Origin: Protaetiibacter sp. SSC-01
Lineage (GTDB): Bacteria > Actinomycetota > Actinomycetes > Actinomycetales > Microbacteriaceae
Assembly (NCBI RefSeq): GCF_014483895.1
Contig: NZ_CP059987.1
Coordinates: 930,001 to 994,000 of the forward strand
Length of the DNA stretch: 64,000 nucleotides
Direction of reading: 5' to 3'
Within the stretch, counting starts at the first letter, position 1, and each line of letters begins with the position of its first letter. The notes beneath the pieces are model-generated. The model searched no databases, had not been told where the DNA came from, and saw only the letters and a program-made list of their open reading frames with translations. Both the position numbers and the translations under genes were made by a program. Of the stretch, positions 1 to 64,000 are shown in pieces.

Positions 1-807
1 CCCGCCGAGCTCGTCGCCGCAGGCGTCGCCGCCGGGCTCGGGGTGCTCGCGATCACCGACCACGACTCCACGGCAGGCTGGGACCAGGCGTTCGTCGCCG
101 CCGACGGCACGGGCCTCGAGCTCGTGCCCGGCATCGAGCTGTCGACGCAGCTCGACTACGCGAGCGTGCACATCCTCGGCTACCTCATCGACCCCGCCGA
201 CGCCGACCTCGTCGACGCGACCGCCGCCATCCGCTCCGAGCGCCTGCACCGCGCCGAGTCGATGGTGAAGCGCATCTCGCGCGACTACGCCCTCGACTGG
301 GACGACGTGCTCGCGCAGGCGACGCCCGGCGCGACGATCGGCCGCCCGCACATCGCCGACGCGCTCGTCGCGCGCGGGCACGTGAGCGACCGCACGGCGG
401 CGTTCCAGACGATCCTGCACTGGCAGGGCGGCTACTACCGGCCGCACGAGGCACCCGCGCCGCTCGAGGGTGTGCGGCTCATCACGAACGCGGGCGGCGT
501 CGCGGTCATCGCGCACCCCGGTGCGCGCGGTCCCGAGCGCGTGCTCAGGGAGCCACGGATGCGCGAGCTCGTCGACGCGGGACTCTTCGGCCTCGAACTC
601 GCCCACCGCGACAACCCGCCCCGCTCGCGTGCCCACTGGGCCGAGATCGCGGCGCGCTACGGCCTCGTCACGACGGGCTCGAGCGACTACCACGGCACGG
701 GCAAGCCCAACCGCCTCGGTGAAAACAAGACCGACCCCGAGGTCTACGCGGCGATCGTCGCGCGCGCGACCGGCTCGCGCCCCTTCCGCACGAGCGCGTC
801 CGCCTGA
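1..807 (+). CDS. PHP-domain phosphoesterase (TrpH/YciV-like), 5' end outside the window
   Basis: The frame is open from base 1, so the N-terminus lies outside the window. About 268 residues are visible. Metal-binding motifs of the PHP superfamily are present: TDHD near the visible start, VIAHPG in the middle and SSDYHG close to the C-terminus. The order and spacing match the TrpH/YciV group, known as 3',5'-nucleotide phosphatases or 5'-3' exoribonucleases that use a trinuclear metal centre. The protein is presumably cytosolic. It is followed by a gene-free, repeat-rich gap and faces the helicase gene convergently. The family call is firm; the exact substrate is inferred. Confidence 0.88.
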   Translation, partial: PAELVAAGVAAGLGVLAITDHDSTAGWDQAFVAADGTGLELVPGIELSTQLDYASVHILGYLIDPADADLVDATAAIRSERLHRAESMVKRISRDYALDWDDVLAQATPGATIGRPHIADALVARGHVSDRTAAFQTILHWQGGYYRPHEAPAPLEGVRLITNAGGVAVIAHPGARGPERVLREPRMRELVDAGLFGLELAHRDNPPRSRAHWAEIAARYGLVTTGSSDYHGTGKPNRLGENKTDPEVYAAIVARATGSRPFRTSASA

Positions 808-815
808 GCCGCGGG

Positions 816-906
816 CGCATCCGCCGCTGCCGCGCGCATCCGTCGCTGCCGCGCGCATCCCCTCGGCGGGCGCATCCGCCGCTGCCGCGCGCATCCGCTC
901 GGCGGG
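816..906. repeat. Short degenerate tandem repeat, 17/19-bp units
   Basis: Directly after the PHP gene, 19-bp units of the type cgcatccgccgctgccgcg (816-834, 835-853, 871-889) alternate with 17-bp units of the type cgcatccgctcggcggg (854-870, 890-906). The order is A-A'-B-A-B', which suggests slippage or duplication. Open frames run through it on both strands but only give low-complexity Ala/Arg peptides, so I do not call a gene. Confidence 0.75.
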
Positions 907-931
907 CCGCATCCGCCGCGCGAGTCTCGAC

Positions 932-1234
932 GGCGGGAACAACCGCACCATCGGCGGGGGTAACCACGCCAGCGGGCGGTGAAGCACGCACCCGGCGGGG
1001 GTGACTGCTCCCGCCGTATGTCAGCTTCGCCGCCCGCTTGGCTGGCGGGACGGATGATGCGGATGGGGGCTGGCGTGGTTGATGATCGGCGGGAGAAACC
1101 GCCGCGGCGGGCGATGAAGTGCCCATGTGGCGGGGGTAACCGCCCCAGCGGCGGGAGCAACCGCCGCAGCGGGCGCGGAAGCGGACACGCGGCGGGAGGA
1201 GTTGCTCCCGCCGCGTGTCAGGTCTTCCGCCCGG
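932..1234. repeat. Array of GGCGGG(g/a)GNAACCGC motifs with an 84-bp diverged direct repeat
   Basis: The rest of the 449-bp gap between the PHP and helicase genes is built from repeats of the form GGCGGGnGnAACCGCC, seen at 932, 953, 1088, 1129 and 1150, alternating with a GCGGGCGnnGAAG motif at about 972, 1108 and 1169. Two longer units, 953-1036 and 1150-1233, align over 84 bases without gaps and differ at roughly one base in five. Each ends in a hairpin with a TGCTCCCGCC arm followed by a TGTCAG motif. No convincing gene lies here. The two flanking genes converge on it. Confidence 0.7.
1184..1219. terminator. Perfect 15-bp hairpin 3' of the DEAD-box helicase
   Basis: The arms 1184-1198 (gacacgcggcgggag) and 1205-1219 are exact reverse complements around the 6-base loop gagttg. 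The hairpin begins 37 bases past the helicase stop codon on the minus strand. No U-tract follows on either strand, so it may be a factor-assisted terminator or simply the end of the repeat unit. Confidence 0.5.
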
Positions 1235-1256
1235 AGGTGGCCGGTGCGCCCGGAGG

Positions 1257-2726
1257 TCAGCTCGCGGGCGGCGGGGTGGGCGCGCCCGACCCGGCACCGC
1301 CGCTGCGGCGGCGACGACGGCGGCGCTTCGCCGGGGCGGCGTTGCCGTCGTGGTGCTCGTGGCCCTTGCCGTCGTGGGTGCCGGCGCCCTCGGGACGCGT
1401 CGAGCCCTCGGAGCCCGCACCCGATCCGCTCGACCCGCCGCGCGTGCGACGACGCGAGCGGCCCGCACCGCCACCGGACGACGAACCGGCGCCCGAGCCC
1501 GACGACGAGCCCTCGCGCGGCGGACGTGCCGCGGCGGGGGCGGCCGGCTTGAGGCGGCCCTTCGTGCCTTCGGGGATGTCGAGGTCGGTGTAGAGGTGCG
1601 GCGACGACGAGTACGTCTCGACGGGCTCCGGCACGCCCATGTCGAGCCCGCGGTTGATGAGCGCCCACTTGTGCAGGTCGTCCCAGTCGACGAACGTGAC
1701 CGCGATGCCCGTCTTGCCGGCGCGGCCCGTGCGGCCCGCGCGGTGCAGGTAGGTGTCGGGGTCGTCGGGCACCGTGTGGTTGATGACGTGCGTGACGTCG
1801 TTGACGTCGATGCCGCGCGCCGCCACATCCGTCGCGATGAGGATGTCCTTCTTGCCGGCCTTGAACGCGGCCATCGAGCGCTCGCGCGCATCCTGGCTCA
1901 TGTCGCCGTGGACGGCACCCGCGTTGAACCCGCGGTCGCCCAGCTCCTCCACGAGCTTCTGGGCCGCGCGCTTCGTGCGCGTGAAGATCACGGTCTTGCC
2001 GCGACCCTCCGCCTGGAGGATGCGCGAGATGACCTCGTCCTTGTCGAGCGAGTGCGCGCGGTAGACGACGTGCTTGATGTTCGCCTGCGTGAGCCCCTCG
2101 TCGGGGTCGGTCGCGCGGATGTGGATGGGCCGGTTCATGAAGCGGCGCGCGAGGGCGACCACCGGGCCGGGCATCGTGGCCGAGAAGAGCATCGTGTGAC
2201 GCGTCGGCGGGGTCTGCGCGAAGAGCTTCTCGACATCCGGGAGGAAGCCGAGGTCGAGCATCTTGTCGGCCTCGTCGAGCACCATCACCTGCACCTCCTT
2301 GAGGGAGAGCAGGCGCTGGCTCGCGAGGTCGAGCAGACGGCCGGGCGTGCCGACGACGATCTGCGCGCCCGCCTTGAGCGCCTCCACCTGGCCCTCGTAG
2401 GCCTTGCCGCCGTAGATGGCGACGACCTGCGTGGGGCGGTTGGATGCGGCGAGTTCGAGGTCCTCGGCGACCTGCACGCACAGCTCGCGCGTGGGGACGA
2501 CGATGAGGGCCTTCACGCCGGGCCCGGGGTTCTCGCCGAGCGCCTGGATGACGGGGAGGCCGAAGCCGAACGTCTTGCCGGTGCCGGTCTTGGCCTGGCC
2601 GATGATGTCCTGTTTGGCGAGGCCGAGGGGGATGGTCTGCGTCTGGATGGGGAAGGGCTCGATGATGCCCTTGGCGGCCAGCGCGTCGACCATGTCCTGG
2701 TCGATGTTGAGATCGCGGAAAGTCAA
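1257..2726 (-). CDS. DEAD-box ATP-dependent RNA helicase (RhlE-like)
   Basis: 489 residues. The two RecA-like domains carry the standard motifs: Q motif (FPIQ, 25-28), Walker A AKTGTGKT (45-52), DEAD (151-154), SAT (182-184) and HRAGRTGR near residue 330. The last 100 or so residues are a low-complexity Gly/Ser/Arg tail with a run of arginines, typical of the RNA-binding tails of actinobacterial DEAD helicases. The predicted role is RNA unwinding in ribosome assembly or RNA decay. The start is the first ATG, with the ferritin-like gene divergent 88 bases away, the arrangement I recall for M. tuberculosis Rv3211/Rv3210c. Confidence 0.93.
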   Translation of the reverse strand: MTFRDLNIDQDMVDALAAKGIIEPFPIQTQTIPLGLAKQDIIGQAKTGTGKTFGFGLPVIQALGENPGPGVKALIVVPTRELCVQVAEDLELAASNRPTQVVAIYGGKAYEGQVEALKAGAQIVVGTPGRLLDLASQRLLSLKEVQVMVLDEADKMLDLGFLPDVEKLFAQTPPTRHTMLFSATMPGPVVALARRFMNRPIHIRATDPDEGLTQANIKHVVYRAHSLDKDEVISRILQAEGRGKTVIFTRTKRAAQKLVEELGDRGFNAGAVHGDMSQDARERSMAAFKAGKKDILIATDVAARGIDVNDVTHVINHTVPDDPDTYLHRAGRTGRAGKTGIAVTFVDWDDLHKWALINRGLDMGVPEPVETYSSSPHLYTDLDIPEGTKGRLKPAAPAAARPPREGSSSGSGAGSSSGGGAGRSRRRTRGGSSGSGAGSEGSTRPEGAGTHDGKGHEHHDGNAAPAKRRRRRRRSGGAGSGAPTPPPAS

Positions 2727-2814
2727 GGAATACCTGTCTGGGTAGGGGATGGGGCCAGTCTACCGGGCCGACACTGCGGAAGCCCCGGGCGGCGCGACCT
2801 CCTACACTGAACCG

Positions 2815-3528
2815 GTGGCCTGGTTCCGTCGTCGCTCGCGTCCGCGCCCGGGGACGCTCCGTGTCGCCCCGCGCTCGGAGGCCGTCGCCGTCGCACGCGT
2901 CGAGCTGCGCGACCTCGCACCCGCGCCGGCGCGTTTCCTCGGTCAGACGGCGTACCTGACGATCGTGCTCTTCGAGAACCTCGGCCGCGCCGTGACGACC
3001 GCCCCGACGACGGATGCGAAGTCCCGGCTCGCGCGGGCGGCATCCGAGATGCTGCGGATGCACGAGGGGCTCGTCGCCGAGCTCGAGCGCCTGGGTGTCG
3101 ACCCCGCCGTCGAGATGGAGCCGTTCCGGCTGCCGCTCGACGACTACCAGCGCCGCACGAAGGGCGCCGACTGGTACGAGATCCTCGTGACCTGCTACCT
3201 CACGAACGGCTTCCTGCTCGACTTCTTCGCGGGGCTCGCATCTGGGCTGCCCGACGACCTCGACGACCGCGCGGCGACGCTCCTGCAGAGCCGAGAGGGC
3301 GAGGCGGTGCTCGTCGAGGAACTGCGACTGGCGATCGAAGAGAACCCGCGGCTCGCCTCGCGCCTCGCGATGTGGGGACGCCGGCTCGTGGGCGACACGA
3401 TGCTCGTGGCGCGCCTCGCGATCGAGCAGCACCCGTCGTCGACGGTCGAGGAGCGTGTCGACCCCGTGTTCACGGAGCTCATCGCGGCCCACACGCGCCG
3501 CATGGACAAGCTCGGCCTGACGGCGTAG
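2815..3528 (+). CDS. Ferritin-like fold protein (MiaE_2-type)
   Basis: About 237 residues from a GTG start at 2815 (VAWFRRRSRP...). An upstream in-frame start at 2749 would add 22 residues that read like spacer. The helical middle has acidic/His pairs of a di-iron ferritin-like fold (EMLRMHEGL, then ADWYEILVTCYL). Family members in Actinobacteria are annotated as ferritin-like or tRNA-(ms[2]io[6]A)-hydroxylase-like proteins, but the hydroxylase function is unproven. The position divergent to the helicase and near DUF3107 and adnAB is conserved across Actinobacteria as far as I recall. Confidence 0.8.
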   Translation: MAWFRRRSRPRPGTLRVAPRSEAVAVARVELRDLAPAPARFLGQTAYLTIVLFENLGRAVTTAPTTDAKSRLARAASEMLRMHEGLVAELERLGVDPAVEMEPFRLPLDDYQRRTKGADWYEILVTCYLTNGFLLDFFAGLASGLPDDLDDRAATLLQSREGEAVLVEELRLAIEENPRLASRLAMWGRRLVGDTMLVARLAIEQHPSSTVEERVDPVFTELIAAHTRRMDKLGLTA

Positions 3529-3561
3529 CGCCTGACTCAGGGCTGCAGCCTCCCCCGTTGC

Positions 3562-3738
3562 CGTTGTGCAGGATTTCGCTGTTGTTCAGGAGCGAGCGGC
3601 TGTTATGCAGGAGACACGGCGAACGGCCCTGCAATCACAGAGGTCGATCTGGTGCGGATGCGCGAACTCCTGCACAACAGCCGAACTCCTGCACAACAGC
3701 GAACTCCTGCACAACAGCCGAACTCCTGCAGAACAGCA
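3562..3738. repeat. Inverted cluster of the CTGTTGTGCAGGAGTTCG repeat
   Basis: Three forward copies (about 3562-3578, 3579-3596, 3600-3613) with mutations face four reverse copies of cgaactcctgcacaacag (3663-3738) that are tandem and nearly perfect. The forward and reverse groups can pair across a loop of about 50 bases. It fills the space between the convergent ferritin-like and small membrane protein genes. The same repeat, in the same forward-then-reverse layout, recurs at 20691-20830. Confidence 0.85.
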
Positions 3739-3754
3739 GGGACGTAGCCGCTAG

Positions 3755-4051
3755 CTAGATGCGGCCGCCGGAGAGCTCGTGAAGGGCGCGCGCGTCGGCG
3801 GCGTCGCGGGAGCGGGGCAGCACGAGCGCGACGACGGCGCTCGCGAGGGCCCCCGCCACGAGGGAGGCGACCCAGATCCAGCCGCCGTCGAAGGGCCAGC
3901 CGAACCACACGAGGATCGCCCACACGGCGGCGGTGGCTGCCGCGCCGACGGCCGGCAGCAGCGCGAGGCCGTAGGTGCGGCGACCCGGGATCAGGTAGCG
4001 GATGACGCCCCCGATGCCGGCGCCGATGACGGTGACGAAGACGATCTCCAC
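3755..4051 (-). CDS. Small three-helix membrane protein
   Basis: 98 residues with three hydrophobic segments (about 3-20, 27-48 and 58-78) and a charged C-terminus (RSRDAADARALHELSGGRI). Features such as GAGIGGVIRY and a Gly/Ala-rich second helix suggest tight helix packing. I do not recognise a characterised family. Codon use matches its neighbours and it lies 25 bases downstream of DUF3107 on the same strand, so the two may be cotranscribed. Confidence 0.65.
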   Translation of the reverse strand: MEIVFVTVIGAGIGGVIRYLIPGRRTYGLALLPAVGAAATAAVWAILVWFGWPFDGGWIWVASLVAGALASAVVALVLPRSRDAADARALHELSGGRI

Positions 4052-4076
4052 GCGGCGATCCTAGGGCAGGCGCGCG

Positions 4077-4301
4077 TCAGGCGACGAAGCCGACGCGTCG
4101 GCTCTCGCCGCCGCCGATCTCGATGTAGGCGAGCGCGGCCGTCGGCACGAGATACACCTTGCCCTTGTCGTCGCTGAGGCTCAGGAACTTCGCGTCGGAG
4201 GCGAGGGCGTCGGCGACGATCTTCTCGACCTCGGCGGCGGTCTGCGCGCTCTCGAACGAGAGCTCGCGGGCGGTGTTGGCGATACCGATGCGAATGTCCA
4301 C
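4077..4301 (-). CDS. DUF3107 protein
   Basis: 74 residues from a GTG start at 4301 (MDIRIGIANTARELSFE). It matches the actinobacterial DUF3107 family: an N-terminal IRIGI strand, the RELSFE segment and a C-terminal half reading VYLVPTAALAYIEIG before GFVA. M. tuberculosis TB9.4 (Rv3208A), found in the same neighbourhood, belongs here by memory. The function is unknown. It lies divergent from adnA, with 135 bp between the two starts. Antisense frames through adnA run into it but are shadows. Confidence 0.9.
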   Translation of the reverse strand: MDIRIGIANTARELSFESAQTAAEVEKIVADALASDAKFLSLSDDKGKVYLVPTAALAYIEIGGGESRRVGFVA

Positions 4302-4436
4302 GTGTCGAGCGTAGAGGATGCCGGGGGCGGCATCCGGGGCGTTCACCGTGGGCGGAACGGCGGTCGGCGCGGCGGGGTGCGAGGTCGCCCGCGGGGCAGC
4401 GGATGCGGTGTCGCCGGAGCCGGATACGGTAGCCGC

Positions 4437-7400
4437 ATGCCCGACACCCGGTTCGCCGTCGACGCGTCCGAGGAGGCCGGCTCGATCGCGCTCGATCCGT
4501 CGCAGCGCGCCGTGCTCGACCTGCCCGACGCGGCGTCCGCTGCCGTGCTCGGGGCGCCCGGCACGGGCAAGACCACGACCCTCGTCGAGCTCGTCGCCGA
4601 CCGAGTGGCGCGCGGCTGGGAGCCGGAGCAGATCCTCGTGCTCGCGCCCTCGCGCGCATCCGCGGCCCGCCTGCGCGACCGGCTCGCGCGGCGCATCGGG
4701 GCGCCGACCGACGGGCCCCTCGCCCGCACTGTCGCGTCGCTCGCCTACGAGGTCGTGGGCGCCGCGGCGCGCGCGGCCGGGCATCCCGCGCCGCGCCTCC
4801 TGACGGGCACCGAGCAGGACGCCGACATCGCCGCCTACCTCGCGGGTCACATCGCCGATGGCACCGGCCCCGACTGGCCCGAGCCGCTCACGCCCGAGGT
4901 GCGCGAGCTGCGCGGCTTCCGCAGCGAGCTGCGCGAGTTCATGGCGCGCGCCACCGAGTACGGCGCGGATGCGGGCCGCATCGCCGCCCTCGCCCGCGAG
5001 GCGGCCCGCGCCGACTGGGCGGCGGCCGCCGAGTTCATGCGCGAGTACGCGGCGACGCAGGCGCAGAACCGGCCCGACCAGTTCGACGCCGCCGAGATCG
5101 TGAGCTTCGCGGTGCGCGCCATCCGCGACGGCGGCGAGGGCGACCGCATCGGGCGCCTGCGGCTCGTGCTCGTCGACGACCTGCAGGAGGCCACGGAGTC
5201 GACCATGGCGGTGCTGCGCGCGCTGCTCGACCGCGGCGTCGCCGTCATCGCGTTCGGCGACCCCGACATCGCGGCCAACGCCTTCCGCGGTGGCGAGGCG
5301 GATGCCGTGGGCCGGTTCGCGGAGCGCATCGGCCTCTCCGAGGGCGATCGGCTCGTGCTCGAGACGGTGCACCGCGGCGGCCCCGAGCTGCGCGCCCTCG
5401 TATCGCGCACCGTCGAGCGCATCGGCACGGCGGCGGCGGGCCCGCAGCGACGCGCGCGGGTGGCGGATGCCGAGGCGGCATCCGCGGACCCCGAACGTCC
5501 GTCCGTCGCGACGGTGCTCGCGACGACCCCGTCGCGTCACGCCGCCGGCATCGCGCGCGTGCTGCGCGAGGAGCACCTGCTGCACGGCGTGCCGTGGCGG
5601 CAGCTCGCGGTCGTCGTGCGCTCGGGTGCGCAGATCCCCGAGCTCGCGCGCGCCCTCGCCCGCGCCGAGGTGCCGACGCGCACGACCGGCCGCGGCACCC
5701 CGTTGCGCGACGATCCGGCCCCGCGCGCCCTGCTGTCGCTCGTCGAGGTCGGCGTCGGCCGACGAGCGCTCGACCCGATCACGGCGGCCGAGCTGCTCAC
5801 GGGGCCGTTCGGGGGCCTCGACCCGCTCGGCCTGCGGCGGCTCCGCCTCGCCCTCCGGCACGAGGAGCTCGCGGGTGGCGGCACGCGCCCCGGCGCCGAG
5901 CTCGTCGCCGACGCGCTCGAGTCGCCCGGTCGCCTCGCGTCGATCGAGGGCCGCGCCGCGCGCCGCGCCGCCAAGCTCGCCGAGACCCTTCACGTGCTGC
6001 GCGGCATGGCATCCGAGTCCACGATCGAGGAGTTGCTCTGGACGGCGTGGGAGCGCAGCGGCGTCGCCGAGCGCTGGCGCCGTGCGGCACTCGGCACGGG
6101 CATCGAGGCGGCGGAGGCGAACCGCGACCTCGACGGCGTCGTCGCGCTCTTCGCGGCCGCCAAGCGCTTCGTCGAGCAGCGCCCGACCGAGGGCATGCTC
6201 GAGTTCCTCGAGCACGTGCTCGACTCCGACATCGCCGACGACCTGCTCGCGCCGCCGCGCGCCGACGACGCCGTGCTCGTCGCGACGCCCTCGGCCCTCG
6301 TGGGGCTCGAGTTCCGCACGGTCGTCATCGCGTCGCTGCAGGACGGCGGCTGGCCGAACCTGCGTCCGCGCGGCTCGCTGCTCGCCCCGCAGCGCCTCGT
6401 GCGTGTGCTCGAGGGGCGCGACGCGGGCACGATCGACGAACGCAAGCTCGTGCTCGACGACGAGCTGCGGATGTTCGCCCTCGCGGTCTCGCGGGCGTCC
6501 GAGCGTGTCGTGCTCGCGGCGGTCGACAACGACGACGAGACCCGCAGCGTGCTGTTCTCCCTCGCGCCGGATGCCGTGCCGCTCGCCGTGACGACCGCGG
6601 CGCCGCTGACCCTCCGCGGGCTCACGGGGCGTCTGCGCCGCGACCTCACGGCATCCGACTCGACGCCCGTGCGGCGTGCGCAGGCGGCCGCCGCGCTCGC
6701 GCGCCTCGCCGCCGAGGGCGTGCCGGGCGCCGACCCCGAGCAGTGGCTCGGCCTGCTCGAGCCGTCGACCGAGGCGCCGCTCTTCGCCGAGGAGCCCGTG
6801 CGCGTCTCGCCGTCGCAGCTCGAGAACGTCGAGGCGTCGCCGCTCGACTGGGCGATCCAGCGCCTCGCGGCGGGCGGCTCGTCGCTCGTCATGAGCATCG
6901 GCACGATCGTGCACTGGGCGATGGAGACCGCCGAGGCGCCGGATGTCGACGCGCTCTGGGCGCAGGTCGAGAGGCGCTGGCCCGAGCTGCCCTTCGAAGC
7001 CGAGTGGATCGGCGAGTTCCAGCGTCGCGCGACGATGGGCCTCATCCGGGGACTCGCGAGTTACCTCGGCGACTTCCTGCGCGAGGGCAAGACGCTCGTC
7101 GCGGCGGAGGGTCGCTTCAGGTTCCCGATCACCGACGACGTCATCGTGAGCGGCTCGATCGACCGCGTCGAGCTCGCGCCGACGGGCGAGGTCGTGATCG
7201 TCGACCTCAAGACCGGCCGCCCGAAGACGTCGAAGGCCGAGATCGACGCCCACCCGCAGCTCGGCATCTACCAGCTCGCCTACCGCGAGGGCGTGCTCGA
7301 CGAGTTCCTCGCGCCGCACGGCGAGCACCGCGCCGGCGGCGCGAAGCTCCTCTTCGTCAAGGAGGGGGTCGGCGGCAAGCTCTACCGCGAGGCGGTGCAG

Positions 7401-7568
7401 GCCACGCTCGACGACGAGGCCCTCGACGACTTCCGTGCGCGCATCATCGCCGCGGCGGCCGTCATGAAGGCCGCCGAGTTCACGGGGCCGCTCGAGCCCG
7501 CCTCCTACGGACCGCGCCCCGACCCGGACGCCGTGCTCCCGCGGGTGCCGGAGGTGACGCGTGACTGA
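4437..7568 (+). CDS. adnA: AdnA-like helicase-nuclease subunit
   Basis: 1043 residues from ATG 4437, close to the 1045 I recall for mycobacterial AdnA. An N-terminal UvrD-like motor has Walker A GAPGTGKT (39-46) but a modified Walker B, DDLQ (247-250) instead of DEYQ, and a motif III region FGDPDIAANAFRGG lacking the usual Gln/Tyr. A C-terminal RecB-type nuclease follows with the catalytic IVDLKTG (D923, K925). AdnAB resects DNA double-strand ends in Actinobacteria. In characterised AdnAB the B subunit is the lead motor, which fits the degenerate motor seen here. The gene overlaps adnB by 8 bases. Confidence 0.88.
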   Translation: MPDTRFAVDASEEAGSIALDPSQRAVLDLPDAASAAVLGAPGTGKTTTLVELVADRVARGWEPEQILVLAPSRASAARLRDRLARRIGAPTDGPLARTVASLAYEVVGAAARAAGHPAPRLLTGTEQDADIAAYLAGHIADGTGPDWPEPLTPEVRELRGFRSELREFMARATEYGADAGRIAALAREAARADWAAAAEFMREYAATQAQNRPDQFDAAEIVSFAVRAIRDGGEGDRIGRLRLVLVDDLQEATESTMAVLRALLDRGVAVIAFGDPDIAANAFRGGEADAVGRFAERIGLSEGDRLVLETVHRGGPELRALVSRTVERIGTAAAGPQRRARVADAEAASADPERPSVATVLATTPSRHAAGIARVLREEHLLHGVPWRQLAVVVRSGAQIPELARALARAEVPTRTTGRGTPLRDDPAPRALLSLVEVGVGRRALDPITAAELLTGPFGGLDPLGLRRLRLALRHEELAGGGTRPGAELVADALESPGRLASIEGRAARRAAKLAETLHVLRGMASESTIEELLWTAWERSGVAERWRRAALGTGIEAAEANRDLDGVVALFAAAKRFVEQRPTEGMLEFLEHVLDSDIADDLLAPPRADDAVLVATPSALVGLEFRTVVIASLQDGGWPNLRPRGSLLAPQRLVRVLEGRDAGTIDERKLVLDDELRMFALAVSRASERVVLAAVDNDDETRSVLFSLAPDAVPLAVTTAAPLTLRGLTGRLRRDLTASDSTPVRRAQAAAALARLAAEGVPGADPEQWLGLLEPSTEAPLFAEEPVRVSPSQLENVEASPLDWAIQRLAAGGSSLVMSIGTIVHWAMETAEAPDVDALWAQVERRWPELPFEAEWIGEFQRRATMGLIRGLASYLGDFLREGKTLVAAEGRFRFPITDDVIVSGSIDRVELAPTGEVVIVDLKTGRPKTSKAEIDAHPQLGIYQLAYREGVLDEFLAPHGEHRAGGAKLLFVKEGVGGKLYREAVQATLDDEALDDFRARIIAAAAVMKAAEFTGPLEPASYGPRPDPDAVLPRVPEVTRD

Positions 7569-10500
7569 GCCGACCGCGCCCACGCCCGGCCCCGCCGCAT
7601 CCGCGTCGCCCGTCACCGCCGCCCGCATCGCGGAGGCGCTCGCCGCCGTGCGCTCCGAACGCGGCGACGACGGCACCGTGCGCTACCCGACGCCCGAGCA
7701 GACGGCCGTCATCGAGGCCGACCCGCACGAGCCCGCGCTCGTCGTCGCGGGCGCCGGCTCGGGCAAGACCGAGACGATGGCGAACCGCGTGCTGTGGCTC
7801 GTCGCGAACGGCCACGTGCAGCCCGCCGAGGTGCTCGGCCTCACCTTCACCCGCAAGGCGGCCGGCGAGCTGGCCGAACGCATCCGGGAGCGGCTCGCCG
7901 AGCTGCACGAGGCAGGGCTCACGCCCGTGGGGCACGACCTCTTCGACGCCCCCGAGATCTCGACCTACAACTCGTTCGCGAGCGCCGTCTTCCGCGACAA
8001 CGCGCTCGTGCTCGGCCGCGACGGCGACGGCGTCGTGCTCGGAGAGGCGGCCGCGTGGCAGCTCGCGCGCTCGGTCGTGATCCGCAGCACCGACCCGCGG
8101 CTCGCATCCCTCGACAAGCGTCTCGACGCGGTCGTCGAGGCCACCATCAGGATCGCCGCGGGGCTCGCCGACAACGCCGCCGACCCCGAGCGCGTGCGCG
8201 AGCTCGGCCGCCGCTTCGCCGCGATGCGCGAGCTGCCGCTCGGCGACCGCTACGAGCGCCTCGACATGCTCGAGAAGATCGACGACCTCGCCCAGCTCGA
8301 CCTGCTCGTCGACCTCGCGGCCGAGTACGACGCCGCGAAGCGCGCCCGCGGCGCCGTCGACTACGCCGACCAGGTGGTGCTCGCGCTGCGCGCTGTCGAG
8401 AAGCGCGCCGAGGCGGGGGAGGAGCTGCGCGCGCGGTTCCGCGTCGTGCTGCTCGACGAGTACCAGGACACCTCGGTCGTGCAGACCGAGCTGCTCGCGC
8501 GCATCTTCGCCGGCACGCCGGTCACGGCGGTCGGCGACCCCAACCAGTCGATCTACGGATGGCGCGGCGCGAGCGCCTCAAACCTCGGCGAGTTCCGTGA
8601 GCGGTTCCGCGCGAGCGACGGCGGGCCCGCGCCCGACTTCACGCTCGCGACGAGCTGGCGCAACGGCGAGCGCATCCTCGACGCCGCCAACGCGCTCGTG
8701 GCGGGCGGCGAGACGCCCATCCCGGTGCCGACCCTCACGGCTCGGCCCGGTGCGAGCGCCTTCACGGTCGACAGCGCGTTCCCCGAGACGGTCGGCGACG
8801 AGGCTGCGCACGTCGCCGCGTGGCTGCGCGACCGCCTCGCCGACGTCGAGGCCGGCCGGGGCAAGCCCGGCACGGCTGCCCTTCTCCTGCGCGCCCGCAA
8901 GACGCAGCAGCATTTCCTCGACGCGATGCGCGAGGCGGGCGTGAAGTACCACGTGCTCGGCGTCGGCGGCCTGCTCGCCGAGCCCGAGATCGCCGACCTC
9001 GTGAGCGCCCTGCGCGTCATCGACAGTCCGGATGCCGGGCTCGAGCTGCTGCGCCTGCTCGCCGGGGCGCGCTGGCGCATCGGCGTCGCCGACCTCGACC
9101 GCCTGCGGGAGGTGTCGGGCTGGCTCGCGCGGCACGACGCGGCGGAGAGCGGCATCCTCTCCGACGAGGTGCAGCAGCGGATGCGCGACTCGGTCGCCGA
9201 CGGCGAGGGCGGCTCGATCGTCGACGCGCTCGAGTTCGTGGGGCGCGCACCCGAGACCCATCGGGCGCTCGAGGGCTTCAGTGCCGAGGGGCTCGTCCGA
9301 CTGCGCGACGCGGCGTCGCTCTTCGGCCGACTGCGCGCCCGCGCGGGACTCGAGCTGCCGGAGCTCATCGTGCTCGTCGCGCACGAGCTGCGGCTCGACC
9401 TCGAGATCGCCGCCAACGAGACGCGCACGGCGGGGGAGGCGAACCTCGACGCCCTGCTCGATGCGCTCTCGGGCTACCTCGCGATCGCCGAGACGGCGAC
9501 GCTCAGCGGCTTCCTCGCGTGGCTCAAGGAGGCAGAGCAGCGGGAGGACCTCACGCCGCGCCCCGAGGACCCGGAGCCCGGCACCGTCCAGGTGCTGACG
9601 GTGCACGGCTCGAAGGGCCTCGAATGGGACGTCGTCGCCGTGCCGCGGTTCGTCGAGGACGAGCTTCCCGCGCGCCCCCTCGAGGGCTACGGCGGCTGGC
9701 TCGGATTCGGACGCTTCCCGTGGCCGGAGCGCGGCGACGCCGACCACCTGCCCGTCTTCGAGCTCTCGCGCATCGACTCGCGCAAGGTGTTCGCCGACGA
9801 GGTCAAGCGATTCCGCGAGCGGGTCGTCGACCACTACCGCGCCGAGGAGCGCCGGCTCGCCTATGTGGCGGTCACGCGCGCCCGCGATCACCTGCTGCTC
9901 ACGGGTTCGTTCTGGGGCGGCCAGACGCGGCCGCGCACCGCGAGCCGCTTCCTGCGCGAGCTCGCCGACGCGGGAGTCGTGGCGCCGCTGCCCGACGCAT
10001 CCGCGACCGACGCTCCGCCGCCCGGTGCCGAGCCGGAGGTCACGCGCTGGCCGCACGACCCCTTCGGATCCCGCGCCGCCGCCGTGCGCACCGCAGCTGC
10101 CGCCGTCCGGAGCGCGAGCCCCGCGCTCGTCGGCCCCTGGGCGCGCGAGCTCGAGCTGCTGCTCGAGGAGCGCGAGCGCCGCCGCTCCCGCGAGGGCGTC
10201 GTGCCGCTCCCGGTGCGCATCCCGGCATCCGCGTTCAAGGACTACGTGACCGACCCGGATGCCGTCGCCGCCGAACTGCGTCGGCCCATGCCCGAGCGCC
10301 CCTACCGGGCCACGCGCCTCGGCACGCTCTTCCACTCGTGGGTCGAGGAGCGCTACGGGCGCCTCGGTGGCTCGGACGAGCTCGACGCCGCCCCCTTCGA
10401 GCTCGACGGCGACGGCGAGGTCGTCGACGCCGAGAAGCTCGCCGAGCTGCAGGCCACCTTCGAGCGCTCCGAGTGGGCGCAGCTGCGGCCCGTCGAGGTC

Positions 10501-10827
10501 GAGCGCGAGATCCACCTGCCGTTCGACGGGCGCGTCGTCATCTGCAAGATCGATGCCGTCTACCGCCGCGGCGACCGCTTCGAGGTCGTCGACTGGAAGA
10601 CGGGCAAGGCGCCGCGCGACGATGCGGACCTCGAGCGCAAGCAGTTGCAGCTCGCCCTCTACCGGCTGGCCTATGCCCGCTGGGAGGGCATCGACCCGGG
10701 TCTCATCGACGCCGCCTTCTACTTCGTGCACGACGACCGCGTCATCCGTCCCGAGCACATCGACACGGAGGAGGAGTTGCTCGTGCGCTGGCGGGCGGCC
10801 TTCGGCGCGCCCGCGGGGGAGCGTTAG
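7561..10827 (+). CDS. adnB: AdnB-like helicase-nuclease subunit
   Basis: 1088 residues from GTG 7561, inside the end of adnA, so translational coupling is likely. The UvrD-type motor is intact: Walker A GAGSGKT (64-70), DEYQDTS (299-305), VGDPNQSIYGWRG, the VHGSKGLEWD motif and the VAVTRARDHL motif. The C-terminal nuclease has EVVDWKTG with D1011 and K1013, almost the positions reported for mycobacterial AdnB (D1014, K1016). With AdnA it should form a dual-motor, dual-nuclease heterodimer for end resection. Its TAG stop overlaps the stop of the convergent lysR gene. Confidence 0.9.
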   Translation: MTEPTAPTPGPAASASPVTAARIAEALAAVRSERGDDGTVRYPTPEQTAVIEADPHEPALVVAGAGSGKTETMANRVLWLVANGHVQPAEVLGLTFTRKAAGELAERIRERLAELHEAGLTPVGHDLFDAPEISTYNSFASAVFRDNALVLGRDGDGVVLGEAAAWQLARSVVIRSTDPRLASLDKRLDAVVEATIRIAAGLADNAADPERVRELGRRFAAMRELPLGDRYERLDMLEKIDDLAQLDLLVDLAAEYDAAKRARGAVDYADQVVLALRAVEKRAEAGEELRARFRVVLLDEYQDTSVVQTELLARIFAGTPVTAVGDPNQSIYGWRGASASNLGEFRERFRASDGGPAPDFTLATSWRNGERILDAANALVAGGETPIPVPTLTARPGASAFTVDSAFPETVGDEAAHVAAWLRDRLADVEAGRGKPGTAALLLRARKTQQHFLDAMREAGVKYHVLGVGGLLAEPEIADLVSALRVIDSPDAGLELLRLLAGARWRIGVADLDRLREVSGWLARHDAAESGILSDEVQQRMRDSVADGEGGSIVDALEFVGRAPETHRALEGFSAEGLVRLRDAASLFGRLRARAGLELPELIVLVAHELRLDLEIAANETRTAGEANLDALLDALSGYLAIAETATLSGFLAWLKEAEQREDLTPRPEDPEPGTVQVLTVHGSKGLEWDVVAVPRFVEDELPARPLEGYGGWLGFGRFPWPERGDADHLPVFELSRIDSRKVFADEVKRFRERVVDHYRAEERRLAYVAVTRARDHLLLTGSFWGGQTRPRTASRFLRELADAGVVAPLPDASATDAPPPGAEPEVTRWPHDPFGSRAAAVRTAAAAVRSASPALVGPWARELELLLEERERRRSREGVVPLPVRIPASAFKDYVTDPDAVAAELRRPMPERPYRATRLGTLFHSWVEERYGRLGGSDELDAAPFELDGDGEVVDAEKLAELQATFERSEWAQLRPVEVEREIHLPFDGRVVICKIDAVYRRGDRFEVVDWKTGKAPRDDADLERKQLQLALYRLAYARWEGIDPGLIDAAFYFVHDDRVIRPEHIDTEEELLVRWRAAFGAPAGER

Positions 10828-11666
10828 CGCGCGGTCGCGTGGATGGCGTTGGCGAGCGCCTCGGCGGGCTCGCGGGCCGAGCGCGGGTTGGCGAGCAGCG
10901 TGAAGTCGACCTCGCCCATCCGCGGGAGCTCGAAGACGCCTGTCACCTCGGTGAGGTCGTCGGGGATGAGCACACGCGGGAAGACGCCGATGCCGATGCC
11001 CGCGCGCAGGGCCGCGAGGGCGCCGTTGACCTCGCGCACGTTGCACGTGATGCGCCACGTGCGGCCCGCCTCCTCGAGGGCGCGGATGGCGGTGTCGCGT
11101 GAGTAGCTCGGCGCCTGGTAGACGATGAGCGGCACCGTCGCGTCGGGGTCGAGCCGCAGCGAGCGGTGCGCGACCCACACGAGCCGCTCGCGGCGCACCG
11201 TGCGCCCCTCGTCGTGGCCGGGGTCCTGCTTGACGTAGACGAGGTCGAGCTGGCCGGCGGCGAGGCGGCGCGTGAGCTGACCGCTCTGGCCGACCGTGAG
11301 CTCGAGGTTGATCTGCGGATAGAGCTGGCGGAAGTCTCGCAGCACCTGCGGCAGGTGGGTGAGCGCGAGGTCGTCGGCCGCGCCGAAGCGCAGGCGGCCG
11401 CGCATCGCGGAGCCCACGAAGTAGGCGGCGGCCTCGTCGTGGGCGGCGAGGATCGTACGCGCGAAGCCGAGCATCGCGTCGCCGTTGTCGGTGAGGTGCA
11501 CGGCACGGGTGTCGCGCGCGACGAGGATGCGGCCGGCGGCGTTCTCGAGGCGCCGCACCTGCTGGCTGACGGTCGGCTGGCTGATGCCGAGCAGCTCGGC
11601 GGCGCGTGTGAAGCTCGCCGTGTCGGCGACGGCGACGAAGGTGCGCAGGAGAGCGGGGTCGAACAT
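10824..11666 (-). CDS. LysR-family transcriptional regulator
   Basis: 280 residues. The N-terminal winged helix is typical (LLRTFVAVADTASFTRAAELLGISQPTVSQQVRRLE) and is followed by a two-lobed effector domain starting near residue 88. It is divergent from the MFS exporter at 11748, with a LysR-type box between them, so it probably controls itself and the transporter. The effector is unknown. Its stop codon overlaps that of adnB by 4 bases, leaving no room for a separate terminator. Confidence 0.93.
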   Translation of the reverse strand: MFDPALLRTFVAVADTASFTRAAELLGISQPTVSQQVRRLENAAGRILVARDTRAVHLTDNGDAMLGFARTILAAHDEAAAYFVGSAMRGRLRFGAADDLALTHLPQVLRDFRQLYPQINLELTVGQSGQLTRRLAAGQLDLVYVKQDPGHDEGRTVRRERLVWVAHRSLRLDPDATVPLIVYQAPSYSRDTAIRALEEAGRTWRITCNVREVNGALAALRAGIGIGVFPRVLIPDDLTEVTGVFELPRMGEVDFTLLANPRSAREPAEALANAIHATAR

Positions 11667-11676
11667 CCGAGCCTCT

Positions 11677-11691
11677 ATTCGTATATCGAAT
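11677..11691. promoter_or_regulatory. Candidate LysR operator (T-N11-A)
   Basis: The sequence attcgtatatcgaat has arms ATTCG/CGAAT around five bases and fits the LysR T-N11-A rule. It is unusually AT-rich for this genome and sits 11 bases upstream of the lysR start and 57 upstream of the MFS start. Binding is inferred. Confidence 0.65.
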
Positions 11692-11747
11692 GGGAGTTAT
11701 AGCGACCATAGCTCGACGCAATGTCACGGGCTATCTAGCCTTGAATC

Positions 11748-13103
11748 GTGTCATCCGCGCCGCCGCCTCCCGAGCCCGACGCGATCCCGTACCCGGTGAC
11801 CGAGCCCATCCCCGTCTTCGACCGCCGCCCGAGCTTCCGCGAGAGCTTCGCCGCCCTCGCCGCCTACAACTACCGGCTCTACCTCGGCGCCCTCATGCTC
11901 GGCAGCACCGGCGGATGGATGGCGCGCGTCGCGATCGACTGGCTCGTGCTCGAGCTCACGGGCGACGTCGCGCTCGTCGGCGTCGCCGTCGCCCTGCAGT
12001 TCGCCCCCAGCCTGCTGCTCGGCCCGTGGGCAGGGGTGCTCTCGGACCGCCTCCCGCGGCGCTTCGTCGTGCTCTCGATGCAGGCGATCGCGACCGTCGC
12101 CAACGGTGCGCTCGCCGTGCTCGTGCTGTTCGGTCACGTCGTCGTGTGGCAGGTCATGCTCATCGCCGCGATCGGCGGCATCGCGGGCGCCATCGAGGGA
12201 CCGAGCCGCTCCGCCTTCGTCTCCGAGATGGTCGGCACGGCCCGACTGCGCGGCGCCATCAGCCTCAACGCGACCACCTTCCACCTCGGGGGCCTCATCG
12301 GGCCCGCCCTGTCGGGCGTGCTCATCGCGGCGATCGGCTCCGGCTGGTCGATCGCCGTCAACGCCGGCACGACCGCGATCGCCGTGCTCGCGATCTCGCT
12401 CATGCGGGCGCACGAGCTCGTTCCGACGCCCAAGCAGCCGCGATCGCGTGGTCAGATCCGCGAAGCCGTGCAGTACGCGTGGCGCAAGCCCGCCATCCGC
12501 TGGAGCCTCGTGCTGCTCGCCGCCGTCGCCACCTTCGGCATGAACCTGCCCGTGCTGCTCGCGGCCGCCGCCGACGGAACCTACGGCACGGGGTCGACCG
12601 GGTACGGGCTCTACAACTCCCTATGCGCGGGTGGTGCGTTGATCGGCGCGATCCTGTCGTCGCGGCGTAGGACGCTGCGGCTGCGCGACGTCGTCGGCTT
12701 CACCGCGCTCTACGGCGCCGTGACGATGCTCGCCGGCTGGGACGGCTGGCACCCCGTGTTCCTGTCGGCGCTCGTCGGCATCGGCGTCTCGCGGCTGCTC
12801 TTCGCGATGAGCGCGGAGGCCCTCACGCAGCTCTCCACCAACCCCGCCATCCGGGGACGCATCGTGTCGTTCTACATGATGGTCGCGATGGGCGGGCAGG
12901 CGGCCGGTGGCGTCGTCATGGGCTGGATCGCGGAGACCCTCGGCGGTCGCATCGCATTCCTCGCCGCGGGCGCCGTGCCGCTTGTCACGGCGCTCGTCGT
13001 GGGCGCCGTGCTCGCGCACCGTCACCAACTGCGCATCCGCGTCGACCTGCGTCGTCGCGCCCAGTTCTTCACGATCGTGCCGCGCGACTCCACCGTCGGC
13101 TGA
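11748..13103 (+). CDS. MFS transporter (EntS/MFS_3-like exporter)
   Basis: 451 residues from GTG 11748. After a Pro-rich N-terminus of about 45 residues there are about 12 hydrophobic segments with a loop motif GVLSDRLPRRF between helices 2 and 3, the MFS signature. The overall pattern resembles the MFS_3 group, whose members include enterobactin exporter EntS and macrolide efflux-like proteins. Location is the cytoplasmic membrane. The substrate cannot be read from sequence. The divergent LysR gene probably regulates it. Confidence 0.9.
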   Translation: MSSAPPPPEPDAIPYPVTEPIPVFDRRPSFRESFAALAAYNYRLYLGALMLGSTGGWMARVAIDWLVLELTGDVALVGVAVALQFAPSLLLGPWAGVLSDRLPRRFVVLSMQAIATVANGALAVLVLFGHVVVWQVMLIAAIGGIAGAIEGPSRSAFVSEMVGTARLRGAISLNATTFHLGGLIGPALSGVLIAAIGSGWSIAVNAGTTAIAVLAISLMRAHELVPTPKQPRSRGQIREAVQYAWRKPAIRWSLVLLAAVATFGMNLPVLLAAAADGTYGTGSTGYGLYNSLCAGGALIGAILSSRRRTLRLRDVVGFTALYGAVTMLAGWDGWHPVFLSALVGIGVSRLLFAMSAEALTQLSTNPAIRGRIVSFYMMVAMGGQAAGGVVMGWIAETLGGRIAFLAAGAVPLVTALVVGAVLAHRHQLRIRVDLRRRAQFFTIVPRDSTVG

Positions 13104-13133
13104 GTCGGTCCTCCGAGCCTCGAGGCGCTTCGC

Positions 13134-13234
13134 GAGGGCGCCGGAGGGTTTCCGAGCCGCATGCCCCCGCACGCCTGGACGGCGTGCTCCCGCCAGTCCC
13201 GATGCCAGCGTCTTGGAAACCCTCCGGCGCCCTC
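13134..13234 (+). repeat. Core-and-arm inverted repeat element, copy 1
   Basis: A perfect 20-bp inverted repeat (13134-13153 and 13215-13234, beginning gagggcgccggagggtttcc) encloses a 57-bp core (13156-13212, beginning gccgcatgccc and ending gatgccagcgtc). The core contains its own hairpin, gcacgcc-tggac-ggcgtgc. An exact inverted copy of the core lies at 13517-13573 with different arms. This starts the 523-bp gene-free stretch between the convergent MFS and phosphotransferase genes. Confidence 0.85.
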
Positions 13235-13273
13235 ACTCCGCTCGTGCGCGGTGCGCGCTGCTCGCCACCACCG

Positions 13274-13441
13274 TTGGTTGAGTGCGGCGCGCCGTGCCGG
13301 AGGCGCTGCGCACCGCGTATCGAAACCCCCGCACCGAGTGGTGCGTGCGGACGGGTGTCATCCTGGCCCGTCCTTGATGCGTCGTGCGAGGGTTTCGATA
13401 CGCGTGCGGTCGCTGCGCGGCCGCGCGCTACTCAACCAGCA
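13274..13441. repeat. Inverted pair of the GGTTTCGATACGCG...CTACTCAACCA repeat
   Basis: A reverse copy (13274-13326, ggttgagtgc...gcgtatcgaaacc) faces a forward copy (13391-13441, ggtttcgatacgcg...ctactcaaccagc) about 64 bases apart. The same two ends recur at 27731-27832. The internal parts are GC-rich and variable. Lying between the two core-and-arm elements, they make the whole gap roughly mirror symmetric. Confidence 0.8.
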
Positions 13442-13492
13442 GGGGGCGGCGGAGCGGCGCGCACAGGTCGCACGGGGCAGGACAGGAGCGCA

Positions 13493-13597
13493 GCGAGGGT
13501 GCGGACCGGTTTGCGCGACGCTGGCATCGGGACTGGCGGGAGCACGCCGTCCAGGCGTGCGGGGGCATGCGGCGCGCAAACCGGTCCGCACCCTCGC
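13493..13597 (-). repeat. Core-and-arm inverted repeat element, copy 2 (inverted)
   Basis: The arms 13493-13516 and 13574-13597 are perfect 24-bp reverse complements (beginning gcgagggtgcggaccggttt). They enclose 13517-13573, the exact reverse complement of the 57-bp core of copy 1. The arms differ from those of copy 1 at about six positions, each compensated in the opposite arm. The copy ends 29 bases before the stop codon of the phosphotransferase. Confidence 0.85.
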
Positions 13598-13626
13598 GAA
13601 GCGGCGGGGCAAGACCGCGGGAAGCC

Positions 13627-14619
13627 CTAGGAGACCCGCTCCGCGCGGTCGAGCAGCGCCTCCACCTCGTCGACCGCCAGCACCGGCAGGGTGGGCGGGG
13701 AGATGGACTCGGAGGCGTCGGTGGTGACGTCGTCGACGAGGCGCGACATCATCCGCACCGCGTCGTCGACGATCTCGGTGCTGCGCTGCTCGGTGCCGTG
13801 AAGGAGCCAGCGGGCGACCTCGAGCTCGGAGAGCAGGGTGGCGCGCTGGCGGATGCGGCGGTCGACGGTGCCGCGGATGCGGGTGTACGCGTCGAAGATC
13901 GCGTCGGCGACGCCGTCGCGGCGGATGCCGACGGCCCAGCACAGGTCCTGCGCGGGGTCGGCGACCCGGAGGTTGTGCCAGCCGAGCACACCCGTGACGT
14001 CTCCCGAGGAGGCGAGGAACGAGGCGGCGCCCAGGTCGCCATTGACGACGGCGGGGGTGAACTGCCAGAGGCCGGCGTCTTCGCCCGCCTGCTCCCAGCG
14101 GGCGAGCAGCGCGGCGGGCACGAGACTCGTGGCGGCTGCGCGGTCGATGAGGGCGATGGCGGCGCGGTGGGAGTCGACGGAGCCGTAGGCGGGGAGGCCA
14201 GCGTCGGTGACGAGGCTCGTGGGGAGCGCGTGGATGGCGGCGATCGCCTCGCCGATCGAGGTCGCGAGGGCGTTGTCGATGCCCGCGGAGGTGACGGGGG
14301 TGCCGTAGACGAACTCGGAGACGATGGCGCGCGTGCCGTCGACGGGGGTCTGCCCGGCGAACGCGGTGACGGCGAACGGCAGTCGGGCCCGCACGCCGGG
14401 GCTGAGCGCGCGCAGGGCGACGAGGTCGGCGGACTGCTGCTGCTCGGCGCGCTCGGAGCGGGGCACGCGCACGATCCAGTGACGTCCGTCGCGTCCGGTG
14501 ATGACGGCCGCGTCGAAGTCTCCACGCCCCGCGGAGCCGAACGGCGCCGCACCCACGACGTCGAGCTCCGCGACGGCCGAGGTGGCGAGCGCCGCTAGAG
14601 TGAGGTGGGATCTGGCCAT
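13627..14619 (-). CDS. Phosphotransferase-fold protein with a degenerate active site (macrolide phosphotransferase-like)
   Basis: 330 residues from ATG 14619. The APH/choline-kinase fold is recognisable: an N-lobe with RHWIVRVPRSERA, a helical C-lobe, the segment VVNGDLGAASFL and then VADPAQDLCW. In active family members the catalytic loop reads HGDLxxxN and is followed by an I-D-W metal site. Here the His is Asn (NGDL), the metal-binding Asn is Ser and the I-D-W site reads LGW. Only the catalytic Asp remains. It may be a pseudo-kinase or have an altered activity. It is divergent from nudC, with about 100 bases between. Confidence 0.75.
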   Translation of the reverse strand: MARSHLTLAALATSAVAELDVVGAAPFGSAGRGDFDAAVITGRDGRHWIVRVPRSERAEQQQSADLVALRALSPGVRARLPFAVTAFAGQTPVDGTRAIVSEFVYGTPVTSAGIDNALATSIGEAIAAIHALPTSLVTDAGLPAYGSVDSHRAAIALIDRAAATSLVPAALLARWEQAGEDAGLWQFTPAVVNGDLGAASFLASSGDVTGVLGWHNLRVADPAQDLCWAVGIRRDGVADAIFDAYTRIRGTVDRRIRQRATLLSELEVARWLLHGTEQRSTEIVDDAVRMMSRLVDDVTTDASESISPPTLPVLAVDEVEALLDRAERVS

Positions 14620-14721
14620 GGCGACAGGGTAGGTCTGCCCCGCCCCGGCCGCCCGGCACGCCACGCCCGTCGTGCGGTTCTCGCAGGCGATCCGAGGCCC
14701 GCGGTGTGCGCCAGGGATGGG

Positions 14722-15708
14722 ATGCGGATGAGCGGTTCGACGCACGGGTCGATGAGCGGTTCGGCGCGGCCCCCGAGGCGCCCTGCGCTCGCGCCGGCGC
14801 TCTCGCGTTCCGAACTCGATCGCGACTACCTGTCGCGGCTCGGCGGCGTACCCGCACTCCTCGAGGACCCGTCGACGCGCATGGTCGTGCTGCACGAGGG
14901 CCGCGCCCTCGGCACGCACGAGGGTGCCCTCGCGCTCGTCGACCCGTCGACGCTCGCCGTGGACCCGGATGCCGCGGTCTTCCTCGGGAGGGCGCGTGCC
15001 GCATCCGCCGATCTCGAGCAGGGCGCCGCCGTGCTCGCTCTCGTCGTGTCGGAGGAGGACGCGGTGCGGCTCGGCGAGGAGGGCTCGTGGCTCGACCTGC
15101 GCCGCGTCGGCTCGCTGCTGACGCCGCGCGACGCGGGACTCTTCACGCAGGCGCTCGCGCTCGCGAACTGGCACGGCTCGGCGGCGTTCTCGTCGGCGAC
15201 GGGGGAGGCGACGAGCGTCGCGCAGGCCGGCTGGGTGCGGGTCGACCCGTCGACGGGGCGGGAGAGCTATCCGCGCACCGACCCCGCGGTGATCGTGGCG
15301 GTGCTCGACGACGACGACCGCATCCTGCTCGGCTCGAACGTGGAGTGGGACGACCGGCGGTTCTCGCTGCTCGCGGGTTTCGTCGAGCCGGGGGAGTCGC
15401 TCGAGGCGGCCGTGATCCGGGAGATCTTCGAGGAGGCGGGCGTCGTCGTCGACGACCCGGAGTACCGGGGCAGCCAGCCGTGGCCGTTCCCCGCATCGCT
15501 CATGGTCGGCTTCGAGGCGCGCGTGGCGTCGGGCACGTCGACCGTGCCGCGGCCGGACGGCACGGAGCTGCGCGAGCTGCGCTGGTTCTCGCGCGAGGAG
15601 CTCGCGGCGGATGTCGCGGCGGGTCGCGTGCTGCTGCCGGGCGCCGCGTCGATCGCCCGGGCGATCGTGGAGGACTGGTTCGGCGGGCCCATCGAGGAGC
15701 CGCGGTGA
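14722..15708 (+). CDS. nudC: NudC-like Nudix hydrolase (NAD(H) diphosphatase family) without zinc cysteines
   Basis: About 328 residues. ATGs at 14722 and 14728 are both plausible, with AGGG at 14713 favouring the first. The Nudix box is complete (GFVEPGESLEAAVIREIFEE, then AGV) and is followed by the NADH-diphosphatase signature SQPWPFPAS. The zinc ribbon expected before YPRTDPAVI has no cysteine at all: the segment reads FSSATGEATSVAQAGWVRVD. Known members cleave NAD(H) or remove NAD caps from RNA. The stop overlaps the start of uvrD2 (GTGA), so the two are probably cotranscribed. Confidence 0.88.
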   Translation: MRMSGSTHGSMSGSARPPRRPALAPALSRSELDRDYLSRLGGVPALLEDPSTRMVVLHEGRALGTHEGALALVDPSTLAVDPDAAVFLGRARAASADLEQGAAVLALVVSEEDAVRLGEEGSWLDLRRVGSLLTPRDAGLFTQALALANWHGSAAFSSATGEATSVAQAGWVRVDPSTGRESYPRTDPAVIVAVLDDDDRILLGSNVEWDDRRFSLLAGFVEPGESLEAAVIREIFEEAGVVVDDPEYRGSQPWPFPASLMVGFEARVASGTSTVPRPDGTELRELRWFSREELAADVAAGRVLLPGAASIARAIVEDWFGGPIEEPR

Positions 15709-17405
15709 CCGACATCCTCGACGCGCTCGACGAGCAGCAGCGCCAGGCGGCGGAGGCGCTGCTGGGGCCGGTGTGCATCCTCGCGGGCGCCGGCACGGGT
15801 AAGACCCGCACGCTCACGCACCGCATCGCGCACGGCGTGGCATCCGGGGTCTACACGCCCGACCGCGTCATGGCGCTCACCTTCACGACCCGCGCGGCGG
15901 GCGAGCTGCGCTCGCGTCTGCGCGCGCTCGGGGCCGGTCGGGTGGCGGCGCGCACCTTCCACTCGGCGGCGCTCGCCCAGTTGAGCTTCTTCTGGCCGCA
16001 GCTCGTCGGCGGGCGGCTGCCCGAGATCCTGCCCGGCAAGGGGCGCCTGCTCGGGCAGGCGGCGGAGTCGCTGCGGATGCGTGTCGACACGGCCGTGCTG
16101 CGCGACCTCGCGGCCGAGATCGAGTGGCGCAAGGTGCGCCGCATCCCGCTCGACGACTACGCGCGGCTGAGCTCGCGCCCCCTGCCGCCGGGCCTCGACA
16201 TGCACGCCGTCGTCGAACTGCAGCAGCGCTACGAGGACCTCAAAGACGAGCAGCGCCGCCTCGACTTCGAGGACGTGCTGCTCGTGACGGCGGGGATGCT
16301 CGAGGCCGAGCAGCGCGTGGCCGATCAGGTGCGCCAGCAGTACCGCTTCTTCGTCGTCGACGAGTACCAGGACGTCTCGCCGCTTCAGCAGGAGCTGCTT
16401 GAGCTTTGGCTCGGGCCGCGCACCGACGTGTGCGTCGTGGGTGACGCATCGCAGACGATCTACTCGTTCGCGGGCGCCTCGAGCGAGTACCTGCTCGGCT
16501 TCGCGAGCCGGTATCCGGATGCGACCGAGGTGCGCCTCGAGCGCAACCACCGCTCGACGCCCGCCATCCTGGGTGCCGCCAACCGGCTCATGCGCGGGCG
16601 TCCGGGTGCTCTCGAGCTCGTCGCGGTCGACGGCGACCTCGCCTCTCCCGAGCCGACCGTCACACGCTGGGACTCGGATGCCGCGGAGACGAACGGCGTC
16701 GCCGACGCGGTCGCGGCGCAGCTCGCGGCCGGGGTCGCACCCGAGCGCATCGCCGTGCTGTACCGCGTCAACGCGCAGGCGGTCGCGCTCGCGACGGCGC
16801 TCGCGGAACGCGGCATCAGCTCGCGCCAGGTCGGCGGAACGAAGTTCTTCGAGATCGAGGCGATCAAGCGCGCCGTGCTCGAGCTCACGAGCCTGTCGCG
16901 CACGGGCTCGCCGAAGGGCCTCTACGAGACGGTCGCGGATGTCGCCCTCGCGAACGGCTGGTCGGCGCACGCCCCCGACAGCCAGGGTGCCGTGCGGGAG
17001 CGCTGGGAGGCGCTCGGCGCGCTCGTCGAGCTCGCCGACCAGGCGCCGGAGGGTATGACGCTCGCCCAGTTCGTGGCCGAGCTGCAGGAGCGCCAGAGCA
17101 TGCAGCACGAGCCGACCATGCCATCCGTCGTGCTCTCGACGCTGCACGGCGCGAAGGGCCTCGAGTGGGACCACGTGCACATCGTGGGCCTCACCGAGGG
17201 CCTGCTGCCGATCTCGCACGCGAAGGGCTTCGCCGCGATCGACGAGGAGCGCCGCCTGCTCTACGTGGGCATCACGCGTGCGCGGCGGACGCTCGCGTTG
17301 CACTGGTCGGCGGAGGGGCTGCGCTCGCGTCCGCGGGAGCCCAGTCGCTTCCTGGCGGAGCTGCGCAGCGGCACTCCGGGTGCGGCGCGATCGCGCGCTC
17401 GCTGA
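15705..17405 (+). CDS. uvrD2: UvrD2-like superfamily 1 DNA helicase, short form
   Basis: 566 residues from GTG 15705, overlapping nudC. Motor motifs are complete: GAGTGKTRT near residue 27, TFTTRAAGELRSRL, DEYQDVS, VGDASQTIYSFAGA, LHGAKGLEWD and VGITRARRTL. Mycobacterial UvrD2 continues with an HRDC domain and a cysteine cluster, giving about 700 residues. This protein stops about 40 residues after the last motor motif and has neither. Linkage to nudC supports the UvrD2 assignment. The 3' end overlaps the cyclodehydratase-like gene on the other strand by 134 bases. Confidence 0.85.
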   Translation: MTDILDALDEQQRQAAEALLGPVCILAGAGTGKTRTLTHRIAHGVASGVYTPDRVMALTFTTRAAGELRSRLRALGAGRVAARTFHSAALAQLSFFWPQLVGGRLPEILPGKGRLLGQAAESLRMRVDTAVLRDLAAEIEWRKVRRIPLDDYARLSSRPLPPGLDMHAVVELQQRYEDLKDEQRRLDFEDVLLVTAGMLEAEQRVADQVRQQYRFFVVDEYQDVSPLQQELLELWLGPRTDVCVVGDASQTIYSFAGASSEYLLGFASRYPDATEVRLERNHRSTPAILGAANRLMRGRPGALELVAVDGDLASPEPTVTRWDSDAAETNGVADAVAAQLAAGVAPERIAVLYRVNAQAVALATALAERGISSRQVGGTKFFEIEAIKRAVLELTSLSRTGSPKGLYETVADVALANGWSAHAPDSQGAVRERWEALGALVELADQAPEGMTLAQFVAELQERQSMQHEPTMPSVVLSTLHGAKGLEWDHVHIVGLTEGLLPISHAKGFAAIDEERRLLYVGITRARRTLALHWSAEGLRSRPREPSRFLAELRSGTPGAARSRAR

Positions 17406-18120
17406 GCTCCGATCCGTCGCCCGCCACGCGCCACTCGCGGCCCGTCTCGGCCGCGCCGTCGAGAGCTGCCGCGGCGATCCGCGCCGCGAGGGCGATCGCG
17501 GCCGCCTCGCGCAGCGGATGCGGTGCGGGCGCCGTGTGGGTCGCGAGCTGCGCCGCGATGGCCGGCCATGCGGTATCGGCATCGCGCCGGTGCAGGAAGG
17601 CGCAATGGAGGCACGCGGATGCGCCGGGCACGACGAGCGGGCCGACGGTGACGGCGGTGTCGCCGCGCACGATGGGCAGATGGGGCACGTCGCGCTGCAG
17701 CCACGCGCGGTGATCGGCGGGCCGGAGCACGCGGTCGGCGACGAGCGCGACGAGCGCGGGGCGGTGGCGGGTGTCGCGCAGGCGGAGGCCCGCGTCGTCG
17801 AGCAGTCGCGCGAGGCCGACGGCGAGCTCGCCCTCGCCGAGCACGACCGCGGCACCGGCCGTCTGCTCGCGCGACCGCTCGCGCACCAGGCAGGGCTTGA
17901 GCGTCGCGAGCAGCTCTTCGGCCCGCGGGCCGGGCACGTGCTGCACCCCCGCGAGCATCCGGAAGCCCGAGAGGGAGACGCCCGCCGCGAGCACCGAGAT
18001 CAGGTGCTCGACGGCGGGCGACACATCCGGCAAGACGGCGAGAACGGGGTCCACGCCGAACTGCAGGGTGTGCGGGTCCCGCCACACGAGGGGGATAGCA
18101 GGATCGAGCCGCAGGACCAC
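17272..18120 (-). CDS. Cyclodehydratase/TOMM leader-binding-like protein
   Basis: About 282 residues from GTG 18120 (MVLRLDPAIPLVWRDPHTLQFG). A winged-helix-like N-terminus is followed by an E1/ThiF-like region with VGPLVVPGASACLHCAFLHR and a C-terminal HPECRC. The CLHC and CRC pairs could bind zinc, as in the cyclodehydratase (ocin_ThiF-like) domain. Such proteins sit next to uvrD2 in many Actinobacteria without a bacteriocin cluster, so a role in peptide modification is not implied. The HPECRC motif is encoded antisense to the last dozen codons of uvrD2, which argues that the overlap is real. Confidence 0.7.
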   Translation of the reverse strand: MVLRLDPAIPLVWRDPHTLQFGVDPVLAVLPDVSPAVEHLISVLAAGVSLSGFRMLAGVQHVPGPRAEELLATLKPCLVRERSREQTAGAAVVLGEGELAVGLARLLDDAGLRLRDTRHRPALVALVADRVLRPADHRAWLQRDVPHLPIVRGDTAVTVGPLVVPGASACLHCAFLHRRDADTAWPAIAAQLATHTAPAPHPLREAAAIALAARIAAAALDGAAETGREWRVAGDGSELSERAIAPHPECRCAAPPGSDWAPADASAAPPPTSATRASAAHA

Positions 18121-18188
18121 GGGGTACAGCGTGGCGTGCGGCGCCGATCGGCGTCGGCGGCTATCCACAGGCCGCCCGCCGATCCGCC

Positions 18189-19085
18189 CTACGGCACGTT
18201 CGCCCCGCCGTTGACGTTGATGACCTCGCCCACGACGAAGCTCGACTCGGGCGACGCGAGGAACACGTACGCAGGCGCCTGCTCGACGGGCTGGCTCGTG
18301 CGGCCGAGCCACGACGACTCGCCGAACCCGTCGAGCTTCTCCGCCGGCTGTCCGTCCGACACCTGCAGCGGCGTCCACACCGGCCCCGGCGCGACCGCGT
18401 TGACGCGGATGCCGCGCGGCGCGAGGTCGTGCGCGAGCGCCTTCGTGAAGCCGATGATCGCGAACTTGGTGGAGGCGTAGTTGATGATCATGGGCGACGG
18501 GTTGTAGCCCTGCACCGAGGTGCTGTTGATGATCGTCGCGCCGGCGGGCAGGTGGGGGAGCGCCTCGCGCGTGATCCAGAACATCGCGTAGATGTTGGTC
18601 TTGATGGTGCGGTCGAGGTCGTCCTCGTCGAGCGCGTCGAAGGTCTGGTGGTACACCTGGTGCGCCGCGTTGTTGACGAGGATGTCGAGGCCGCCGAGGC
18701 CCTCCACGGCATCCGCCACGAGCGTGCGGCAGAAGTCGCGGTCGCGGATGTCGCCCGGCAGCAGGATCGCCTGGCGGCCCTCGGCGCGCACGACCGCGGC
18801 GATCGCCTCGGCGTCGACCTGCTCCTCGGGCAGGTAGCTGAGGGCGACATCCGCCCCCTCGCGTGCGAACGCGATGGCGACGGCCGCGCCGATGCCCGAG
18901 TCGCCGCCCGTGATGAGCGCCTTGCGGCCGGGGAGGCGGCCCGTGCCGCGGTAGCTGGTCTCGCCGTGGTCCGCCTTCGGATCGAGTTCGGCGTCGAGGC
19001 CGGGCAGGGGCTGCCACGACGCGTGGGGCTTGATGTGCGAGTGGCGCTCGACGGGGTTGTCGAACGTGAGCTGGTCTGACGTCAT
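18189..19085 (-). CDS. SDR oxidoreductase, YghA/YhdF stress type
   Basis: 298 residues. A long N-terminal extension (FDNPVERHSHIKPHASWQPL) precedes the Rossmann motif TGGDSGIG, then NNAA and YASTK of the catalytic site. The extension and the conserved AINVNGG-type end (VINVNGGANVP) match the general-stress SDR group. Cofactor is probably NAD(P)H; the substrate is unknown. It is transcribed alone, downstream of a strong inverted repeat. Confidence 0.9.
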   Translation of the reverse strand: MTSDQLTFDNPVERHSHIKPHASWQPLPGLDAELDPKADHGETSYRGTGRLPGRKALITGGDSGIGAAVAIAFAREGADVALSYLPEEQVDAEAIAAVVRAEGRQAILLPGDIRDRDFCRTLVADAVEGLGGLDILVNNAAHQVYHQTFDALDEDDLDRTIKTNIYAMFWITREALPHLPAGATIINSTSVQGYNPSPMIINYASTKFAIIGFTKALAHDLAPRGIRVNAVAPGPVWTPLQVSDGQPAEKLDGFGESSWLGRTSQPVEQAPAYVFLASPESSFVVGEVINVNGGANVP

Positions 19086-19171
19086 CGTCGTCTCCTTTTG
19101 TTGCCGCTGGCAACTTTAGGGGACGAGGCGGCCGCTCCGAAAGATGCGTTTCCATCTCCGAAACTTGCGAA

Positions 19172-19240
19172 GTCCGCGAGAGTACGTACTTTTCGCCCGA
19201 ATCGGCCCCTCGAGCCCGAAAAGCACGTACTCTCGCGGAC
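19172..19240. repeat. 24-bp inverted repeat containing GTCCGCGAGAGTACGT
   Basis: The arms 19172-19195 and 19217-19240 pair with one mismatch around a 21-base loop. The element begins five bases after the yidC stop codon on the minus strand, so it may end yidC transcription, although no U-tract follows. The sequence is unlike the other repeats in the window. Confidence 0.75.
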
Positions 19241-19244
19241 CTGG

Positions 19245-19967
19245 TCAGGCGTAGACGTGGCGGAGGATGCGGCGCTCGGTGGCCGACCAGACGCCCGAGA
19301 CCGCGAGGTAGAGGGTCGCGGCGAGAGGGACGACGGCCGCCGCGGCGAGCACGAGGAACGGAGCCCAGCTGAGCGGGCCGCTCGGGTTGAGGAGCGCCGC
19401 GCCCGGGGCGTCGGGGGACGGGCCGGGGGCGAGCGCGGCATCCCGCAGCGTCATCCGGCGGTTGGCCCACGCGACGGCGGCGAGCACGACGAGCAGCGCG
19501 ACGAACACGAGGTCGCTCGCCTGGAAGCCCGAGCCGATGTCGAGAAGGTGGCGCCCGAGCCCCGCGCCGAAGAGCGACTCGTCGAGCAGCCGGTTCGGCT
19601 CGCCCGCGATCGTCGGGTAGGCGAAGAGCGCGTAGACGAGCGAGATGACGGGCAGCTGCGCGAGCATCGGCAGGCACCCTGCGAGCGGCGACACCTTCTC
19701 GGCGGCGTAGAGCTCGAGGGTCGCCTTCTGCAGCTTCTCGGGGTTCTTCTTGTAGCGCTTCTGCAGCTCGGCGAGCTGCGGTGCGATGCGGCGGCGGCCC
19801 TGCGCGGCCCTCGCCATCGAGACGCCGACGGGGATGAGCAGGGCGCGCACAGCGAGCGTGACGAGCACGATCGCGCCGGCGGGGGTGGCGAGGGAGCCGA
19901 GCGCCATGAGGGCGTCGGCGGCGGCCGCGAGGATCGCGGCGATGGCGGGGATGTCGAAGGGGTTCAC
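19245..19967 (-). CDS. YidC/Oxa1-type membrane insertase paralogue
   Basis: 240 residues with five or six hydrophobic segments. The conserved Oxa1 core is visible: ARAAQGRRRIAPQLAELQKR and KNPEKLQKATLELYAAEKVSP form the cytoplasmic helical hairpin, and GCLPMLAQLPVISLVYALF the next helix. An Arg in the first core helix (VRALLIPVG) fits the hydrophilic-groove residue of YidC. It is not next to rpmH/rnpA as a primary yidC would be, so I read it as a second, shorter insertase. The C-terminal part has two further helices and no basic tail. Confidence 0.88.
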   Translation of the reverse strand: MNPFDIPAIAAILAAAADALMALGSLATPAGAIVLVTLAVRALLIPVGVSMARAAQGRRRIAPQLAELQKRYKKNPEKLQKATLELYAAEKVSPLAGCLPMLAQLPVISLVYALFAYPTIAGEPNRLLDESLFGAGLGRHLLDIGSGFQASDLVFVALLVVLAAVAWANRRMTLRDAALAPGPSPDAPGAALLNPSGPLSWAPFLVLAAAAVVPLAATLYLAVSGVWSATERRILRHVYA

Positions 19968-20051
19968 GGATGCTCCTGGATCGGATGCGGGCAGGCGGGA
20001 TCGTCTGGCCGCCCGGCTCGTCGGAGCGTGAGCAGGGGCGCGCGGTGCGCG

Positions 20052-20351
20052 TCAGGCGGCCGGCAGGAGCCGACCGGGAGCCCGCGAGCGCACGTGACCG
20101 CGCGCATCCGGGTGCGAGGCGTCGGGCAGGTGCCCGAGCAGCACGGCGTGGCGGCGGGCACGCAGGCCCACCGTCATGTGGCGAGGTGCGGATGCGAGGG
20201 TCGCCCGCACGAGAGCGGCGATCGCCGCCGCGAGCGCGCCGACGAGCGCGATCGCACCGAGCGTCGTGAGCACGGAGCCCGTGCCCTCGGTTCCGAGCAC
20301 GCCGAGCGCCACGGCGAGGCCGTGGAGCAGCTGGGCGAAGGGCTCGGTCAC
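20052..20351 (-). CDS. DUF6412 small membrane protein
   Basis: 99 residues with two hydrophobic helices (about 8-20 and 28-50) and a C-terminal segment DASHPDARGHVRSRAPG that matches the DUF6412 family as I recall it, usually found beside yidC in Microbacteriaceae. It lies 84 bases upstream of the yidC paralogue on the same strand. A helper role in membrane protein insertion is only suggested by this linkage. Confidence 0.75.
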   Translation of the reverse strand: MTEPFAQLLHGLAVALGVLGTEGTGSVLTTLGAIALVGALAAAIAALVRATLASAPRHMTVGLRARRHAVLLGHLPDASHPDARGHVRSRAPGRLLPAA

Positions 20352-20370
20352 GCGGACAGTCTAGGCGGGG

Positions 20371-20583
20371 CTACCGGCGGTCGCGGCGTTCCCGCGGCTT
20401 CGGGTCGGCGACCTGCTGCCGCCAGGCGAGCACGACGAGGAGGATCGCCGCGACGATGAACACGAAGCCGAGGATCGCGATCGGCTGCAGCCCGTTGAGC
20501 AGGCCGACGACGAGCAGCACGATGCCGAACGTCCCATTGAGCCCCTGCAGCACGAACACGCGCATCCGCTGCCAGCGCTTCAT
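20371..20583 (-). CDS. Small two-helix membrane protein
   Basis: 70 residues from ATG 20583 (MKRWQRMRVFVLQGLNG). Two hydrophobic segments (about 16-31 and 35-52) are followed by a charged tail rich in Arg and Lys. The open frame extends upstream but the added part is repeat and spacer. No family is recognised. It is codirectional with DUF6412, 19 bases away. Confidence 0.6.
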   Translation of the reverse strand: MKRWQRMRVFVLQGLNGTFGIVLLVVGLLNGLQPIAILGFVFIVAAILLVVLAWRQQVADPKPRERRDRR

Positions 20584-20690
20584 GGGACCCCCGTTTCGGA
20601 CGCCGATCGGCGCACTCTCAGTCTCCCACCCCGCCGCGACTGCTCCGCATCCGCGATCCCCCCGCATCCGCGCCGTCCTCGTGGGGTGGA

Positions 20691-20830
20691 GCTGTTGTGC
20701 AGGGTTCGCTGTTGTGCAGGAGTGCGCACTTGCGGGCTCCGTTTCGCATCCGGAAATCAACCCTTCAGGGGTGACTCGGCGAGCGGGGATCGAGCCGGCT
20801 CCTGCACTACAGCGAACTCCTGCACAACAG
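20691..20830. repeat. Second inverted cluster of the CTGTTGTGCAGGAGTTCG repeat
   Basis: Two forward copies (20691-20708 and 20709-20726) and two reverse copies (about 20798-20813 and 20814-20830) are separated by about 70 unique bases. The layout repeats that at 3562-3738. It occupies the gap between the small membrane protein and the EXPERA gene. Confidence 0.8.
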
Positions 20831-20839
20831 CAGCGCAGG

Positions 20840-21346
20840 TCAGAAGCGCCGCGTGAAGGGGAGGGGCTTGCGCATGCGGATGAGGAGGAGCAGCGGGATG
20901 AGCACGTACGGCAGGTTGAAGGCGAGGAATTTGACCGGGTTCTGGGTCTGGAACTCGGGCTCGCCGAAGAACTCGACGCCGAACACGATGACGCCCGTGA
21001 TGACGCTGATCGCGGTCGCGTAGATGACCGAGGGCAGCTGGATCCAGTTCCACCCGCGGATGAGCGCCGGCACGAGCACGAGGTAGAACGCGAGATAGAC
21101 GAACGCCGAGAGGCCCGTGACGATGCGCATCCACACGGGCGGGTGCATGAAGAGCGGATCCGCGTCGTGCGCGTACCAGTAGTTGGAGTCGACGAGGAAC
21201 TGGCCGTTCGGCTGCGAGAAGTCGACGCCGAGGGTCGGGAGCATGTCGGCGATGCACGAGGTGACGATGAAGATCGTGAACATCACCGCGAAAAAGATGT
21301 CGATGGGGCGCTTGCGGAGGGGGAGTTTGACGACGGTGTCGGGCAT
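20840..21346 (-). CDS. EXPERA-domain membrane protein (emopamil-binding/TMEM97-like)
   Basis: 168 residues from ATG 21346 (MPDTVVKLPLRKRPIDIFF). Four membrane helices are visible. The first carries the acidic residue in SCIADMLPTLG and the second a SAFVYLAFYLVLVPALIRGW pattern, as in EXPERA proteins, which include eukaryotic sterol isomerases and the sigma-2 receptor. Bacterial members are uncharacterised, so a sterol role is not implied. Its start faces the TPP riboswitch of the ykoEDC operon. Confidence 0.75.
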   Translation of the reverse strand: MPDTVVKLPLRKRPIDIFFAVMFTIFIVTSCIADMLPTLGVDFSQPNGQFLVDSNYWYAHDADPLFMHPPVWMRIVTGLSAFVYLAFYLVLVPALIRGWNWIQLPSVIYATAISVITGVIVFGVEFFGEPEFQTQNPVKFLAFNLPYVLIPLLLLIRMRKPLPFTRRF

Positions 21347-21411
21347 GGCGGGAAGTGTAGCGAGGGGGTGGGCGCTGCGCGGGTGCTCGACCAGCGGTAC
21401 TGTTGTCACCG

Positions 21412-21502
21412 AACACGGGAGTCCGGTGTGCCGGGCTGAGAGGAAGCTCATCCAAGCTTCGACCGTCGAACCTGATCCGGATCATGCCGGCGCAGGGAGG
21501 CA
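21412..21502 (+). ncRNA. TPP riboswitch (THI element)
   Basis: The conserved blocks of a thiamine-pyrophosphate aptamer are all present: the 5' strand cacgggagtccgg, the core ccgggctgagagg, the variable hairpin gaagctcatccaagcttc, then gaacctgatccggatcatgc and the closing cgcagggagg. It lies 80 bases upstream of ykoE. When TPP binds, expression should fall. No obvious intrinsic terminator follows, so control is probably at translation initiation or through Rho. Confidence 0.95.
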
Positions 21503-21581
21503 TCTCGGGGCCCGACCGCATCCGCGGTCGCCCACCCGTGCCACTTTTACGGCGAACACAGCCACAGAAAGGGCACGAACA

Positions 21582-22217
21582 GTGACCACCGCAACCATCG
21601 ACCGTCCGTCCATCTGGCGCTGGCGCGTCGTCGACATCGTGACCGCCGCCGTGCTGGGCGTCGCATCCGGCGTGCTGTTCTGGGCGTGGGGCCTCGCCTG
21701 GACCCCGCTCAGCACCCTGCTCGCGTTCTCGCCCGGCCTCTCGGGCCTGCTCGCGGGCGGCTGGCTGTTCGCGGGCATCCTCGGCGGCCTCGTGATCCGC
21801 AAGCCGGGTGCAGCTGTCTTCACCGAGGTCGTCGCGGCGACCGTGTCGGCGATCATCGGCACCCAGTGGGGCTTCGAGACGCTCATCTGGGGCGCGATCG
21901 AGGGGCTCGGCGCCGAGATCGTGTTCGCCGTGCTGCTCTACCGCGTGTGGGCCTTCTGGGTCGCGCCGCTCGCGGGCCTCGGCGCGGGCGTCGCGGTCGC
22001 GATCCTCGACATCAACTTCTCGTCGATCGCGGGCTTCGACCCCACCGCGAAGCTCGTCTACGCGATCTCGGCCGTCGTCTCGGGCGTCATCGTCGGCGTG
22101 CTCTCGTGGCTCGCCGTGCGCGCCCTCGCGCGGGCGGGCACCCTGGGCCGCTTCGCCGCCGGCCGTCGTCGCGTCGCGGCCGATCCGGCTCCCGAGCGCG
22201 AGACGGCGGCGTCCTGA
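21582..22217 (+). CDS. ykoE: Thiamine-precursor ECF transporter S component (YkoE)
   Basis: 211 residues from GTG 21582, with gaaaggg just upstream. The hydrophobic core has five or six helices and begins with RWRVVDIVTAAVLGVASGVLFW. The ECF YkoE family pattern (FWAWG, FSPGLSGLLAGGWLFAGILGG) is clear. It is the membrane substrate-binding subunit for hydroxymethylpyrimidine or thiamine. The TPP riboswitch directly upstream supports this. It is followed by the ATPase and EcfT genes; no YkoF homologue is seen. Confidence 0.93.
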   Translation: MTTATIDRPSIWRWRVVDIVTAAVLGVASGVLFWAWGLAWTPLSTLLAFSPGLSGLLAGGWLFAGILGGLVIRKPGAAVFTEVVAATVSAIIGTQWGFETLIWGAIEGLGAEIVFAVLLYRVWAFWVAPLAGLGAGVAVAILDINFSSIAGFDPTAKLVYAISAVVSGVIVGVLSWLAVRALARAGTLGRFAAGRRRVAADPAPERETAAS

Positions 22218-22245
22218 TCCGGCGCACGCGACAGGACGGATGCGG

Positions 22246-23727
22246 ATGACCGCGGCAGCGCGCCTCACGGCACGCGGATGGGGCTGGCGCCACGGCGACC
22301 GGCCCCGTCCGGCCGTGTCGGGGCTCGACCTCGACGTCGAGCCGGGGGAGCGCGTGCTGCTGCTCGGGGCCTCGGGCGCGGGCAAGTCGACGCTGCTCGC
22401 GGGGCTCGCGGGCGTGCTCGGCGACGCAGAGGACGGCGACCGCACGGGCGAGCTGCTCGTCGACGGCCGCCGCCCCGAGGACGCCCGCGGCCGCGTCGGC
22501 CTCGTGCTGCAGGACCCCGACGGCCAGACCGTGCTCGCGCGGGTTGGCGACGAGGTCGCATTCGGCTGCGAGAACCTCGGCCTTCCGCGCGGCGAGATCT
22601 GGCGCCGCGTCGCCGAGGCGCTCGACGCGGTCGGCCTCGATGTGCCGCTCGATCATCCGACGTCCGAGCTCTCGGGCGGGCAGAAGCAGCGCCTCGCGAT
22701 CGCGAGCGTGCTCGCGATGCGCCCGGGCCTCGTGCTGCTCGACGAGCCGACAGCGAACCTCGACCCGGATGGGGTCGCCGAGGTGCGCGAGGCCGTCGCG
22801 CGCCTCGTCGCGAGCCGCCAGACGACGCTCGTCGTCGTCGAGCACCGCGTCGAGACGTGGGTCGACCTCGTCGACCGCGTCGTCGTGCTCGAGCCGGGCG
22901 GAGGCGTGCGCGCCGACGGCACCCCGGATGCCGTGCTCGGCTCCCGGGGCGCGGAGCTCGCCGCGGAGGGCATCTGGGTGCCCGGCCGTCATCCGTCCGT
23001 GCCGCGCGGACGTCGTCAGGCCGACGCCCCCGAGCTGCTCGTCGCCGACGGTCTCGCCGTGGGCCGCCGCCGCTTCGGCGAGCGGCAGCCGCGCACGGCC
23101 GCCGACGGCGTCCACCTCACCGTGCGCGCGGGTCGCACGACAGCGATCCTCGGCCCGAACGGCGCCGGCAAGTCGACCCTCGGCCTCACGCTCGCGGGGC
23201 TCCTCGCGCCCGTCGACGGCGAGCTCACTGCCCTGCCCACGCTCGCCGGCAGGCTCGGCCCGACGCCCATCCGCTGGCGCTCGCGCGAGCTCGCCTCCCG
23301 CATCGGCACCGTCTTCCAGGACCCCGAGCACCAGTTCCTGCGCGGCACCGTACGTGAGGAGCTCGAGGTCGGCCCGCGCGCGCTCAAGCGCCCGGAGGCC
23401 GAGGTCGCCGCCGTGCGCGACCGCCTGGCCCAGCGCCTGCGGCTCACGTCGCTGCTCGACGCGAACCCCTTCACGCTCTCGGGTGGCGAGAAGCGCCGCC
23501 TCTCCGTCGCGACGGCGCTCGCGACGGCGCCGCAGGTGCTCGTCGCGGACGAGCCGAGCTTCGGGCAGGACGCCCTCACCTGGGCCGAGCTCGTGCGGCT
23601 GCTCGACGAGCTCGTGGCCGAGGGCACGGCGCTCGTGACGGTCACGCACGACCTCGCGCTCGTCGATGCGCTCGCCGACGACCGCCTGCTGCTCGCGGGC
23701 GCCGCCGCGCGGGAGGTCGTGCCGTGA
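22246..23727 (+). CDS. ykoD: ECF transporter duplicated ATPase (YkoD)
   Basis: About 493 residues. ATGs at 22240 and 22246 are both possible; AGGA at 22233 spaces better with the second. Two ABC domains are fused: the first has GASGAGKST, LSGGQKQR and LLDEPTANLDP, the second GPNGAGKST, LSGGEKRR and VADEPSFGQD. Such duplicated EcfA proteins power group I or II ECF importers. It overlaps the EcfT gene by four bases. Confidence 0.93.
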   Translation: MTAAARLTARGWGWRHGDRPRPAVSGLDLDVEPGERVLLLGASGAGKSTLLAGLAGVLGDAEDGDRTGELLVDGRRPEDARGRVGLVLQDPDGQTVLARVGDEVAFGCENLGLPRGEIWRRVAEALDAVGLDVPLDHPTSELSGGQKQRLAIASVLAMRPGLVLLDEPTANLDPDGVAEVREAVARLVASRQTTLVVVEHRVETWVDLVDRVVVLEPGGGVRADGTPDAVLGSRGAELAAEGIWVPGRHPSVPRGRRQADAPELLVADGLAVGRRRFGERQPRTAADGVHLTVRAGRTTAILGPNGAGKSTLGLTLAGLLAPVDGELTALPTLAGRLGPTPIRWRSRELASRIGTVFQDPEHQFLRGTVREELEVGPRALKRPEAEVAAVRDRLAQRLRLTSLLDANPFTLSGGEKRRLSVATALATAPQVLVADEPSFGQDALTWAELVRLLDELVAEGTALVTVTHDLALVDALADDRLLLAGAAAREVVP

Positions 23728-24503
23728 GCCTCATCGTGCCCGAGATCCGGCGCAGCTGGATCGCCTCCGTCAACCCGCTCGCGAAGCTCGTCGTCGCGCT
23801 GCTCGTCGGCGTGACGCTCGTGCTCTCGATCGACGTCGTCTCGGCGGGCATCGTCGTCGCGGTCATGGTCGTGCTGCTGCCGTTCGCGGGGCTCTCCGCC
23901 CGGCAGCTCGCCGCGCGCACGGCGCCCATCGTCGTGTCTGCGGTGCTCGCGTGCATCGCGACCGCCCTCTACGGAGTGGACGACGGCGCGACGCTTCTCG
24001 CACTCCGGCCGGTCACGGTCACCGAGGGGTCCCTGCTGCTCGCCGTCGCGATCCTGCTGCGCGTGCTCGCGGTCGGTGTGCCCGCAGTCGTGCTGTTCGC
24101 GACGACCGACCCCACCGATCTCGCGGATGCGCTCGCGCAGCTCGCGAAGCTTCCCGCGCGCTTCGTGCTGGGTGCGCTCGCGGCGCTCCGTCTCGTCGGC
24201 CTCCTGCTCGAGGACTGGGAGGCGCTCGGGCTCGCCCGGCGCGCGCGAGGCGTGGCAGACAGCGGGCGCATCCGCCGTTTCCTCGTGCAGGCGGGCACCC
24301 TGCTCGTGTTCGCCGTGCGACGCGGCGGCAAGCTCGCGACGGCCATGGAGGCGCGCGGGTTCGGAGGCTCGACGCCGCGCAGCTGGGCCCGCCGCTCGCG
24401 GCTGAGACCTCGCGACGTCGCCGTCATGGTCGTCGGCGCGGCGATCGTCGCGGCGGCCGTGACGACGGCCGTGCTCGTCGGGAGCTGGAGACCGGTTCTG
24501 TGA
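23724..24503 (+). CDS. ykoC: ECF transporter transmembrane component EcfT (YkoC)
   Basis: 259 residues from GTG 23724, overlapping ykoD. Four to five hydrophobic segments and the two coupling-helix motifs of EcfT are visible: ARRARG (in LGLARRARGVADSGR) and AMEARGFGG. These Ala-Arg-Gly motifs contact the ATPase grooves. With YkoE and YkoD it completes an importer for a thiamine precursor under the TPP riboswitch. Confidence 0.92.
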   Translation: MSLIVPEIRRSWIASVNPLAKLVVALLVGVTLVLSIDVVSAGIVVAVMVVLLPFAGLSARQLAARTAPIVVSAVLACIATALYGVDDGATLLALRPVTVTEGSLLLAVAILLRVLAVGVPAVVLFATTDPTDLADALAQLAKLPARFVLGALAALRLVGLLLEDWEALGLARRARGVADSGRIRRFLVQAGTLLVFAVRRGGKLATAMEARGFGGSTPRSWARRSRLRPRDVAVMVVGAAIVAAAVTTAVLVGSWRPVL

Positions 24504-24562
24504 GGGGCGCTGCTGTGAGGGACGCTGCTGTGAACGACCGAGCTGTGAGCGACCGTGCCGTG
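24500..24562 (+). repeat. 15-bp tandem repeat carrying GTG start codons
   Basis: Four units of the form GTGAGGGACGCTGCT begin at 24500, 24515, 24530 and 24545, with a fifth GTG at 24560. All are in the frame of the kinase-like gene and the later units are diverged. The repeat multiplies the start-codon context; initiation at any of the five would give proteins differing by 5 to 20 residues. Confidence 0.7.
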
Positions 24563-25090
24563 AGCACTCCCGTGACCGCCGCGCGCGAGATCGACCCCGC
24601 GCCGCTCGTCGCGCGTCTCGCCGCGGGCCCGCAGCCGTGGGTGCTGCTCATCGACGGCCGGTCGGGCGCAGGGAAGACCGTGCTCGCACGGCGCCTCGCG
24701 GAGGAGACCGGCGCGACGCTCGTGTCACTCGACGACGTGTATCCCGGCTGGGACGGGCTCGCCGCGGGGGCGGCCGCTGTGCCCGGCATCGTGCGGCACG
24801 GCAGGTGGCGGCGCTGGGACTGGGCGGCCGACGCGTGGGGCGAGGCGGCATCCGTCGACCGCACGGGGTCGCTCATCGTCGAGGGCTGCGGCGCGATCTC
24901 GCGCGCCTCGCGCCCCCTCGCCGACCACGCGTGGTGGCTCGACCGCGACGACGCGGAGCGCAAGCGGCGCGCGCTCGGCCGAGACGGCGACGCCTACGCC
25001 CCGCACTGGGAGCGGTGGGCGGCCCAGGAGGAGGCGTTCGCCGCCGCCGAGCACCCGCGGGAGCTCGCCGACCTCGTCGTGCGCGCCTGA
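24500..25090 (+). CDS. P-loop kinase-like ATP-binding protein
   Basis: 196 residues from GTG 24500, which overlaps the ykoC stop. Walker A is IDGRSGAGKTVLARRL. Then come SLDDVYPGWDGLA, RWRRWDWAADAWGE and LIVEGCGAIS, a layout like uridine-kinase or other small-molecule kinases in which an Asp in SLDDVY binds the substrate hydroxyl. Linkage to thiamine uptake might suggest a precursor kinase, but that is inference. The start is ambiguous: five in-frame GTG codons occur every 15 bases from 24500 to 24560. Confidence 0.75.
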   Translation: MRGAAVRDAAVNDRAVSDRAVSTPVTAAREIDPAPLVARLAAGPQPWVLLIDGRSGAGKTVLARRLAEETGATLVSLDDVYPGWDGLAAGAAAVPGIVRHGRWRRWDWAADAWGEAASVDRTGSLIVEGCGAISRASRPLADHAWWLDRDDAERKRRALGRDGDAYAPHWERWAAQEEAFAAAEHPRELADLVVRA

Positions 25091-25129
25091 CCCCTTCCGC
25101 GAGGCGCGGTGCCGCTCGGCGCGGTGCCG

Positions 25130-25765
25130 TCAGGAGCGGCGCCACGTCGTCGTGAACGGCACCCCCTGCGGCGTGGTCGTGAGGGTGTCTCCCGTGCACG
25201 TGATGACCATCGGCACGTTCGCGGCCGACGGGTCGGGGATGGGGATCGTCGACTCCGAGCTCTGCCCGTTGATGTCGACGGTGTTCTCGACCGTGTAGCG
25301 GCTCGCGTCGAAGTTCTCGAAGATCATCGTGCCGTTCGTGTCGGAGGCCTCGGCGGAGCCGTCCCACGCCCAGTCGGCGGCCATGTCGCCCGTGTGGTGC
25401 TGCGTCACGGTCATCGTGAGCCCATTGCCCATGTCGAGCGCGAGCTGGAGCACCGCGTCGGCCGAGAAGCCCATGACTCCCTCGCCAGCGATCGAGAGCT
25501 CCTGGTCGCCGGATGCCGTGGCCGAGACGACCGTCATGCCCGAGCTCGCGAAGTGCGCGGCGAGCTGCTGGACGAGGTCGTCGAGGTCGGCGGTCCAGTC
25601 GCCGTCGACGCACTCGCTGAGCGCCGGGCCCGAGCCGCCGGGTTCCGATGCATCGGGGGAGGCCGATCCGCCGGTCGCCGGGTCGCCCGTGCCGCCCGGT
25701 GTGCAGGCGGCGAGGGAGAGCGCGAGCGCGGCAACGAGGCCGAGAGTGACACTGCGGTGCGACAT
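25130..25765 (-). CDS. Secreted lipoprotein, unknown function
   Basis: 211 residues from ATG 25765, with a strong ribosome site (aggaggatcc) just before it. The signal peptide ends in a lipobox (LSLAAC, Cys near 22), followed by a Gly/Ser/Asp-rich linker. The mature part has a mixed strand pattern with LDDLVQQLAAHFASSG and a C-terminal VITCTGDTLTTT. Two further cysteines could pair. It is presumably attached to the outer face of the membrane. No known domain is recognised and it is transcribed alone. Confidence 0.75.
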   Translation of the reverse strand: MSHRSVTLGLVAALALSLAACTPGGTGDPATGGSASPDASEPGGSGPALSECVDGDWTADLDDLVQQLAAHFASSGMTVVSATASGDQELSIAGEGVMGFSADAVLQLALDMGNGLTMTVTQHHTGDMAADWAWDGSAEASDTNGTMIFENFDASRYTVENTVDINGQSSESTIPIPDPSAANVPMVITCTGDTLTTTPQGVPFTTTWRRS

Positions 25766-25870
25766 GGATCCTCCTGAGGACAGGCGGTGCGCGATCGGGG
25801 GGATGCCGCAAGTGTGCTCGCTCTCGCGCGAGAAAGACACCCCCGGTGCCGTCCCGTGCCGCGGAGGGCC

Positions 25871-26224
25871 TCAGGCCCAGCCGAGGCGGTGCAGCTCCTC
25901 GTCGTCGATGCCGTAGTAGTGCGCGATCTCGTGCACGAGGGTCACGTGGATCTCGTCGCGCAGCTCGTCCTCGTCCTCGCAGATCGCGAGCAGCGGCTCG
26001 CGGAACAGCACGATGCGGTCGGGCAGCTCGCCGAATCCGTAGCGGTCGCGCTCGGTCAGCGCGACACCCTCGTAGATGCCCAGGAGGTCGAGCGAGCCGT
26101 CCTCCGGGCGGTCCTCGCACACGAACACGAGGTTCTCGAGGCCGTCGACCATCTCATCGGGGAGCGCGTCGAGCTCGTCGATGACGATCTCCTCGAACTC
26201 CTCCGCCGTGAGCTCCAGGCTCAT
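25871..26224 (-). CDS. Zinicin-like metallopeptidase family protein
   Basis: 117 residues from ATG 26224. The zinc motif HEIAHYYGID fits HExxH with a downstream acidic ligand region (DDEELHRLGW), as in the minimal-gluzincin (zinicin, DUF1025) family. The start overlaps the stop of the DUF2017 gene (ATGA). Actinobacteria often keep this gene together with clpS and DUF2017, which suggests a role linked to protein turnover, although its proteolytic activity is not established. Confidence 0.88.
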   Translation of the reverse strand: MSLELTAEEFEEIVIDELDALPDEMVDGLENLVFVCEDRPEDGSLDLLGIYEGVALTERDRYGFGELPDRIVLFREPLLAICEDEDELRDEIHVTLVHEIAHYYGIDDEELHRLGWA

Positions 26225-26673
26225 GCACCCTCCAGAAGTTCCACGAGCACCCACTGCAGCTCGCCGAGCCAGGCGTAGATGTCGGCGAGCGGTCCCTCGC
26301 CCGGCTGGTCGTCATCCGTGCGGATGCCGAGGCGGCTGCCCACCATCATCCGGATGGCGGTGAGGGCCCGCACCCAGGTGTCGGCGGCCTCCGCGTCGAG
26401 CACGACGAGACCCTCGTGCGCCGAGCCCGCGATGCGCTCGGCGGCCGCGATCTTGCGCTGCTCGAGCTCGTCGCGCGTGTAGTGGTGGAACTCGGCGGCC
26501 GCCTCGGAGTCGTCGCGGTAGGCGTCGGGGAACAGCAACGCGAGCAGGGGGGCGTCGTCGAGCTCGGGGTCGCGCACGACGTCGGCGAACTGGTGGGCGA
26601 GCACCGTGATGAGGCCCGCCTCCTCCGCCTCGAACTCGATGTGCACCTCGTCGCCGACACGCCCGATCCTCAC
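26221..26673 (-). CDS. DUF2017 protein
   Basis: 150 residues from GTG 26673 (MRIGRVGDEVHIEFEAEE). The helical body contains RDPELDDAPLLALLFPDAYRDD and ends with LADIYAWLGELQWVLVELL, typical of actinobacterial DUF2017. The start overlaps the clpS stop and its own stop overlaps the metallopeptidase start, so the three genes are translationally coupled. Function unknown. Confidence 0.88.
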   Translation of the reverse strand: MRIGRVGDEVHIEFEAEEAGLITVLAHQFADVVRDPELDDAPLLALLFPDAYRDDSEAAAEFHHYTRDELEQRKIAAAERIAGSAHEGLVVLDAEAADTWVRALTAIRMMVGSRLGIRTDDDQPGEGPLADIYAWLGELQWVLVELLEGA

Positions 26674-26936
26674 GGCACGTCCTTCGCGATCGTCGCGGTG
26701 AGGCCGTAGTCGTGCATGGCCTGCGCGTGGCGCTCCATCTCCTCGCGCGGACCCGACGCCACGATCGCGCGGCCCTCGTGGTGCACGAGCAGCATGAGCC
26801 GCTCGGCCTCCTCGCGCGGATAGCCGAAGTAGGTGCGGAACACGTGCACGACGTAGTTCATGAGGTTGATGGGGTCGTTCCACACGATGAGCACCCACGG
26901 CACGCCGAGCGACGACGTGGTCTCCACGTCGAGCAC
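26670..26936 (-). CDS. clpS: ATP-dependent Clp protease adaptor ClpS
   Basis: 88 residues if GTG 26936 is the start. The open frame continues upstream into tRNA-His, so it cannot begin earlier than 26989. The ClpS core is complete: VLIVWNDPINLMNYVV, the helix FGYPREEAERLMLLVHHEG and the end GLTATIAKD. ClpS delivers N-degron substrates to ClpAP/ClpCP through the pocket formed by the N-D-x-x-x-M motif, here NDPINLM. It heads the clpS-DUF2017-metallopeptidase operon. Confidence 0.93.
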   Translation of the reverse strand: MLDVETTSSLGVPWVLIVWNDPINLMNYVVHVFRTYFGYPREEAERLMLLVHHEGRAIVASGPREEMERHAQAMHDYGLTATIAKDVP

Positions 26937-26989
26937 GGGCGCGGCCGTGCTGGAGGATCCCGGCGAACCGGGGTGACCCTCGGAGGATT

Positions 26990-27066
26990 TGGGGCGATCG
27001 ACGGGACTCGAACCCGCGACATCCGGCACCACAAGCCAGCGCTCTACCAACTGAGCTACGACCGCC
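26990..27066 (-). tRNA. tRNA-His (anticodon GTG)
   Basis: Read on the minus strand it folds into a standard cloverleaf. The acceptor stem GCGGTCG pairs with CGATCGC, an extra 5' G (G-1) pairs with discriminator C, the anticodon loop is TTGTGGT and the T-arm GGGTTCGAGTCCC. The 3' CCA is encoded. G-1 and C73 are the identity elements of tRNA-His. It lies between orn and clpS. Confidence 0.96.
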
Positions 27067-27093
27067 ATACGCTGCTCACGCAACTGGACGATT

Positions 27094-27717
27094 CTACGGT
27101 ATCCGCGGAGCCCATTTCGCCACGACCTCCGCGGCCGCGTCGTGAGCCTGCTCGCTCGTGGGTCCGGGGTCGGCGACGAACGCGACGCGACGGTAGTACT
27201 CGAGCTCGCGGATCGACTCGAGGATGTCGGCGAGCGCCCGGTGGCCGCCGTTCTTCGCGGGCGCCTGGAAGTAGACGCGCGGGAACCAGCGCCGCGAGAG
27301 CTCCTTGATGCTCGACACGTCGACGCTGCGATAGTGCAAGTGGGCGTCGACGCGCGGCATGTACTTCGCGAGGAATGCGCGGTCGGTGCCGATCGTGTTG
27401 CCCGCGAGCGGGGCCGTGCCGTGCTCGGGCACGAACCGCAGGATGTACTCGAGCACCTGGTACTCGGCGTCGGCGAGGCTCACGCCGTTCGGGATCTCCT
27501 CGAGGAGACCGGATGCCGCGTGCATGTCGCGCACGAAGTCGCCCATGTTGTCGAACGCCGACTGGTCGGGCTTGATGACGATGCTGAAGCCGGGGTCGAC
27601 GGGCTCGAGGTCGTAGTCGGTCACGACGACGGCGACCTCGACGAGCTCGTCGACCGCGAGGTCGAGTCCGGTCATCTCGCAGTCGATCCACACGAGACGA
27701 TCCGGTGTCTGGCTCAT
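27094..27717 (-). CDS. orn: Oligoribonuclease
   Basis: 207 residues. The DEDDh exonuclease motifs are clear: VWIDCEMTGLD (Exo I), TIGTDRAFLAKYMP (Exo II) and KNGGHRALADILESI (Exo III with His and Asp). Orn degrades 2-5 nt RNAs to mononucleotides and is often essential. Length is close to the E. coli enzyme with a short C-terminal extension. It lies just upstream of tRNA-His on the same strand. Confidence 0.96.
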   Translation of the reverse strand: MSQTPDRLVWIDCEMTGLDLAVDELVEVAVVVTDYDLEPVDPGFSIVIKPDQSAFDNMGDFVRDMHAASGLLEEIPNGVSLADAEYQVLEYILRFVPEHGTAPLAGNTIGTDRAFLAKYMPRVDAHLHYRSVDVSSIKELSRRWFPRVYFQAPAKNGGHRALADILESIRELEYYRRVAFVADPGPTSEQAHDAAAEVVAKWAPRIP

Positions 27718-27730
27718 GACCTCAGCCTAA

Positions 27731-27832
27731 CGGGCTGGTTTCGACACGCGCCTACGGCGCTACTCAACCAGCGGTAGGGCGCACGACTCGCTGGTTGAGC
27801 AGGTCGCGCAGCGGCCGTGTCGAAACCAGCCC
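27731..27832. repeat. Inverted pair of the GGTTTCGAcACGcG...CTACTCAACCA repeat
   Basis: A forward copy (27731-27772) and a reverse copy (27790-27832) lie 17 bases apart. The outer ends GGGCTGGTTTCGACACG and CGTGTCGAAACCAGCCC pair exactly, so the whole element can fold into one long hairpin. It sits between the 3' end of the MFS gene and the start of orn. The ends match those at 13274-13441. Confidence 0.85.
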
Positions 27833-27838
27833 GACGCT

Positions 27839-29092
27839 CTACGCGGCGTCGCCGATGCCGATCGCCTCCGCCTCGACGGCCGCGGGCTCGGGACCGTCGT
27901 CGACACGCGAGAGCTTCCCGCGGAAGGCGAGCACGAGCACAATGGCGATCGCGACGGAGAGTCCGCCGACGTAGTACGGCAGGCCGGAGCTTCCGATGCT
28001 CGCGAGCTCCGTGGCGAGCGGGGGAGCGGCGGCCGCCCCGAGGAAGCGCACCCCCGAGTACGACGACGACGCGACGCCGCGCGGCAGCTCGGTCGCCTCC
28101 ATGACCGCCTCGGTGAGCACCGTGTTCACGACGCCGAGCAGGAGCCCGCCGATGACGACGAACCCGACGAGGGCGGCGGGCGACTCGACGAAGACGCCCG
28201 CGAGCACGAGGTCGACAGCGAGCAGAGGCAGCGCGGTCGCGAGCACGGTCGTGCGCCGCATCCGGGCCGTGAGCAGCGGTGCGACCCACACGCTCGTGAC
28301 CGCGAGCGAGAGGCCCCACGCGGTGAAGGTCAGACCGAGCCCGATGGCGTCGAAGCCGAGGGGGAACGGCGTGTAGGCGAGCAGGATGAAGAACCCGATG
28401 TTGTAGAACAGCGCGACGAGCGCGAGCACGGCGAGAGCGGGGATGCGCAGGGCGCGGAAGGGTGCCGAGAGCTTCGCGGGCGCGGGGCGCTGCGCGGCAT
28501 CCGCGTCCTTCGGCAGCATGACCGTGATCGCGACGAGCGCGATCGCCATGAGGGCGGCTGTGCCGAAGAACGGGCCGCGCCACGAGATGTTGCCGAGCAG
28601 CCCGCCGAGCAGCGGGCCGATCGCGAGCCCGACGCCGAGCGCCGCCTCGTACAGGATGATGGCGGGGCCGCTGCCGCCCGCGGCCGCGCCGACGATCGTC
28701 GCGAGCGCCGTCGAGACGAACAGGGCGTTGCCGAGGCCCCAGCCGGCGCGGAATCCGATGATGCCGTCGACGCTGCCGCTCAGGCCGGCGGCTGCCGCGA
28801 ACGCGACGATGAGCGTGAGGCCGATGAGCAGGGTGCGGCGCGCCCCGATGCGGCTCGAGACCCAGCTCGTGAAAAACATCATGATGCCCGTGACGAGCAG
28901 GTAGCTCGTGAAGAGCAGCTCGGTCTCGGTGGGCGTCGCCTCGAGGTCCTCGGCGATCGAGGGCAGGATCGGGTCGACGAGGCCGATGCCCATGAAGCCG
29001 ACGACGCACGCGAACGCGACCGCCCAGACGGCGCGGGGCTGCTTCAGGATGCTGCCGGTGTCGGTGCGGGCGCTGGCGGTGCGGGCGCTCAC
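27839..29092 (-). CDS. MFS transporter, MarR-linked
   Basis: 417 residues from GTG 29092, overlapping marR by four bases. About 12 hydrophobic helices, with VSSRIGARRTLLIG at the loop between helices 2 and 3 and RGPFFGTAALMAIA in the sixth region, place it in the drug:H+ antiporter group. Cotranscription with a MarR regulator supports a drug or toxic-compound efflux role. The substrate is unknown. Confidence 0.9.
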   Translation of the reverse strand: MSARTASARTDTGSILKQPRAVWAVAFACVVGFMGIGLVDPILPSIAEDLEATPTETELLFTSYLLVTGIMMFFTSWVSSRIGARRTLLIGLTLIVAFAAAAGLSGSVDGIIGFRAGWGLGNALFVSTALATIVGAAAGGSGPAIILYEAALGVGLAIGPLLGGLLGNISWRGPFFGTAALMAIALVAITVMLPKDADAAQRPAPAKLSAPFRALRIPALAVLALVALFYNIGFFILLAYTPFPLGFDAIGLGLTFTAWGLSLAVTSVWVAPLLTARMRRTTVLATALPLLAVDLVLAGVFVESPAALVGFVVIGGLLLGVVNTVLTEAVMEATELPRGVASSSYSGVRFLGAAAAPPLATELASIGSSGLPYYVGGLSVAIAIVLVLAFRGKLSRVDDGPEPAAVEAEAIGIGDAA

Positions 29093-29526
29093 GAGGCCAC
29101 CGCCGCGCTGTTCGCGCCGAGACGCGACTCGAGCAGCTCGGCCGTCGCGGCGAGTGTCGCCCACTCCTCGGCGGTGAGCTCGCCGAACCACGGCGCCATG
29201 GTCTCGGCGAGCTGGGCGCGCCAGGCGGCGAGGGCGGCGGCGCCCTTCTTCGTGACGACGACGAGCCACGCGCGCGAGTCCTCGCGGTCGGCGATGCGCG
29301 ACACGAGCTCCTCCTCGACCATGGTCGCGAGCAGCCGTGTCATGCCGGGCTGGGTGACCCGGCTCGCGGCGGCGAGCTCGCCGATGCGCATGGGCCCGTC
29401 GGTCTCGAGGATCGAGAGCGTGCGCCACTGCGCGGAGGGGGTCGTGCTCCCGGTCGCCTGGGCGGCGACGCGCGTGAGCCGGTGGGACGAGACGAGGAGG
29501 GCTTCGAGGATCGCGGACTGCATCAC
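29089..29526 (-). CDS. MarR-family transcriptional regulator
   Basis: 145 residues; ATG 29526 or 29523. The winged helix is typical: PMRIGELAAASRVTQPGMTRLLATMVEEELV followed by the wing SRIADREDSRAWLVVVT. It probably represses itself and the downstream MFS gene from the palindrome at 29545, and is released by a small ligand. The stop overlaps the MFS start. Confidence 0.92.
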   Translation of the reverse strand: MMQSAILEALLVSSHRLTRVAAQATGSTTPSAQWRTLSILETDGPMRIGELAAASRVTQPGMTRLLATMVEEELVSRIADREDSRAWLVVVTKKGAAALAAWRAQLAETMAPWFGELTAEEWATLAATAELLESRLGANSAAVAS

Positions 29527-29544
29527 ATCCGGAAAGCATACCCG

Positions 29545-29556
29545 AGTTATATAACT
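29545..29556. promoter_or_regulatory. Candidate MarR operator palindrome
   Basis: AGTTATATAACT is a perfect 12-bp palindrome about 20 bases upstream of marR, strikingly AT-rich in this genome and of the size MarR dimers bind. It also contains a possible -10 hexamer on the minus strand (TATAAC), so binding would block transcription. No other copy was seen in the window. Confidence 0.7.
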
Positions 29557-29630
29557 TCGGCATGTTCGTCATCTCGGGACACCCATCGGTGACCTCCGGG
29601 CGACCCGGCCTGGGTTAGCCTGACAACCGC

Positions 29631-29706
29631 GCCCTCGTAGCTCAGCGGATAGAGCAGGAGCCTTCTAATCTCTTGGTCGCAGGTTCGATTCCTGCCGAGG
29701 GCACCA
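29631..29706 (+). tRNA. tRNA-Arg (anticodon TCT)
   Basis: Acceptor GCCCTCG pairs with CGAGGGC, the D-arm is GCTCAGCGGATAGAGC, the anticodon loop CTTCTAA gives TCT for AGA codons, and the T-arm is CAGGTTCGATTCCTG. The 3' ACCA is encoded. AGA is rare in this GC-rich genome, so this is a minor tRNA. Confidence 0.95.
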
Positions 29707-29747
29707 TTCGGACCGTCCACCCAGGCCGGACCGCCGAGGGGGGATCG

Positions 29748-32189
29748 ATGCGCGTAGCCCGGGCGCTGCTGCGCCGGAGCGCCGTGCAGGCGGGGCAGCT
29801 GGCCGCCGCGCTGCTGGTGGCTGCGATCGGCTCGGGCGCCGTCGTCGCGCTCGTGTCGCTGCCCGAGGCTGCGATCGCGCGCGGCGTCACGACGCTGCTC
29901 GCCGAGGCGGAGCCCACCGCGGGCGCGCTGCGCGTCGAGACGGCCCTGCCGCGCGGCGGGGGAGACACCCAAGACGAGCGCGTGCGCGAGGCCCTCGCGG
30001 ATGCCGTGGGCACCGCGCCGCTCGACACCCTCCGCTCCCTGCGCAGCGAGCCGCTCGTGGCATCCGTCGCGGGTGCCGATCGCTCGCTCGTGCTCGGCGT
30101 GCAGGAGCACCTCGACGCGCTCGCCGAACTCGTCGACGGCACGTGGGCTGCGGGCGGTGACGAGGTGACGATCTCGGAGCCCGCCGCGCGCGAGCTGGGC
30201 ATCGCGGCCGGCGATGAGCTCGAGGTCGCGGGCGAGTCGCTGCGCGTCGCGGGTGTCTGGCGCGCGCTCGACAGCGCGGATGCCGCCTGGTTCGGCGAGA
30301 CGCTCGTCGCCTCGGGCAGGCTCGGCGACGCGGTCGGCCCCGTCATCGTGCCGGAGCGTCTGCTCGACGGTCTCGAGGTGCGCCCGCGCGTGAGCTGGAC
30401 CCTCGTTCCGCGCCCCGACGTCGCGGTCGGCGAGCTCCCGGCACTCGGCGCCGTCGAGCGCCGTGTGAGCGCTGCGACGAGCGGCCTCGCCTCGGGTACG
30501 AGCTACGCCGTGACCGTCTCCGGCACCCTCGCGGCCACGGTCGCCCGCGCCGAACAGGCCGTCGCATCCGCTCGTGTGCTGAGCGCGACGGCCGTCGTGC
30601 TCGCCCTCGTGAGCGCGGGCATCGTGCTCGCGCTCGTGGGCCGCGCACTGTCACAGGTGCGCACTCCCGAGTGGCGGCTGCTGACGGCGCGCGGCCTGTC
30701 GCGGGGTCGCGGGGTCGCGCTCGCGCTCGTCGAGTCGTTCGTCGTCATCGCGGTCGGGGTCGCGCTCGGCACGACCGCGGTCGTGCTGCTCGCGGCCGCG
30801 ACGGATGCCGTGGTGCCACCCGCGGGCGTGCTCGCCGCCGTCGCGTGCGCCGTCGCCGGCACGCTGCTGTTGGCCGCCACCGCGCGGCCCGAACCGGCCG
30901 GGCGCGAGCGGGGACGTGCGGCCGAGACCGAGTCAGTCATCCCCGCGATCGGCGCGGCCGTGCTCGCCGGGTTCGCGCTCGTGACCGCGGCTGCCGTGCC
31001 GGCCTCGCCTGCCGCCTACGTCGCGCCCGCGCTCGCGCTCGTCGCGGGCGTGCTGCTGCTGCGCCTCGCGCTCGCGCCCGTGCTGCGGGTCGCGGAGCGC
31101 CTCGCCGCCCGCGGGACGGGGCTCCTCCCGGTGCTCCCGCTCCGCCAGCTCGGACGCCGGCCGCGTTCGGTCGCGTCGGCCTTCGTCGTCGTGGCGCTCG
31201 CGGTCGGCACCGTCGTCGTCGCGGGGCTCTCCGAGGGTGCCGTGTCGCGCGACGCCGCCGCGGCCGTGCGCTCCGCGATCGGCGGCGATCTGCGCCTGTC
31301 GTTCACAAGCGTCGACCGCGACCCCGTGACGGCTGAGCCGTATGCGTCGGTCGACGGCGTCGACGCCGCGGCGGAGGTCGCGCTCGTGACGGCGGAGGCT
31401 GGGTCCACCCAGGCCGCGCTCGTCATCGCGGGCGACGGGTTCGCGGAGGTGACGCGCGTCGCGCCGCCCGCGTCGGCCGACGAGCTCGAGGTGCGGGTCG
31501 CATCCGCTCTGGCCTCGCGGCTCGGCGTGACCGTGGGCGACGTCGTGCCGCTCGAGCTGCCGGGGGTGCGGGAGGCGCTGTCCGCCCGGATCGCCGAGAT
31601 CGCACCCGTGCCCGGCACGGGTGCGACGGGGATGCTCGTGGCGCGCGACGCCCTCGCCGCGCTGCTGCCCGCCGAGGCGACGACCCTCGCGGTCGATGAG
31701 GTGTGGCTCGCGTCGTCCGACCCCGAGAGCACGGCCGAGCGAGTGCGCGCCGCGGGCTACCGTGCCGTCACCGTGCTGACGCCCGCGGGCGCGAGCTCGC
31801 GCGCCGTGACCGACGCGGGCGGCTTCGCGACGGGCGCCGCCGCGGCCGTCGTCGTGCTCGTCGGGATCGGCGGCTTCGCCGCAGCGGCCGCGGGCCTCTC
31901 CCGCCTGCGCCGCGGCGAGGTCATCCCGCTCCGAGCGCTCGGCGTCGGTGCTGGATCCCAGGCACGCGGGCGCGTCGTCGAGCTGCTGCTGACGGCGCTC
32001 GCGGGCGCTGTCGCCGGTGCCGTCGCGGGGGTGCTCGCGACCCGGCTCGCGGCGGGTGAGGCGATCGCGCTCGGCGATCTCGCATCCGTCGTCCCACTCG
32101 TGCTCGCAGGGCTGCTCGTCGTCGGCGTGCTCGCGGTGTCGCTCGCCGCGGGCGCCGGCGCCCGACGGGATGCGGGGGTGCGCTCGTGA
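29748..32189 (+). CDS. FtsX-like ABC permease, first of a pair
   Basis: 813 residues from ATG 29748, with gaggggg upstream. There is an N-terminal helix, a large extracellular domain, then hydrophobic blocks near 275-295, 325-365 and 390-450, a second extracellular domain and three C-terminal helices containing the FtsX/MacB-type loop RRGEVIPLRALGVGA. Actinobacterial members act as large permeases with dedicated ATPases, often in antimicrobial-peptide or lipoprotein handling. The gene overlaps the second permease (GTGA). The start lies 41 bases after tRNA-Arg. Confidence 0.85.
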   Translation: MRVARALLRRSAVQAGQLAAALLVAAIGSGAVVALVSLPEAAIARGVTTLLAEAEPTAGALRVETALPRGGGDTQDERVREALADAVGTAPLDTLRSLRSEPLVASVAGADRSLVLGVQEHLDALAELVDGTWAAGGDEVTISEPAARELGIAAGDELEVAGESLRVAGVWRALDSADAAWFGETLVASGRLGDAVGPVIVPERLLDGLEVRPRVSWTLVPRPDVAVGELPALGAVERRVSAATSGLASGTSYAVTVSGTLAATVARAEQAVASARVLSATAVVLALVSAGIVLALVGRALSQVRTPEWRLLTARGLSRGRGVALALVESFVVIAVGVALGTTAVVLLAAATDAVVPPAGVLAAVACAVAGTLLLAATARPEPAGRERGRAAETESVIPAIGAAVLAGFALVTAAAVPASPAAYVAPALALVAGVLLLRLALAPVLRVAERLAARGTGLLPVLPLRQLGRRPRSVASAFVVVALAVGTVVVAGLSEGAVSRDAAAAVRSAIGGDLRLSFTSVDRDPVTAEPYASVDGVDAAAEVALVTAEAGSTQAALVIAGDGFAEVTRVAPPASADELEVRVASALASRLGVTVGDVVPLELPGVREALSARIAEIAPVPGTGATGMLVARDALAALLPAEATTLAVDEVWLASSDPESTAERVRAAGYRAVTVLTPAGASSRAVTDAGGFATGAAAAVVVLVGIGGFAAAAAGLSRLRRGEVIPLRALGVGAGSQARGRVVELLLTALAGAVAGAVAGVLATRLAAGEAIALGDLASVVPLVLAGLLVVGVLAVSLAAGAGARRDAGVRS

Positions 32190-34845
32190 GCCGCCGCCCC
32201 TCGCGCGCCCGCATCGCGGCCGCCATCCTCGCCGAGGCCCCCGGCGCCTCGCTCGTCGTGCTGCTGCTCGCCGCCCTGCTCGGCGGGTCGGCCGCCGCGG
32301 CGTCGGCGTGGGCCTCGGACGCGCGGTCGGATGTGCTGCACTCGGCGCTCGACGCATCGCCGCCCTCGCAGCGCGACCTCGGCGACTCCGTGCGCGGGCT
32401 CCCCGTGTCGGCACCCGGCACGGCGGATCACGGTCTCTCACCCGAGCTCGCGCGTACCTGGGGAGCGACCTTCGACGCGCTCGACCAGCTCACCGTCGGC
32501 GCCGAGCCCGCCGCCGCCGACGTGCTCGGTCGGCCGCACGCAGCGCTGCGCCTCGACCAGGCGCCGGCGGAACCCGTCGACGGTGCGCCCTCGCCCGACA
32601 GTCGCGTCATCCTGAGCGCCGACCCGCTCATCGACGAGCTCGCTGACGTCGTCGAGGGCGAGCGCCCCGGCCGCATCGAGCGCGGGGAGCCCATCCAGAT
32701 CGCCGTCACGCAGGCGATCTCCGACGCCCTCGGCTGGCCGCTCGGCCAGGTGCGCGCGGCCCACTACTCGACGGGCGACGTCGAGCTCGTGCTCGTCGGC
32801 ATCCTCGCTCCGAAAGACGCGGACGCCCCCGAGTGGGATCACGCGGCCGTCGCCCTCGCGCCCGAGGTCATCGACAACTTCCTCGCGCCGCCGACCTTCG
32901 TCGGCATGGGGTACCTCGACCCCGCCTCGATCGGAGACCTCACCGAGCACGCCGCGACCGCCCGCCTCGAGGTGTGGCTCCCGGTGGATGTCGCGGTGAT
33001 CGATGCCGACACCGCGGGCGAGACCGTCGCCGCCATCCGGCGGCTCGGATCGACGCCGCACACGACCCCCATCGTGATGCCCTACGCCGACGTCGAGGCG
33101 CCCATCGCCCTCTCCGGCACGACGCCGTCGATCATCCTCGCCACCCAGCCGCTGCTCGCGGGCGTCACCGCGCTGCACTCGGCGATCGTCTCGGGCGTCG
33201 CCCTCGCGGGGGCGGCCGTGGTCGCCCTCGCCGTGCGCGCGCTCGTCGCCCGCCGCCGCAGCCTCCTGCGGCTGCTCGCGGCGCGCGGCGCCTCCGATGG
33301 CGCACGGGCGGGTGCTCTCGCCGCGGGCGTCGGCGCCCTCACGGCGCTCGGCGCGGGCATCGCTGGGGGCATCGTGCTCGCGGTCATGGGCGGCCCCGCC
33401 GCGACCGTCGCGATCGTCGTCGTCGGGCTCGTCGCCCTCGCGGCGGCCGCCGCGGCGATCGACGGCGCCCTGTTCGAGCGCGCGGGCGTGCGCCCCGACG
33501 AGTCGGCACGTCGGCGCACGAGCGCGCGCATCGCGGTCGACGCGGGCGTCGTGCTGCTCGCCGTCGCCGCGGCGGTGCTCGTCGTGGCGACCCCGGCATC
33601 CGCGGGTTCCGCTCCGCCGCCCCTCGCCGTCGTGCTGCCCGCGCTCCTGGCCGCCGCGGGCTGCATGATCGCCCTGCGCCTCGTGCCGCTCCTCGTCCGT
33701 GTGCTCGAGGGGCTCGCCCGGGGCACGCGCGGTCTCGTCTCCCTGCTCGGGCCCGCCCGTGCCGGACGCGACGCGACGACCGGCATCGTGCCCGTGCTCG
33801 CCCTGCTCACGGCCGTCACCGTCGCGGTGCTCGGCTCGGGCCTGCTCTCCACCGTGCAGCACGGGGTCGAGGAGGCGGCGCGCGCTCAGGTGGGCGCCGA
33901 CGTGCGCGTCGACGCACGCTACCTCTCCGACGAGCTCATCGCGCAGGCGGAGGGGCTCGACGGCGTCGAGGCCCTCGCGACCGTCGCATCCGACTCCGAT
34001 ATCGAGATCGAGTTCCCCGACGGCGACGGGCGCATCACGGTCTACGTCGTCGACCCTGTCACGTTCGCCGCCGCATCGACGAGCACGCTCGAGATCCCGG
34101 ATGCGGGCGCCATCGTCTCCGAGACCGTCGCGCGCCGCCTCGCGGGCGAGCCGCTCCAGGTCGGCCGGGACGAGGTGCCCGTCGCCGGGACGGCGCCCGA
34201 CGACGGGCCCTTCGGACGTGCGACGGCGTGGATCGCGGTGAGCGCCGAGACGGGCGCCGAGCTCGATCTCAAGGTGCGCCCCAAAGCCCTGCTCATCGCG
34301 ACGGACGCCGCCGCCGCCGACGACGTGCGGGCGACTCTCGCCGCGCGCGTCGCGGGCTACGGCACCGCGCGCACCGTCGACGAGGTGCTCGCCGAGCGGC
34401 GCGACGCGCCCGCCGTGCGCGCGCTCATCGTCGGCACCGCCCTCGCCGTCATCGGCGCGGCCGTGCTCACGGTGCTCGCGGCGGTGCTCGCCCTCACCTC
34501 GGGCGCCCCCGCCCGCGCGCGCGTCTTCGGGCTGCTCCGGGCCCTGGGCGCCCGCCCGCGCGCCGAGTACGCGCTCGTTCTGTGGGAGCTGCTGCCCGCC
34601 CTCGCCGTCGCCGTGCCCCTCGGACTCGCCGCGGGGCTCGGCCTCGTGCCGCTCGTCGCCCGCGCGGGCGACCTCACCGTCTTCACCCGTGGCGGTGCCC
34701 AGCCCGCGATCGACCTCGGCCTCGGCACCTCGCTCGGCATCGTGGCGGCGCTCGTCGCCGTCGTCGTGCTCGGGGTGCTGCTCGCCGCGGCGATCGCCCG
34801 CCGCTCCGGCGCCTCGCGCGCCGTCCGAACCGTCGACGAGGAGGG

Positions 34846-34849
<4 letters not shown>
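32186..34849 (+). CDS. FtsX-like ABC permease, second of a pair
   Basis: 887 residues from GTG 32186. The plan matches the preceding permease: N-terminal helix, an extracellular region of about 300 residues, paired hydrophobic blocks, a second extracellular region and a final three-helix FtsX module with ARVFGLLRALGARPRAEYALVLWE. The two permeases probably form a heterodimer. The stop overlaps the start of the first ATPase (ATGA). Substrate unknown. Confidence 0.85.
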
Positions 34850-35771
<922 letters not shown>

Positions 35772-35775
<4 letters not shown>

Positions 35776-36446
35776 CGACGGTGCTGCGGGCCGAGGGCCT
35801 CACGCGCGTGTTCACGACGCCCGCGGGCGAGGTGCGCGCCGTCGACGGCGCGGGCCTCGAGATCTCGGCGGGCGAGCTCGTCGTGCTGCAGGGGCGTTCG
35901 GGCGCCGGCAAGACGACGCTCCTCACGATGCTCGGCGGCCTCGACCGCCCGACCGCGGGGCGCGTCGAGCTCGACGGGCGCGACCTCGCGGCGCTCGACG
36001 AGGGGGAGCTGCGCGAGCTGCGCTCGACGCGCGTCGCATCCGTCTTCCAGACCTTCGGGTTGCTGCCCGTGCTCTCGGCCGCCGAGAACGTCGAGGTGCC
36101 GCTGCGCATCCGCCGTGTGCCGCGCGCCGAGCGCGACCGTCGCGTCGCCGAGGCGCTCGCGGCCGTCGACCTCGCCGACCACGCGGCCCAGCGTCCCGGC
36201 GAGCTCTCGGGCGGTCAGCAGCAGCGCGTCGGCATCGCGCGCGCGATCGTCGCCGAGCCGGCCCTGCTGCTCGCCGACGAGCCGACGGGTCAGCTCGACT
36301 CGGAGACGGGCGCCGCGATCATGGACCTCATCGTGCGGCTCGTCGCCGACACGGGCATGGCGGCTCTCGTCGCGACCCACGACGCGTCGCTCGCCGAGCG
36401 CGCGGATCGCGTGCTGCGCATCCACGACGGCCGCCTCGACGCCTGA
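35772..36446 (+). CDS. ABC ATPase of LolD/MacB type
   Basis: 224 residues. The motifs are standard: GRSGAGKTTLL, Q-loop SVFQTFGLLPVLSAAENV, LSGGQQQRVGIA and LLADEPTGQLDSETG. It is the last of the four-gene operon and overlaps the AbrB-fused ATPase (ATGA). Two permeases with two different ATPases suggest a heteromeric complex. It converges with the membrane-anchored gene on the minus strand 31 bases later. Confidence 0.93.
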
Positions 36447-36477
36447 GCGGCGAACCCGAGCGGATGCGGCGCGCGGC

Positions 36478-37290
36478 TCAGCGCGCGGTCGCCTCCGCCT
36501 CCGCCTCGGCGGCGTCGGTCTCGACGATCTCACCCTCGACGACGTCCATGTCACCCGTCGACGTCGCGGGCTCCACGACCGTCGCGGGCGCGAGCGGCGA
36601 GGCGTAGCGATCCGCCGGGTCGACGACCGACGCGGGCGTGATGGGGGGAGCGGATGCCGGGGTCACGACCGCGGTCTCGGCCGTGTCGAGAGCCGGCTCG
36701 ACGAGCGGTTCGTGGGCCACGGGCTGCGCCGTCGCGGCGGTGAACTGCTGCTCGGCCCACTTCTGCTGCTCGAGCACGACGGGGTCGGCGGCCTGGTCCT
36801 CGTAGCGCCAGCGCTCGAGGTCGGCGGCGAAGAGCTTGCGGGCCTTGCCGGGCTTGTGCAGCCACAGCACGAGGCGCTCGCGGTACTCGGCGAGCGTCTG
36901 GTCGGCCTGGTAGCTGAAGCTCACCGAGTTGACGCGCATGTCGGCGAGCTGGTGGGAGGCCCAGTCGGCGGCGTAGGCGGCGCCCCGGATGGGGAGCAGC
37001 CGCACCATGACGTCGGCGTCGTTCGCGAGATGCTCGGCGTGCTCGCGCGCGGCGGGCGACTGGCTGTGCCAACGGGCCGCGTTCTGGCCCGCCGAGATGA
37101 GCGCCGTCACGGCGGCGGCGCGCGTCTCGTGGTCGCGCTGCGCGATGAGGCGCTTGGTCGCGCCGCGACCGATGAGCGCCCCGACGATGCCGGCGACCAC
37201 GATCGCCAGGAACGGGATCACGGCGGATACGAGGATCCGCTGACCGTCCTCCGAATAGAACCAATCGACGAAGTCGTTCCACCACTGCAT
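36478..37290 (-). CDS. Membrane-anchored protein of unknown function
   Basis: 270 residues. After MQWWNDFVDWFYSEDGQR there is one membrane helix (about 19-41, ILVSAVIPFLAIVVAGIVGALIG). A helical charged region (about 45-165) follows and then a Pro/Ala/Glu-rich tail that is probably disordered. The central part contains RHWHSQ-like and YRERLVLWLHKPGKARKLF segments. I recognise no family. The gene stands alone between the ABC operon and the aldo/keto reductase. Confidence 0.7.
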   Translation of the reverse strand: MQWWNDFVDWFYSEDGQRILVSAVIPFLAIVVAGIVGALIGRGATKRLIAQRDHETRAAAVTALISAGQNAARWHSQSPAAREHAEHLANDADVMVRLLPIRGAAYAADWASHQLADMRVNSVSFSYQADQTLAEYRERLVLWLHKPGKARKLFAADLERWRYEDQAADPVVLEQQKWAEQQFTAATAQPVAHEPLVEPALDTAETAVVTPASAPPITPASVVDPADRYASPLAPATVVEPATSTGDMDVVEGEIVETDAAEAEAEATAR

Positions 37291-37430
37291 GGCGGCACAC
37301 TACGTCGGGTGGGACGGAACGGACTGTCTTCCCCTCCGCGCGCCGCCCTTTTGAGGACGTGTCGTCAGCTGCTGCTCGGTGGGTCGAGTGCGCCGCGCCG
37401 CGGCGTGTGTAGAGACCGGGCCCCGGCTCT

Positions 37431-38441
<1,011 letters not shown>

Positions 38442-38522
38442 GTCCTCACCCTAGGGAACGGAACCGACGCCCGCAGTGTTGTACCCCTCGTCCCCCCATC
38501 TGATGGAAAGTAGGGTCGCAAC

Positions 38523-39050
38523 ATGCGCACTTTCGTTCTCGCCGGCGGCTGCTTCTGGTGTCTCGACGCGGTCTACCGCACGCTCGAGGGCGTCACGGAT
38601 GTCGTGTCCGGCTACACGGGCGGCAAGGTTCCGAACCCCTCCTACGAGCAGGTCTGCACCGGCACGACGGACCACGCGGAGGCGGTCGCGGTGACCTTCG
38701 ACGAGACCGTCATCCCGTCGTCCGTCATCCTCGACGTGTTCTTCTCCCTGCATGACCCGCGTCAGCTGAACCGTCAGGGCAACGACGTCGGCACCCAGTA
38801 CCGCTCGGCGATGTTCTACGCCGACGACGAGCAGAAGTCCGAGTTCGAGGCCGCGCGCGACCGCGCAGCCGAGTACTGGGACGGCGGCATCGTCACGTCG
38901 ATCACGAGGCTCGGCGAGTTCTACCGCGCGGAGGAGTACCACCAGGACTTCTTCGCGAAGAACCCGAACCAGGGCTACTGCCTCGCGGTCGCCCTGCCGA
39001 AGGTCAACAAGATCCGCAAGAGCTACGCGCAGTACATCAAGGCCGCGTAG
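38523..39050 (+). CDS. msrA: Peptide methionine sulfoxide reductase MsrA
   Basis: 175 residues. The active-site motif GGCFWC is at residues 8-13. Next come YTGGKVPNPSYEQVCTGTTDHAEAV and HDPRQLNRQGNDVGTQYRS, all characteristic of MsrA. A C-terminal Cys (QGYCLAV) may act in recycling. It repairs the S form of methionine sulfoxide in proteins. It is divergent from the aldo/keto reductase. Confidence 0.97.
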   Translation: MRTFVLAGGCFWCLDAVYRTLEGVTDVVSGYTGGKVPNPSYEQVCTGTTDHAEAVAVTFDETVIPSSVILDVFFSLHDPRQLNRQGNDVGTQYRSAMFYADDEQKSEFEAARDRAAEYWDGGIVTSITRLGEFYRAEEYHQDFFAKNPNQGYCLAVALPKVNKIRKSYAQYIKAA

Positions 39051-39083
39051 CGCTCGGCTGCGCGTCCGGGAACCGGGGGTTGC

Positions 39084-39114
39084 GCCACAAAGCTAATGCC
39101 ATTAGCTTTGTGGC
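39084..39114. promoter_or_regulatory. Perfect 31-bp TetR-type operator abutting a start codon
   Basis: The 15-base arms 39084-39098 (gccacaaagctaatg) and 39100-39114 are exact reverse complements around one central base. The ATG of the hydrolase begins at 39115, directly after the last base. A TetR gene is the next gene downstream, so this is its probable operator. With no space for a ribosome site outside the palindrome, the mRNA may be leaderless. Confidence 0.85.
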
Positions 39115-39942
39115 ATGACTTCCTTCCTCCCGCGCCCCACCGCCGCCGGATCCGCGCGCCTCGCCTACGAGGTGCGCGGTGAGGGCCCCCTCGTCGTGAC
39201 CATCCCCGGGATGGGCGACCTCCGCTCCGCCGACGCTGGCCTCGCCGACGCGCTCGTCGACGACGGCTTCCGCGTCGCGACCGTCGACCAGCGCAACCTC
39301 GGCGACTCCGAGCGCGGCTTCGACGTCCTCGGCGACGAGGCCACGGCATCCGACTACCTCACGATCATCGAGGAGCTCGGCGGGCCCGCGGTCGTCGTCG
39401 GCACGTCGATGTCGGCGTCCGCGGCCCTCATCGCCGCCGCGGAGCGCCCCGACCTCGTACGCGCTGTCGTCGCGCTGTCGCCCTTCGTGCGGAACGCCGG
39501 CGGGAACCCCGCGATCAACCGGCTCCTGTTCCGGATGCTGTTCGCGCGTCCCTGGGGAGTGGCGGCCTGGACCGCCTACTACCGCTCCACGCTCAACCGC
39601 GGTCAAGCGCCCGCCGACCACGCCGAGCACGTCGCCGCCATCCGCACGGCCCTCTCGCAGCCCGGTCGGCTCGCCGACTTCCGCCGCCTCGCGGTCGAGC
39701 TCGACCACGCGCCCGCCGAGGCCCGCGCGGGCGACGTCCGGGTTCCCGTGCTCGCCGTCATCGGCGCGCTCGACCCCGACTACACGGACCCCGCCGCCGA
39801 GCTCGCGCACATCGCCGAGGTCGTGCCGGGTGCGCGCACCCTGCTCGTCGACGACGCGGCCCACTACCCGCACCGCCAGCGGCCGGATGTCGTGCTGCCC
39901 GCCGTGCGCGCCTTCGTCGCGGAGGCGGCGGCGCGTGCCTAG
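39115..39942 (+). CDS. Alpha/beta hydrolase
   Basis: 275 residues. The nucleophile elbow VVGTSMSASAAL supplies Ser (GTSMS), the acid is probably Asp in VIGALDPDYTDP and the His is in DDAAHYPHRQRP. The oxyanion strand TIPGMGDLRSAD precedes it. The fold is firm, the substrate unknown. It overlaps the tetR gene by eight bases and is preceded by a perfect palindrome, so the pair is probably self-regulated, perhaps against a toxic ester or lactone. Confidence 0.9.
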   Translation: MTSFLPRPTAAGSARLAYEVRGEGPLVVTIPGMGDLRSADAGLADALVDDGFRVATVDQRNLGDSERGFDVLGDEATASDYLTIIEELGGPAVVVGTSMSASAALIAAAERPDLVRAVVALSPFVRNAGGNPAINRLLFRMLFARPWGVAAWTAYYRSTLNRGQAPADHAEHVAAIRTALSQPGRLADFRRLAVELDHAPAEARAGDVRVPVLAVIGALDPDYTDPAAELAHIAEVVPGARTLLVDDAAHYPHRQRPDVVLPAVRAFVAEAAARA

Positions 39943-40501
39943 GGCGGGCCTCAGCCGCGACGCCGTCGTGGCGCTCGCCGTCGAGCTGCTCGAGGAGGAC
40001 CCCGTCGCACCGCTCACCCTCGCACGCGTGGCCGCGCGCGCCGGGGTTGCGGTGCCGAGCCTCTACAAGCACGTGAGCTCGCTCGACGCGCTGCGCGACG
40101 GCGTCGCCGTCACGGGCGTCACGCGCATCGCGGATGCCGTCGAGGCCGCAGCGTCGGAGGCGTCCGGCTTCGCGGCGTTCGCGGCCGCCGGGCGCGTCAT
40201 CCGCGCGGAGGCGCTCGCGCATCCGGCCCTCTACCTCGCGGGTCAGCCCGCGCCCGGACGGGATGCGTCGCAGGAGCTGCTCGCGGCCGCCGATCGCACC
40301 GTCGCGCTGCTCGCGGGCCTCGTGCGCGGCGCGGGCGTGCCGGAGGCGCGGGAGGTCGATGCCGTGCGCATCGTGCGGGCCAGCATCCACGGCTTCGTCG
40401 TGCTCGAGACGGCGGGTGCTTTCGGGCTTCGCGACGACGTGAACGCGAGCTACGAGCGCCTGCTCGAGACCGTGTGGTCGGGCCTCGCGACCCTCACCTG
40501 A
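39935..40501 (+). CDS. TetR-family regulator
   Basis: 188 residues from GTG 39935 (MPRAGLSRDAVVALAVELLEE). The helix-turn-helix reads LARVAARAGVAVPSLYKHVSS and the C-terminal region (ESFAAF-like helix, then RASIHGFVVLETAGAFG) fits the WHG-type ligand domain. It is translated from inside the hydrolase gene and presumably binds the palindrome at 39084. Confidence 0.92.
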   Translation: MPRAGLSRDAVVALAVELLEEDPVAPLTLARVAARAGVAVPSLYKHVSSLDALRDGVAVTGVTRIADAVEAAASEASGFAAFAAAGRVIRAEALAHPALYLAGQPAPGRDASQELLAAADRTVALLAGLVRGAGVPEAREVDAVRIVRASIHGFVVLETAGAFGLRDDVNASYERLLETVWSGLATLT

Positions 40502-40598
40502 GTGATCGCCGACGGTTCGTGATCTTCTCGTGACCTTCCGCGTGCGCCGGGGTAGCGTCGGATCGATACCCCGGTCGATCGAGGCTGAAGGAGAGATC

Positions 40599-40811
40599 AT
40601 GGGCGAGAGCACGACCGTCGAGCAGCGCTGGGTGGCCTTCGGGGAGTCGGGCGCGGTGGGCACGATCCACCGCACGGCCGACGGATACCGCGTCAAGCTC
40701 ATCGACGACGCCGACTACCGCGGCACGTACCCTGCGCTCGACGTGGCCAAGAGCGCGCTGCACGCCGCCATGGCCCCGGGTTCGGACTGGCCGGAGTTCC
40801 GCGAGCACTGA
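40599..40811 (+). CDS. Conserved small protein, 70 residues
   Basis: Start at ATG 40599 with the strong ribosome site gaaggaga six bases upstream. The frame extends further upstream but not as plausible protein. The sequence (VEQRWVAFGESGAVGTIHRT, GYRVKLIDDADYRGTYPALD, ending SDWPEFREH) has mixed strands and a helix with well-spaced hydrophobics. I recall similar small proteins in Microbacteriaceae but no function. Confidence 0.75.
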   Translation: MGESTTVEQRWVAFGESGAVGTIHRTADGYRVKLIDDADYRGTYPALDVAKSALHAAMAPGSDWPEFREH

Positions 40812-40849
40812 GCTCGCATCCGTCTTTCCCGTCCCCTCCTGCACTGAGC

Positions 40850-40880
40850 GGCGCGACCCGTCTCCTCCACGGATCGCGCC
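40850..40880 (+). terminator. Possible transcription terminator hairpin
   Basis: Arms ggcgcgacccgt (40850-40861) and acggatcgcgcc (40869-40880) pair with one mismatch around ctcctcc, and a pyrimidine stretch gtctccttc follows. It lies 38 bases after the 70-residue gene and before the SSB-like gene. Confidence 0.45.
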
Positions 40881-40952
40881 GTCTCCTTCGCGCGCCTGCC
40901 GCGCCGCCGCGAGGCTGTCGTCAGCACAGGGCGCACGAACAGAGGAGGACCC

Positions 40953-41444
40953 ATGGCCACGGCCGACACGCTCACCGTCGCGGGAGTCGTCGCAACGCCC
41001 GTCAAGCACAGCGTCACGAGCGAGGGGCTCGACGTGAGCCAGTTCCGGCTCGCCTCGAGCAGCCGACGGTTCGACAACGCGACCCAGTCGTGGGTCGACG
41101 GCGAGACCAACTGGTTCACCGTCGTGTCGTTCCGCCACCTGGCGGCGAACATCGCGGCTTCGCTCGAGAAGGGGCACCGCATCGTCGTGACGGGCAAGCT
41201 CAAGGTGCGCGACTGGCAGAGCGAGGAGAAGAAGGGCACGAACGTCGAGATCGTCGCGGATGCGATCGGCCACGACCTCGCGTTCGGCACCTCGCAGTTC
41301 ACGCGTCGGCTCCGCAACGCGCCGGCGGATGCGCCGGGGGACGAATCGGCCGGCGCGCCGAGCACGCCCGACGAGGGGCAGGCCGCTCCCGCCGACGACG
41401 CGTTCCCGGTGGACGCGCAGGAGCCGGCCGCCGTGCCGTTCTAG
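40953..41444 (+). CDS. Single-stranded DNA-binding protein, SSB paralogue
   Basis: 163 residues from ATG 40953 with ribosome site agaggagga. The OB fold is recognisable (LTVAGVVATPVKHSV, NWFTVVSFRHLAANIAASLEKGHRIVVTGKLKVRDW). The C-terminal tail is short, acidic and Pro/Ala-rich and ends AAVPF, so only the final Pro-Phe of the canonical DDDIPF partner-binding tip remains. It stands apart from the usual rpsF-ssb-rpsR context, which suggests a secondary SSB, for example one for recombination or DNA uptake. Confidence 0.85.
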   Translation: MATADTLTVAGVVATPVKHSVTSEGLDVSQFRLASSSRRFDNATQSWVDGETNWFTVVSFRHLAANIAASLEKGHRIVVTGKLKVRDWQSEEKKGTNVEIVADAIGHDLAFGTSQFTRRLRNAPADAPGDESAGAPSTPDEGQAAPADDAFPVDAQEPAAVPF

Positions 41445-41492
41445 ACTCGACGCAGCCGCGCGGCTCGCGCGTGCCGAGTCCCGGAGGATGCG

Positions 41493-41960
41493 ATGACCCG
41501 ACCGCGCCGAGCACTCGCGTGCGCCGCCGCCGCCCTCGTCCTCGTGGCGCTCGCGGGGTGCGGCACCGCCGAGCCGATGCCGACGCCCACCCCGACGTCG
41601 AGCGCGTCGGCGAGCGCGGAGCCGACGCCGACGCCCGAGCCGACCCTCGTCCTGGACGGCACTGCGGAAGAGAACCGCCTGTACTTCGACCAGGTCAACC
41701 AGCAGCTCATCCAGTCGGGTGCCGCGCTCAGCGGTCGGGCGTTCGCCGACAACCTCATCGCCCACGGCTATCCGCGCGAGAACATGGAGGTGACTCCCGA
41801 TCGCACGGCGATCAACGAGCCCGCCGACAACGTGGTGTTCTCGGTGCGCTTCGGCGACACGTGCCTGCTCGGGCAGTGGGGCAACATCGGCTACACGAGC
41901 CTCGTCACCGATGTGCTCGCGAGCGGCCGCTGCCTCCTGGGCACCGCCCGCCCCGCCTGA
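41493..41960 (+). CDS. DUF6993 lipoprotein
   Basis: 155 residues. The signal peptide ends in LVALAGC (lipobox Cys at 24), followed by a Pro/Thr/Ser-rich linker (about 28-48). The mature domain has RLYFDQVNQQLIQSG, HGYPRENMEVTPDRT and a pair of cysteines in GDTCLLGQWG and SGRCLLGTARP. This agrees with DUF6993 of Microbacteriaceae as I recall it. It is surface attached; function unknown. Confidence 0.82.
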   Translation: MTRPRRALACAAAALVLVALAGCGTAEPMPTPTPTSSASASAEPTPTPEPTLVLDGTAEENRLYFDQVNQQLIQSGAALSGRAFADNLIAHGYPRENMEVTPDRTAINEPADNVVFSVRFGDTCLLGQWGNIGYTSLVTDVLASGRCLLGTARPA

Positions 41961-41968
41961 CGGCGGCG

Positions 41969-42420
41969 CTACAACTCCAACCGCATGACGACCCGCGGGA
42001 ACCCCGCGAGCACCGAGCCGGTGTCGGAGGCCTTGCGGAACCCCGCCCTTTCGAAGAGCTTGCGCGTGCCGACGTAGGCCATCGTGAGGTCGACCTTCTC
42101 GCCCGCGTTGTCGACGGGGTAGCCCTCGATCGCCGGCGCCCCGTGATGCGACGGTTGGTCGCGAAGCTCGTGTCGGAGCGCGGATGCACGCCCGCCCATC
42201 CGACGACCTCGTCGCCCTCGTAGGCGAGCACACCCGGCGGCGGCTTCTGCCGCACGAGCTCCTTCACGCGCTCGCCGCGAGCGGGGCCGACGAGCTCGCG
42301 GTTCTCCTTCGACGAGGTCAGGCGGTAGCTGAGGCACCACACGTTCGAATCCGGGCTCTTCGGCCCCAGCATCGTCGCGACGTCCGCGAAGACGGTCGCC
42401 GGTCGCACCTCGATCGCCAT
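41969..42420 (-). pseudogene. Broken GNAT acetyltransferase (internal deletion with frameshift)
   Basis: From ATG 42420 the first frame reads MAIEVRPATVFADVATMLGP up to WAGVHPRSDTSFATNRR. The reading then continues in another frame from about 42145 with GAPAIEGYPVDNAGEKVDLT, FERAGFRKASDTGS and a natural stop at 41969. The span is 452 bases, not a multiple of three. In intact homologues, as I recall them, 35-45 residues with the acetyl-CoA-binding V..(R/Q)xxGxG/A motif lie at this junction. They are missing here, so the product should be inactive. Confidence 0.8.
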
Positions 42421-42489
42421 GCGGGCCACCCTGCCACCGACCCCCGGCGGCGGCAACGCTCGCGCCGCCGCGCCCGTAGGATCGAGGGC

Positions 42490-44169
<1,680 letters not shown>

Positions 44170-44191
44170 CGCGCGGCACCCCGGCGATGCG

Positions 44192-44854
44192 ATGACGCAC
44201 GAATACCCCGGCGGCGCCACGGGCCGCCTGATCGCGCAGGCCCTCCGGCAGGAGATCCTCGACGGCATCCTGCAGCCGGGGGAGCGGATCGCGCAGGAGG
44301 CGATCGCCCAGAGGTTCGACGCGAGCCGGATCCCGGTGCGCGAGGGGCTCCGGATGCTCGAGGCCGAGGGGCTCATCACGATCGTGCCGAACAGCGGCGC
44401 GTGGGTGGCGAAGCTGGATCTCGTCGAGTTCGGTCAGATCTATCTGCTTCGAGAGAGCGTGGAGTCGCTCGCGGTGCGCATGAGCATCGACCATCTCCGG
44501 CCGGAGCAGGTGGAGCGCCTCCGTGAGCTCGTCGACGAGATCGCCGCAGCCGACGATGTGGAGACCTTCCTGCGCGTCGACCGGGAGTTCCACCTGTCGA
44601 CGTACGCCGGAGCGCAGTTCCCCCTGCTCCACGAGATGGTCGACCGCTTCTGGAACTCGACCCAGCACTACCGACGCGTCTTCGCGGCGACCTCGGGCCG
44701 CGAGCGGCACTGGGCGACGGATGCGGAGCACGGCCTCATCGTGGATGCCATCGCCCGGCGCGACCGCGACACGGCCGCGGCGCTCGTGTCGGCCCACATC
44801 CGCCGCACGCGCCTTCGCCTCAGCGAGCACCCCGAGTTGTTTCAGAATCCCTGA
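44192..44854 (+). CDS. GntR-family regulator, FCD subgroup
   Basis: 220 residues from ATG 44192. The winged helix (LRQEILDGILQPGERIAQEA, then RFDASRIPVREGLRMLEAEGLI) is followed by the all-helical FCD domain with likely metal ligands in DREFHLSTYA, the DAEHGLIVDAI helix and SAHIRRTR. FCD regulators usually sense organic acids. It precedes the dehydrogenase block on the same strand and probably controls it through the inverted GGATACATG pair. Confidence 0.92.
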   Translation: MTHEYPGGATGRLIAQALRQEILDGILQPGERIAQEAIAQRFDASRIPVREGLRMLEAEGLITIVPNSGAWVAKLDLVEFGQIYLLRESVESLAVRMSIDHLRPEQVERLRELVDEIAAADDVETFLRVDREFHLSTYAGAQFPLLHEMVDRFWNSTQHYRRVFAATSGRERHWATDAEHGLIVDAIARRDRDTAAALVSAHIRRTRLRLSEHPELFQNP

Positions 44855-44856
44855 CG

Positions 44857-44958
44857 GGATACATGAGCCAACCGTCCGGTCGGGCGTCTCTTCGCAGATG
44901 CCCGGTTTAGTCGGTTTGACCTCCTGGAAACGTCGCGTTAGTCTCGCGACATGTATCC
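44857..44958 (+). promoter_or_regulatory. Promoter with GGATACATG/CATGTATCC flanks (probable GntR site)
   Basis: The 9-base inverted sequences GGATACATG (44857-44865) and CATGTATCC (44950-44958) flank a candidate promoter: TTGACC at 44916-44921 and TAGTCT at 44939-44944, 17 bases apart. The right half lies about where transcription would start. Half-sites containing ATACA/TGTAT suit FCD-GntR proteins, and the spacing would allow looping. Binding is inferred. Confidence 0.6.
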
Positions 44959-44973
44959 AATGGAGGATCCCCG

Positions 44974-46176
44974 ATGACCGCGCACGCGTGGTGGCCCACC
45001 ACTGCGGCGACTGATTTCCTGAGCCCTGCGGTCGTGGTCGCGGGCCGCGGCGCCTCTGCCCGGGCCGCGGCCGTCCTCGCGGACCACCTCGGCATCCGGG
45101 AGGGCGCGGTACTCGTCGCCGTCGATGACATCGTGGCGAACGCGGGACTCACCGACGCCCTCGTGGACGGGCTGAAGGAAGCCGGCTACAGCGTCGCGGT
45201 GGAGGGCGGATTCGGCAGCGAGCCGACCGACGACGTCATCGATGCGATCGCCGAGCGCGCGCGCCGCGTGGGCGCCGTCGCCGTCGTGGGCATCGGCGGC
45301 GGCTCGGTGCTCGACTCCTCGAAGATCCTCGCCCTCCTGATCCGCAACGACGGTTCGGCCGCGGACTGGGTCGGTTCGGTGTCGCCGTCGCAGGGGGTCG
45401 CGCCGCTTCTGCTCGTGCCGACGACGAGCGGAACGGGCTCGGAGGCGACGCGCATCGCGATGCTCACCGTGCGGGGCGTGAAGCGCGCATCCTCCTCGCC
45501 CCTGTACATCCCGCGGGCGGTCATCATCGACCCCGATCTCGTGGCGTCGCTCCCCGCGGGCGTCGTGGCATCCACCGGTATGGACGCCCTCGCCCACGCC
45601 GTGGAGTCGCTCATGTCGACCCAGCGCTCGCCGCTCTCGGCGCATCACGCACTGCGGGCGATCGAGCTGCTCGTGGCCAACCTCGAGGACGCCGCCGCGG
45701 GCCACGCCGAAGCGCGCGCACGCTGTCTGTGGGCGTCGCATCTGGCGGGTCAGGCGCTCAACGCGGGCGTCGTCGTGGGCCACTCGCTCGCGTACTGCCT
45801 CGCGTACGAGCACCCGATGCCTCACGGCACGTCGTGCGCGCTCGCGCTGCCCTACTGCCTCGCGTACAACCGCAATCTCGACCCGGAGATCGCGGCCGAC
45901 CTCGCCTCCGCCCTCACCGCGGGACGCTCCGTCGATCTGCGGGATGCCGCCCAGGAGGTCTTCGAGCTCGCCGCACGTCTGGGCCTGCCCGTGACGCTCG
46001 ACGACGCCGGCATCCCGGAGGGAGCCGAGCGAGGGATCGCAGAGCGCTGCGTGACCGAGTACCCGAGGCCGACGAACCCGCAGCCGCTCGACGTGGAGGA
46101 CCTCGACGTGCTCGTCCGCGCGATGCGCGGCGGCGACCTGGATGCGGCGTTCGGCGCCGTGGCGGTGGCCCGATGA
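44974..46176 (+). CDS. Iron-dependent alcohol dehydrogenase
   Basis: 400 residues. The family signatures are present: GIGGGSVLDSSK for NAD, PTTSGTGSEAT, and metal ligands in MDALAHAVES and in GHSLAYCLAYEHPMPHGTSC. Group III ADHs of this kind oxidise short alcohols or hydroxy acids such as 4-hydroxybutyrate or 1,3-propanediol. The following aldehyde dehydrogenase overlaps by four bases, so the two steps are probably alcohol to aldehyde to acid. Confidence 0.92.
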   Translation: MTAHAWWPTTAATDFLSPAVVVAGRGASARAAAVLADHLGIREGAVLVAVDDIVANAGLTDALVDGLKEAGYSVAVEGGFGSEPTDDVIDAIAERARRVGAVAVVGIGGGSVLDSSKILALLIRNDGSAADWVGSVSPSQGVAPLLLVPTTSGTGSEATRIAMLTVRGVKRASSSPLYIPRAVIIDPDLVASLPAGVVASTGMDALAHAVESLMSTQRSPLSAHHALRAIELLVANLEDAAAGHAEARARCLWASHLAGQALNAGVVVGHSLAYCLAYEHPMPHGTSCALALPYCLAYNRNLDPEIAADLASALTAGRSVDLRDAAQEVFELAARLGLPVTLDDAGIPEGAERGIAERCVTEYPRPTNPQPLDVEDLDVLVRAMRGGDLDAAFGAVAVAR

Positions 46177-47624
46177 GCGCGGCCGTGCTGCGCAACCTCG
46201 TCGGCGGCGCGTTCGTCGACGCCCGGGAGGGCGGTCTCATCGACGTCGTCGACCCCTCGACGGAGGGTGCTCTCGTAGGCCGTGTGCCGGCCATGACCGC
46301 CGACGACCTGCCCGCCGTCTTCGAGGCGGCGCGCGCGGGTGCCCGCACCTGGAAGGCCGTCGACCCGCTCGCGCGCGGCCGCGTCCTGCTCGACGCCGCC
46401 GCGCTCATTCGCCGCGACGCAGGGGAGCTCGTGGACACGATCGTGCGCGAGATGGGCAAGACGCGCGCCGAGGCGACGGGCGAGGTCGGCAAGGCGGCTG
46501 AGTTCTTCGAGTACTACGGAGGGCTTGCGCGCGGGCCCGTCGGCTCGCTCGTGCCCGACGCGCGCACCGGCACGTTCGCCGCCGTGCTCCATGAGCCGGT
46601 CGGCGTCGTGGTCCTCATCACGCCGTGGAACGACCCCCTGCTCACCCCCGCGCGCAAGCTCGCCCCGGCGCTGCTCTCGGGCAACGCCGTCGTCCTCAAG
46701 CCCGCGACGGAGACGCCGCTCATCGCGTTGCGCCTCGCCGCGCTGCTGCACGAGGCGGGTCTCCCCGCGGGGGTGCTCGGGACGGTCACGGGGCGCGGGG
46801 CCGACATCGGCGACGCGCTCGCGACCGATGCCGCCATCGCGGCGATCTCGTTCACGGGATCGACGGAGGTCGGACGGCGGCTGCAGCGCACCGTCGCGGG
46901 CAGCGGCGTGCGACTGCAGACCGAGATGGGCGGCAAGAACGCGGCCGTCGTCCTCGACGACGCGGACCTCGACATCGCCGTCGCGGCGATCGGCGCGGGC
47001 GCCTTCGCTCAGGCCGGCCAGCGCTGCACGGCGACGAGCCGGCTCATCGTCCAGCGGGGTGTGGCAGATGAGCTGCGTTCTCGTCTGGCCGCGGCGGTCG
47101 ATGCGATCGCCGTCGGGCCCGGCGCGGACGACGCGACCACCATGGGCCCCGTCGTGAGCCACCGCGCTCGCGACGAGATCCGGTCGGCCGTGGAGCGCGC
47201 CCTCGAGGAGGGCGCGGACGTCGTCGCCCGGGGATCCATCGCCGCTGTCGAGTCGTCGGGCGGGGCGTACGTCGCCCCCGCCCTGCTCCAGGTCGCGCCC
47301 GACTCCTCCATCTGGCGCGACGAGGTCTTCGGCCCCGTGCTCGCGATGCTCGTGGTCGACACGGTCGAGGAGGCGATCGACGCGGTCAACGCCTCCGCCT
47401 ACGGTCTCTCGAGCGCCGTCTTCACGCGCGACCTGGGCAACGCGTTCGCGTTCGTCCACGGCGTCGACACCGGTCAGGTGTCGGTGAACCAGCCGACGAG
47501 CGGATGGGACGTCCACCACCCCTTCGGCGGCTTCAAGGACTCGGGCTCTCCCTTCAAGGAGCAGGGCACCGAGGCCCTCGCCTTCTACTCCCGCGTCAAG
47601 ACCGCGGCGATCAGGACGAGCTGA
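46173..47624 (+). CDS. Aldehyde dehydrogenase family protein
   Basis: 483 residues from ATG 46173. It has the cofactor-site FTGSTEVGRR, the general base Glu in QTEMGGKN and the catalytic Cys in AGQRCTATSR, with the C-terminal HPFGGFKDSG. The GKNAAVVLDDADLD segment resembles succinate-semialdehyde and related dehydrogenases. It presumably oxidises the aldehyde made by the iron ADH. Stop and next start share bases (TGATG). Confidence 0.93.
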   Translation: MSAAVLRNLVGGAFVDAREGGLIDVVDPSTEGALVGRVPAMTADDLPAVFEAARAGARTWKAVDPLARGRVLLDAAALIRRDAGELVDTIVREMGKTRAEATGEVGKAAEFFEYYGGLARGPVGSLVPDARTGTFAAVLHEPVGVVVLITPWNDPLLTPARKLAPALLSGNAVVLKPATETPLIALRLAALLHEAGLPAGVLGTVTGRGADIGDALATDAAIAAISFTGSTEVGRRLQRTVAGSGVRLQTEMGGKNAAVVLDDADLDIAVAAIGAGAFAQAGQRCTATSRLIVQRGVADELRSRLAAAVDAIAVGPGADDATTMGPVVSHRARDEIRSAVERALEEGADVVARGSIAAVESSGGAYVAPALLQVAPDSSIWRDEVFGPVLAMLVVDTVEEAIDAVNASAYGLSSAVFTRDLGNAFAFVHGVDTGQVSVNQPTSGWDVHHPFGGFKDSGSPFKEQGTEALAFYSRVKTAAIRTS

Positions 47625-48382
47625 TGGGCCCTCTCTTCTCTCTGGAGGGCCGCCGCGCCCTCGTCACCGGCGCGGGGCGCGGTATCGGCCGCGCCCTGGC
47701 GCTCGGCCTCGCGGAGGCGGGCGCACGAGTGGCGGTCGCGGCACGGAGCGATCATGAGCTGGCCGAGACCGTCGCCGTGATGGGTGGCGCGTCGCACGCC
47801 CTCGTGACGGATCTCGCCGAGCCCGGCGCGCCGGAGGCCCTCGCGACGCGCGCCGAGGAGTCGCTCGGGGGAGTGGTCGACATCGTCGTCCACGCCGCGG
47901 GGGTGCAGCATCGCGCGCCTGCGGAGGCCTTCGCCGCCGACGACTGGCGCCGGGTGCTCGAGCTCGACCTCACGGCGCCGTTCCTGCTGAGCCAGGCTGT
48001 CGGAGCCCGCCAGCTCGAGGCCGGGCGTGCGGGGAGCCACATCTTCATCGCATCCATCTCGAGCGTGCTCGGCTTGCCGAACATCGCGGCCTACTCGGCC
48101 GCGAAGTCGGGTCTCATGGGGATCGTTCGCAGCCTGAGTCTCGAGTGGTCGGGCAGGGGCATCCGCGTCAACGCGGTCGGCCCCGGCTACATCCGCACGC
48201 GTCTCACCGCCGAGCTGCTCGACGACCCGGAGCGGTCGGAGCGGATGCGCGCGCGCATCCCCATGGGGAGGTTCGGCGTGCCGGAGGACCTCGTGGGGCC
48301 GACGGTGTTCCTCGCCTCGGACGCCTCGGCGTATACGACGGGGCAGCTCCTCATGGTCGACGGCGGATGGACGACCTCGTGA
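47624..48382 (+). CDS. SDR family oxidoreductase
   Basis: 252 residues from ATG 47624. The classical SDR motifs are TGAGRGIG, the HAAG strand (in VVHAAGVQHRAPA), Ser in ASISSVLG and YSAAK. The C-terminus VDGGWTTS closes the fold. Similar to 3-ketoacyl or sugar-acid dehydrogenases such as gluconate 5-dehydrogenase. The substrate is probably the hydroxy acid of this block. It overlaps the following oxidase by GTGA. Confidence 0.9.
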   Translation: MGPLFSLEGRRALVTGAGRGIGRALALGLAEAGARVAVAARSDHELAETVAVMGGASHALVTDLAEPGAPEALATRAEESLGGVVDIVVHAAGVQHRAPAEAFAADDWRRVLELDLTAPFLLSQAVGARQLEAGRAGSHIFIASISSVLGLPNIAAYSAAKSGLMGIVRSLSLEWSGRGIRVNAVGPGYIRTRLTAELLDDPERSERMRARIPMGRFGVPEDLVGPTVFLASDASAYTTGQLLMVDGGWTTS

Positions 48383-49575
48383 GCGAGCGCACCGTCGTCG
48401 TCGGCGCCGGGATCGTGGGGCTCGCGATCGCGCGCGCGCTCGCGATGCGCGAGGGCGGGGAGGTGGTCGTCGTCGAGAAGGAGACGCGCGTCGCCGCCCA
48501 TCAGACCGGCCACAACTCGGGCGTCGTGCACGCCGGGCTCTACTACGCGCCCGGTTCACTCAAGGCTCAGCTGTGCGCGCGGGGTCGGGTGCTCATCCGC
48601 GAGTTCTGCGAGGAGCACGCTCTGCCGTATCGTCCCGTGGGCAAGCTCGTCGTAGCGGTCGACGACTCCGAGCTCGCGGCGCTCGACGAGCTCGAGCGCC
48701 GCTCGGTCGCGAACGCTGTTCCGGGGCTCCGGCGTCTCGACCGCGAGGGCCTGCGCGAGATCGAGCCGCACGTCGCGGGCATCGCCGGGCTCCACTCCCC
48801 GGAGACCGCGGTGGTCGACTACGCGACCATCTCCGAGGCGATGGCGGCGGACGTGCGTCGTGCGGGAGGTCGCATCCTGCTCGGCACCGAGGTCACGGGC
48901 ATCCGCGAGGAGGCCGGGCGCGTGCGTGTCACAGCCGGCCCTCACGAGCTGGTGGCCGATCGCGTCGTCGTGTGCGCAGGCCTGCAGTCGGATGCGGTCG
49001 CCGCGTTCGTCGGCGCGTCGCCGTCGCCGCGCATCCTTCCTTTCCGGGGTGAGTACTGGGCGCTTGCGCCCGAGCGTGAGGACCTCGTGCGCGGCATGAT
49101 CTACCCGGTGCCCGATCCGCGCTTCCCGTTCCTCGGGGTGCACTTCACGCGCGGTGTCTACGACGATGTCCATGTCGGGCCCAACGCCGTGCCGGCGCTC
49201 GCGCGCGAGGGCTACCGCTGGCGCGACATCTCGTTCCGCGACACGTGGGGTTCGCTGACGTGGCCCGGTGCCCCCTCGCTCGCGCGTCAGCACTGGCGCA
49301 TGGGCGTCCGGGAGGTCTCCGCGTCGGTGCTCAAGCCGTTGTACTTCCGTGAGGCGAGGCGCTTCGTGCCCGAGCTGCGGATGGCGGACCTCACCTCGAA
49401 GACGACCTCGGGAGTGAGGGCGCAGGCGTGGGGGAGTGACGGAGCGCTGCTCGACGACTTCGCCGTCGACCGCGTCGGATCCGTGACGCTTCTGCGCAAC
49501 GCGCCGTCGCCCGCCGCGACCTCCGCTCTCGCGATCGCGGAGCACGTGCTCGAGCACTTCGTCCTGGCGTCGTGA
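48379..49575 (+). CDS. lhgO: L-2-hydroxyglutarate oxidase family FAD enzyme
   Basis: 398 residues from GTG 48379 (ATG 48367 is an alternative). The FAD motif is VVGAGIVGLAIARAL, followed by EKETRVAAHQTGHNSGVVHAGLYY, a hallmark of LhgO/L2HGDH proteins, and the C-terminal PSPAATSALAIAEHV. The enzyme oxidises L-2-hydroxyglutarate to 2-oxoglutarate with electrons to oxygen or the quinone pool. It ends the GntR block, which makes 2-oxoglutarate a likely end product, although a different 2-hydroxy acid is possible. Confidence 0.9.
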   Translation: MSERTVVVGAGIVGLAIARALAMREGGEVVVVEKETRVAAHQTGHNSGVVHAGLYYAPGSLKAQLCARGRVLIREFCEEHALPYRPVGKLVVAVDDSELAALDELERRSVANAVPGLRRLDREGLREIEPHVAGIAGLHSPETAVVDYATISEAMAADVRRAGGRILLGTEVTGIREEAGRVRVTAGPHELVADRVVVCAGLQSDAVAAFVGASPSPRILPFRGEYWALAPEREDLVRGMIYPVPDPRFPFLGVHFTRGVYDDVHVGPNAVPALAREGYRWRDISFRDTWGSLTWPGAPSLARQHWRMGVREVSASVLKPLYFREARRFVPELRMADLTSKTTSGVRAQAWGSDGALLDDFAVDRVGSVTLLRNAPSPAATSALAIAEHVLEHFVLAS

Positions 49576-49710
49576 CGGGTCGATGAGCGGGACCGAGAGT
49601 GTGCCGACCGTCGAGTCGGTTCGGCAGCGCTCGTCGTCTTGTCGACGTCAGGGAGCTCGGCATCGTCGCCGATTGACACGGCAAGAGCCGGACACTATCG
49701 TCGTAGCAAG

Positions 49711-49728
49711 CGACCAACCAGTCGGTCG
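49711..49728. promoter_or_regulatory. TetR-type operator site 1
   Basis: cgaccaaccagtcggtcg is a near-palindrome 23 bases upstream of the SnoaL-like gene. It matches two further sites near the TetR gene (consensus CGACCGACnAGTCGGTCG). The promoter it controls should drive the importer and CoA-ligase genes. Confidence 0.7.
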
Positions 49729-49751
49729 ATAAGGTATCAAGGGAGATATCC

Positions 49752-50189
49752 GTGGCGGATCTGAAAGCCATCGCCCGGGCGCAGTGCGACGCCTGGAACA
49801 ACCACGACCTCGAGGGCTACCTCTCGTACTTCAGCGAGGACGCGGTGTACACGTGCCCGGGGCAGCGGATCGAGGGTCGCGACGCGATTCGGACGTACAT
49901 GCTCACGCTCACCGAGGCGTTCCCGGACGAGCAGCTCGAGTACAAGGAGTTCACGGCAGAGGCCGACACCGTCGTGATGCGCTTCATCGCCCGCGCGCAC
50001 CACACCGGCCCGTTCCGCGTCAGCCCGCGCGTGACCCGCGAGCCGAGCGGTCGGTCCTACGAGCTCGACGTCGTGAGCATCGCGACGTTCGAGGGCGACC
50101 AGATCGTGAAGCTGGAGGACTTCTTCGACCTCTACGACTTCGCGTTCCGCCAGATGCAGTTCCCGTTCCCCACCCGGCGAGCCAGTTAG
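49752..50189 (+). CDS. SnoaL-like/NTF2-fold protein
   Basis: 145 residues from GTG 49752, with gggagat upstream. The pattern AQCDAWNNHDLEGYLSYFSEDAVY, then GRDAIRTYMLTLTEAFPD and the strand-rich C-terminal half fits the SnoaL-like cone fold (small isomerases, cyclases or hydratases). It is the first gene after operator site 1, 32 bases before the solute-binding protein gene, so it probably belongs to the same regulon. The reaction is unknown. Confidence 0.85.
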   Translation: MADLKAIARAQCDAWNNHDLEGYLSYFSEDAVYTCPGQRIEGRDAIRTYMLTLTEAFPDEQLEYKEFTAEADTVVMRFIARAHHTGPFRVSPRVTREPSGRSYELDVVSIATFEGDQIVKLEDFFDLYDFAFRQMQFPFPTRRAS

Positions 50190-50221
50190 TCGACGACGCC
50201 TAACGAAAGGAAGCCTTACCC

Positions 50222-51532
50222 ATGCACAGCACGACACGCCGCCCCAGCCGCGGCATCCGCACCGCCCTCCTCGGCGGCATCGCCGCCGCCAGCCTCGCGC
50301 TTACCGGTTGCCAGGGCTCCGCCCTCGGCGGCGGCGGCGACGAGGCCGAGGAGGCCGCCCCCGGTATCACCGACACCGAGATCCACATCGGCGTGACCTA
50401 CCCGTTCTCGGGAGCGCTTTCCGCATACGGCGCGCAGTACAAGGGCGCCCAGGCCTACGTGGACTACGTGAACGACGAGTTCGGAGGCGTCAAGAGCGCC
50501 GATGGCAAGACCCGCAAGATCATCCTCGACACCGCCGACGACCAGTACGACCCGGCGAAGGCGTTCGAGCAGGTGCGCAAGCTCGTCGAGAACGACGGCG
50601 TTTTCGCGATCGCCGGTGTCGTCGGCACCCCCTCGAACTCGGCGATCATCGACTACCTCAACGAGAGCGATGTGCCGCACGTCTTCGCGGCGACCGGCGC
50701 CTCGAAGTGGGGCGCGACCCCGGACGTGTACCCGTGGTCGATCGGGTTCCAGCCTGCCTACTCGCTCGAATCGGCCGCCTACGTGCAGTACCTCGAGGAG
50801 AACCAGCCCGACGCCAAGGTCGCGCTGCTGTATCAGAACGACGACTACGGCAAGGACTTCCTCGTCGGCTTCAAGGCGGCCGTCGAGCAGTCGGACACCG
50901 ACATCGAGATCGTCGCCGAGGAGTCGTACGAGACCTCCGATACGACCCTCGACTCGCAGATGGCGCGCCTCGCGGCGAGCGGTGCGACCGCGGCGAACCT
51001 CATCACGACACCGAAGTTCGCGGCACAGGCGCTGCAGTTCCTGTACGACTCGAGCTGGGACCCGCAGACGGTCGTGGTCGCGAGCCCCGCAGCATCCATC
51101 TCGTCGACGATCCTGCCGATCGGCGTCGAGAAGGCCCAGGGCATCATCACGGCGCTCTACTTCAAGGATCCGGCGGACCCGCAGTGGGACGATGACGAGG
51201 GCATGAAGCAGTACAAGGAGATCCTGTCCACGTACAGTGATGTCGAGGACCTCAGCGAGAACATGCCCGTGCACGGTTTCAACCACTTCTACGCCGTCGT
51301 GGAAGCGCTCAAGGGCATGAAGGAGCCGACGCGACAGGGCCTCATGGACGCCGTCCTGAGCATGGACAAGGTGGAGCACCCCATGCTCGTCCCGGGCAGC
51401 ACGGTCAACACGGGAGCGGACGACCGCTTCCCCGTCGAGACCCTGATGCTGCAGCAGTTCGAGGGTGAGCACTGGAAGATCATCAGCGAGGCGCTGCACT
51501 TCGAGGGGCAGACGGCGAGCCTCTCCAAGTAA
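50222..51532 (+). CDS. LIV-type ABC importer, solute-binding lipoprotein
   Basis: 436 residues. The lipobox is LALTGC (Cys at 23). The mature part is a type I periplasmic-binding fold: IHIGVTYPFSGALSAYG, then GVVGTPSNSAIIDYLN and VALLYQNDDYGKDFL, like LivJ/Leu-Ile-Val receptors. Homologues of this class also bind aromatic and other carboxylic acids. Genes for both ATPases and both permeases follow. Ribosome site aaaggaa is upstream. Confidence 0.93.
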   Translation: MHSTTRRPSRGIRTALLGGIAAASLALTGCQGSALGGGGDEAEEAAPGITDTEIHIGVTYPFSGALSAYGAQYKGAQAYVDYVNDEFGGVKSADGKTRKIILDTADDQYDPAKAFEQVRKLVENDGVFAIAGVVGTPSNSAIIDYLNESDVPHVFAATGASKWGATPDVYPWSIGFQPAYSLESAAYVQYLEENQPDAKVALLYQNDDYGKDFLVGFKAAVEQSDTDIEIVAEESYETSDTTLDSQMARLAASGATAANLITTPKFAAQALQFLYDSSWDPQTVVVASPAASISSTILPIGVEKAQGIITALYFKDPADPQWDDDEGMKQYKEILSTYSDVEDLSENMPVHGFNHFYAVVEALKGMKEPTRQGLMDAVLSMDKVEHPMLVPGSTVNTGADDRFPVETLMLQQFEGEHWKIISEALHFEGQTASLSK

Positions 51533-51605
51533 CGGAACATCACTGAGTGCGGGCCGATGGCGACATCGGCCCGCACCCGGATTCGGCAATGACGGCGAAA
51601 CGGAA

Positions 51606-52382
51606 ATGGGTATGAGCGAGCGAGGGACGCTGCTCGGCGTGAGCGGTGTGAGCATCAGATTCGGTGGGCTTCAAGCGCTCGACGATGTGACCTTCGAGGT
51701 CGCGCGCGGGCAGATCGTCGGGCTTGTCGGTCCGAACGGCGCCGGCAAGACGACGCTCTTCAACGTGATCACGGGCGCGTACACCGCGGATGCGGGGAGC
51801 GTCGAGCTCGGCGGCGTCGAGCTCCTGAGGCGCCCGCCCCACCGCATCGCGCAGGCGGGCATCGCGCGCACGTTCCAGAACGTCGGTCTCGTGCCGGAGC
51901 TGACGGTGCGTCAGAACGTCCTCCTCGGGGCGCACGTCGACGACGGCTCGCGCGTGCTCGCGACAGCGCTCCGCGGCAGCGACCGACGCTCGAGCGAGGC
52001 CGCCCAGAACGCAGACGACGCCATCGACTTCCTCGGTCTGGGGGAGGTCGCGCACATGCGTCCGAAGGAGCTGCCGTTCGGCACTCTCAAGCGCATCGAG
52101 CTCGCGCGGGCGATCGCGAGCCGGCCGACCCTCCTCATGCTCGACGAGCCCGCCAACGGGCTGGCGCACGCCGAGGCCGAGGAGCTCGCCGCCACGATCT
52201 CGGAGATCCGGGACCGCTACGAACTGACGGTGCTCCTCGTGGAGCACAACATGCGCCTCGTGATGTCGATCTCCGATCGGATCGTGGTGCTCAACTTCGG
52301 CAAGGTGCTCGCAACGGGCACTCCCGCCGAGGTGAGCGCGGACCCGGCCGTCATCGAGGCCTACCTGGGGGATGGGAAGTGA
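51606..52382 (+). CDS. livG: LIV-type ABC importer ATPase (LivG-like)
   Basis: 258 residues; ATG 51606 or 51612. Walker A is GPNGAGKTT, with ARTFQNVGLVPELTV, the signature LPFGTLKRIELARA and LMLDEPANGLAHAE. The LivG-specific insertion HMRPKELPFG and the end VLLVEHNMRLVMSISDRI fit. It pairs with the LivF-like ATPase that overlaps it by four bases. LIV importers feed branched-chain amino acids or, in catabolic clusters, organic acids. Confidence 0.93.
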   Translation: MGMSERGTLLGVSGVSIRFGGLQALDDVTFEVARGQIVGLVGPNGAGKTTLFNVITGAYTADAGSVELGGVELLRRPPHRIAQAGIARTFQNVGLVPELTVRQNVLLGAHVDDGSRVLATALRGSDRRSSEAAQNADDAIDFLGLGEVAHMRPKELPFGTLKRIELARAIASRPTLLMLDEPANGLAHAEAEELAATISEIRDRYELTVLLVEHNMRLVMSISDRIVVLNFGKVLATGTPAEVSADPAVIEAYLGDGK

Positions 52383-53086
52383 GCCTGCTCGAACTCGACG
52401 GCGTCAACGCCCGCTACGGCGAGCGGAACGTCATCCACGACCTCGCCATGTCGATCGACGAGGGCGATCGCGTCGCCGTGCTGGGCGCCAACGGCGCCGG
52501 GAAGAGCACCCTGCTGCGCACGATCAGCGGCCTCATCAAGTTCGACGGAGCGGTCCGCTTCGGCGGTCGCGACCTCGCCGGGCGACGCCCCCACCAGATC
52601 GTGCGCGCGGGTGTCGCGCACGTGGCCGAGGGGCGCGGGACCTTCGGGCAGCTGACCGTCGAGGAGAACCTCCGCGCGGGCGCGTTCACGCGCAGCGGTC
52701 CCGGGGTCGCCGATGACATCGATCGGGTGTACGGGTACTTCCCCGTGCTGCGCGATCGAGCCAAGGGCAAGGCGGCGGCGCTCAGCGGCGGTGAGCAGCA
52801 GATGCTCGCCATCGGACGCGCGCTCATGCTCCGACCATCGCTCCTCCTGCTCGACGAGCCCTCGCTCGGCCTCGCGCCCAAGATGTCCGCCGAGGTCTTC
52901 CGCATCCTGCGGGAGATCCACGCGGACTCCGGGATGGCGGTGCTCGTCGTCGAGCAGAACGCCGAACTCGCCCTCGACTTCGTCGACCGTGCGTACGTCC
53001 TCGAGACGGGTCGCGTCGTCATGCAGGGAAGCTCCGAAGAGCTGCGCAGCAACTCCGACCTCCGTCGCGCCTACCTGGGGTACTGA
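52379..53086 (+). CDS. livF: LIV-type ABC importer ATPase (LivF-like)
   Basis: 235 residues from GTG 52379. Walker A GANGAGKST, AEGRGTFGQLTVEENLRAG, signature LSGGEQQMLAIGRA and LLLDEPSLGLAPK are typical LivF. It ends with VVEQNAELALDFVDRAYVLETGRV. It overlaps livG and is one base from the permease ATG. The energising subunit partner of the LivG-like protein. Confidence 0.94.
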   Translation: MSLLELDGVNARYGERNVIHDLAMSIDEGDRVAVLGANGAGKSTLLRTISGLIKFDGAVRFGGRDLAGRRPHQIVRAGVAHVAEGRGTFGQLTVEENLRAGAFTRSGPGVADDIDRVYGYFPVLRDRAKGKAAALSGGEQQMLAIGRALMLRPSLLLLDEPSLGLAPKMSAEVFRILREIHADSGMAVLVVEQNAELALDFVDRAYVLETGRVVMQGSSEELRSNSDLRRAYLGY

Positions 53087-53087
53087 C

Positions 53088-53969
53088 ATGAACCAACTCC
53101 TCGAGCAGATCGCCTCCGGCATCGGCACGGGCGCCATCTACGCGTCCGTCGCGCTCGCCCTCGTCCTCGTCTTCCGCTCGACCGGCATCATCAACCTCGC
53201 GCAGGGTGAGATGGCCATGTTCTCGACGTTCATCGCGTGGCAGCTCAACCAGGTTGGGATCCCGATCTGGGGTGCCATCGCGATCGCGATCGTGTTGTCG
53301 ATGGCGGGGGGAGCAGCCCTTGAGCGCCTCGTCATCCGGCCGTTCCGGAACCGCGACGAGCTGTCGATCGTCATCGTCACGCTCGGCCTCTTCCTCGTTT
53401 TCAACAGCGTCGCGGGCGCCATCTGGGGCTACACGATCCACTCGTTCCCGAATCCGCTCCCGGGCGGCGTCCTCGAGATCGGCTCGTTCCGGGTCACCCT
53501 CGCGACGGTCGGGACGCTCCTGATCGTGCTCGCGGCGACCGTGCTGCTCTTCGTGCTCTTCCAGCGCACCAAGATCGGCCTCGCGATGCGAGCGGCGGTC
53601 GACAACCCGCTCTCGAGCAAGCTCGTCGGCATCCCGACGGGCCTCGTGCTGAGCCTGGGTTGGGCGCTCGCCGCCGGCATGGGCGCGCTGTCGGGCGTGC
53701 TGGTCGCGCCTCAGCTGTTCCTCGAGCCCAACATGATGTTCGGCGTCCTCATCTACTCGTTCGCCGCGGCGACGCTCGGCGGGTGGGACAGCCCGCTCGG
53801 CGCCGTCATCGCGGGCGTGCTGCTCGGCGTGTGCCAGAACCTCGCCGCGACGTACATCCCGGCCATCGGCTCCGATCTCACGATCGCGTTCGCGCTGGGT
53901 CTCATCCTCCTGGTCCTGCTCGTCCGCCCGACGGGTCTTTTCGGTTCGAAAGAGGTCACCCGCGTATGA
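53088..53969 (+). CDS. livH: LIV-type ABC importer permease (LivH-like)
   Basis: 293 residues from ATG 53088. About eight membrane helices with the LivH patterns GAIYASVALALVLVFRSTGIINLAQGEMAM and ALAAGMGALSGVLVAP. Its EAA-like loop is LGGWDSPLGAVIAGVLLG. It overlaps the LivM-like gene by ATGA. Forms the heterodimeric membrane channel with the following gene. Confidence 0.93.
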   Translation: MNQLLEQIASGIGTGAIYASVALALVLVFRSTGIINLAQGEMAMFSTFIAWQLNQVGIPIWGAIAIAIVLSMAGGAALERLVIRPFRNRDELSIVIVTLGLFLVFNSVAGAIWGYTIHSFPNPLPGGVLEIGSFRVTLATVGTLLIVLAATVLLFVLFQRTKIGLAMRAAVDNPLSSKLVGIPTGLVLSLGWALAAGMGALSGVLVAPQLFLEPNMMFGVLIYSFAAATLGGWDSPLGAVIAGVLLGVCQNLAATYIPAIGSDLTIAFALGLILLVLLVRPTGLFGSKEVTRV

Positions 53970-55036
53970 GCGCTCTGCCCCTCCGTGTCAGCCCCGCCCG
54001 GGCGCGAGTGCTCCAGCGCTTCGCCGTGGCGGCCGTCATCCTGGTCGGTCTCGCCCTCCCATTCATGCTGACCAAGTTCACGCTCTTCCAGGCGAGCCTC
54101 ATCCTCGCGCTCGCGATCGGCATCCTGGGCCTCAACCTCCTCGTCGGCTACGGCGGGCAGGTGTCGCTCGGACACGGGTTCTTCATCGCGCTCGGCGGGT
54201 ACACCTCGGCCATCCTCATGACGACGGCCGGCTGGGACTTCTTCCCGAGCCTCATCGCCGTCGCCGTCATCTCAGGCGGCGCCGGCCTCCTGCTCGGATT
54301 CCCGGCGCTGCGGCTGCGCGGCCTCTACCTGGCCCTCGCGACGCTCGCGCTCGCCGTCTCGACGGTGCCGGTGCTGCGCCGCTTCGAGGAGCTCACCGGC
54401 GGCGTGCAGGGCATCCGGGTCCCGCGAGCGGCGTGGCTCACCGAGAGCCCGCTCGGCCGTGACGCGACGATCTACTACATCGTGCTCATCGCGGCCATCC
54501 TCGCCGCATGGTTCGTGAGCCGCGTCGTGTCGGGCTACAGCGGTCTCGCGATCGCGACCGTCAAGTCGAACGAGATCGTCGCACGCAGCCAGGGCATCAA
54601 CACCGCGCGGTGGAAGACCGTGCTGTTCGCCTTCAGCGGGATGCTCGCCGGGCTCTCCGGCGCCTTCACGGTGCTCACGGTGGGGTTTATCGCACCGGAG
54701 TCGGTCGGCGTGATGCTCTCGATCTACCTCCTGGCGGGCGTCGTCATCGGGGGCCTGGGCAGCGTCTCGGGCGCGTTCATCGGCGCGATCGTCGTGCACC
54801 TGCTGCCCCAGCTCGCCGCCGACGTGAGCCCGGGTCTCTCGGGGACGATCTTCGGCGCGGCGATCCTCCTCATCATGTTCCTCATGCCCGGCGGATTCGT
54901 CGAGCTCGTGAAACGGCTGTTCCGGCGGGTGCTCGTCGTCGACGCCGGGCGCACTCGTCCGCCCTCGACCGACGGCCCCGCGACCCCCGTCGAGACGCAG
55001 ACGGTGGAACCCGGTACCGAGAAGGTGGCAGGGTGA
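53966..55036 (+). CDS. livM: LIV-type ABC importer permease (LivM-like)
   Basis: 356 residues from ATG 53966. Nine or ten helices with GLNLLVGYGGQVSLGHGFFIALGGY, the loop region SNEIVARSQGINTARWKTVLFAFSG and VVIGGLGSVSGAFIGAIVV. A cytoplasmic tail of about 40 polar residues follows (RTRPPSTDGPATPVETQTVE). It overlaps the CoA-ligase gene by GTGA, coupling uptake to activation. Confidence 0.93.
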   Translation: MSALPLRVSPARARVLQRFAVAAVILVGLALPFMLTKFTLFQASLILALAIGILGLNLLVGYGGQVSLGHGFFIALGGYTSAILMTTAGWDFFPSLIAVAVISGGAGLLLGFPALRLRGLYLALATLALAVSTVPVLRRFEELTGGVQGIRVPRAAWLTESPLGRDATIYYIVLIAAILAAWFVSRVVSGYSGLAIATVKSNEIVARSQGINTARWKTVLFAFSGMLAGLSGAFTVLTVGFIAPESVGVMLSIYLLAGVVIGGLGSVSGAFIGAIVVHLLPQLAADVSPGLSGTIFGAAILLIMFLMPGGFVELVKRLFRRVLVVDAGRTRPPSTDGPATPVETQTVEPGTEKVAG

Positions 55037-56655
55037 GCGACACCATGACGGTGCGAGCGGATGCGAGTGCACGCGTGAGCCGCTGGCTGACCGACGGGCA
55101 GGGCGGCTTCCATGCGGCACTGCGACAGAGCGCGGCCGCCCATCCCGACCGCGACGCCGTGCGCTGGCGGGACCGCCGCGTCGACTACGCGGAGCTCGAG
55201 CGGCGTGCGGGCCTCGTCGCACGGGCCCTCGTGGCGGCGGGCGCAGGCGAGGGCGATCGCGTGGCCCTCCTCATGAAGAACCGGGTCGAGCTCGTCGAGC
55301 TGCTCTTCGGCTGCGCGCGGATCGGCGCGATCGCGGTCGTGCTCAACTGGCGGCTCTCGGGGGACGAGCTCGCGGTCGTGATCGACGACGCGGACTGCCG
55401 TGCGCTCATCACGGATCCTGCCATCCGCCCCACGTCCGCCTATGCGGGCGAGCTGACGACATCGCCCCTCGTGATCGAGCTCGACGACGCGGCCGAGGGC
55501 GCGACGCGCTACGAGGACTGGCTCTCCGCCACCGAGAGCGACCCCGAGCCGGAGCATGCGGCCGACCCGTCGACCGCCGTGCTGCTCTACACCTCCGGTA
55601 CGACCGGGCGGCCGAAGGGGGTCATGCTCGGCCACTACGGCCTCTGGTCGCTCCTGTCTAAGGGGTACGAGGACTGGCACATGGACGACGAGTCGGTGCT
55701 GCTGTGCCCGCTCCCCGCCTTCCACATCGGCGGGCTCGGATGGATCATCGGCTCCGTCGCATGCGGCAGCACGCTCATCCTCCAGGAGGACGCGGACCCG
55801 CAGCGCATCATCGACGTCATCGAGAGCGACGGCGTCACCAACGCGCTCCTCGTGCCCACGCTCATGACCTCGATGGTCGAGGTGCAGAACGCACGGCACG
55901 CCGACCTCTCGAGCCTGCGCACGATCGTCTACGGCGGCTCTCCGATGACCGCCGTGCGATTGCGGGCCGCGCTCGACGTGCTCGACGCCGACCTCATCCA
56001 GGCGTACGGGCTCACGGAGATGACGAGCTCGGTGACCCAGTTCAGCCCCGAGGATCACCGTCGCGCCGCCCACCAGGGCGAGGTGCGCGCGGGCGAGACC
56101 GACCTGCTGCGTACCTGCGGGCGACCGCGCCGTGGCGTCGAGATCACGATCCACGATCCGGACGACGGGCACGTGCTCCCCGCAGGGCAGGTGGGAGAGG
56201 TCTGGATCAACGCCGAGCAGCGCATGCAGGGCTATTGGCGACGGCCGGCGGAGACCGCCGAGGTGCTCCTTCCCGACGGCACCCTCCGCACCGGCGACCT
56301 CGGGTACTTCGACGCCAACGGATACCTCTATCTCGTCGACCGCTTGAAGGACATGATCGTCTCGGGCGGGGAGAACGTGTACCCGGGCGAGGTCGAGAAC
56401 GTGCTCGTCGATCACCCGGCCGTCGCCGACGTGGCCGTCGTCGGCGTGCCCCACGAGAAGTGGGTCGAGACGCCGAAGGCCTTCGTCGTACTGCGCCCCG
56501 GTGCCACGGCGACGCCCGACGAGCTCATCGCCTACACGCGCGACCGCATCGCGCACTACAAGTGCCCCACCCAGGTGGAGTTCCTCGATCAGCTCCCGCG
56601 CAACCCCGCCGGCAAGGTCCTGCGCCGCACGCTCCGCGCGCGCCACTCCGGGTGA
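55033..56655 (+). CDS. Acyl-CoA synthetase (AMP-forming)
   Basis: 540 residues from GTG 55033. The adenylate-forming motifs are intact: LLYTSGTTGRPKGVML (A3), YGLTEMTSS (A5), RTGDLGYFDANGY (A7), KDMIVSGGENVYPGEVE (A8) and the catalytic Lys in NPAGKVLRR (A10). It joins a carboxylic acid to CoA using ATP. The overlap with the permease indicates that it activates the imported acid. Substrate chain or ring type cannot be told from sequence. Confidence 0.94.
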   Translation: MSDTMTVRADASARVSRWLTDGQGGFHAALRQSAAAHPDRDAVRWRDRRVDYAELERRAGLVARALVAAGAGEGDRVALLMKNRVELVELLFGCARIGAIAVVLNWRLSGDELAVVIDDADCRALITDPAIRPTSAYAGELTTSPLVIELDDAAEGATRYEDWLSATESDPEPEHAADPSTAVLLYTSGTTGRPKGVMLGHYGLWSLLSKGYEDWHMDDESVLLCPLPAFHIGGLGWIIGSVACGSTLILQEDADPQRIIDVIESDGVTNALLVPTLMTSMVEVQNARHADLSSLRTIVYGGSPMTAVRLRAALDVLDADLIQAYGLTEMTSSVTQFSPEDHRRAAHQGEVRAGETDLLRTCGRPRRGVEITIHDPDDGHVLPAGQVGEVWINAEQRMQGYWRRPAETAEVLLPDGTLRTGDLGYFDANGYLYLVDRLKDMIVSGGENVYPGEVENVLVDHPAVADVAVVGVPHEKWVETPKAFVVLRPGATATPDELIAYTRDRIAHYKCPTQVEFLDQLPRNPAGKVLRRTLRARHSG

Positions 56656-56657
56656 GC

Positions 56658-57323
56658 TCAGCGCACCGCGTCGGGGCGGGCCGCGTCGAGGGCGCGGCGC
56701 GCATCCTCGCTGCCGAGCCCGTACATCAGGATGCTCCAGAAGCGGTACGCGATCTCGCGCGGGCGACGGTGATCGGAGTCGCGGTACCACTGGTAGGCCC
56801 AGTTGCACATGCCGAAGGTCGCCATCGTCGCCATCTCGACGTCGCCCTCGTGGAAGACGCCGTCGGCCATGCCCTGGCGGATGAGGTCGCGCACGATGGT
56901 CTCGTAATCGTTGCGGCGGGCCTTGATGCGGGCACGCGCCTCGGTCGGCAGGTCGCGGTGGTGCTCGAAGAAGACGCGCACGTGGCCGCGGTGGGTGCCG
57001 ATGAGCTCGAGGATGTCGGCCATGGCCTCGAGGAGCAGCTGCTCGGGCCGCAGTCCCGTGGAGGACCGCTCCTCGTGCTGGTGGATGAGCTGTTCGATGA
57101 ACTCCTCATGGATGGCCTGGAGGATCTCGTCCTTGCTCGAGAAGTAGTGGTAGAGGGTCGGCTTCGCGATGCCGATCTCGCGCGCGACGCTGTCCATGGT
57201 CGTGTTCGCGAAGCCCGTGCGGTCGAAGACCTCGGCGGTCACGTCGATGATCTGCTTGCGCCGATCGTCGGGGGACATGCGGCGGCGCTCTGCGCGGACG
57301 GTCTCGGATGGCGTCGTGGACAT
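56658..57323 (-). CDS. TetR-family regulator of the catabolic regulon
   Basis: 221 residues from ATG 57323 (MSTTPSETVRAERRRMSPDD), preceded by aaggggtt; an upstream ATG at 57347 would add eight residues. The HTH is MDSVAREIGIAKPTLYHYFSS. The C-terminal domain fits the TetR_C ligand pocket of fatty-acid-type regulators (FEHHRDLPTEARARIKARR). It starts 42 bases from operator site 2 and lies three bases from the convergent end of the CoA-ligase gene. An acyl-CoA effector is inferred from context. Confidence 0.9.
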   Translation of the reverse strand: MSTTPSETVRAERRRMSPDDRRKQIIDVTAEVFDRTGFANTTMDSVAREIGIAKPTLYHYFSSKDEILQAIHEEFIEQLIHQHEERSSTGLRPEQLLLEAMADILELIGTHRGHVRVFFEHHRDLPTEARARIKARRNDYETIVRDLIRQGMADGVFHEGDVEMATMATFGMCNWAYQWYRDSDHRRPREIAYRFWSILMYGLGSEDARRALDAARPDAVR

Positions 57324-57364
57324 GTGAACCCCTTCGTCGAGCAGCACTAGTATAGCGAGTCAAT

Positions 57365-57382
57365 CAACCGACGAGTCGGTCG
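57365..57382. promoter_or_regulatory. TetR-type operator site 2
   Basis: caaccgacgagtcggtcg lies between the divergent TetR gene (start 57323) and thioesterase gene (start 57424). It matches sites 1 and 3. Its position allows repression in both directions and autoregulation. Confidence 0.8.
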
Positions 57383-57423
57383 AATCGGATATGCGGCCGC
57401 TCGGGACAAGCATAGGGAGCATC

Positions 57424-57852
57424 ATGCCCGTATTCGACTATCGCGTGCAGACCCGGTTCTCGGACGCCGACGGCTTCGGGCACGTCAACAACGCGGTGTA
57501 CTTCTCGTATCTCGAGAACGCGCGCGAGCAGCTCTATCGCGAGACGCGTTTCACGGAACTGCTCGGCCGTGACCGCTTCGTCCTCGTGAGCCATCAGCGC
57601 ATCGAGTACCGGAACGTGCTCGAGTTCCGCGAGGATCCGGTGGGTGTGGGCGTCTGGGTCGCTCGTCTGGGGCGCTCGAGTTTCGACCTCGCCTATCGCG
57701 TCTTCGACCCCGAGGGGGAGACCGAGTACGGGCTCGCCATGACGGGAATGGTCGTGGTGGACCGCGCGACGGGGCGGCCCGTGCCGATGTCGCAGGAGCA
57801 CCGCGCGGTGCTCGAGCCGTGGATCGACGCGCCCCCCGTGTTCCGCGGCTGA
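57424..57852 (+). CDS. 4HBT-type acyl-CoA thioesterase
   Basis: 142 residues from ATG 57424 with ggagcatc upstream. The hotdog-fold motif RFSDADGFGHVNNAVYFSYLENAR matches 4-hydroxybenzoyl-CoA thioesterase/YbgC-like proteins, including the catalytic Asp (DADGFGHVNN). It hydrolyses acyl-CoA and may recycle CoA from dead-end thioesters. It is the first gene right of operator site 2. Confidence 0.9.
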   Translation: MPVFDYRVQTRFSDADGFGHVNNAVYFSYLENAREQLYRETRFTELLGRDRFVLVSHQRIEYRNVLEFREDPVGVGVWVARLGRSSFDLAYRVFDPEGETEYGLAMTGMVVVDRATGRPVPMSQEHRAVLEPWIDAPPVFRG

Positions 57853-57899
57853 ACAACGCACTTGACGTGCTCTCCCGGTATGCCTATCGTCAAGTTACC

Positions 57900-57917
57900 C
57901 GACCGACGAGTCGGTAG
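57900..57917. promoter_or_regulatory. TetR-type operator site 3
   Basis: cgaccgacgagtcggtag lies 22 bases upstream of the mini-MDR gene (57939) in the 86-bp gap after the thioesterase gene. It is the third match to the regulon consensus and should control the dehydrogenase genes that follow. Confidence 0.78.
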
Positions 57918-57938
57918 ATTGAGCCAGTAAGGACGCTG

Positions 57939-58541
57939 ATGCCCGCCACGACGACGTCGATCGGACTCCGCGCGCTGCAGGACCGACAGGTCGCGTTCAT
58001 CGACCTCTCCTGCCGGCGCTGCGACACCTGCCGCGACGGTGGACCGCTCTGGTGCCCGGTTCGCGACGGCGACCGCGAGCTCGGGCTCGTGGCCCCTGCC
58101 GCCCTCGCGGAGCAGCTCCGCGACGCGCTTCTGTGCGCGGCGGGGATCGACGAGGCGCTCCCTCGCACCTTCGACCCCGCACCCGTGCTCATCACGGGGG
58201 CGACGGCTCGCGCGGTGGCCCTCTTCACGCACGCCGGCGTCGAGCCGATCATCGCCGACATCCCCGAGAGCGAGGTCCGCGCTCGCCTCGCGGAGCGTCA
58301 CGAGAGCGGGCGCGCCGGCCTCGTCATCGCGACCGACGACCTCCGTCAGGCGGTCAAGGCCGTGCGTCGCGGGTCGACGGTCGTCGGAGCCCCCGGTGCG
58401 GCACTGCCGAGCGTCACGGAGGTCGTACAGCGCGAGGTGGCGATCGTGGTGCCTCGCTCGATCGACGCGCTCGTCGAACGGGTGACCGGGGTGCGTTGGG
58501 ACGCGGCGATCGCGGCGCTCCACACGGAGGACGCGGCGTGA
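57939..58541 (+). CDS. Mini-MDR protein: structural zinc lobe plus Rossmann-like domain, no catalytic domain
   Basis: 200 residues. Cys25, Cys28, Cys31 and Cys39 have the spacing C-x2-C-x2-C-x7-C, identical to the structural zinc lobe of medium-chain dehydrogenases and to the full-length MDR gene at 59401. A Rossmann-like segment follows (VLITGATARAVALF at 83-96, Asp107 after the second strand) and then VIATDDLRQAVKAV. The GroES-like catalytic domain with the active-site Cys and His is missing; full-length MDRs have 330-350 residues. It may be a regulatory partner, a scaffold or a new activity. GTGA links it to the next SDR. Confidence 0.6.
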   Translation: MPATTTSIGLRALQDRQVAFIDLSCRRCDTCRDGGPLWCPVRDGDRELGLVAPAALAEQLRDALLCAAGIDEALPRTFDPAPVLITGATARAVALFTHAGVEPIIADIPESEVRARLAERHESGRAGLVIATDDLRQAVKAVRRGSTVVGAPGAALPSVTEVVQREVAIVVPRSIDALVERVTGVRWDAAIAALHTEDAA

Positions 58542-59404
58542 ACGACACGGACGAGAGGAACAGACAGGCCATGGCACAGGACCGGGAGCCGCGGGTGGTG
58601 GTCGTCACGGGCGGCGCACGACGCGGCGGCATGGGACGCGCGATCGCGGAGGCGTTCCTCGCCCAGGGCGATCGCGTCGTCGTCTCCGACATCGGCAGCG
58701 CCCTGCGCACCCACCCCGACTACGAGGTCGCCCCCGCAGAGGATCTCGCGGATGCCGCAGCCGAGCTCGGCGGCGAGGTGCTCACGGTCGCGTGCGACGT
58801 GACCGACGAGGCGCAGGTGGTCGAGCTCTTCGATCGCGCGGTCGCGCATTTCGGCCGCGTCGACGTCGTCGTCAACTGCGCGGGCCTCGCGATCGGACTC
58901 ACCCCGGTCGTCGAGCTCGCCCTCGACGACTGGAAGGTCAACCTCGAGGTCATGGCGACGGGCACCTTCCTGTGCTCGCGCGAGGCCGCGCGCCGCATGC
59001 GCGCCCAGGGCGACGGCGGTCGGATCATCTCGATCGCCTCTCAGGCGGGCAAGACGGGGCAGCCGTACCTCGCCGCGTACTCGGCCGCGAAGTTCGCCGT
59101 CGTGGGCCTCACGCAGTCGATGGCCTCCGAGCTCGGCGCCGACGGGATCACGGTGAACGCGATCTGCCCCGGCACGATCGACACCCCGCTCCTCGCGGTG
59201 CGCGGCGGCGTCTACCAGACGTTCTCGGGACTCGCCGGGAGGACCGAGGACGACTACCGGCGTCGGCTCATGCGGCAGATCCCGGCGGGCCGCTTCGGCA
59301 CCCCCGAGGATGTGGCCGCTGCGGCCGTCTACCTGGCCTCGCCGGGCGCGTCCTTCGTGACGGGCGAGGCGCTCAACGTCACCGGCGGACAGGAGATGCA
59401 TTGA
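58538..59404 (+). CDS. SDR family oxidoreductase
   Basis: 288 residues from GTG 58538; ATG 58571 is an alternative. Motifs: TGGARRGGMG, NCAG (VVVNCAGLAI), Ser in ISIASQAG, YSAAK. The insert LAVRGGVYQTFSGLAGRTEDDY before MRQIPAGRFG resembles SDRs that act on larger alcohols (mycofactocin-type or carveol-like). It probably oxidises a hydroxyl of the CoA ester or acid. It overlaps the MDR gene, which starts with TTG. Confidence 0.88.
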   Translation: MNDTDERNRQAMAQDREPRVVVVTGGARRGGMGRAIAEAFLAQGDRVVVSDIGSALRTHPDYEVAPAEDLADAAAELGGEVLTVACDVTDEAQVVELFDRAVAHFGRVDVVVNCAGLAIGLTPVVELALDDWKVNLEVMATGTFLCSREAARRMRAQGDGGRIISIASQAGKTGQPYLAAYSAAKFAVVGLTQSMASELGADGITVNAICPGTIDTPLLAVRGGVYQTFSGLAGRTEDDYRRRLMRQIPAGRFGTPEDVAAAAVYLASPGASFVTGEALNVTGGQEMH

Positions 59405-60393
59405 GCGCCGCGGTCGTGTACGTCGAGCCCGGTGTCGTGACGACGGGCGTCGTGCCCGAGCGCGAGCTCGGTCCCCGCGACGTCCGGATCGACGTTGAGG
59501 CGTGCGGCGTGTGCGGCTCCGACCTCGCCTCGTTCGCGCACGGGCACTACATCGAGCCCGGACAGATCATGGGCCACGAGCTCGCGGGGCGGGTCGCGGA
59601 GGCCGGTGAGGAGCGCACCGCGCTCATCGGCCGCCGCGTCACCGTCCGCCCCATGCAGTCGTGCGGCACGTGCTCGTACTGCCGCGCGGGTGCAGCGCAC
59701 CTGTGCGGCGCGACGTACGGTCCCTCGCTCGGCTACGGCACACCGGGTGCCTTCGCCGAGCAGGTCGTGCTGAGCGAGGCCGAGCCCGGGGTGACCATCT
59801 TCCCCGTGCCCGACGAGGTCGACCCCTTCGACCTCCTGTGGGCCGAGCCGTTCGCCGTCGCCCTGCATGCGGTGGACCTCGCGGGGCCCGCGCGCGAGAT
59901 CCTCGTGACGGGCGCAGGCGCGGTCGGCCTCACGGTCATGGCGGCCGCACGCGTCGCCGGCATGCGCGTCACGGCCGTCGAGCCGCTCGCGGGCCGCCGC
60001 GCGGCCGCCGAGACGCTCGGAGCCGCGACCTTCGAGCCGGGGGCGCTCCCCGACGGCGCGCGGTTCGATGCGCTCGTCGACGCATCCGGAGTGCCCGCCG
60101 CCGTCCGCGCGGCGCTTCCCTTCCTCCGAGGCGGTGCGCCCGTCGTGATGGTCGGTCTCAACGACGACCCGATCGCCTTCCCGTGCGGGGATCACCCCGT
60201 GCGCGGATCGTTCGCCTACCTGCAGAAGGACTTCGTCCGCTCGGTCGAGCTCATCGCCTCGGGCGAGGTCCGCCTGTCCCATCTCGTCACCGACCGGCTC
60301 GGCCTCGACCGCGCCGCGGACGCCCTCCGTGGGCCCGCGGCGGGCGATGCCACCGTCAAGGCGGCGATCGTTCCCCAGAGAGGTTCAGCATGA
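59401..60393 (+). CDS. Zinc-dependent medium-chain dehydrogenase
   Basis: 330 residues from TTG 59401. The start is supported by AGGAG five bases upstream and the TTGA overlap with the SDR stop. The catalytic zinc residues lie in ACGVCGSD and MGHELAG. The structural zinc is CGTCSYCRAGAAHLC and the NAD motif is ILVTGAGAVGLTVM. It resembles threonine/butanediol-dehydrogenase-type MDRs. With the neighbouring SDR and mini-MDR genes it points to oxidation of a secondary alcohol. Confidence 0.9.
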   Translation: MSAAVVYVEPGVVTTGVVPERELGPRDVRIDVEACGVCGSDLASFAHGHYIEPGQIMGHELAGRVAEAGEERTALIGRRVTVRPMQSCGTCSYCRAGAAHLCGATYGPSLGYGTPGAFAEQVVLSEAEPGVTIFPVPDEVDPFDLLWAEPFAVALHAVDLAGPAREILVTGAGAVGLTVMAAARVAGMRVTAVEPLAGRRAAAETLGAATFEPGALPDGARFDALVDASGVPAAVRAALPFLRGGAPVVMVGLNDDPIAFPCGDHPVRGSFAYLQKDFVRSVELIASGEVRLSHLVTDRLGLDRAADALRGPAAGDATVKAAIVPQRGSA

Positions 60394-61349
60394 TCGACCC
60401 GGACACCCGTCGCGCCATCTACCGCGAGATGCTGCGCGTGAGCGTATGGGAGCAGCGCCTGCGGCGCTTCATCGAGGAGGGACGCACCTCCGGCTTCTAC
60501 CACGCGGGCCGTGGGCAGGAGGCGACGGCCGTCGGCGCGACGCTCGCGCTGCGAGCCGACGACTACCTGCTCTACGACCACCGCGGCATGGGGCACGCGA
60601 TCGCCAAGGGTGTGCCGATCGACAAGCTCTTCGGCGACTTCCTCTCGACCTCCGAGGGGACCACGCGCGGGCTCGGCGCCGGCATCGTGCACATCGCGTG
60701 GCCCGAGCGCGGTGTGCTCGGGCAGAGCGGCACCCTCGGCGGCTCGTTCCCGATCGCCGCGGGGGCCGGCATCTCCGCCCGCTACCGGGAGTCCGACCAG
60801 GTCGTGATGTGCTTCTTCGGCGACGGTGCCTCCAACCGCGGCACCTTCCACGAGTCGGCGAACGTCGCATCCCTCTGGAAGCTGCCCGTCATCTGGCTGT
60901 GCGAGAACAACGGCTACGCGGTCTCGGTACCCGTCGCCGAGTCGCTCAGCGTGCCGCAGGTCGCCGACCGTGCGTCGGCGTACGGCATGCCGGGGGTCGT
61001 CGTCGACGGCATGGACCCGGATGCCGTGCACGCTGCCGTCAGCGACGCCGTCGAGCGGGCACGCGCGGGCGAGGGGCCGACCCTCATCGAGGCGATGACC
61101 TACCGGTACCGCGGTCACTACGAGGGCGACCCGCAGACCTACCGCCCCGAGGGCGAGCTCGCCGAGTGGGAGGCGAAGGACCCGCTCCTGACCTACCCCC
61201 GTCGTCTGCTCGAGGAGGGCGTGGTGACCCAGCAGTGGCTCGACGACGTGCTCGCCGAGGTGACCGCGGAGGTCGAGAGCGCCGCCGAGACCGCCGCGGC
61301 GGGGACCAAGCCCGACCCCTCCCGCGTCTACGACTACATCTACGCCTGA
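60390..61349 (+). CDS. 2-oxoacid (acetoin-type) dehydrogenase E1 alpha subunit
   Basis: 319 residues from ATG 60390, overlapping the MDR gene. The thiamine-diphosphate motif begins GDGASNRGTFHE and ends CENNGYAVSV about 28 residues later. RGMGHAIAKG and RYRGHYEGDP are typical of AcoA/PdhA-type E1 alpha. It works with the E1 beta and E2 genes that follow to cleave a 2-oxo acid or acetoin-like ketol and transfer the acyl group to lipoate. Confidence 0.92.
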   Translation: MIDPDTRRAIYREMLRVSVWEQRLRRFIEEGRTSGFYHAGRGQEATAVGATLALRADDYLLYDHRGMGHAIAKGVPIDKLFGDFLSTSEGTTRGLGAGIVHIAWPERGVLGQSGTLGGSFPIAAGAGISARYRESDQVVMCFFGDGASNRGTFHESANVASLWKLPVIWLCENNGYAVSVPVAESLSVPQVADRASAYGMPGVVVDGMDPDAVHAAVSDAVERARAGEGPTLIEAMTYRYRGHYEGDPQTYRPEGELAEWEAKDPLLTYPRRLLEEGVVTQQWLDDVLAEVTAEVESAAETAAAGTKPDPSRVYDYIYA

Positions 61350-61366
61350 GCCCGAGGAGCATCCGA

Positions 61367-62338
61367 ATGACCATGCTGAGCTATGCCCGCGCGATCAACC
61401 GCGCGCTCGCGGAGGAGCTCGAACGCGACCCGTCCGTCTTCGTCATGGGGGAGGACGTGGGCGCCTTCGGCGGCGTCTTCGGCATCACGCGCGGCCTGCA
61501 GGAGCGCTTCGGCCGCAAGCGCGTCTTCGACACCCCCATCTCCGAGAACTTCATCGTGGGCGGCGGCGTCGGGGCCGCGCTCACCGGACTGCGCCCCGTC
61601 GTGGAGCTGCAGTACGCGGACTTCATCGCCGTCGCGATGGACGAGGTGTACAACAAGGCCGCGAAGTGGCGGTACATGCACGGCGGCCTCTTCGAGATGC
61701 CGCTCGTCATCCGCGGTCCCTCCGGGATCGCGAACGGCGCGGGCCCCGAGCACTCGCAGTCGCCCGAGGGACTGCTCCTCTCGGCGGTCGGCATGCACGT
61801 CGTGATGCCGTCGACGCCGGCCGACGCGCTCGGCCTGCTGAAGTCCGCCATCCGCTCGCCCAACCCCGTCATGTTCCTCGAGCACAAGGGGATGTACGGC
61901 ATGAAGGGCGAGGTTCCCGACGGCGAGCACCTCGTGCCGATCGGCGTCGCCGACGTGCGACGCGAGGGCACCGACGTCACCGTCGTGGCGTGGCAGACGA
62001 TGGTGCCGCGCGCCCTCGCGGCGGCCGAACAGCTCGCCGACGAGGGGATCTCCGTCGAGGTCATCGATCCGCGCGGGGCGCGCCCCCTCGACCTCGACAC
62101 GATCCTCACGTCGGTCAAGAAGACGGGCCGGCTGATCGTGACCCACGAGGCGGCCGCCGTCGGAGGTGTCGGCAGCGAGGTGGTGGCCGCGGTCGCCGAG
62201 CACGCCATGGACTACATGGCGGCCCCGATCCGGCGCATCACCGCGCCGGACGTGCCGATCCCGCAGAACACGGAGCTCGAGCAGCTCGTCATCCCCACCG
62301 CCGAGGACCTGGTCGCGGCCTGCCGCGCCCTGCTCTGA
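61367..62338 (+). CDS. 2-oxoacid (acetoin-type) dehydrogenase E1 beta subunit
   Basis: 323 residues from ATG 61367 with gaggagc upstream. The family pattern is clear: GEDVGAFGGVFGITRGLQERFG, DTPISENFIVGGGVGAAL, GAGPEHSQSPEGLL and VIDPRGARPLDLDT. It shares the TPP site with E1 alpha. It lies 17 bases after E1 alpha and 12 before E2. No E3 gene is seen in the window, so lipoamide dehydrogenase must come from elsewhere. Confidence 0.93.
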   Translation: MTMLSYARAINRALAEELERDPSVFVMGEDVGAFGGVFGITRGLQERFGRKRVFDTPISENFIVGGGVGAALTGLRPVVELQYADFIAVAMDEVYNKAAKWRYMHGGLFEMPLVIRGPSGIANGAGPEHSQSPEGLLLSAVGMHVVMPSTPADALGLLKSAIRSPNPVMFLEHKGMYGMKGEVPDGEHLVPIGVADVRREGTDVTVVAWQTMVPRALAAAEQLADEGISVEVIDPRGARPLDLDTILTSVKKTGRLIVTHEAAAVGGVGSEVVAAVAEHAMDYMAAPIRRITAPDVPIPQNTELEQLVIPTAEDLVAACRALL

Positions 62339-62350
62339 GAACGGACGCTC

Positions 62351-63658
62351 ATGCACAAGATCCTGCTGCCCCGCCTCGGCCAGACGATGGAGGAGGGGCT
62401 CATCGCCAAGTGGCTCGTCGGCGACGGCGAGTCGGTGACACCGGGTCAGGCCCTCTACGAGGTCGAGACCGAGAAGGTGACCGCCGAGGTCGAGGCGAAC
62501 CTTCCCGGGCGCCTCGTGCGGCGGCTCGTGGCCGAGGAGACGACCGTCCCGGTAGGCACGCTTGTCGCGGTCGTCGCGGATCCGGGCGAGCAACCGGATG
62601 ACGCCGCGATCGACGCCTTCGTCGCGAGTCCCGAGCTGCGCGTCGAGGTGGCCGCGGCCGCGCCGCAGGCTGCGGCGCCTGTGGCCGAACCGTCCGCTCC
62701 GGCAGCGGGCGGAGCGGACGCCGTGACCGGCCCGGGGGCGTCCCCCTCCGCCTCCGGGCCATCGGCTCGAACCGGGATCGTTCGGGCCATGCCGCGGACG
62801 CGTCGACTCGCGCGCGACGAGGGCATCGATCTCGCATCCGTCGTGGGCACCGGGCCCGAGGGCCTCGTGACGGAGCAGGATGTGCGGGATGCCGCCGCGG
62901 CCGCGCGTCCGGGCCTCGCGCCCGCGGCGCCCGTCGCCGCGACGGCGCCGACCGAGCCCGCATCGCGCGTGCCGCTTCCCGTCGGTGTGCCGCAGCGGGA
63001 GCGGCGGAGGCTCGGCTCCGTGGCGCGGACGATGGCGCAGGTCACGTCGCGCAGCTGGGCGCAGGTGCCCGCCTTCAGTCAGACGGTCGACATCGTCGCG
63101 ACGGGTTGGAAGGCCGCCCGAGACCGGCTCCGCGAGGAGACCGGCCGGAAGGTGGGCTACACCGACATGGTCATCGAGGCGGTCGTGCGCGCCGTGGCCG
63201 AGGTGCCCGAGGTCAACTCCTCGTACGACGGAGATGCGCTCGTCATCTGGGACGAGGTCAATCTCTCGATCGCCGTCGACACCGACTCGGGGTTGCTCGT
63301 CCCCGTGCTGCACGGCGCGGACAGCCTCGACGTCGCGGGCCGTGTCGACGCGATGCAGGCGATCGTCGAACGCGCCCGCGGCGGGCGCCTGGGCGCCGAC
63401 GATGTGAGCGGCGGAACGCTCACGGTGTCGAACCTCGGGATGTTCGGCATCGACCGCGGTGTCCCGCTCGTGACGGCACCCCAGGCGGCGATCGTCTTCG
63501 TGGGGGCCATGACCGATCGCGTCGTCGCCGTGCGCGACGCGATCGCGATCGCGCCGGTGTTCAGCGTCACGACGGCCTTCGACCACCGGTGCCTCGACGG
63601 CGCCACCGCCGCGCGATTCACGTCGGCGCTGCGTCGCGAGCTGGAGGCGTGGGCATGA
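62351..63658 (+). CDS. Dihydrolipoamide acyltransferase (E2)
   Basis: 435 residues. One N-terminal lipoyl domain has Lys42 in VETEKVTAEV. An Ala/Pro-rich linker leads to a peripheral-subunit-binding domain (about 147-180, MPRTRRLARDEGIDLASVVG). The catalytic domain ends with FDHRCLDGATAARF, supplying His412 and Asp416. It transfers the acyl group from lipoate to CoA. It could release acetyl-CoA or a longer acyl-CoA. It overlaps the next SDR gene by four bases. Confidence 0.93.
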   Translation: MHKILLPRLGQTMEEGLIAKWLVGDGESVTPGQALYEVETEKVTAEVEANLPGRLVRRLVAEETTVPVGTLVAVVADPGEQPDDAAIDAFVASPELRVEVAAAAPQAAAPVAEPSAPAAGGADAVTGPGASPSASGPSARTGIVRAMPRTRRLARDEGIDLASVVGTGPEGLVTEQDVRDAAAAARPGLAPAAPVAATAPTEPASRVPLPVGVPQRERRRLGSVARTMAQVTSRSWAQVPAFSQTVDIVATGWKAARDRLREETGRKVGYTDMVIEAVVRAVAEVPEVNSSYDGDALVIWDEVNLSIAVDTDSGLLVPVLHGADSLDVAGRVDAMQAIVERARGGRLGADDVSGGTLTVSNLGMFGIDRGVPLVTAPQAAIVFVGAMTDRVVAVRDAIAIAPVFSVTTAFDHRCLDGATAARFTSALRRELEAWA

Positions 63659-64000
63659 CGGATGCGGGCGGAGCCCGGTTCGACTTCACCGGACGCCGCG
63701 TGTGGGTGACGGGCGCGAGCCGCGGGCTCGGGCGTGAGATCGCCGTCGGTTTCGCGACCGCCGGTGCACGCGTCGCCATCACCGCGCGCGACGCTCCCGC
63801 GCTCGCCGCGCTCGCCGCGGAGCTCAGGGGTGCGGGCGCCGACGTGATCGAGGTGCCCGCATCCGTCGCGGACGGCGAGGCCGTCGCGGCCTGCGCATCG
63901 GCCATCGACGCCGAGTGGGGAGGGCTCGACGTACTCGTGAACTGCGCAGGCATCAGCCCGACGTTCAGCCGGTCCGAGACGGTCACCGACGAGGAATGGC
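63655..64000 (+). CDS. SDR family oxidoreductase, 3' end outside the window
   Basis: The first 115 residues are visible from ATG 63655, which overlaps the E2 stop. The Rossmann motif TGASRGLG and the strand VLVNCAGISP are present. The catalytic YxxxK lies beyond the window. It extends the same operon, giving at least three SDR genes in the catabolic island. The substrate is probably a hydroxy or keto intermediate of this pathway. Confidence 0.85.
   Translation, partial: MTDAGGARFDFTGRRVWVTGASRGLGREIAVGFATAGARVAITARDAPALAALAAELRGAGADVIEVPASVADGEAVAACASAIDAEWGGLDVLVNCAGISPTFSRSETVTDEEW

Follow-up and report, generated by a model that had tools for sequence, protein, structure and literature searches.

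REP elements, as outlined in sections of PMC8266576, PMC6006769 and PMC3116915, are short intergenic palindromes that frequently occur as inverted doublets and carry compensatory changes within their hairpins; the same sections describe a strand-specific recognition of the folded single-stranded DNA, a foot tag of the GTAG type and an enzyme of the Y1 class. An excerpt of PMC6006769 gives 66 families of REP-type repeats, found mostly in Proteobacteria. The attC sites of integrons are hairpins of variable sequence whose folded bottom strand is the one recognised (from a portion of PMC2727003). We examined a hairpin that occurs twice, in inverted orientation, within a 64,000-nucleotide stretch of the Protaetiibacter sp. 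SSC-01 genome (NZ_CP059987.1, positions 930,001 to 994,000; hereafter the window). The family to which it belongs takes its place with the known dispersed palindromic repeats, as a new form. An earlier description was not found in the literature searched, pieces of the core sequence having been included, and the family is undescribed as far as searched. Throughout, strand A denotes the orientation of the first window copy and strand B its complement.

The element shares with the REP/BIME/REPIN sequences and their RAYT (TnpAREP) a dispersed, intergenic palindrome present singly or as inverted doublets (13 here), and compensated stems; recognition of a single folded strand may be shared as well, the indirect sign of it here being the asymmetry of wobble pairs and loops. 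It differs from them in that the internal core is conserved and the stem variable, in having three to four times the length of the 29–37-nt E. coli REPs (their size as given in part of PMC8266576), and in mostly lacking a GTAG, GTGG or CGTC foot tag; between 8 nt outside and 2 nt inside the stem foot of 116 copies, these tags occurred 0/3, 6/0 and 4/2 times, respectively, on strands A/B. The genus also differs in being without a Y1 transposase: PF01797 was matched in 0 of 9 genus genomes and in 5 of 14 control genomes, and the single match among 21 other host genomes contained an internal stop. The Y2 transposase model PF04986 was matched in 0 of the 9 genus genomes, and the control genomes were likewise without a match. 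Like attC sites, the element has a variable hairpin sequence and one strand favoured for folding; unlike them, its centre is conserved rather than the end boxes (an alignment of 36 fragments with their flanks, inspected by eye, had no conserved AAC/GTT columns), and the integron integrase model TIGR02249 was matched above its cut-off in none of the 9 genus genomes, weaker tyrosine-recombinase-like matches being present in 9/9 of these and 14/14 controls. As far as can be told, the element would work like a REP; it is not classed as one.

The inverted hairpin pair and its anatomy

The first copy has its core at 13156–13212 (+; covariance model match 13137–13231, +), with an inner hairpin and a 3' bulge that is C-rich (G-rich on strand B), enclosed by perfect 20-bp arms at 13134–13153 (left) and 13215–13234 (right), both on the plus strand. 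The core of the second copy, at 13517–13573 (−; model match 13498–13592, −), is identical to it and is enclosed by perfect 24-bp arms, which in core orientation are the right arm at 13493–13516 (−) and the left arm at 13574–13597 (−). When checked on the sequence, the account in the earlier note was borne out for the exact reverse complementarity of the two 57-bp cores (a match that is not extendable), for the perfection of both arm pairs, for an inner 7-bp hairpin (GCACGCC/GGCGTGC), and for a setting between convergent genes, namely an MFS transporter gene, which ends at 13103, and a gene for an APH-family phosphotransferase with its stop at 13627. The arms of the two copies, read in core orientation over 20 bases, differ at 7 positions on the left and 8 on the right, slightly more than the "about six" previously claimed.

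At the stem ends lie short feet, assigned from the sequence and from foot counts in 74 genus copies. The left foot of copy 1 is at 13127–13133 (−; GCTTCGC on the plus strand, GCGAAGC on strand B), and the feet of copy 2, each overlapping its arm by two bases, are at 13488–13494 (GCGCAGC) and 13596–13602 (GCGAAGC), both given for strand B, which here is the plus strand. We take GCGAAGC to be the extraordinarily stable DNA mini-hairpin with a GNA triloop. The window hairpins are not a chance occurrence, since there are 10 such hairpins in their own genome and 74 in the genus.

Across the family, the outer stem has 24–39 pairs (median 29; 24 model columns plus the outward extension), and its feet often read GCTNCGC on strand A (the right foot in 37 and the left foot in 31 of the 74 genus copies). 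Inwards from the stem, strand A carries a short internal loop, CCCC and an inner hairpin of variable length, with the bulge UCCCGCCNGNCCCGAUGCC on the 3' side; distant members have kept CCCG..hairpin..CCCGCCAGNCCCGA..GCC. Covariation was assessed with 34 copies (36 of 37 fragments were aligned, and L015p and L030m were then left out), where 93.8% of the cells were paired, double changes were present in 25 of 33 pairs, and 217 cells had changed on both sides compared to 57.6 in shuffles; none of 500 shuffles reached the observed value on any of five measures. With 100 copies, in an alignment fitted to the model, 94.4% of cells were paired and double changes were present in 31 of 33 pairs; covariation was above that of the shuffles on four of the five measures, and further pair types were matched by 107 of 500 shuffles. 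Core positions 31 (C/T) and 75 (A/G) are coupled, with C/A in 72 copies, T/G in 12 and 2 exceptions (86 of 116 copies scored). The co-varying arms of the window pair had been taken as the mark of a selected structure, and since the arms of further copies co-vary as well, the hairpin structure is real, and either selected or actively maintained.

Distribution, setting and spread of the family

The earlier note had proposed a search with the core followed by a covariance model, and these recovered further copies with co-varying arms in relatives. By sequence search the hairpin was found at 9 places (10 rows) in its own genome; covariance model R1 found 10 places there and 74 full-length copies over 9 of 9 genus genomes (80 rows, from which 5 antisense matches to copies already counted and 1 contig-end fragment were removed; an interrupted copy in genome G001 is not among them). 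With model R2, the element was present in 29 of 398 Microbacteriaceae genomes, representing 11 of 85 genera, and in 3 of 394 genomes drawn from the class, all of them Microbacteriaceae, with 0 outside the family; in these family-wide and class-wide searches the filters were stricter and 10 candidates were scored for each genome, so that their counts are lower bounds. The hairpin element is a patchy, low-copy, dispersed family of Microbacteriaceae. Plasmid and phage records gave no match to it, and six viral contigs that share an 18-letter piece of the core gave no match to the covariance model.

The genes around the copies were called with our own codon-usage caller, which is unvalidated and for at least one gene set the start codon too far upstream (judged against 13627–14619). 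Called genes contained 0 of 90 copies (74 from the genus and 16 of 18 others), and 1 copy overlapped a gene call among 26 further copies, i.e., the model matches outside the window less antisense matches and a contig-end piece, some of which are near-identical or orthologous. The 90 copies comprised 58 between convergent genes, 19 between tandem genes with the gene direction, 8 between tandem genes against it, 4 between divergent genes, and 1 of unknown setting. In the genus, 46 of 67 spacers with an element were convergent, compared with 8 of 141 (≥60 nt), 30 of 317 (any length) and 6 of 77 (≥130 nt) element-free spacers from the same stretches. The nearer stop codon lay on the A side in 52 of the 58 convergent cases (median 17.5 versus 156.5 nt, p 3e-10) and, for the genus only, in 46 of 52 (16 versus 138.5 nt); this orientation rule was absent from the 26 copies of other genera (9 were +A>+, 9 were -A>- and 3 were +A>-; the orientation of 4 was undetermined, and 1 overlapped a gene call). 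The same genes were followed by copies in several species. When two copies lay a few hundred bases apart, 13 of 15 pairs, from 8 or 9 loci, were arranged A> <A, including some between tandem genes (L193, L218); the 2 direct pairs were both from Microbacterium resistens. The hairpin is kept through paired changes, concentrated between convergent genes in the genus, and recurrent in inverted doublets that share one arrangement. The neighbours of the 74 genus copies, 135 genes in all, are ordinary: their proteins (long ones trimmed to 330 residues for the scan) matched 149 Pfam families, and the 25 commonest of these included no transposase and had no common theme. Of 35 PHROGs families matched, the 25 listed were largely metabolic or unnamed.

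Two minor observations were made at these loci. Microbacterium resistens has direct tandem copies of the element at L163 (4429–4710) and L189 (5063–5349), repeating every 190 bases or so with the spacer counted in, and the phosphotransferase gene at G001:C1:160358-161346 matches as overlapping pieces (residues 1–77 and 70–330), as if frame-shifted.

Seven copies from different loci of genome G001 paired up at 91–96% identity over 128–144 bp, their matches mostly ending 13–23 bases before and 15–26 bases after the model, while a few weaker matches reached past the feet, up to +75. The window's locus had two copies in genomes G000 and G004, two in G001 (one interrupted, by eye), one in G005, and no copy in G006, G003, G002, G008 and G007, where spacers were 0–44 nt. 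A unit that lies at unrelated loci of one genome, and that some genomes have and others lack at the window's locus, is one that has spread: the element has multiplied within genomes, and related species differ in whether a given gene pair carries it. The spacers at the window's locus are too diverged to define the element ends, and neither a clean empty site nor a target duplication was defined. These differences in presence among related species at the same gene ends offer a natural experiment on whether repeats of this kind influence the 3' ends of convergent genes. At L154 of G001, the copy on the MFS side has an extra hairpin-bearing stretch in the 3' bulge of the core, with its arms still paired (by eye).

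Core likeness was higher within a genome than between genomes (0.769 versus 0.652), and orthologous cores (0.686) were not significantly different from other between-genome pairs (p 0.26). Orthologous arms were slightly more alike (0.59 versus 0.522, p 0.003), the highest value being that of the two most closely related species. To this extent some inheritance in place is real; beyond it, either sites have been re-invaded or the arms turn over quickly with conversion of the core. The inner-hairpin variant CACGCC/GGCGTG was found only in the two window copies among 90 aligned, and the orthologous pair of G004 has two different cores. The identical window cores are a private variant that probably arose by recent conversion within the pair, and do not reflect a general invariance. 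The alternative that the earlier note had put against itself, an inverted duplication with gene conversion, is partly right, as regards the exact 57-bp identity.

The strand that folds

A strand whose folding is selected should tolerate G.T (or G.U) pairs as intermediates, and the other strand would then show A.C. On strand A, the arm mismatches of 90 copies included A.C 33 times and G.T 5 times, and those of the 26 further copies 14 and 4 times; over columns 4–18 of all 116 copies there were 45 A.C versus 9 G.T. The bias held when orthologous sites were pooled (33 A.C versus 4 G.T groups, p 1e-6) and in tandem contexts (10:2). The other strand-A mismatches in the 90 copies were C.C 15, C.T 8, A.G 5, G.G 4, A.A 1 and T.T 1. 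Two simpler origins of the bias were considered and set aside. Arm composition alone (left arm G/T-rich, right arm C/A-rich) predicts an A.C:G.T ratio of about 1.3:1, versus the 33:5 observed; plain deamination of C on strand B is less likely, as changes of both G>A and T>C seem to be present between related copies (by eye). Counting A.C against G.T in the arms of a palindrome is a simple test, needing only sequence, of which strand is constrained to fold.

The loops and feet were also asymmetric. Inner loops read T...C on strand A (G...A on strand B) in 73 of 90 copies, comprising 33 GNA triloops, 23 four-nt and 17 five-nt loops, and on strand B the four-nt loops were G-N-C-A in 21 of 23 cases and GNRA in 2. 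The ratio of TNC to GNA feet on strand A was 37:0 on the right and 35:9 on the left, with 17:43 at a downstream control position (74 genus copies). With DNA parameters the strand B fold was the more stable one in 113 of 116 copies, and with RNA parameters in 107 of 116, a difference that rests partly on the shared core of copies that are not independent. A contrary sign came from the inner-hairpin pair 36-57, which is T.G on strand A (A.C on strand B) in 47 of 100 copies. Taken together, the data support a folding constraint mainly on strand B, which in the genus is antisense to the nearest gene. We infer that strand B acts as single-stranded DNA rather than as RNA, since the bias is seen where no gene faces the element (the tandem contexts), there is neither a T tract nor an Rfam match, GNA triloops account for 33 of the loops, and 21 of the 23 four-nt loops are not GNRA; the hairpin may nevertheless have a role in strand-B RNA or in 3'-UTR RNA. 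Among the options originally offered for the window pair, a DNA hairpin for a mobile-element protein fits best, whereas a structured RNA is less supported on the gene-sense strand, by both wobble tolerance and loop types. A structured RNA of strand A (sense) was not our first choice, A.C exceeding G.T there, with the T.G of the inner hairpin speaking for it.

Explanations for the element, and a neighbouring repeat

We put at about even chances the explanation that this is a REP/REPIN-like, non-autonomous palindromic element of about 128–144 bp, which acts as folded strand-B DNA and is moved by some enzyme. Strand B would fold as single-stranded DNA; a putative enzyme would recognise the folded core and the feet and copy or move the element (compare REP/RAYT, IS200/IS605 and attC/IntI); and copies would persist mainly at gene 3' ends, where harm is presumably least. 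The arms would drift stepwise by way of wobble pairs on strand B, and the cores within a genome would be homogenised by spread and conversion. At one orthologous position C-G, C.A and T-A were seen in three related species (by eye), which is consistent with stepwise change. We hold only tentatively, and would sooner bet against, the narrower proposal of a hitherto undescribed mobile element of Actinobacteria that acts as single-stranded DNA, has a conserved core with a G-rich bulge and feet that form G(N)A mini-hairpins, and is recognised on one strand by an enzyme of a kind other than the Y1 (RAYT) transposases and the integron integrases. If this were true, strand-asymmetric hairpins in Actinobacteria without a Y1 enzyme would point to a different machinery for the movement or upkeep of folded single-stranded DNA.

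The position just behind stop codons fits a role in transcripts too, and so counts against the mobile-DNA reading. The same holds for the lack of a Y1 transposase in the genus, for the copy pairs whose likeness runs past the feet, for the T.G pair at 36-57 and for the partial inheritance of arms in place. A cis-acting RNA could serve as a bidirectional terminator, as an antisense barrier at convergent ends (strand B RNA) or as a strand-A stabiliser of 3'-UTRs, and would account for the excess of convergent spacers among those with an element, the nearness of the A-side stop, the copies that follow the same genes in several species, and the greater stability of strand B with RNA parameters. The element also resembles terminator hairpins in lying close behind stop codons in the genus and in being very stable on both strands. 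It differs from them in its conserved core, its within-genome amplification, a strand preference opposite to the transcript of the nearest gene, and the lack of a T tract; over the 40 nt that follow the stem, T runs reached at most 3 on strand A and 4 on strand B (115 copies each), and no terminator-like site was found in window positions 12900–13800. The RNA explanation is further opposed by the strand bias of tandem contexts and of the 26 copies from other genera, where the orientation rule is absent, by the scarcity of GNRA among the four-nt loops, and by the absence of any match at E≤1 to Rfam covariance models over window positions 10000–17000; we regard it as possible but doubtful. The idea of a mobile core inserting into terminators already in place was rejected, as the arms have a family consensus and spread with the core.

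Two further explanations are both improbable. An inert palindrome, its arms kept complementary by template switching or by hairpin-directed mismatch repair and having neither recognition nor function, would suit the small number of arm mismatches. Such repair could be carried out by actinobacterial NucS, which has G.T, G.G and T.T as substrates, and these were rare on strand A (5, 4 and 1) relative to A.C (33), C.C (15) and A.A (1); such a palindrome leaves unexplained the core conserved over 11 of 85 genera, the coupled positions 31/75 and the feet, and the C-G, C.A, T-A series would fit a stepwise change. With about as little probability, the element could be a MITE of a DDE transposase, being short, intergenic, dispersed, palindromic and patchy, but a single copy consists of one asymmetric core with no pair of matching terminal repeats, and the commonest Pfam families of the neighbouring genes were without a transposase.

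Another dispersed repeat, by far the more abundant of the two, occupies 13276–13327 (−) and 13391–13437 (+), between the hairpins of the window. It has the form of GGTTTCGATACG, a variable hairpin and ACTCAACC. The 15 copies of this repeat in the fetched stretches gave no clear result for the loop rule or the mismatch asymmetry. The literature match to its 13-base start was a paper that, by its title, concerns tuberculosis serodiagnosis. The pattern was found at 136 places in its own genome versus 0 for the reversed pattern, and a relative of this repeat (TTGAGCGAGGAGCGCAGCGACGAGACGAAACG) adjoins the hairpin element in Microbacterium resistens.
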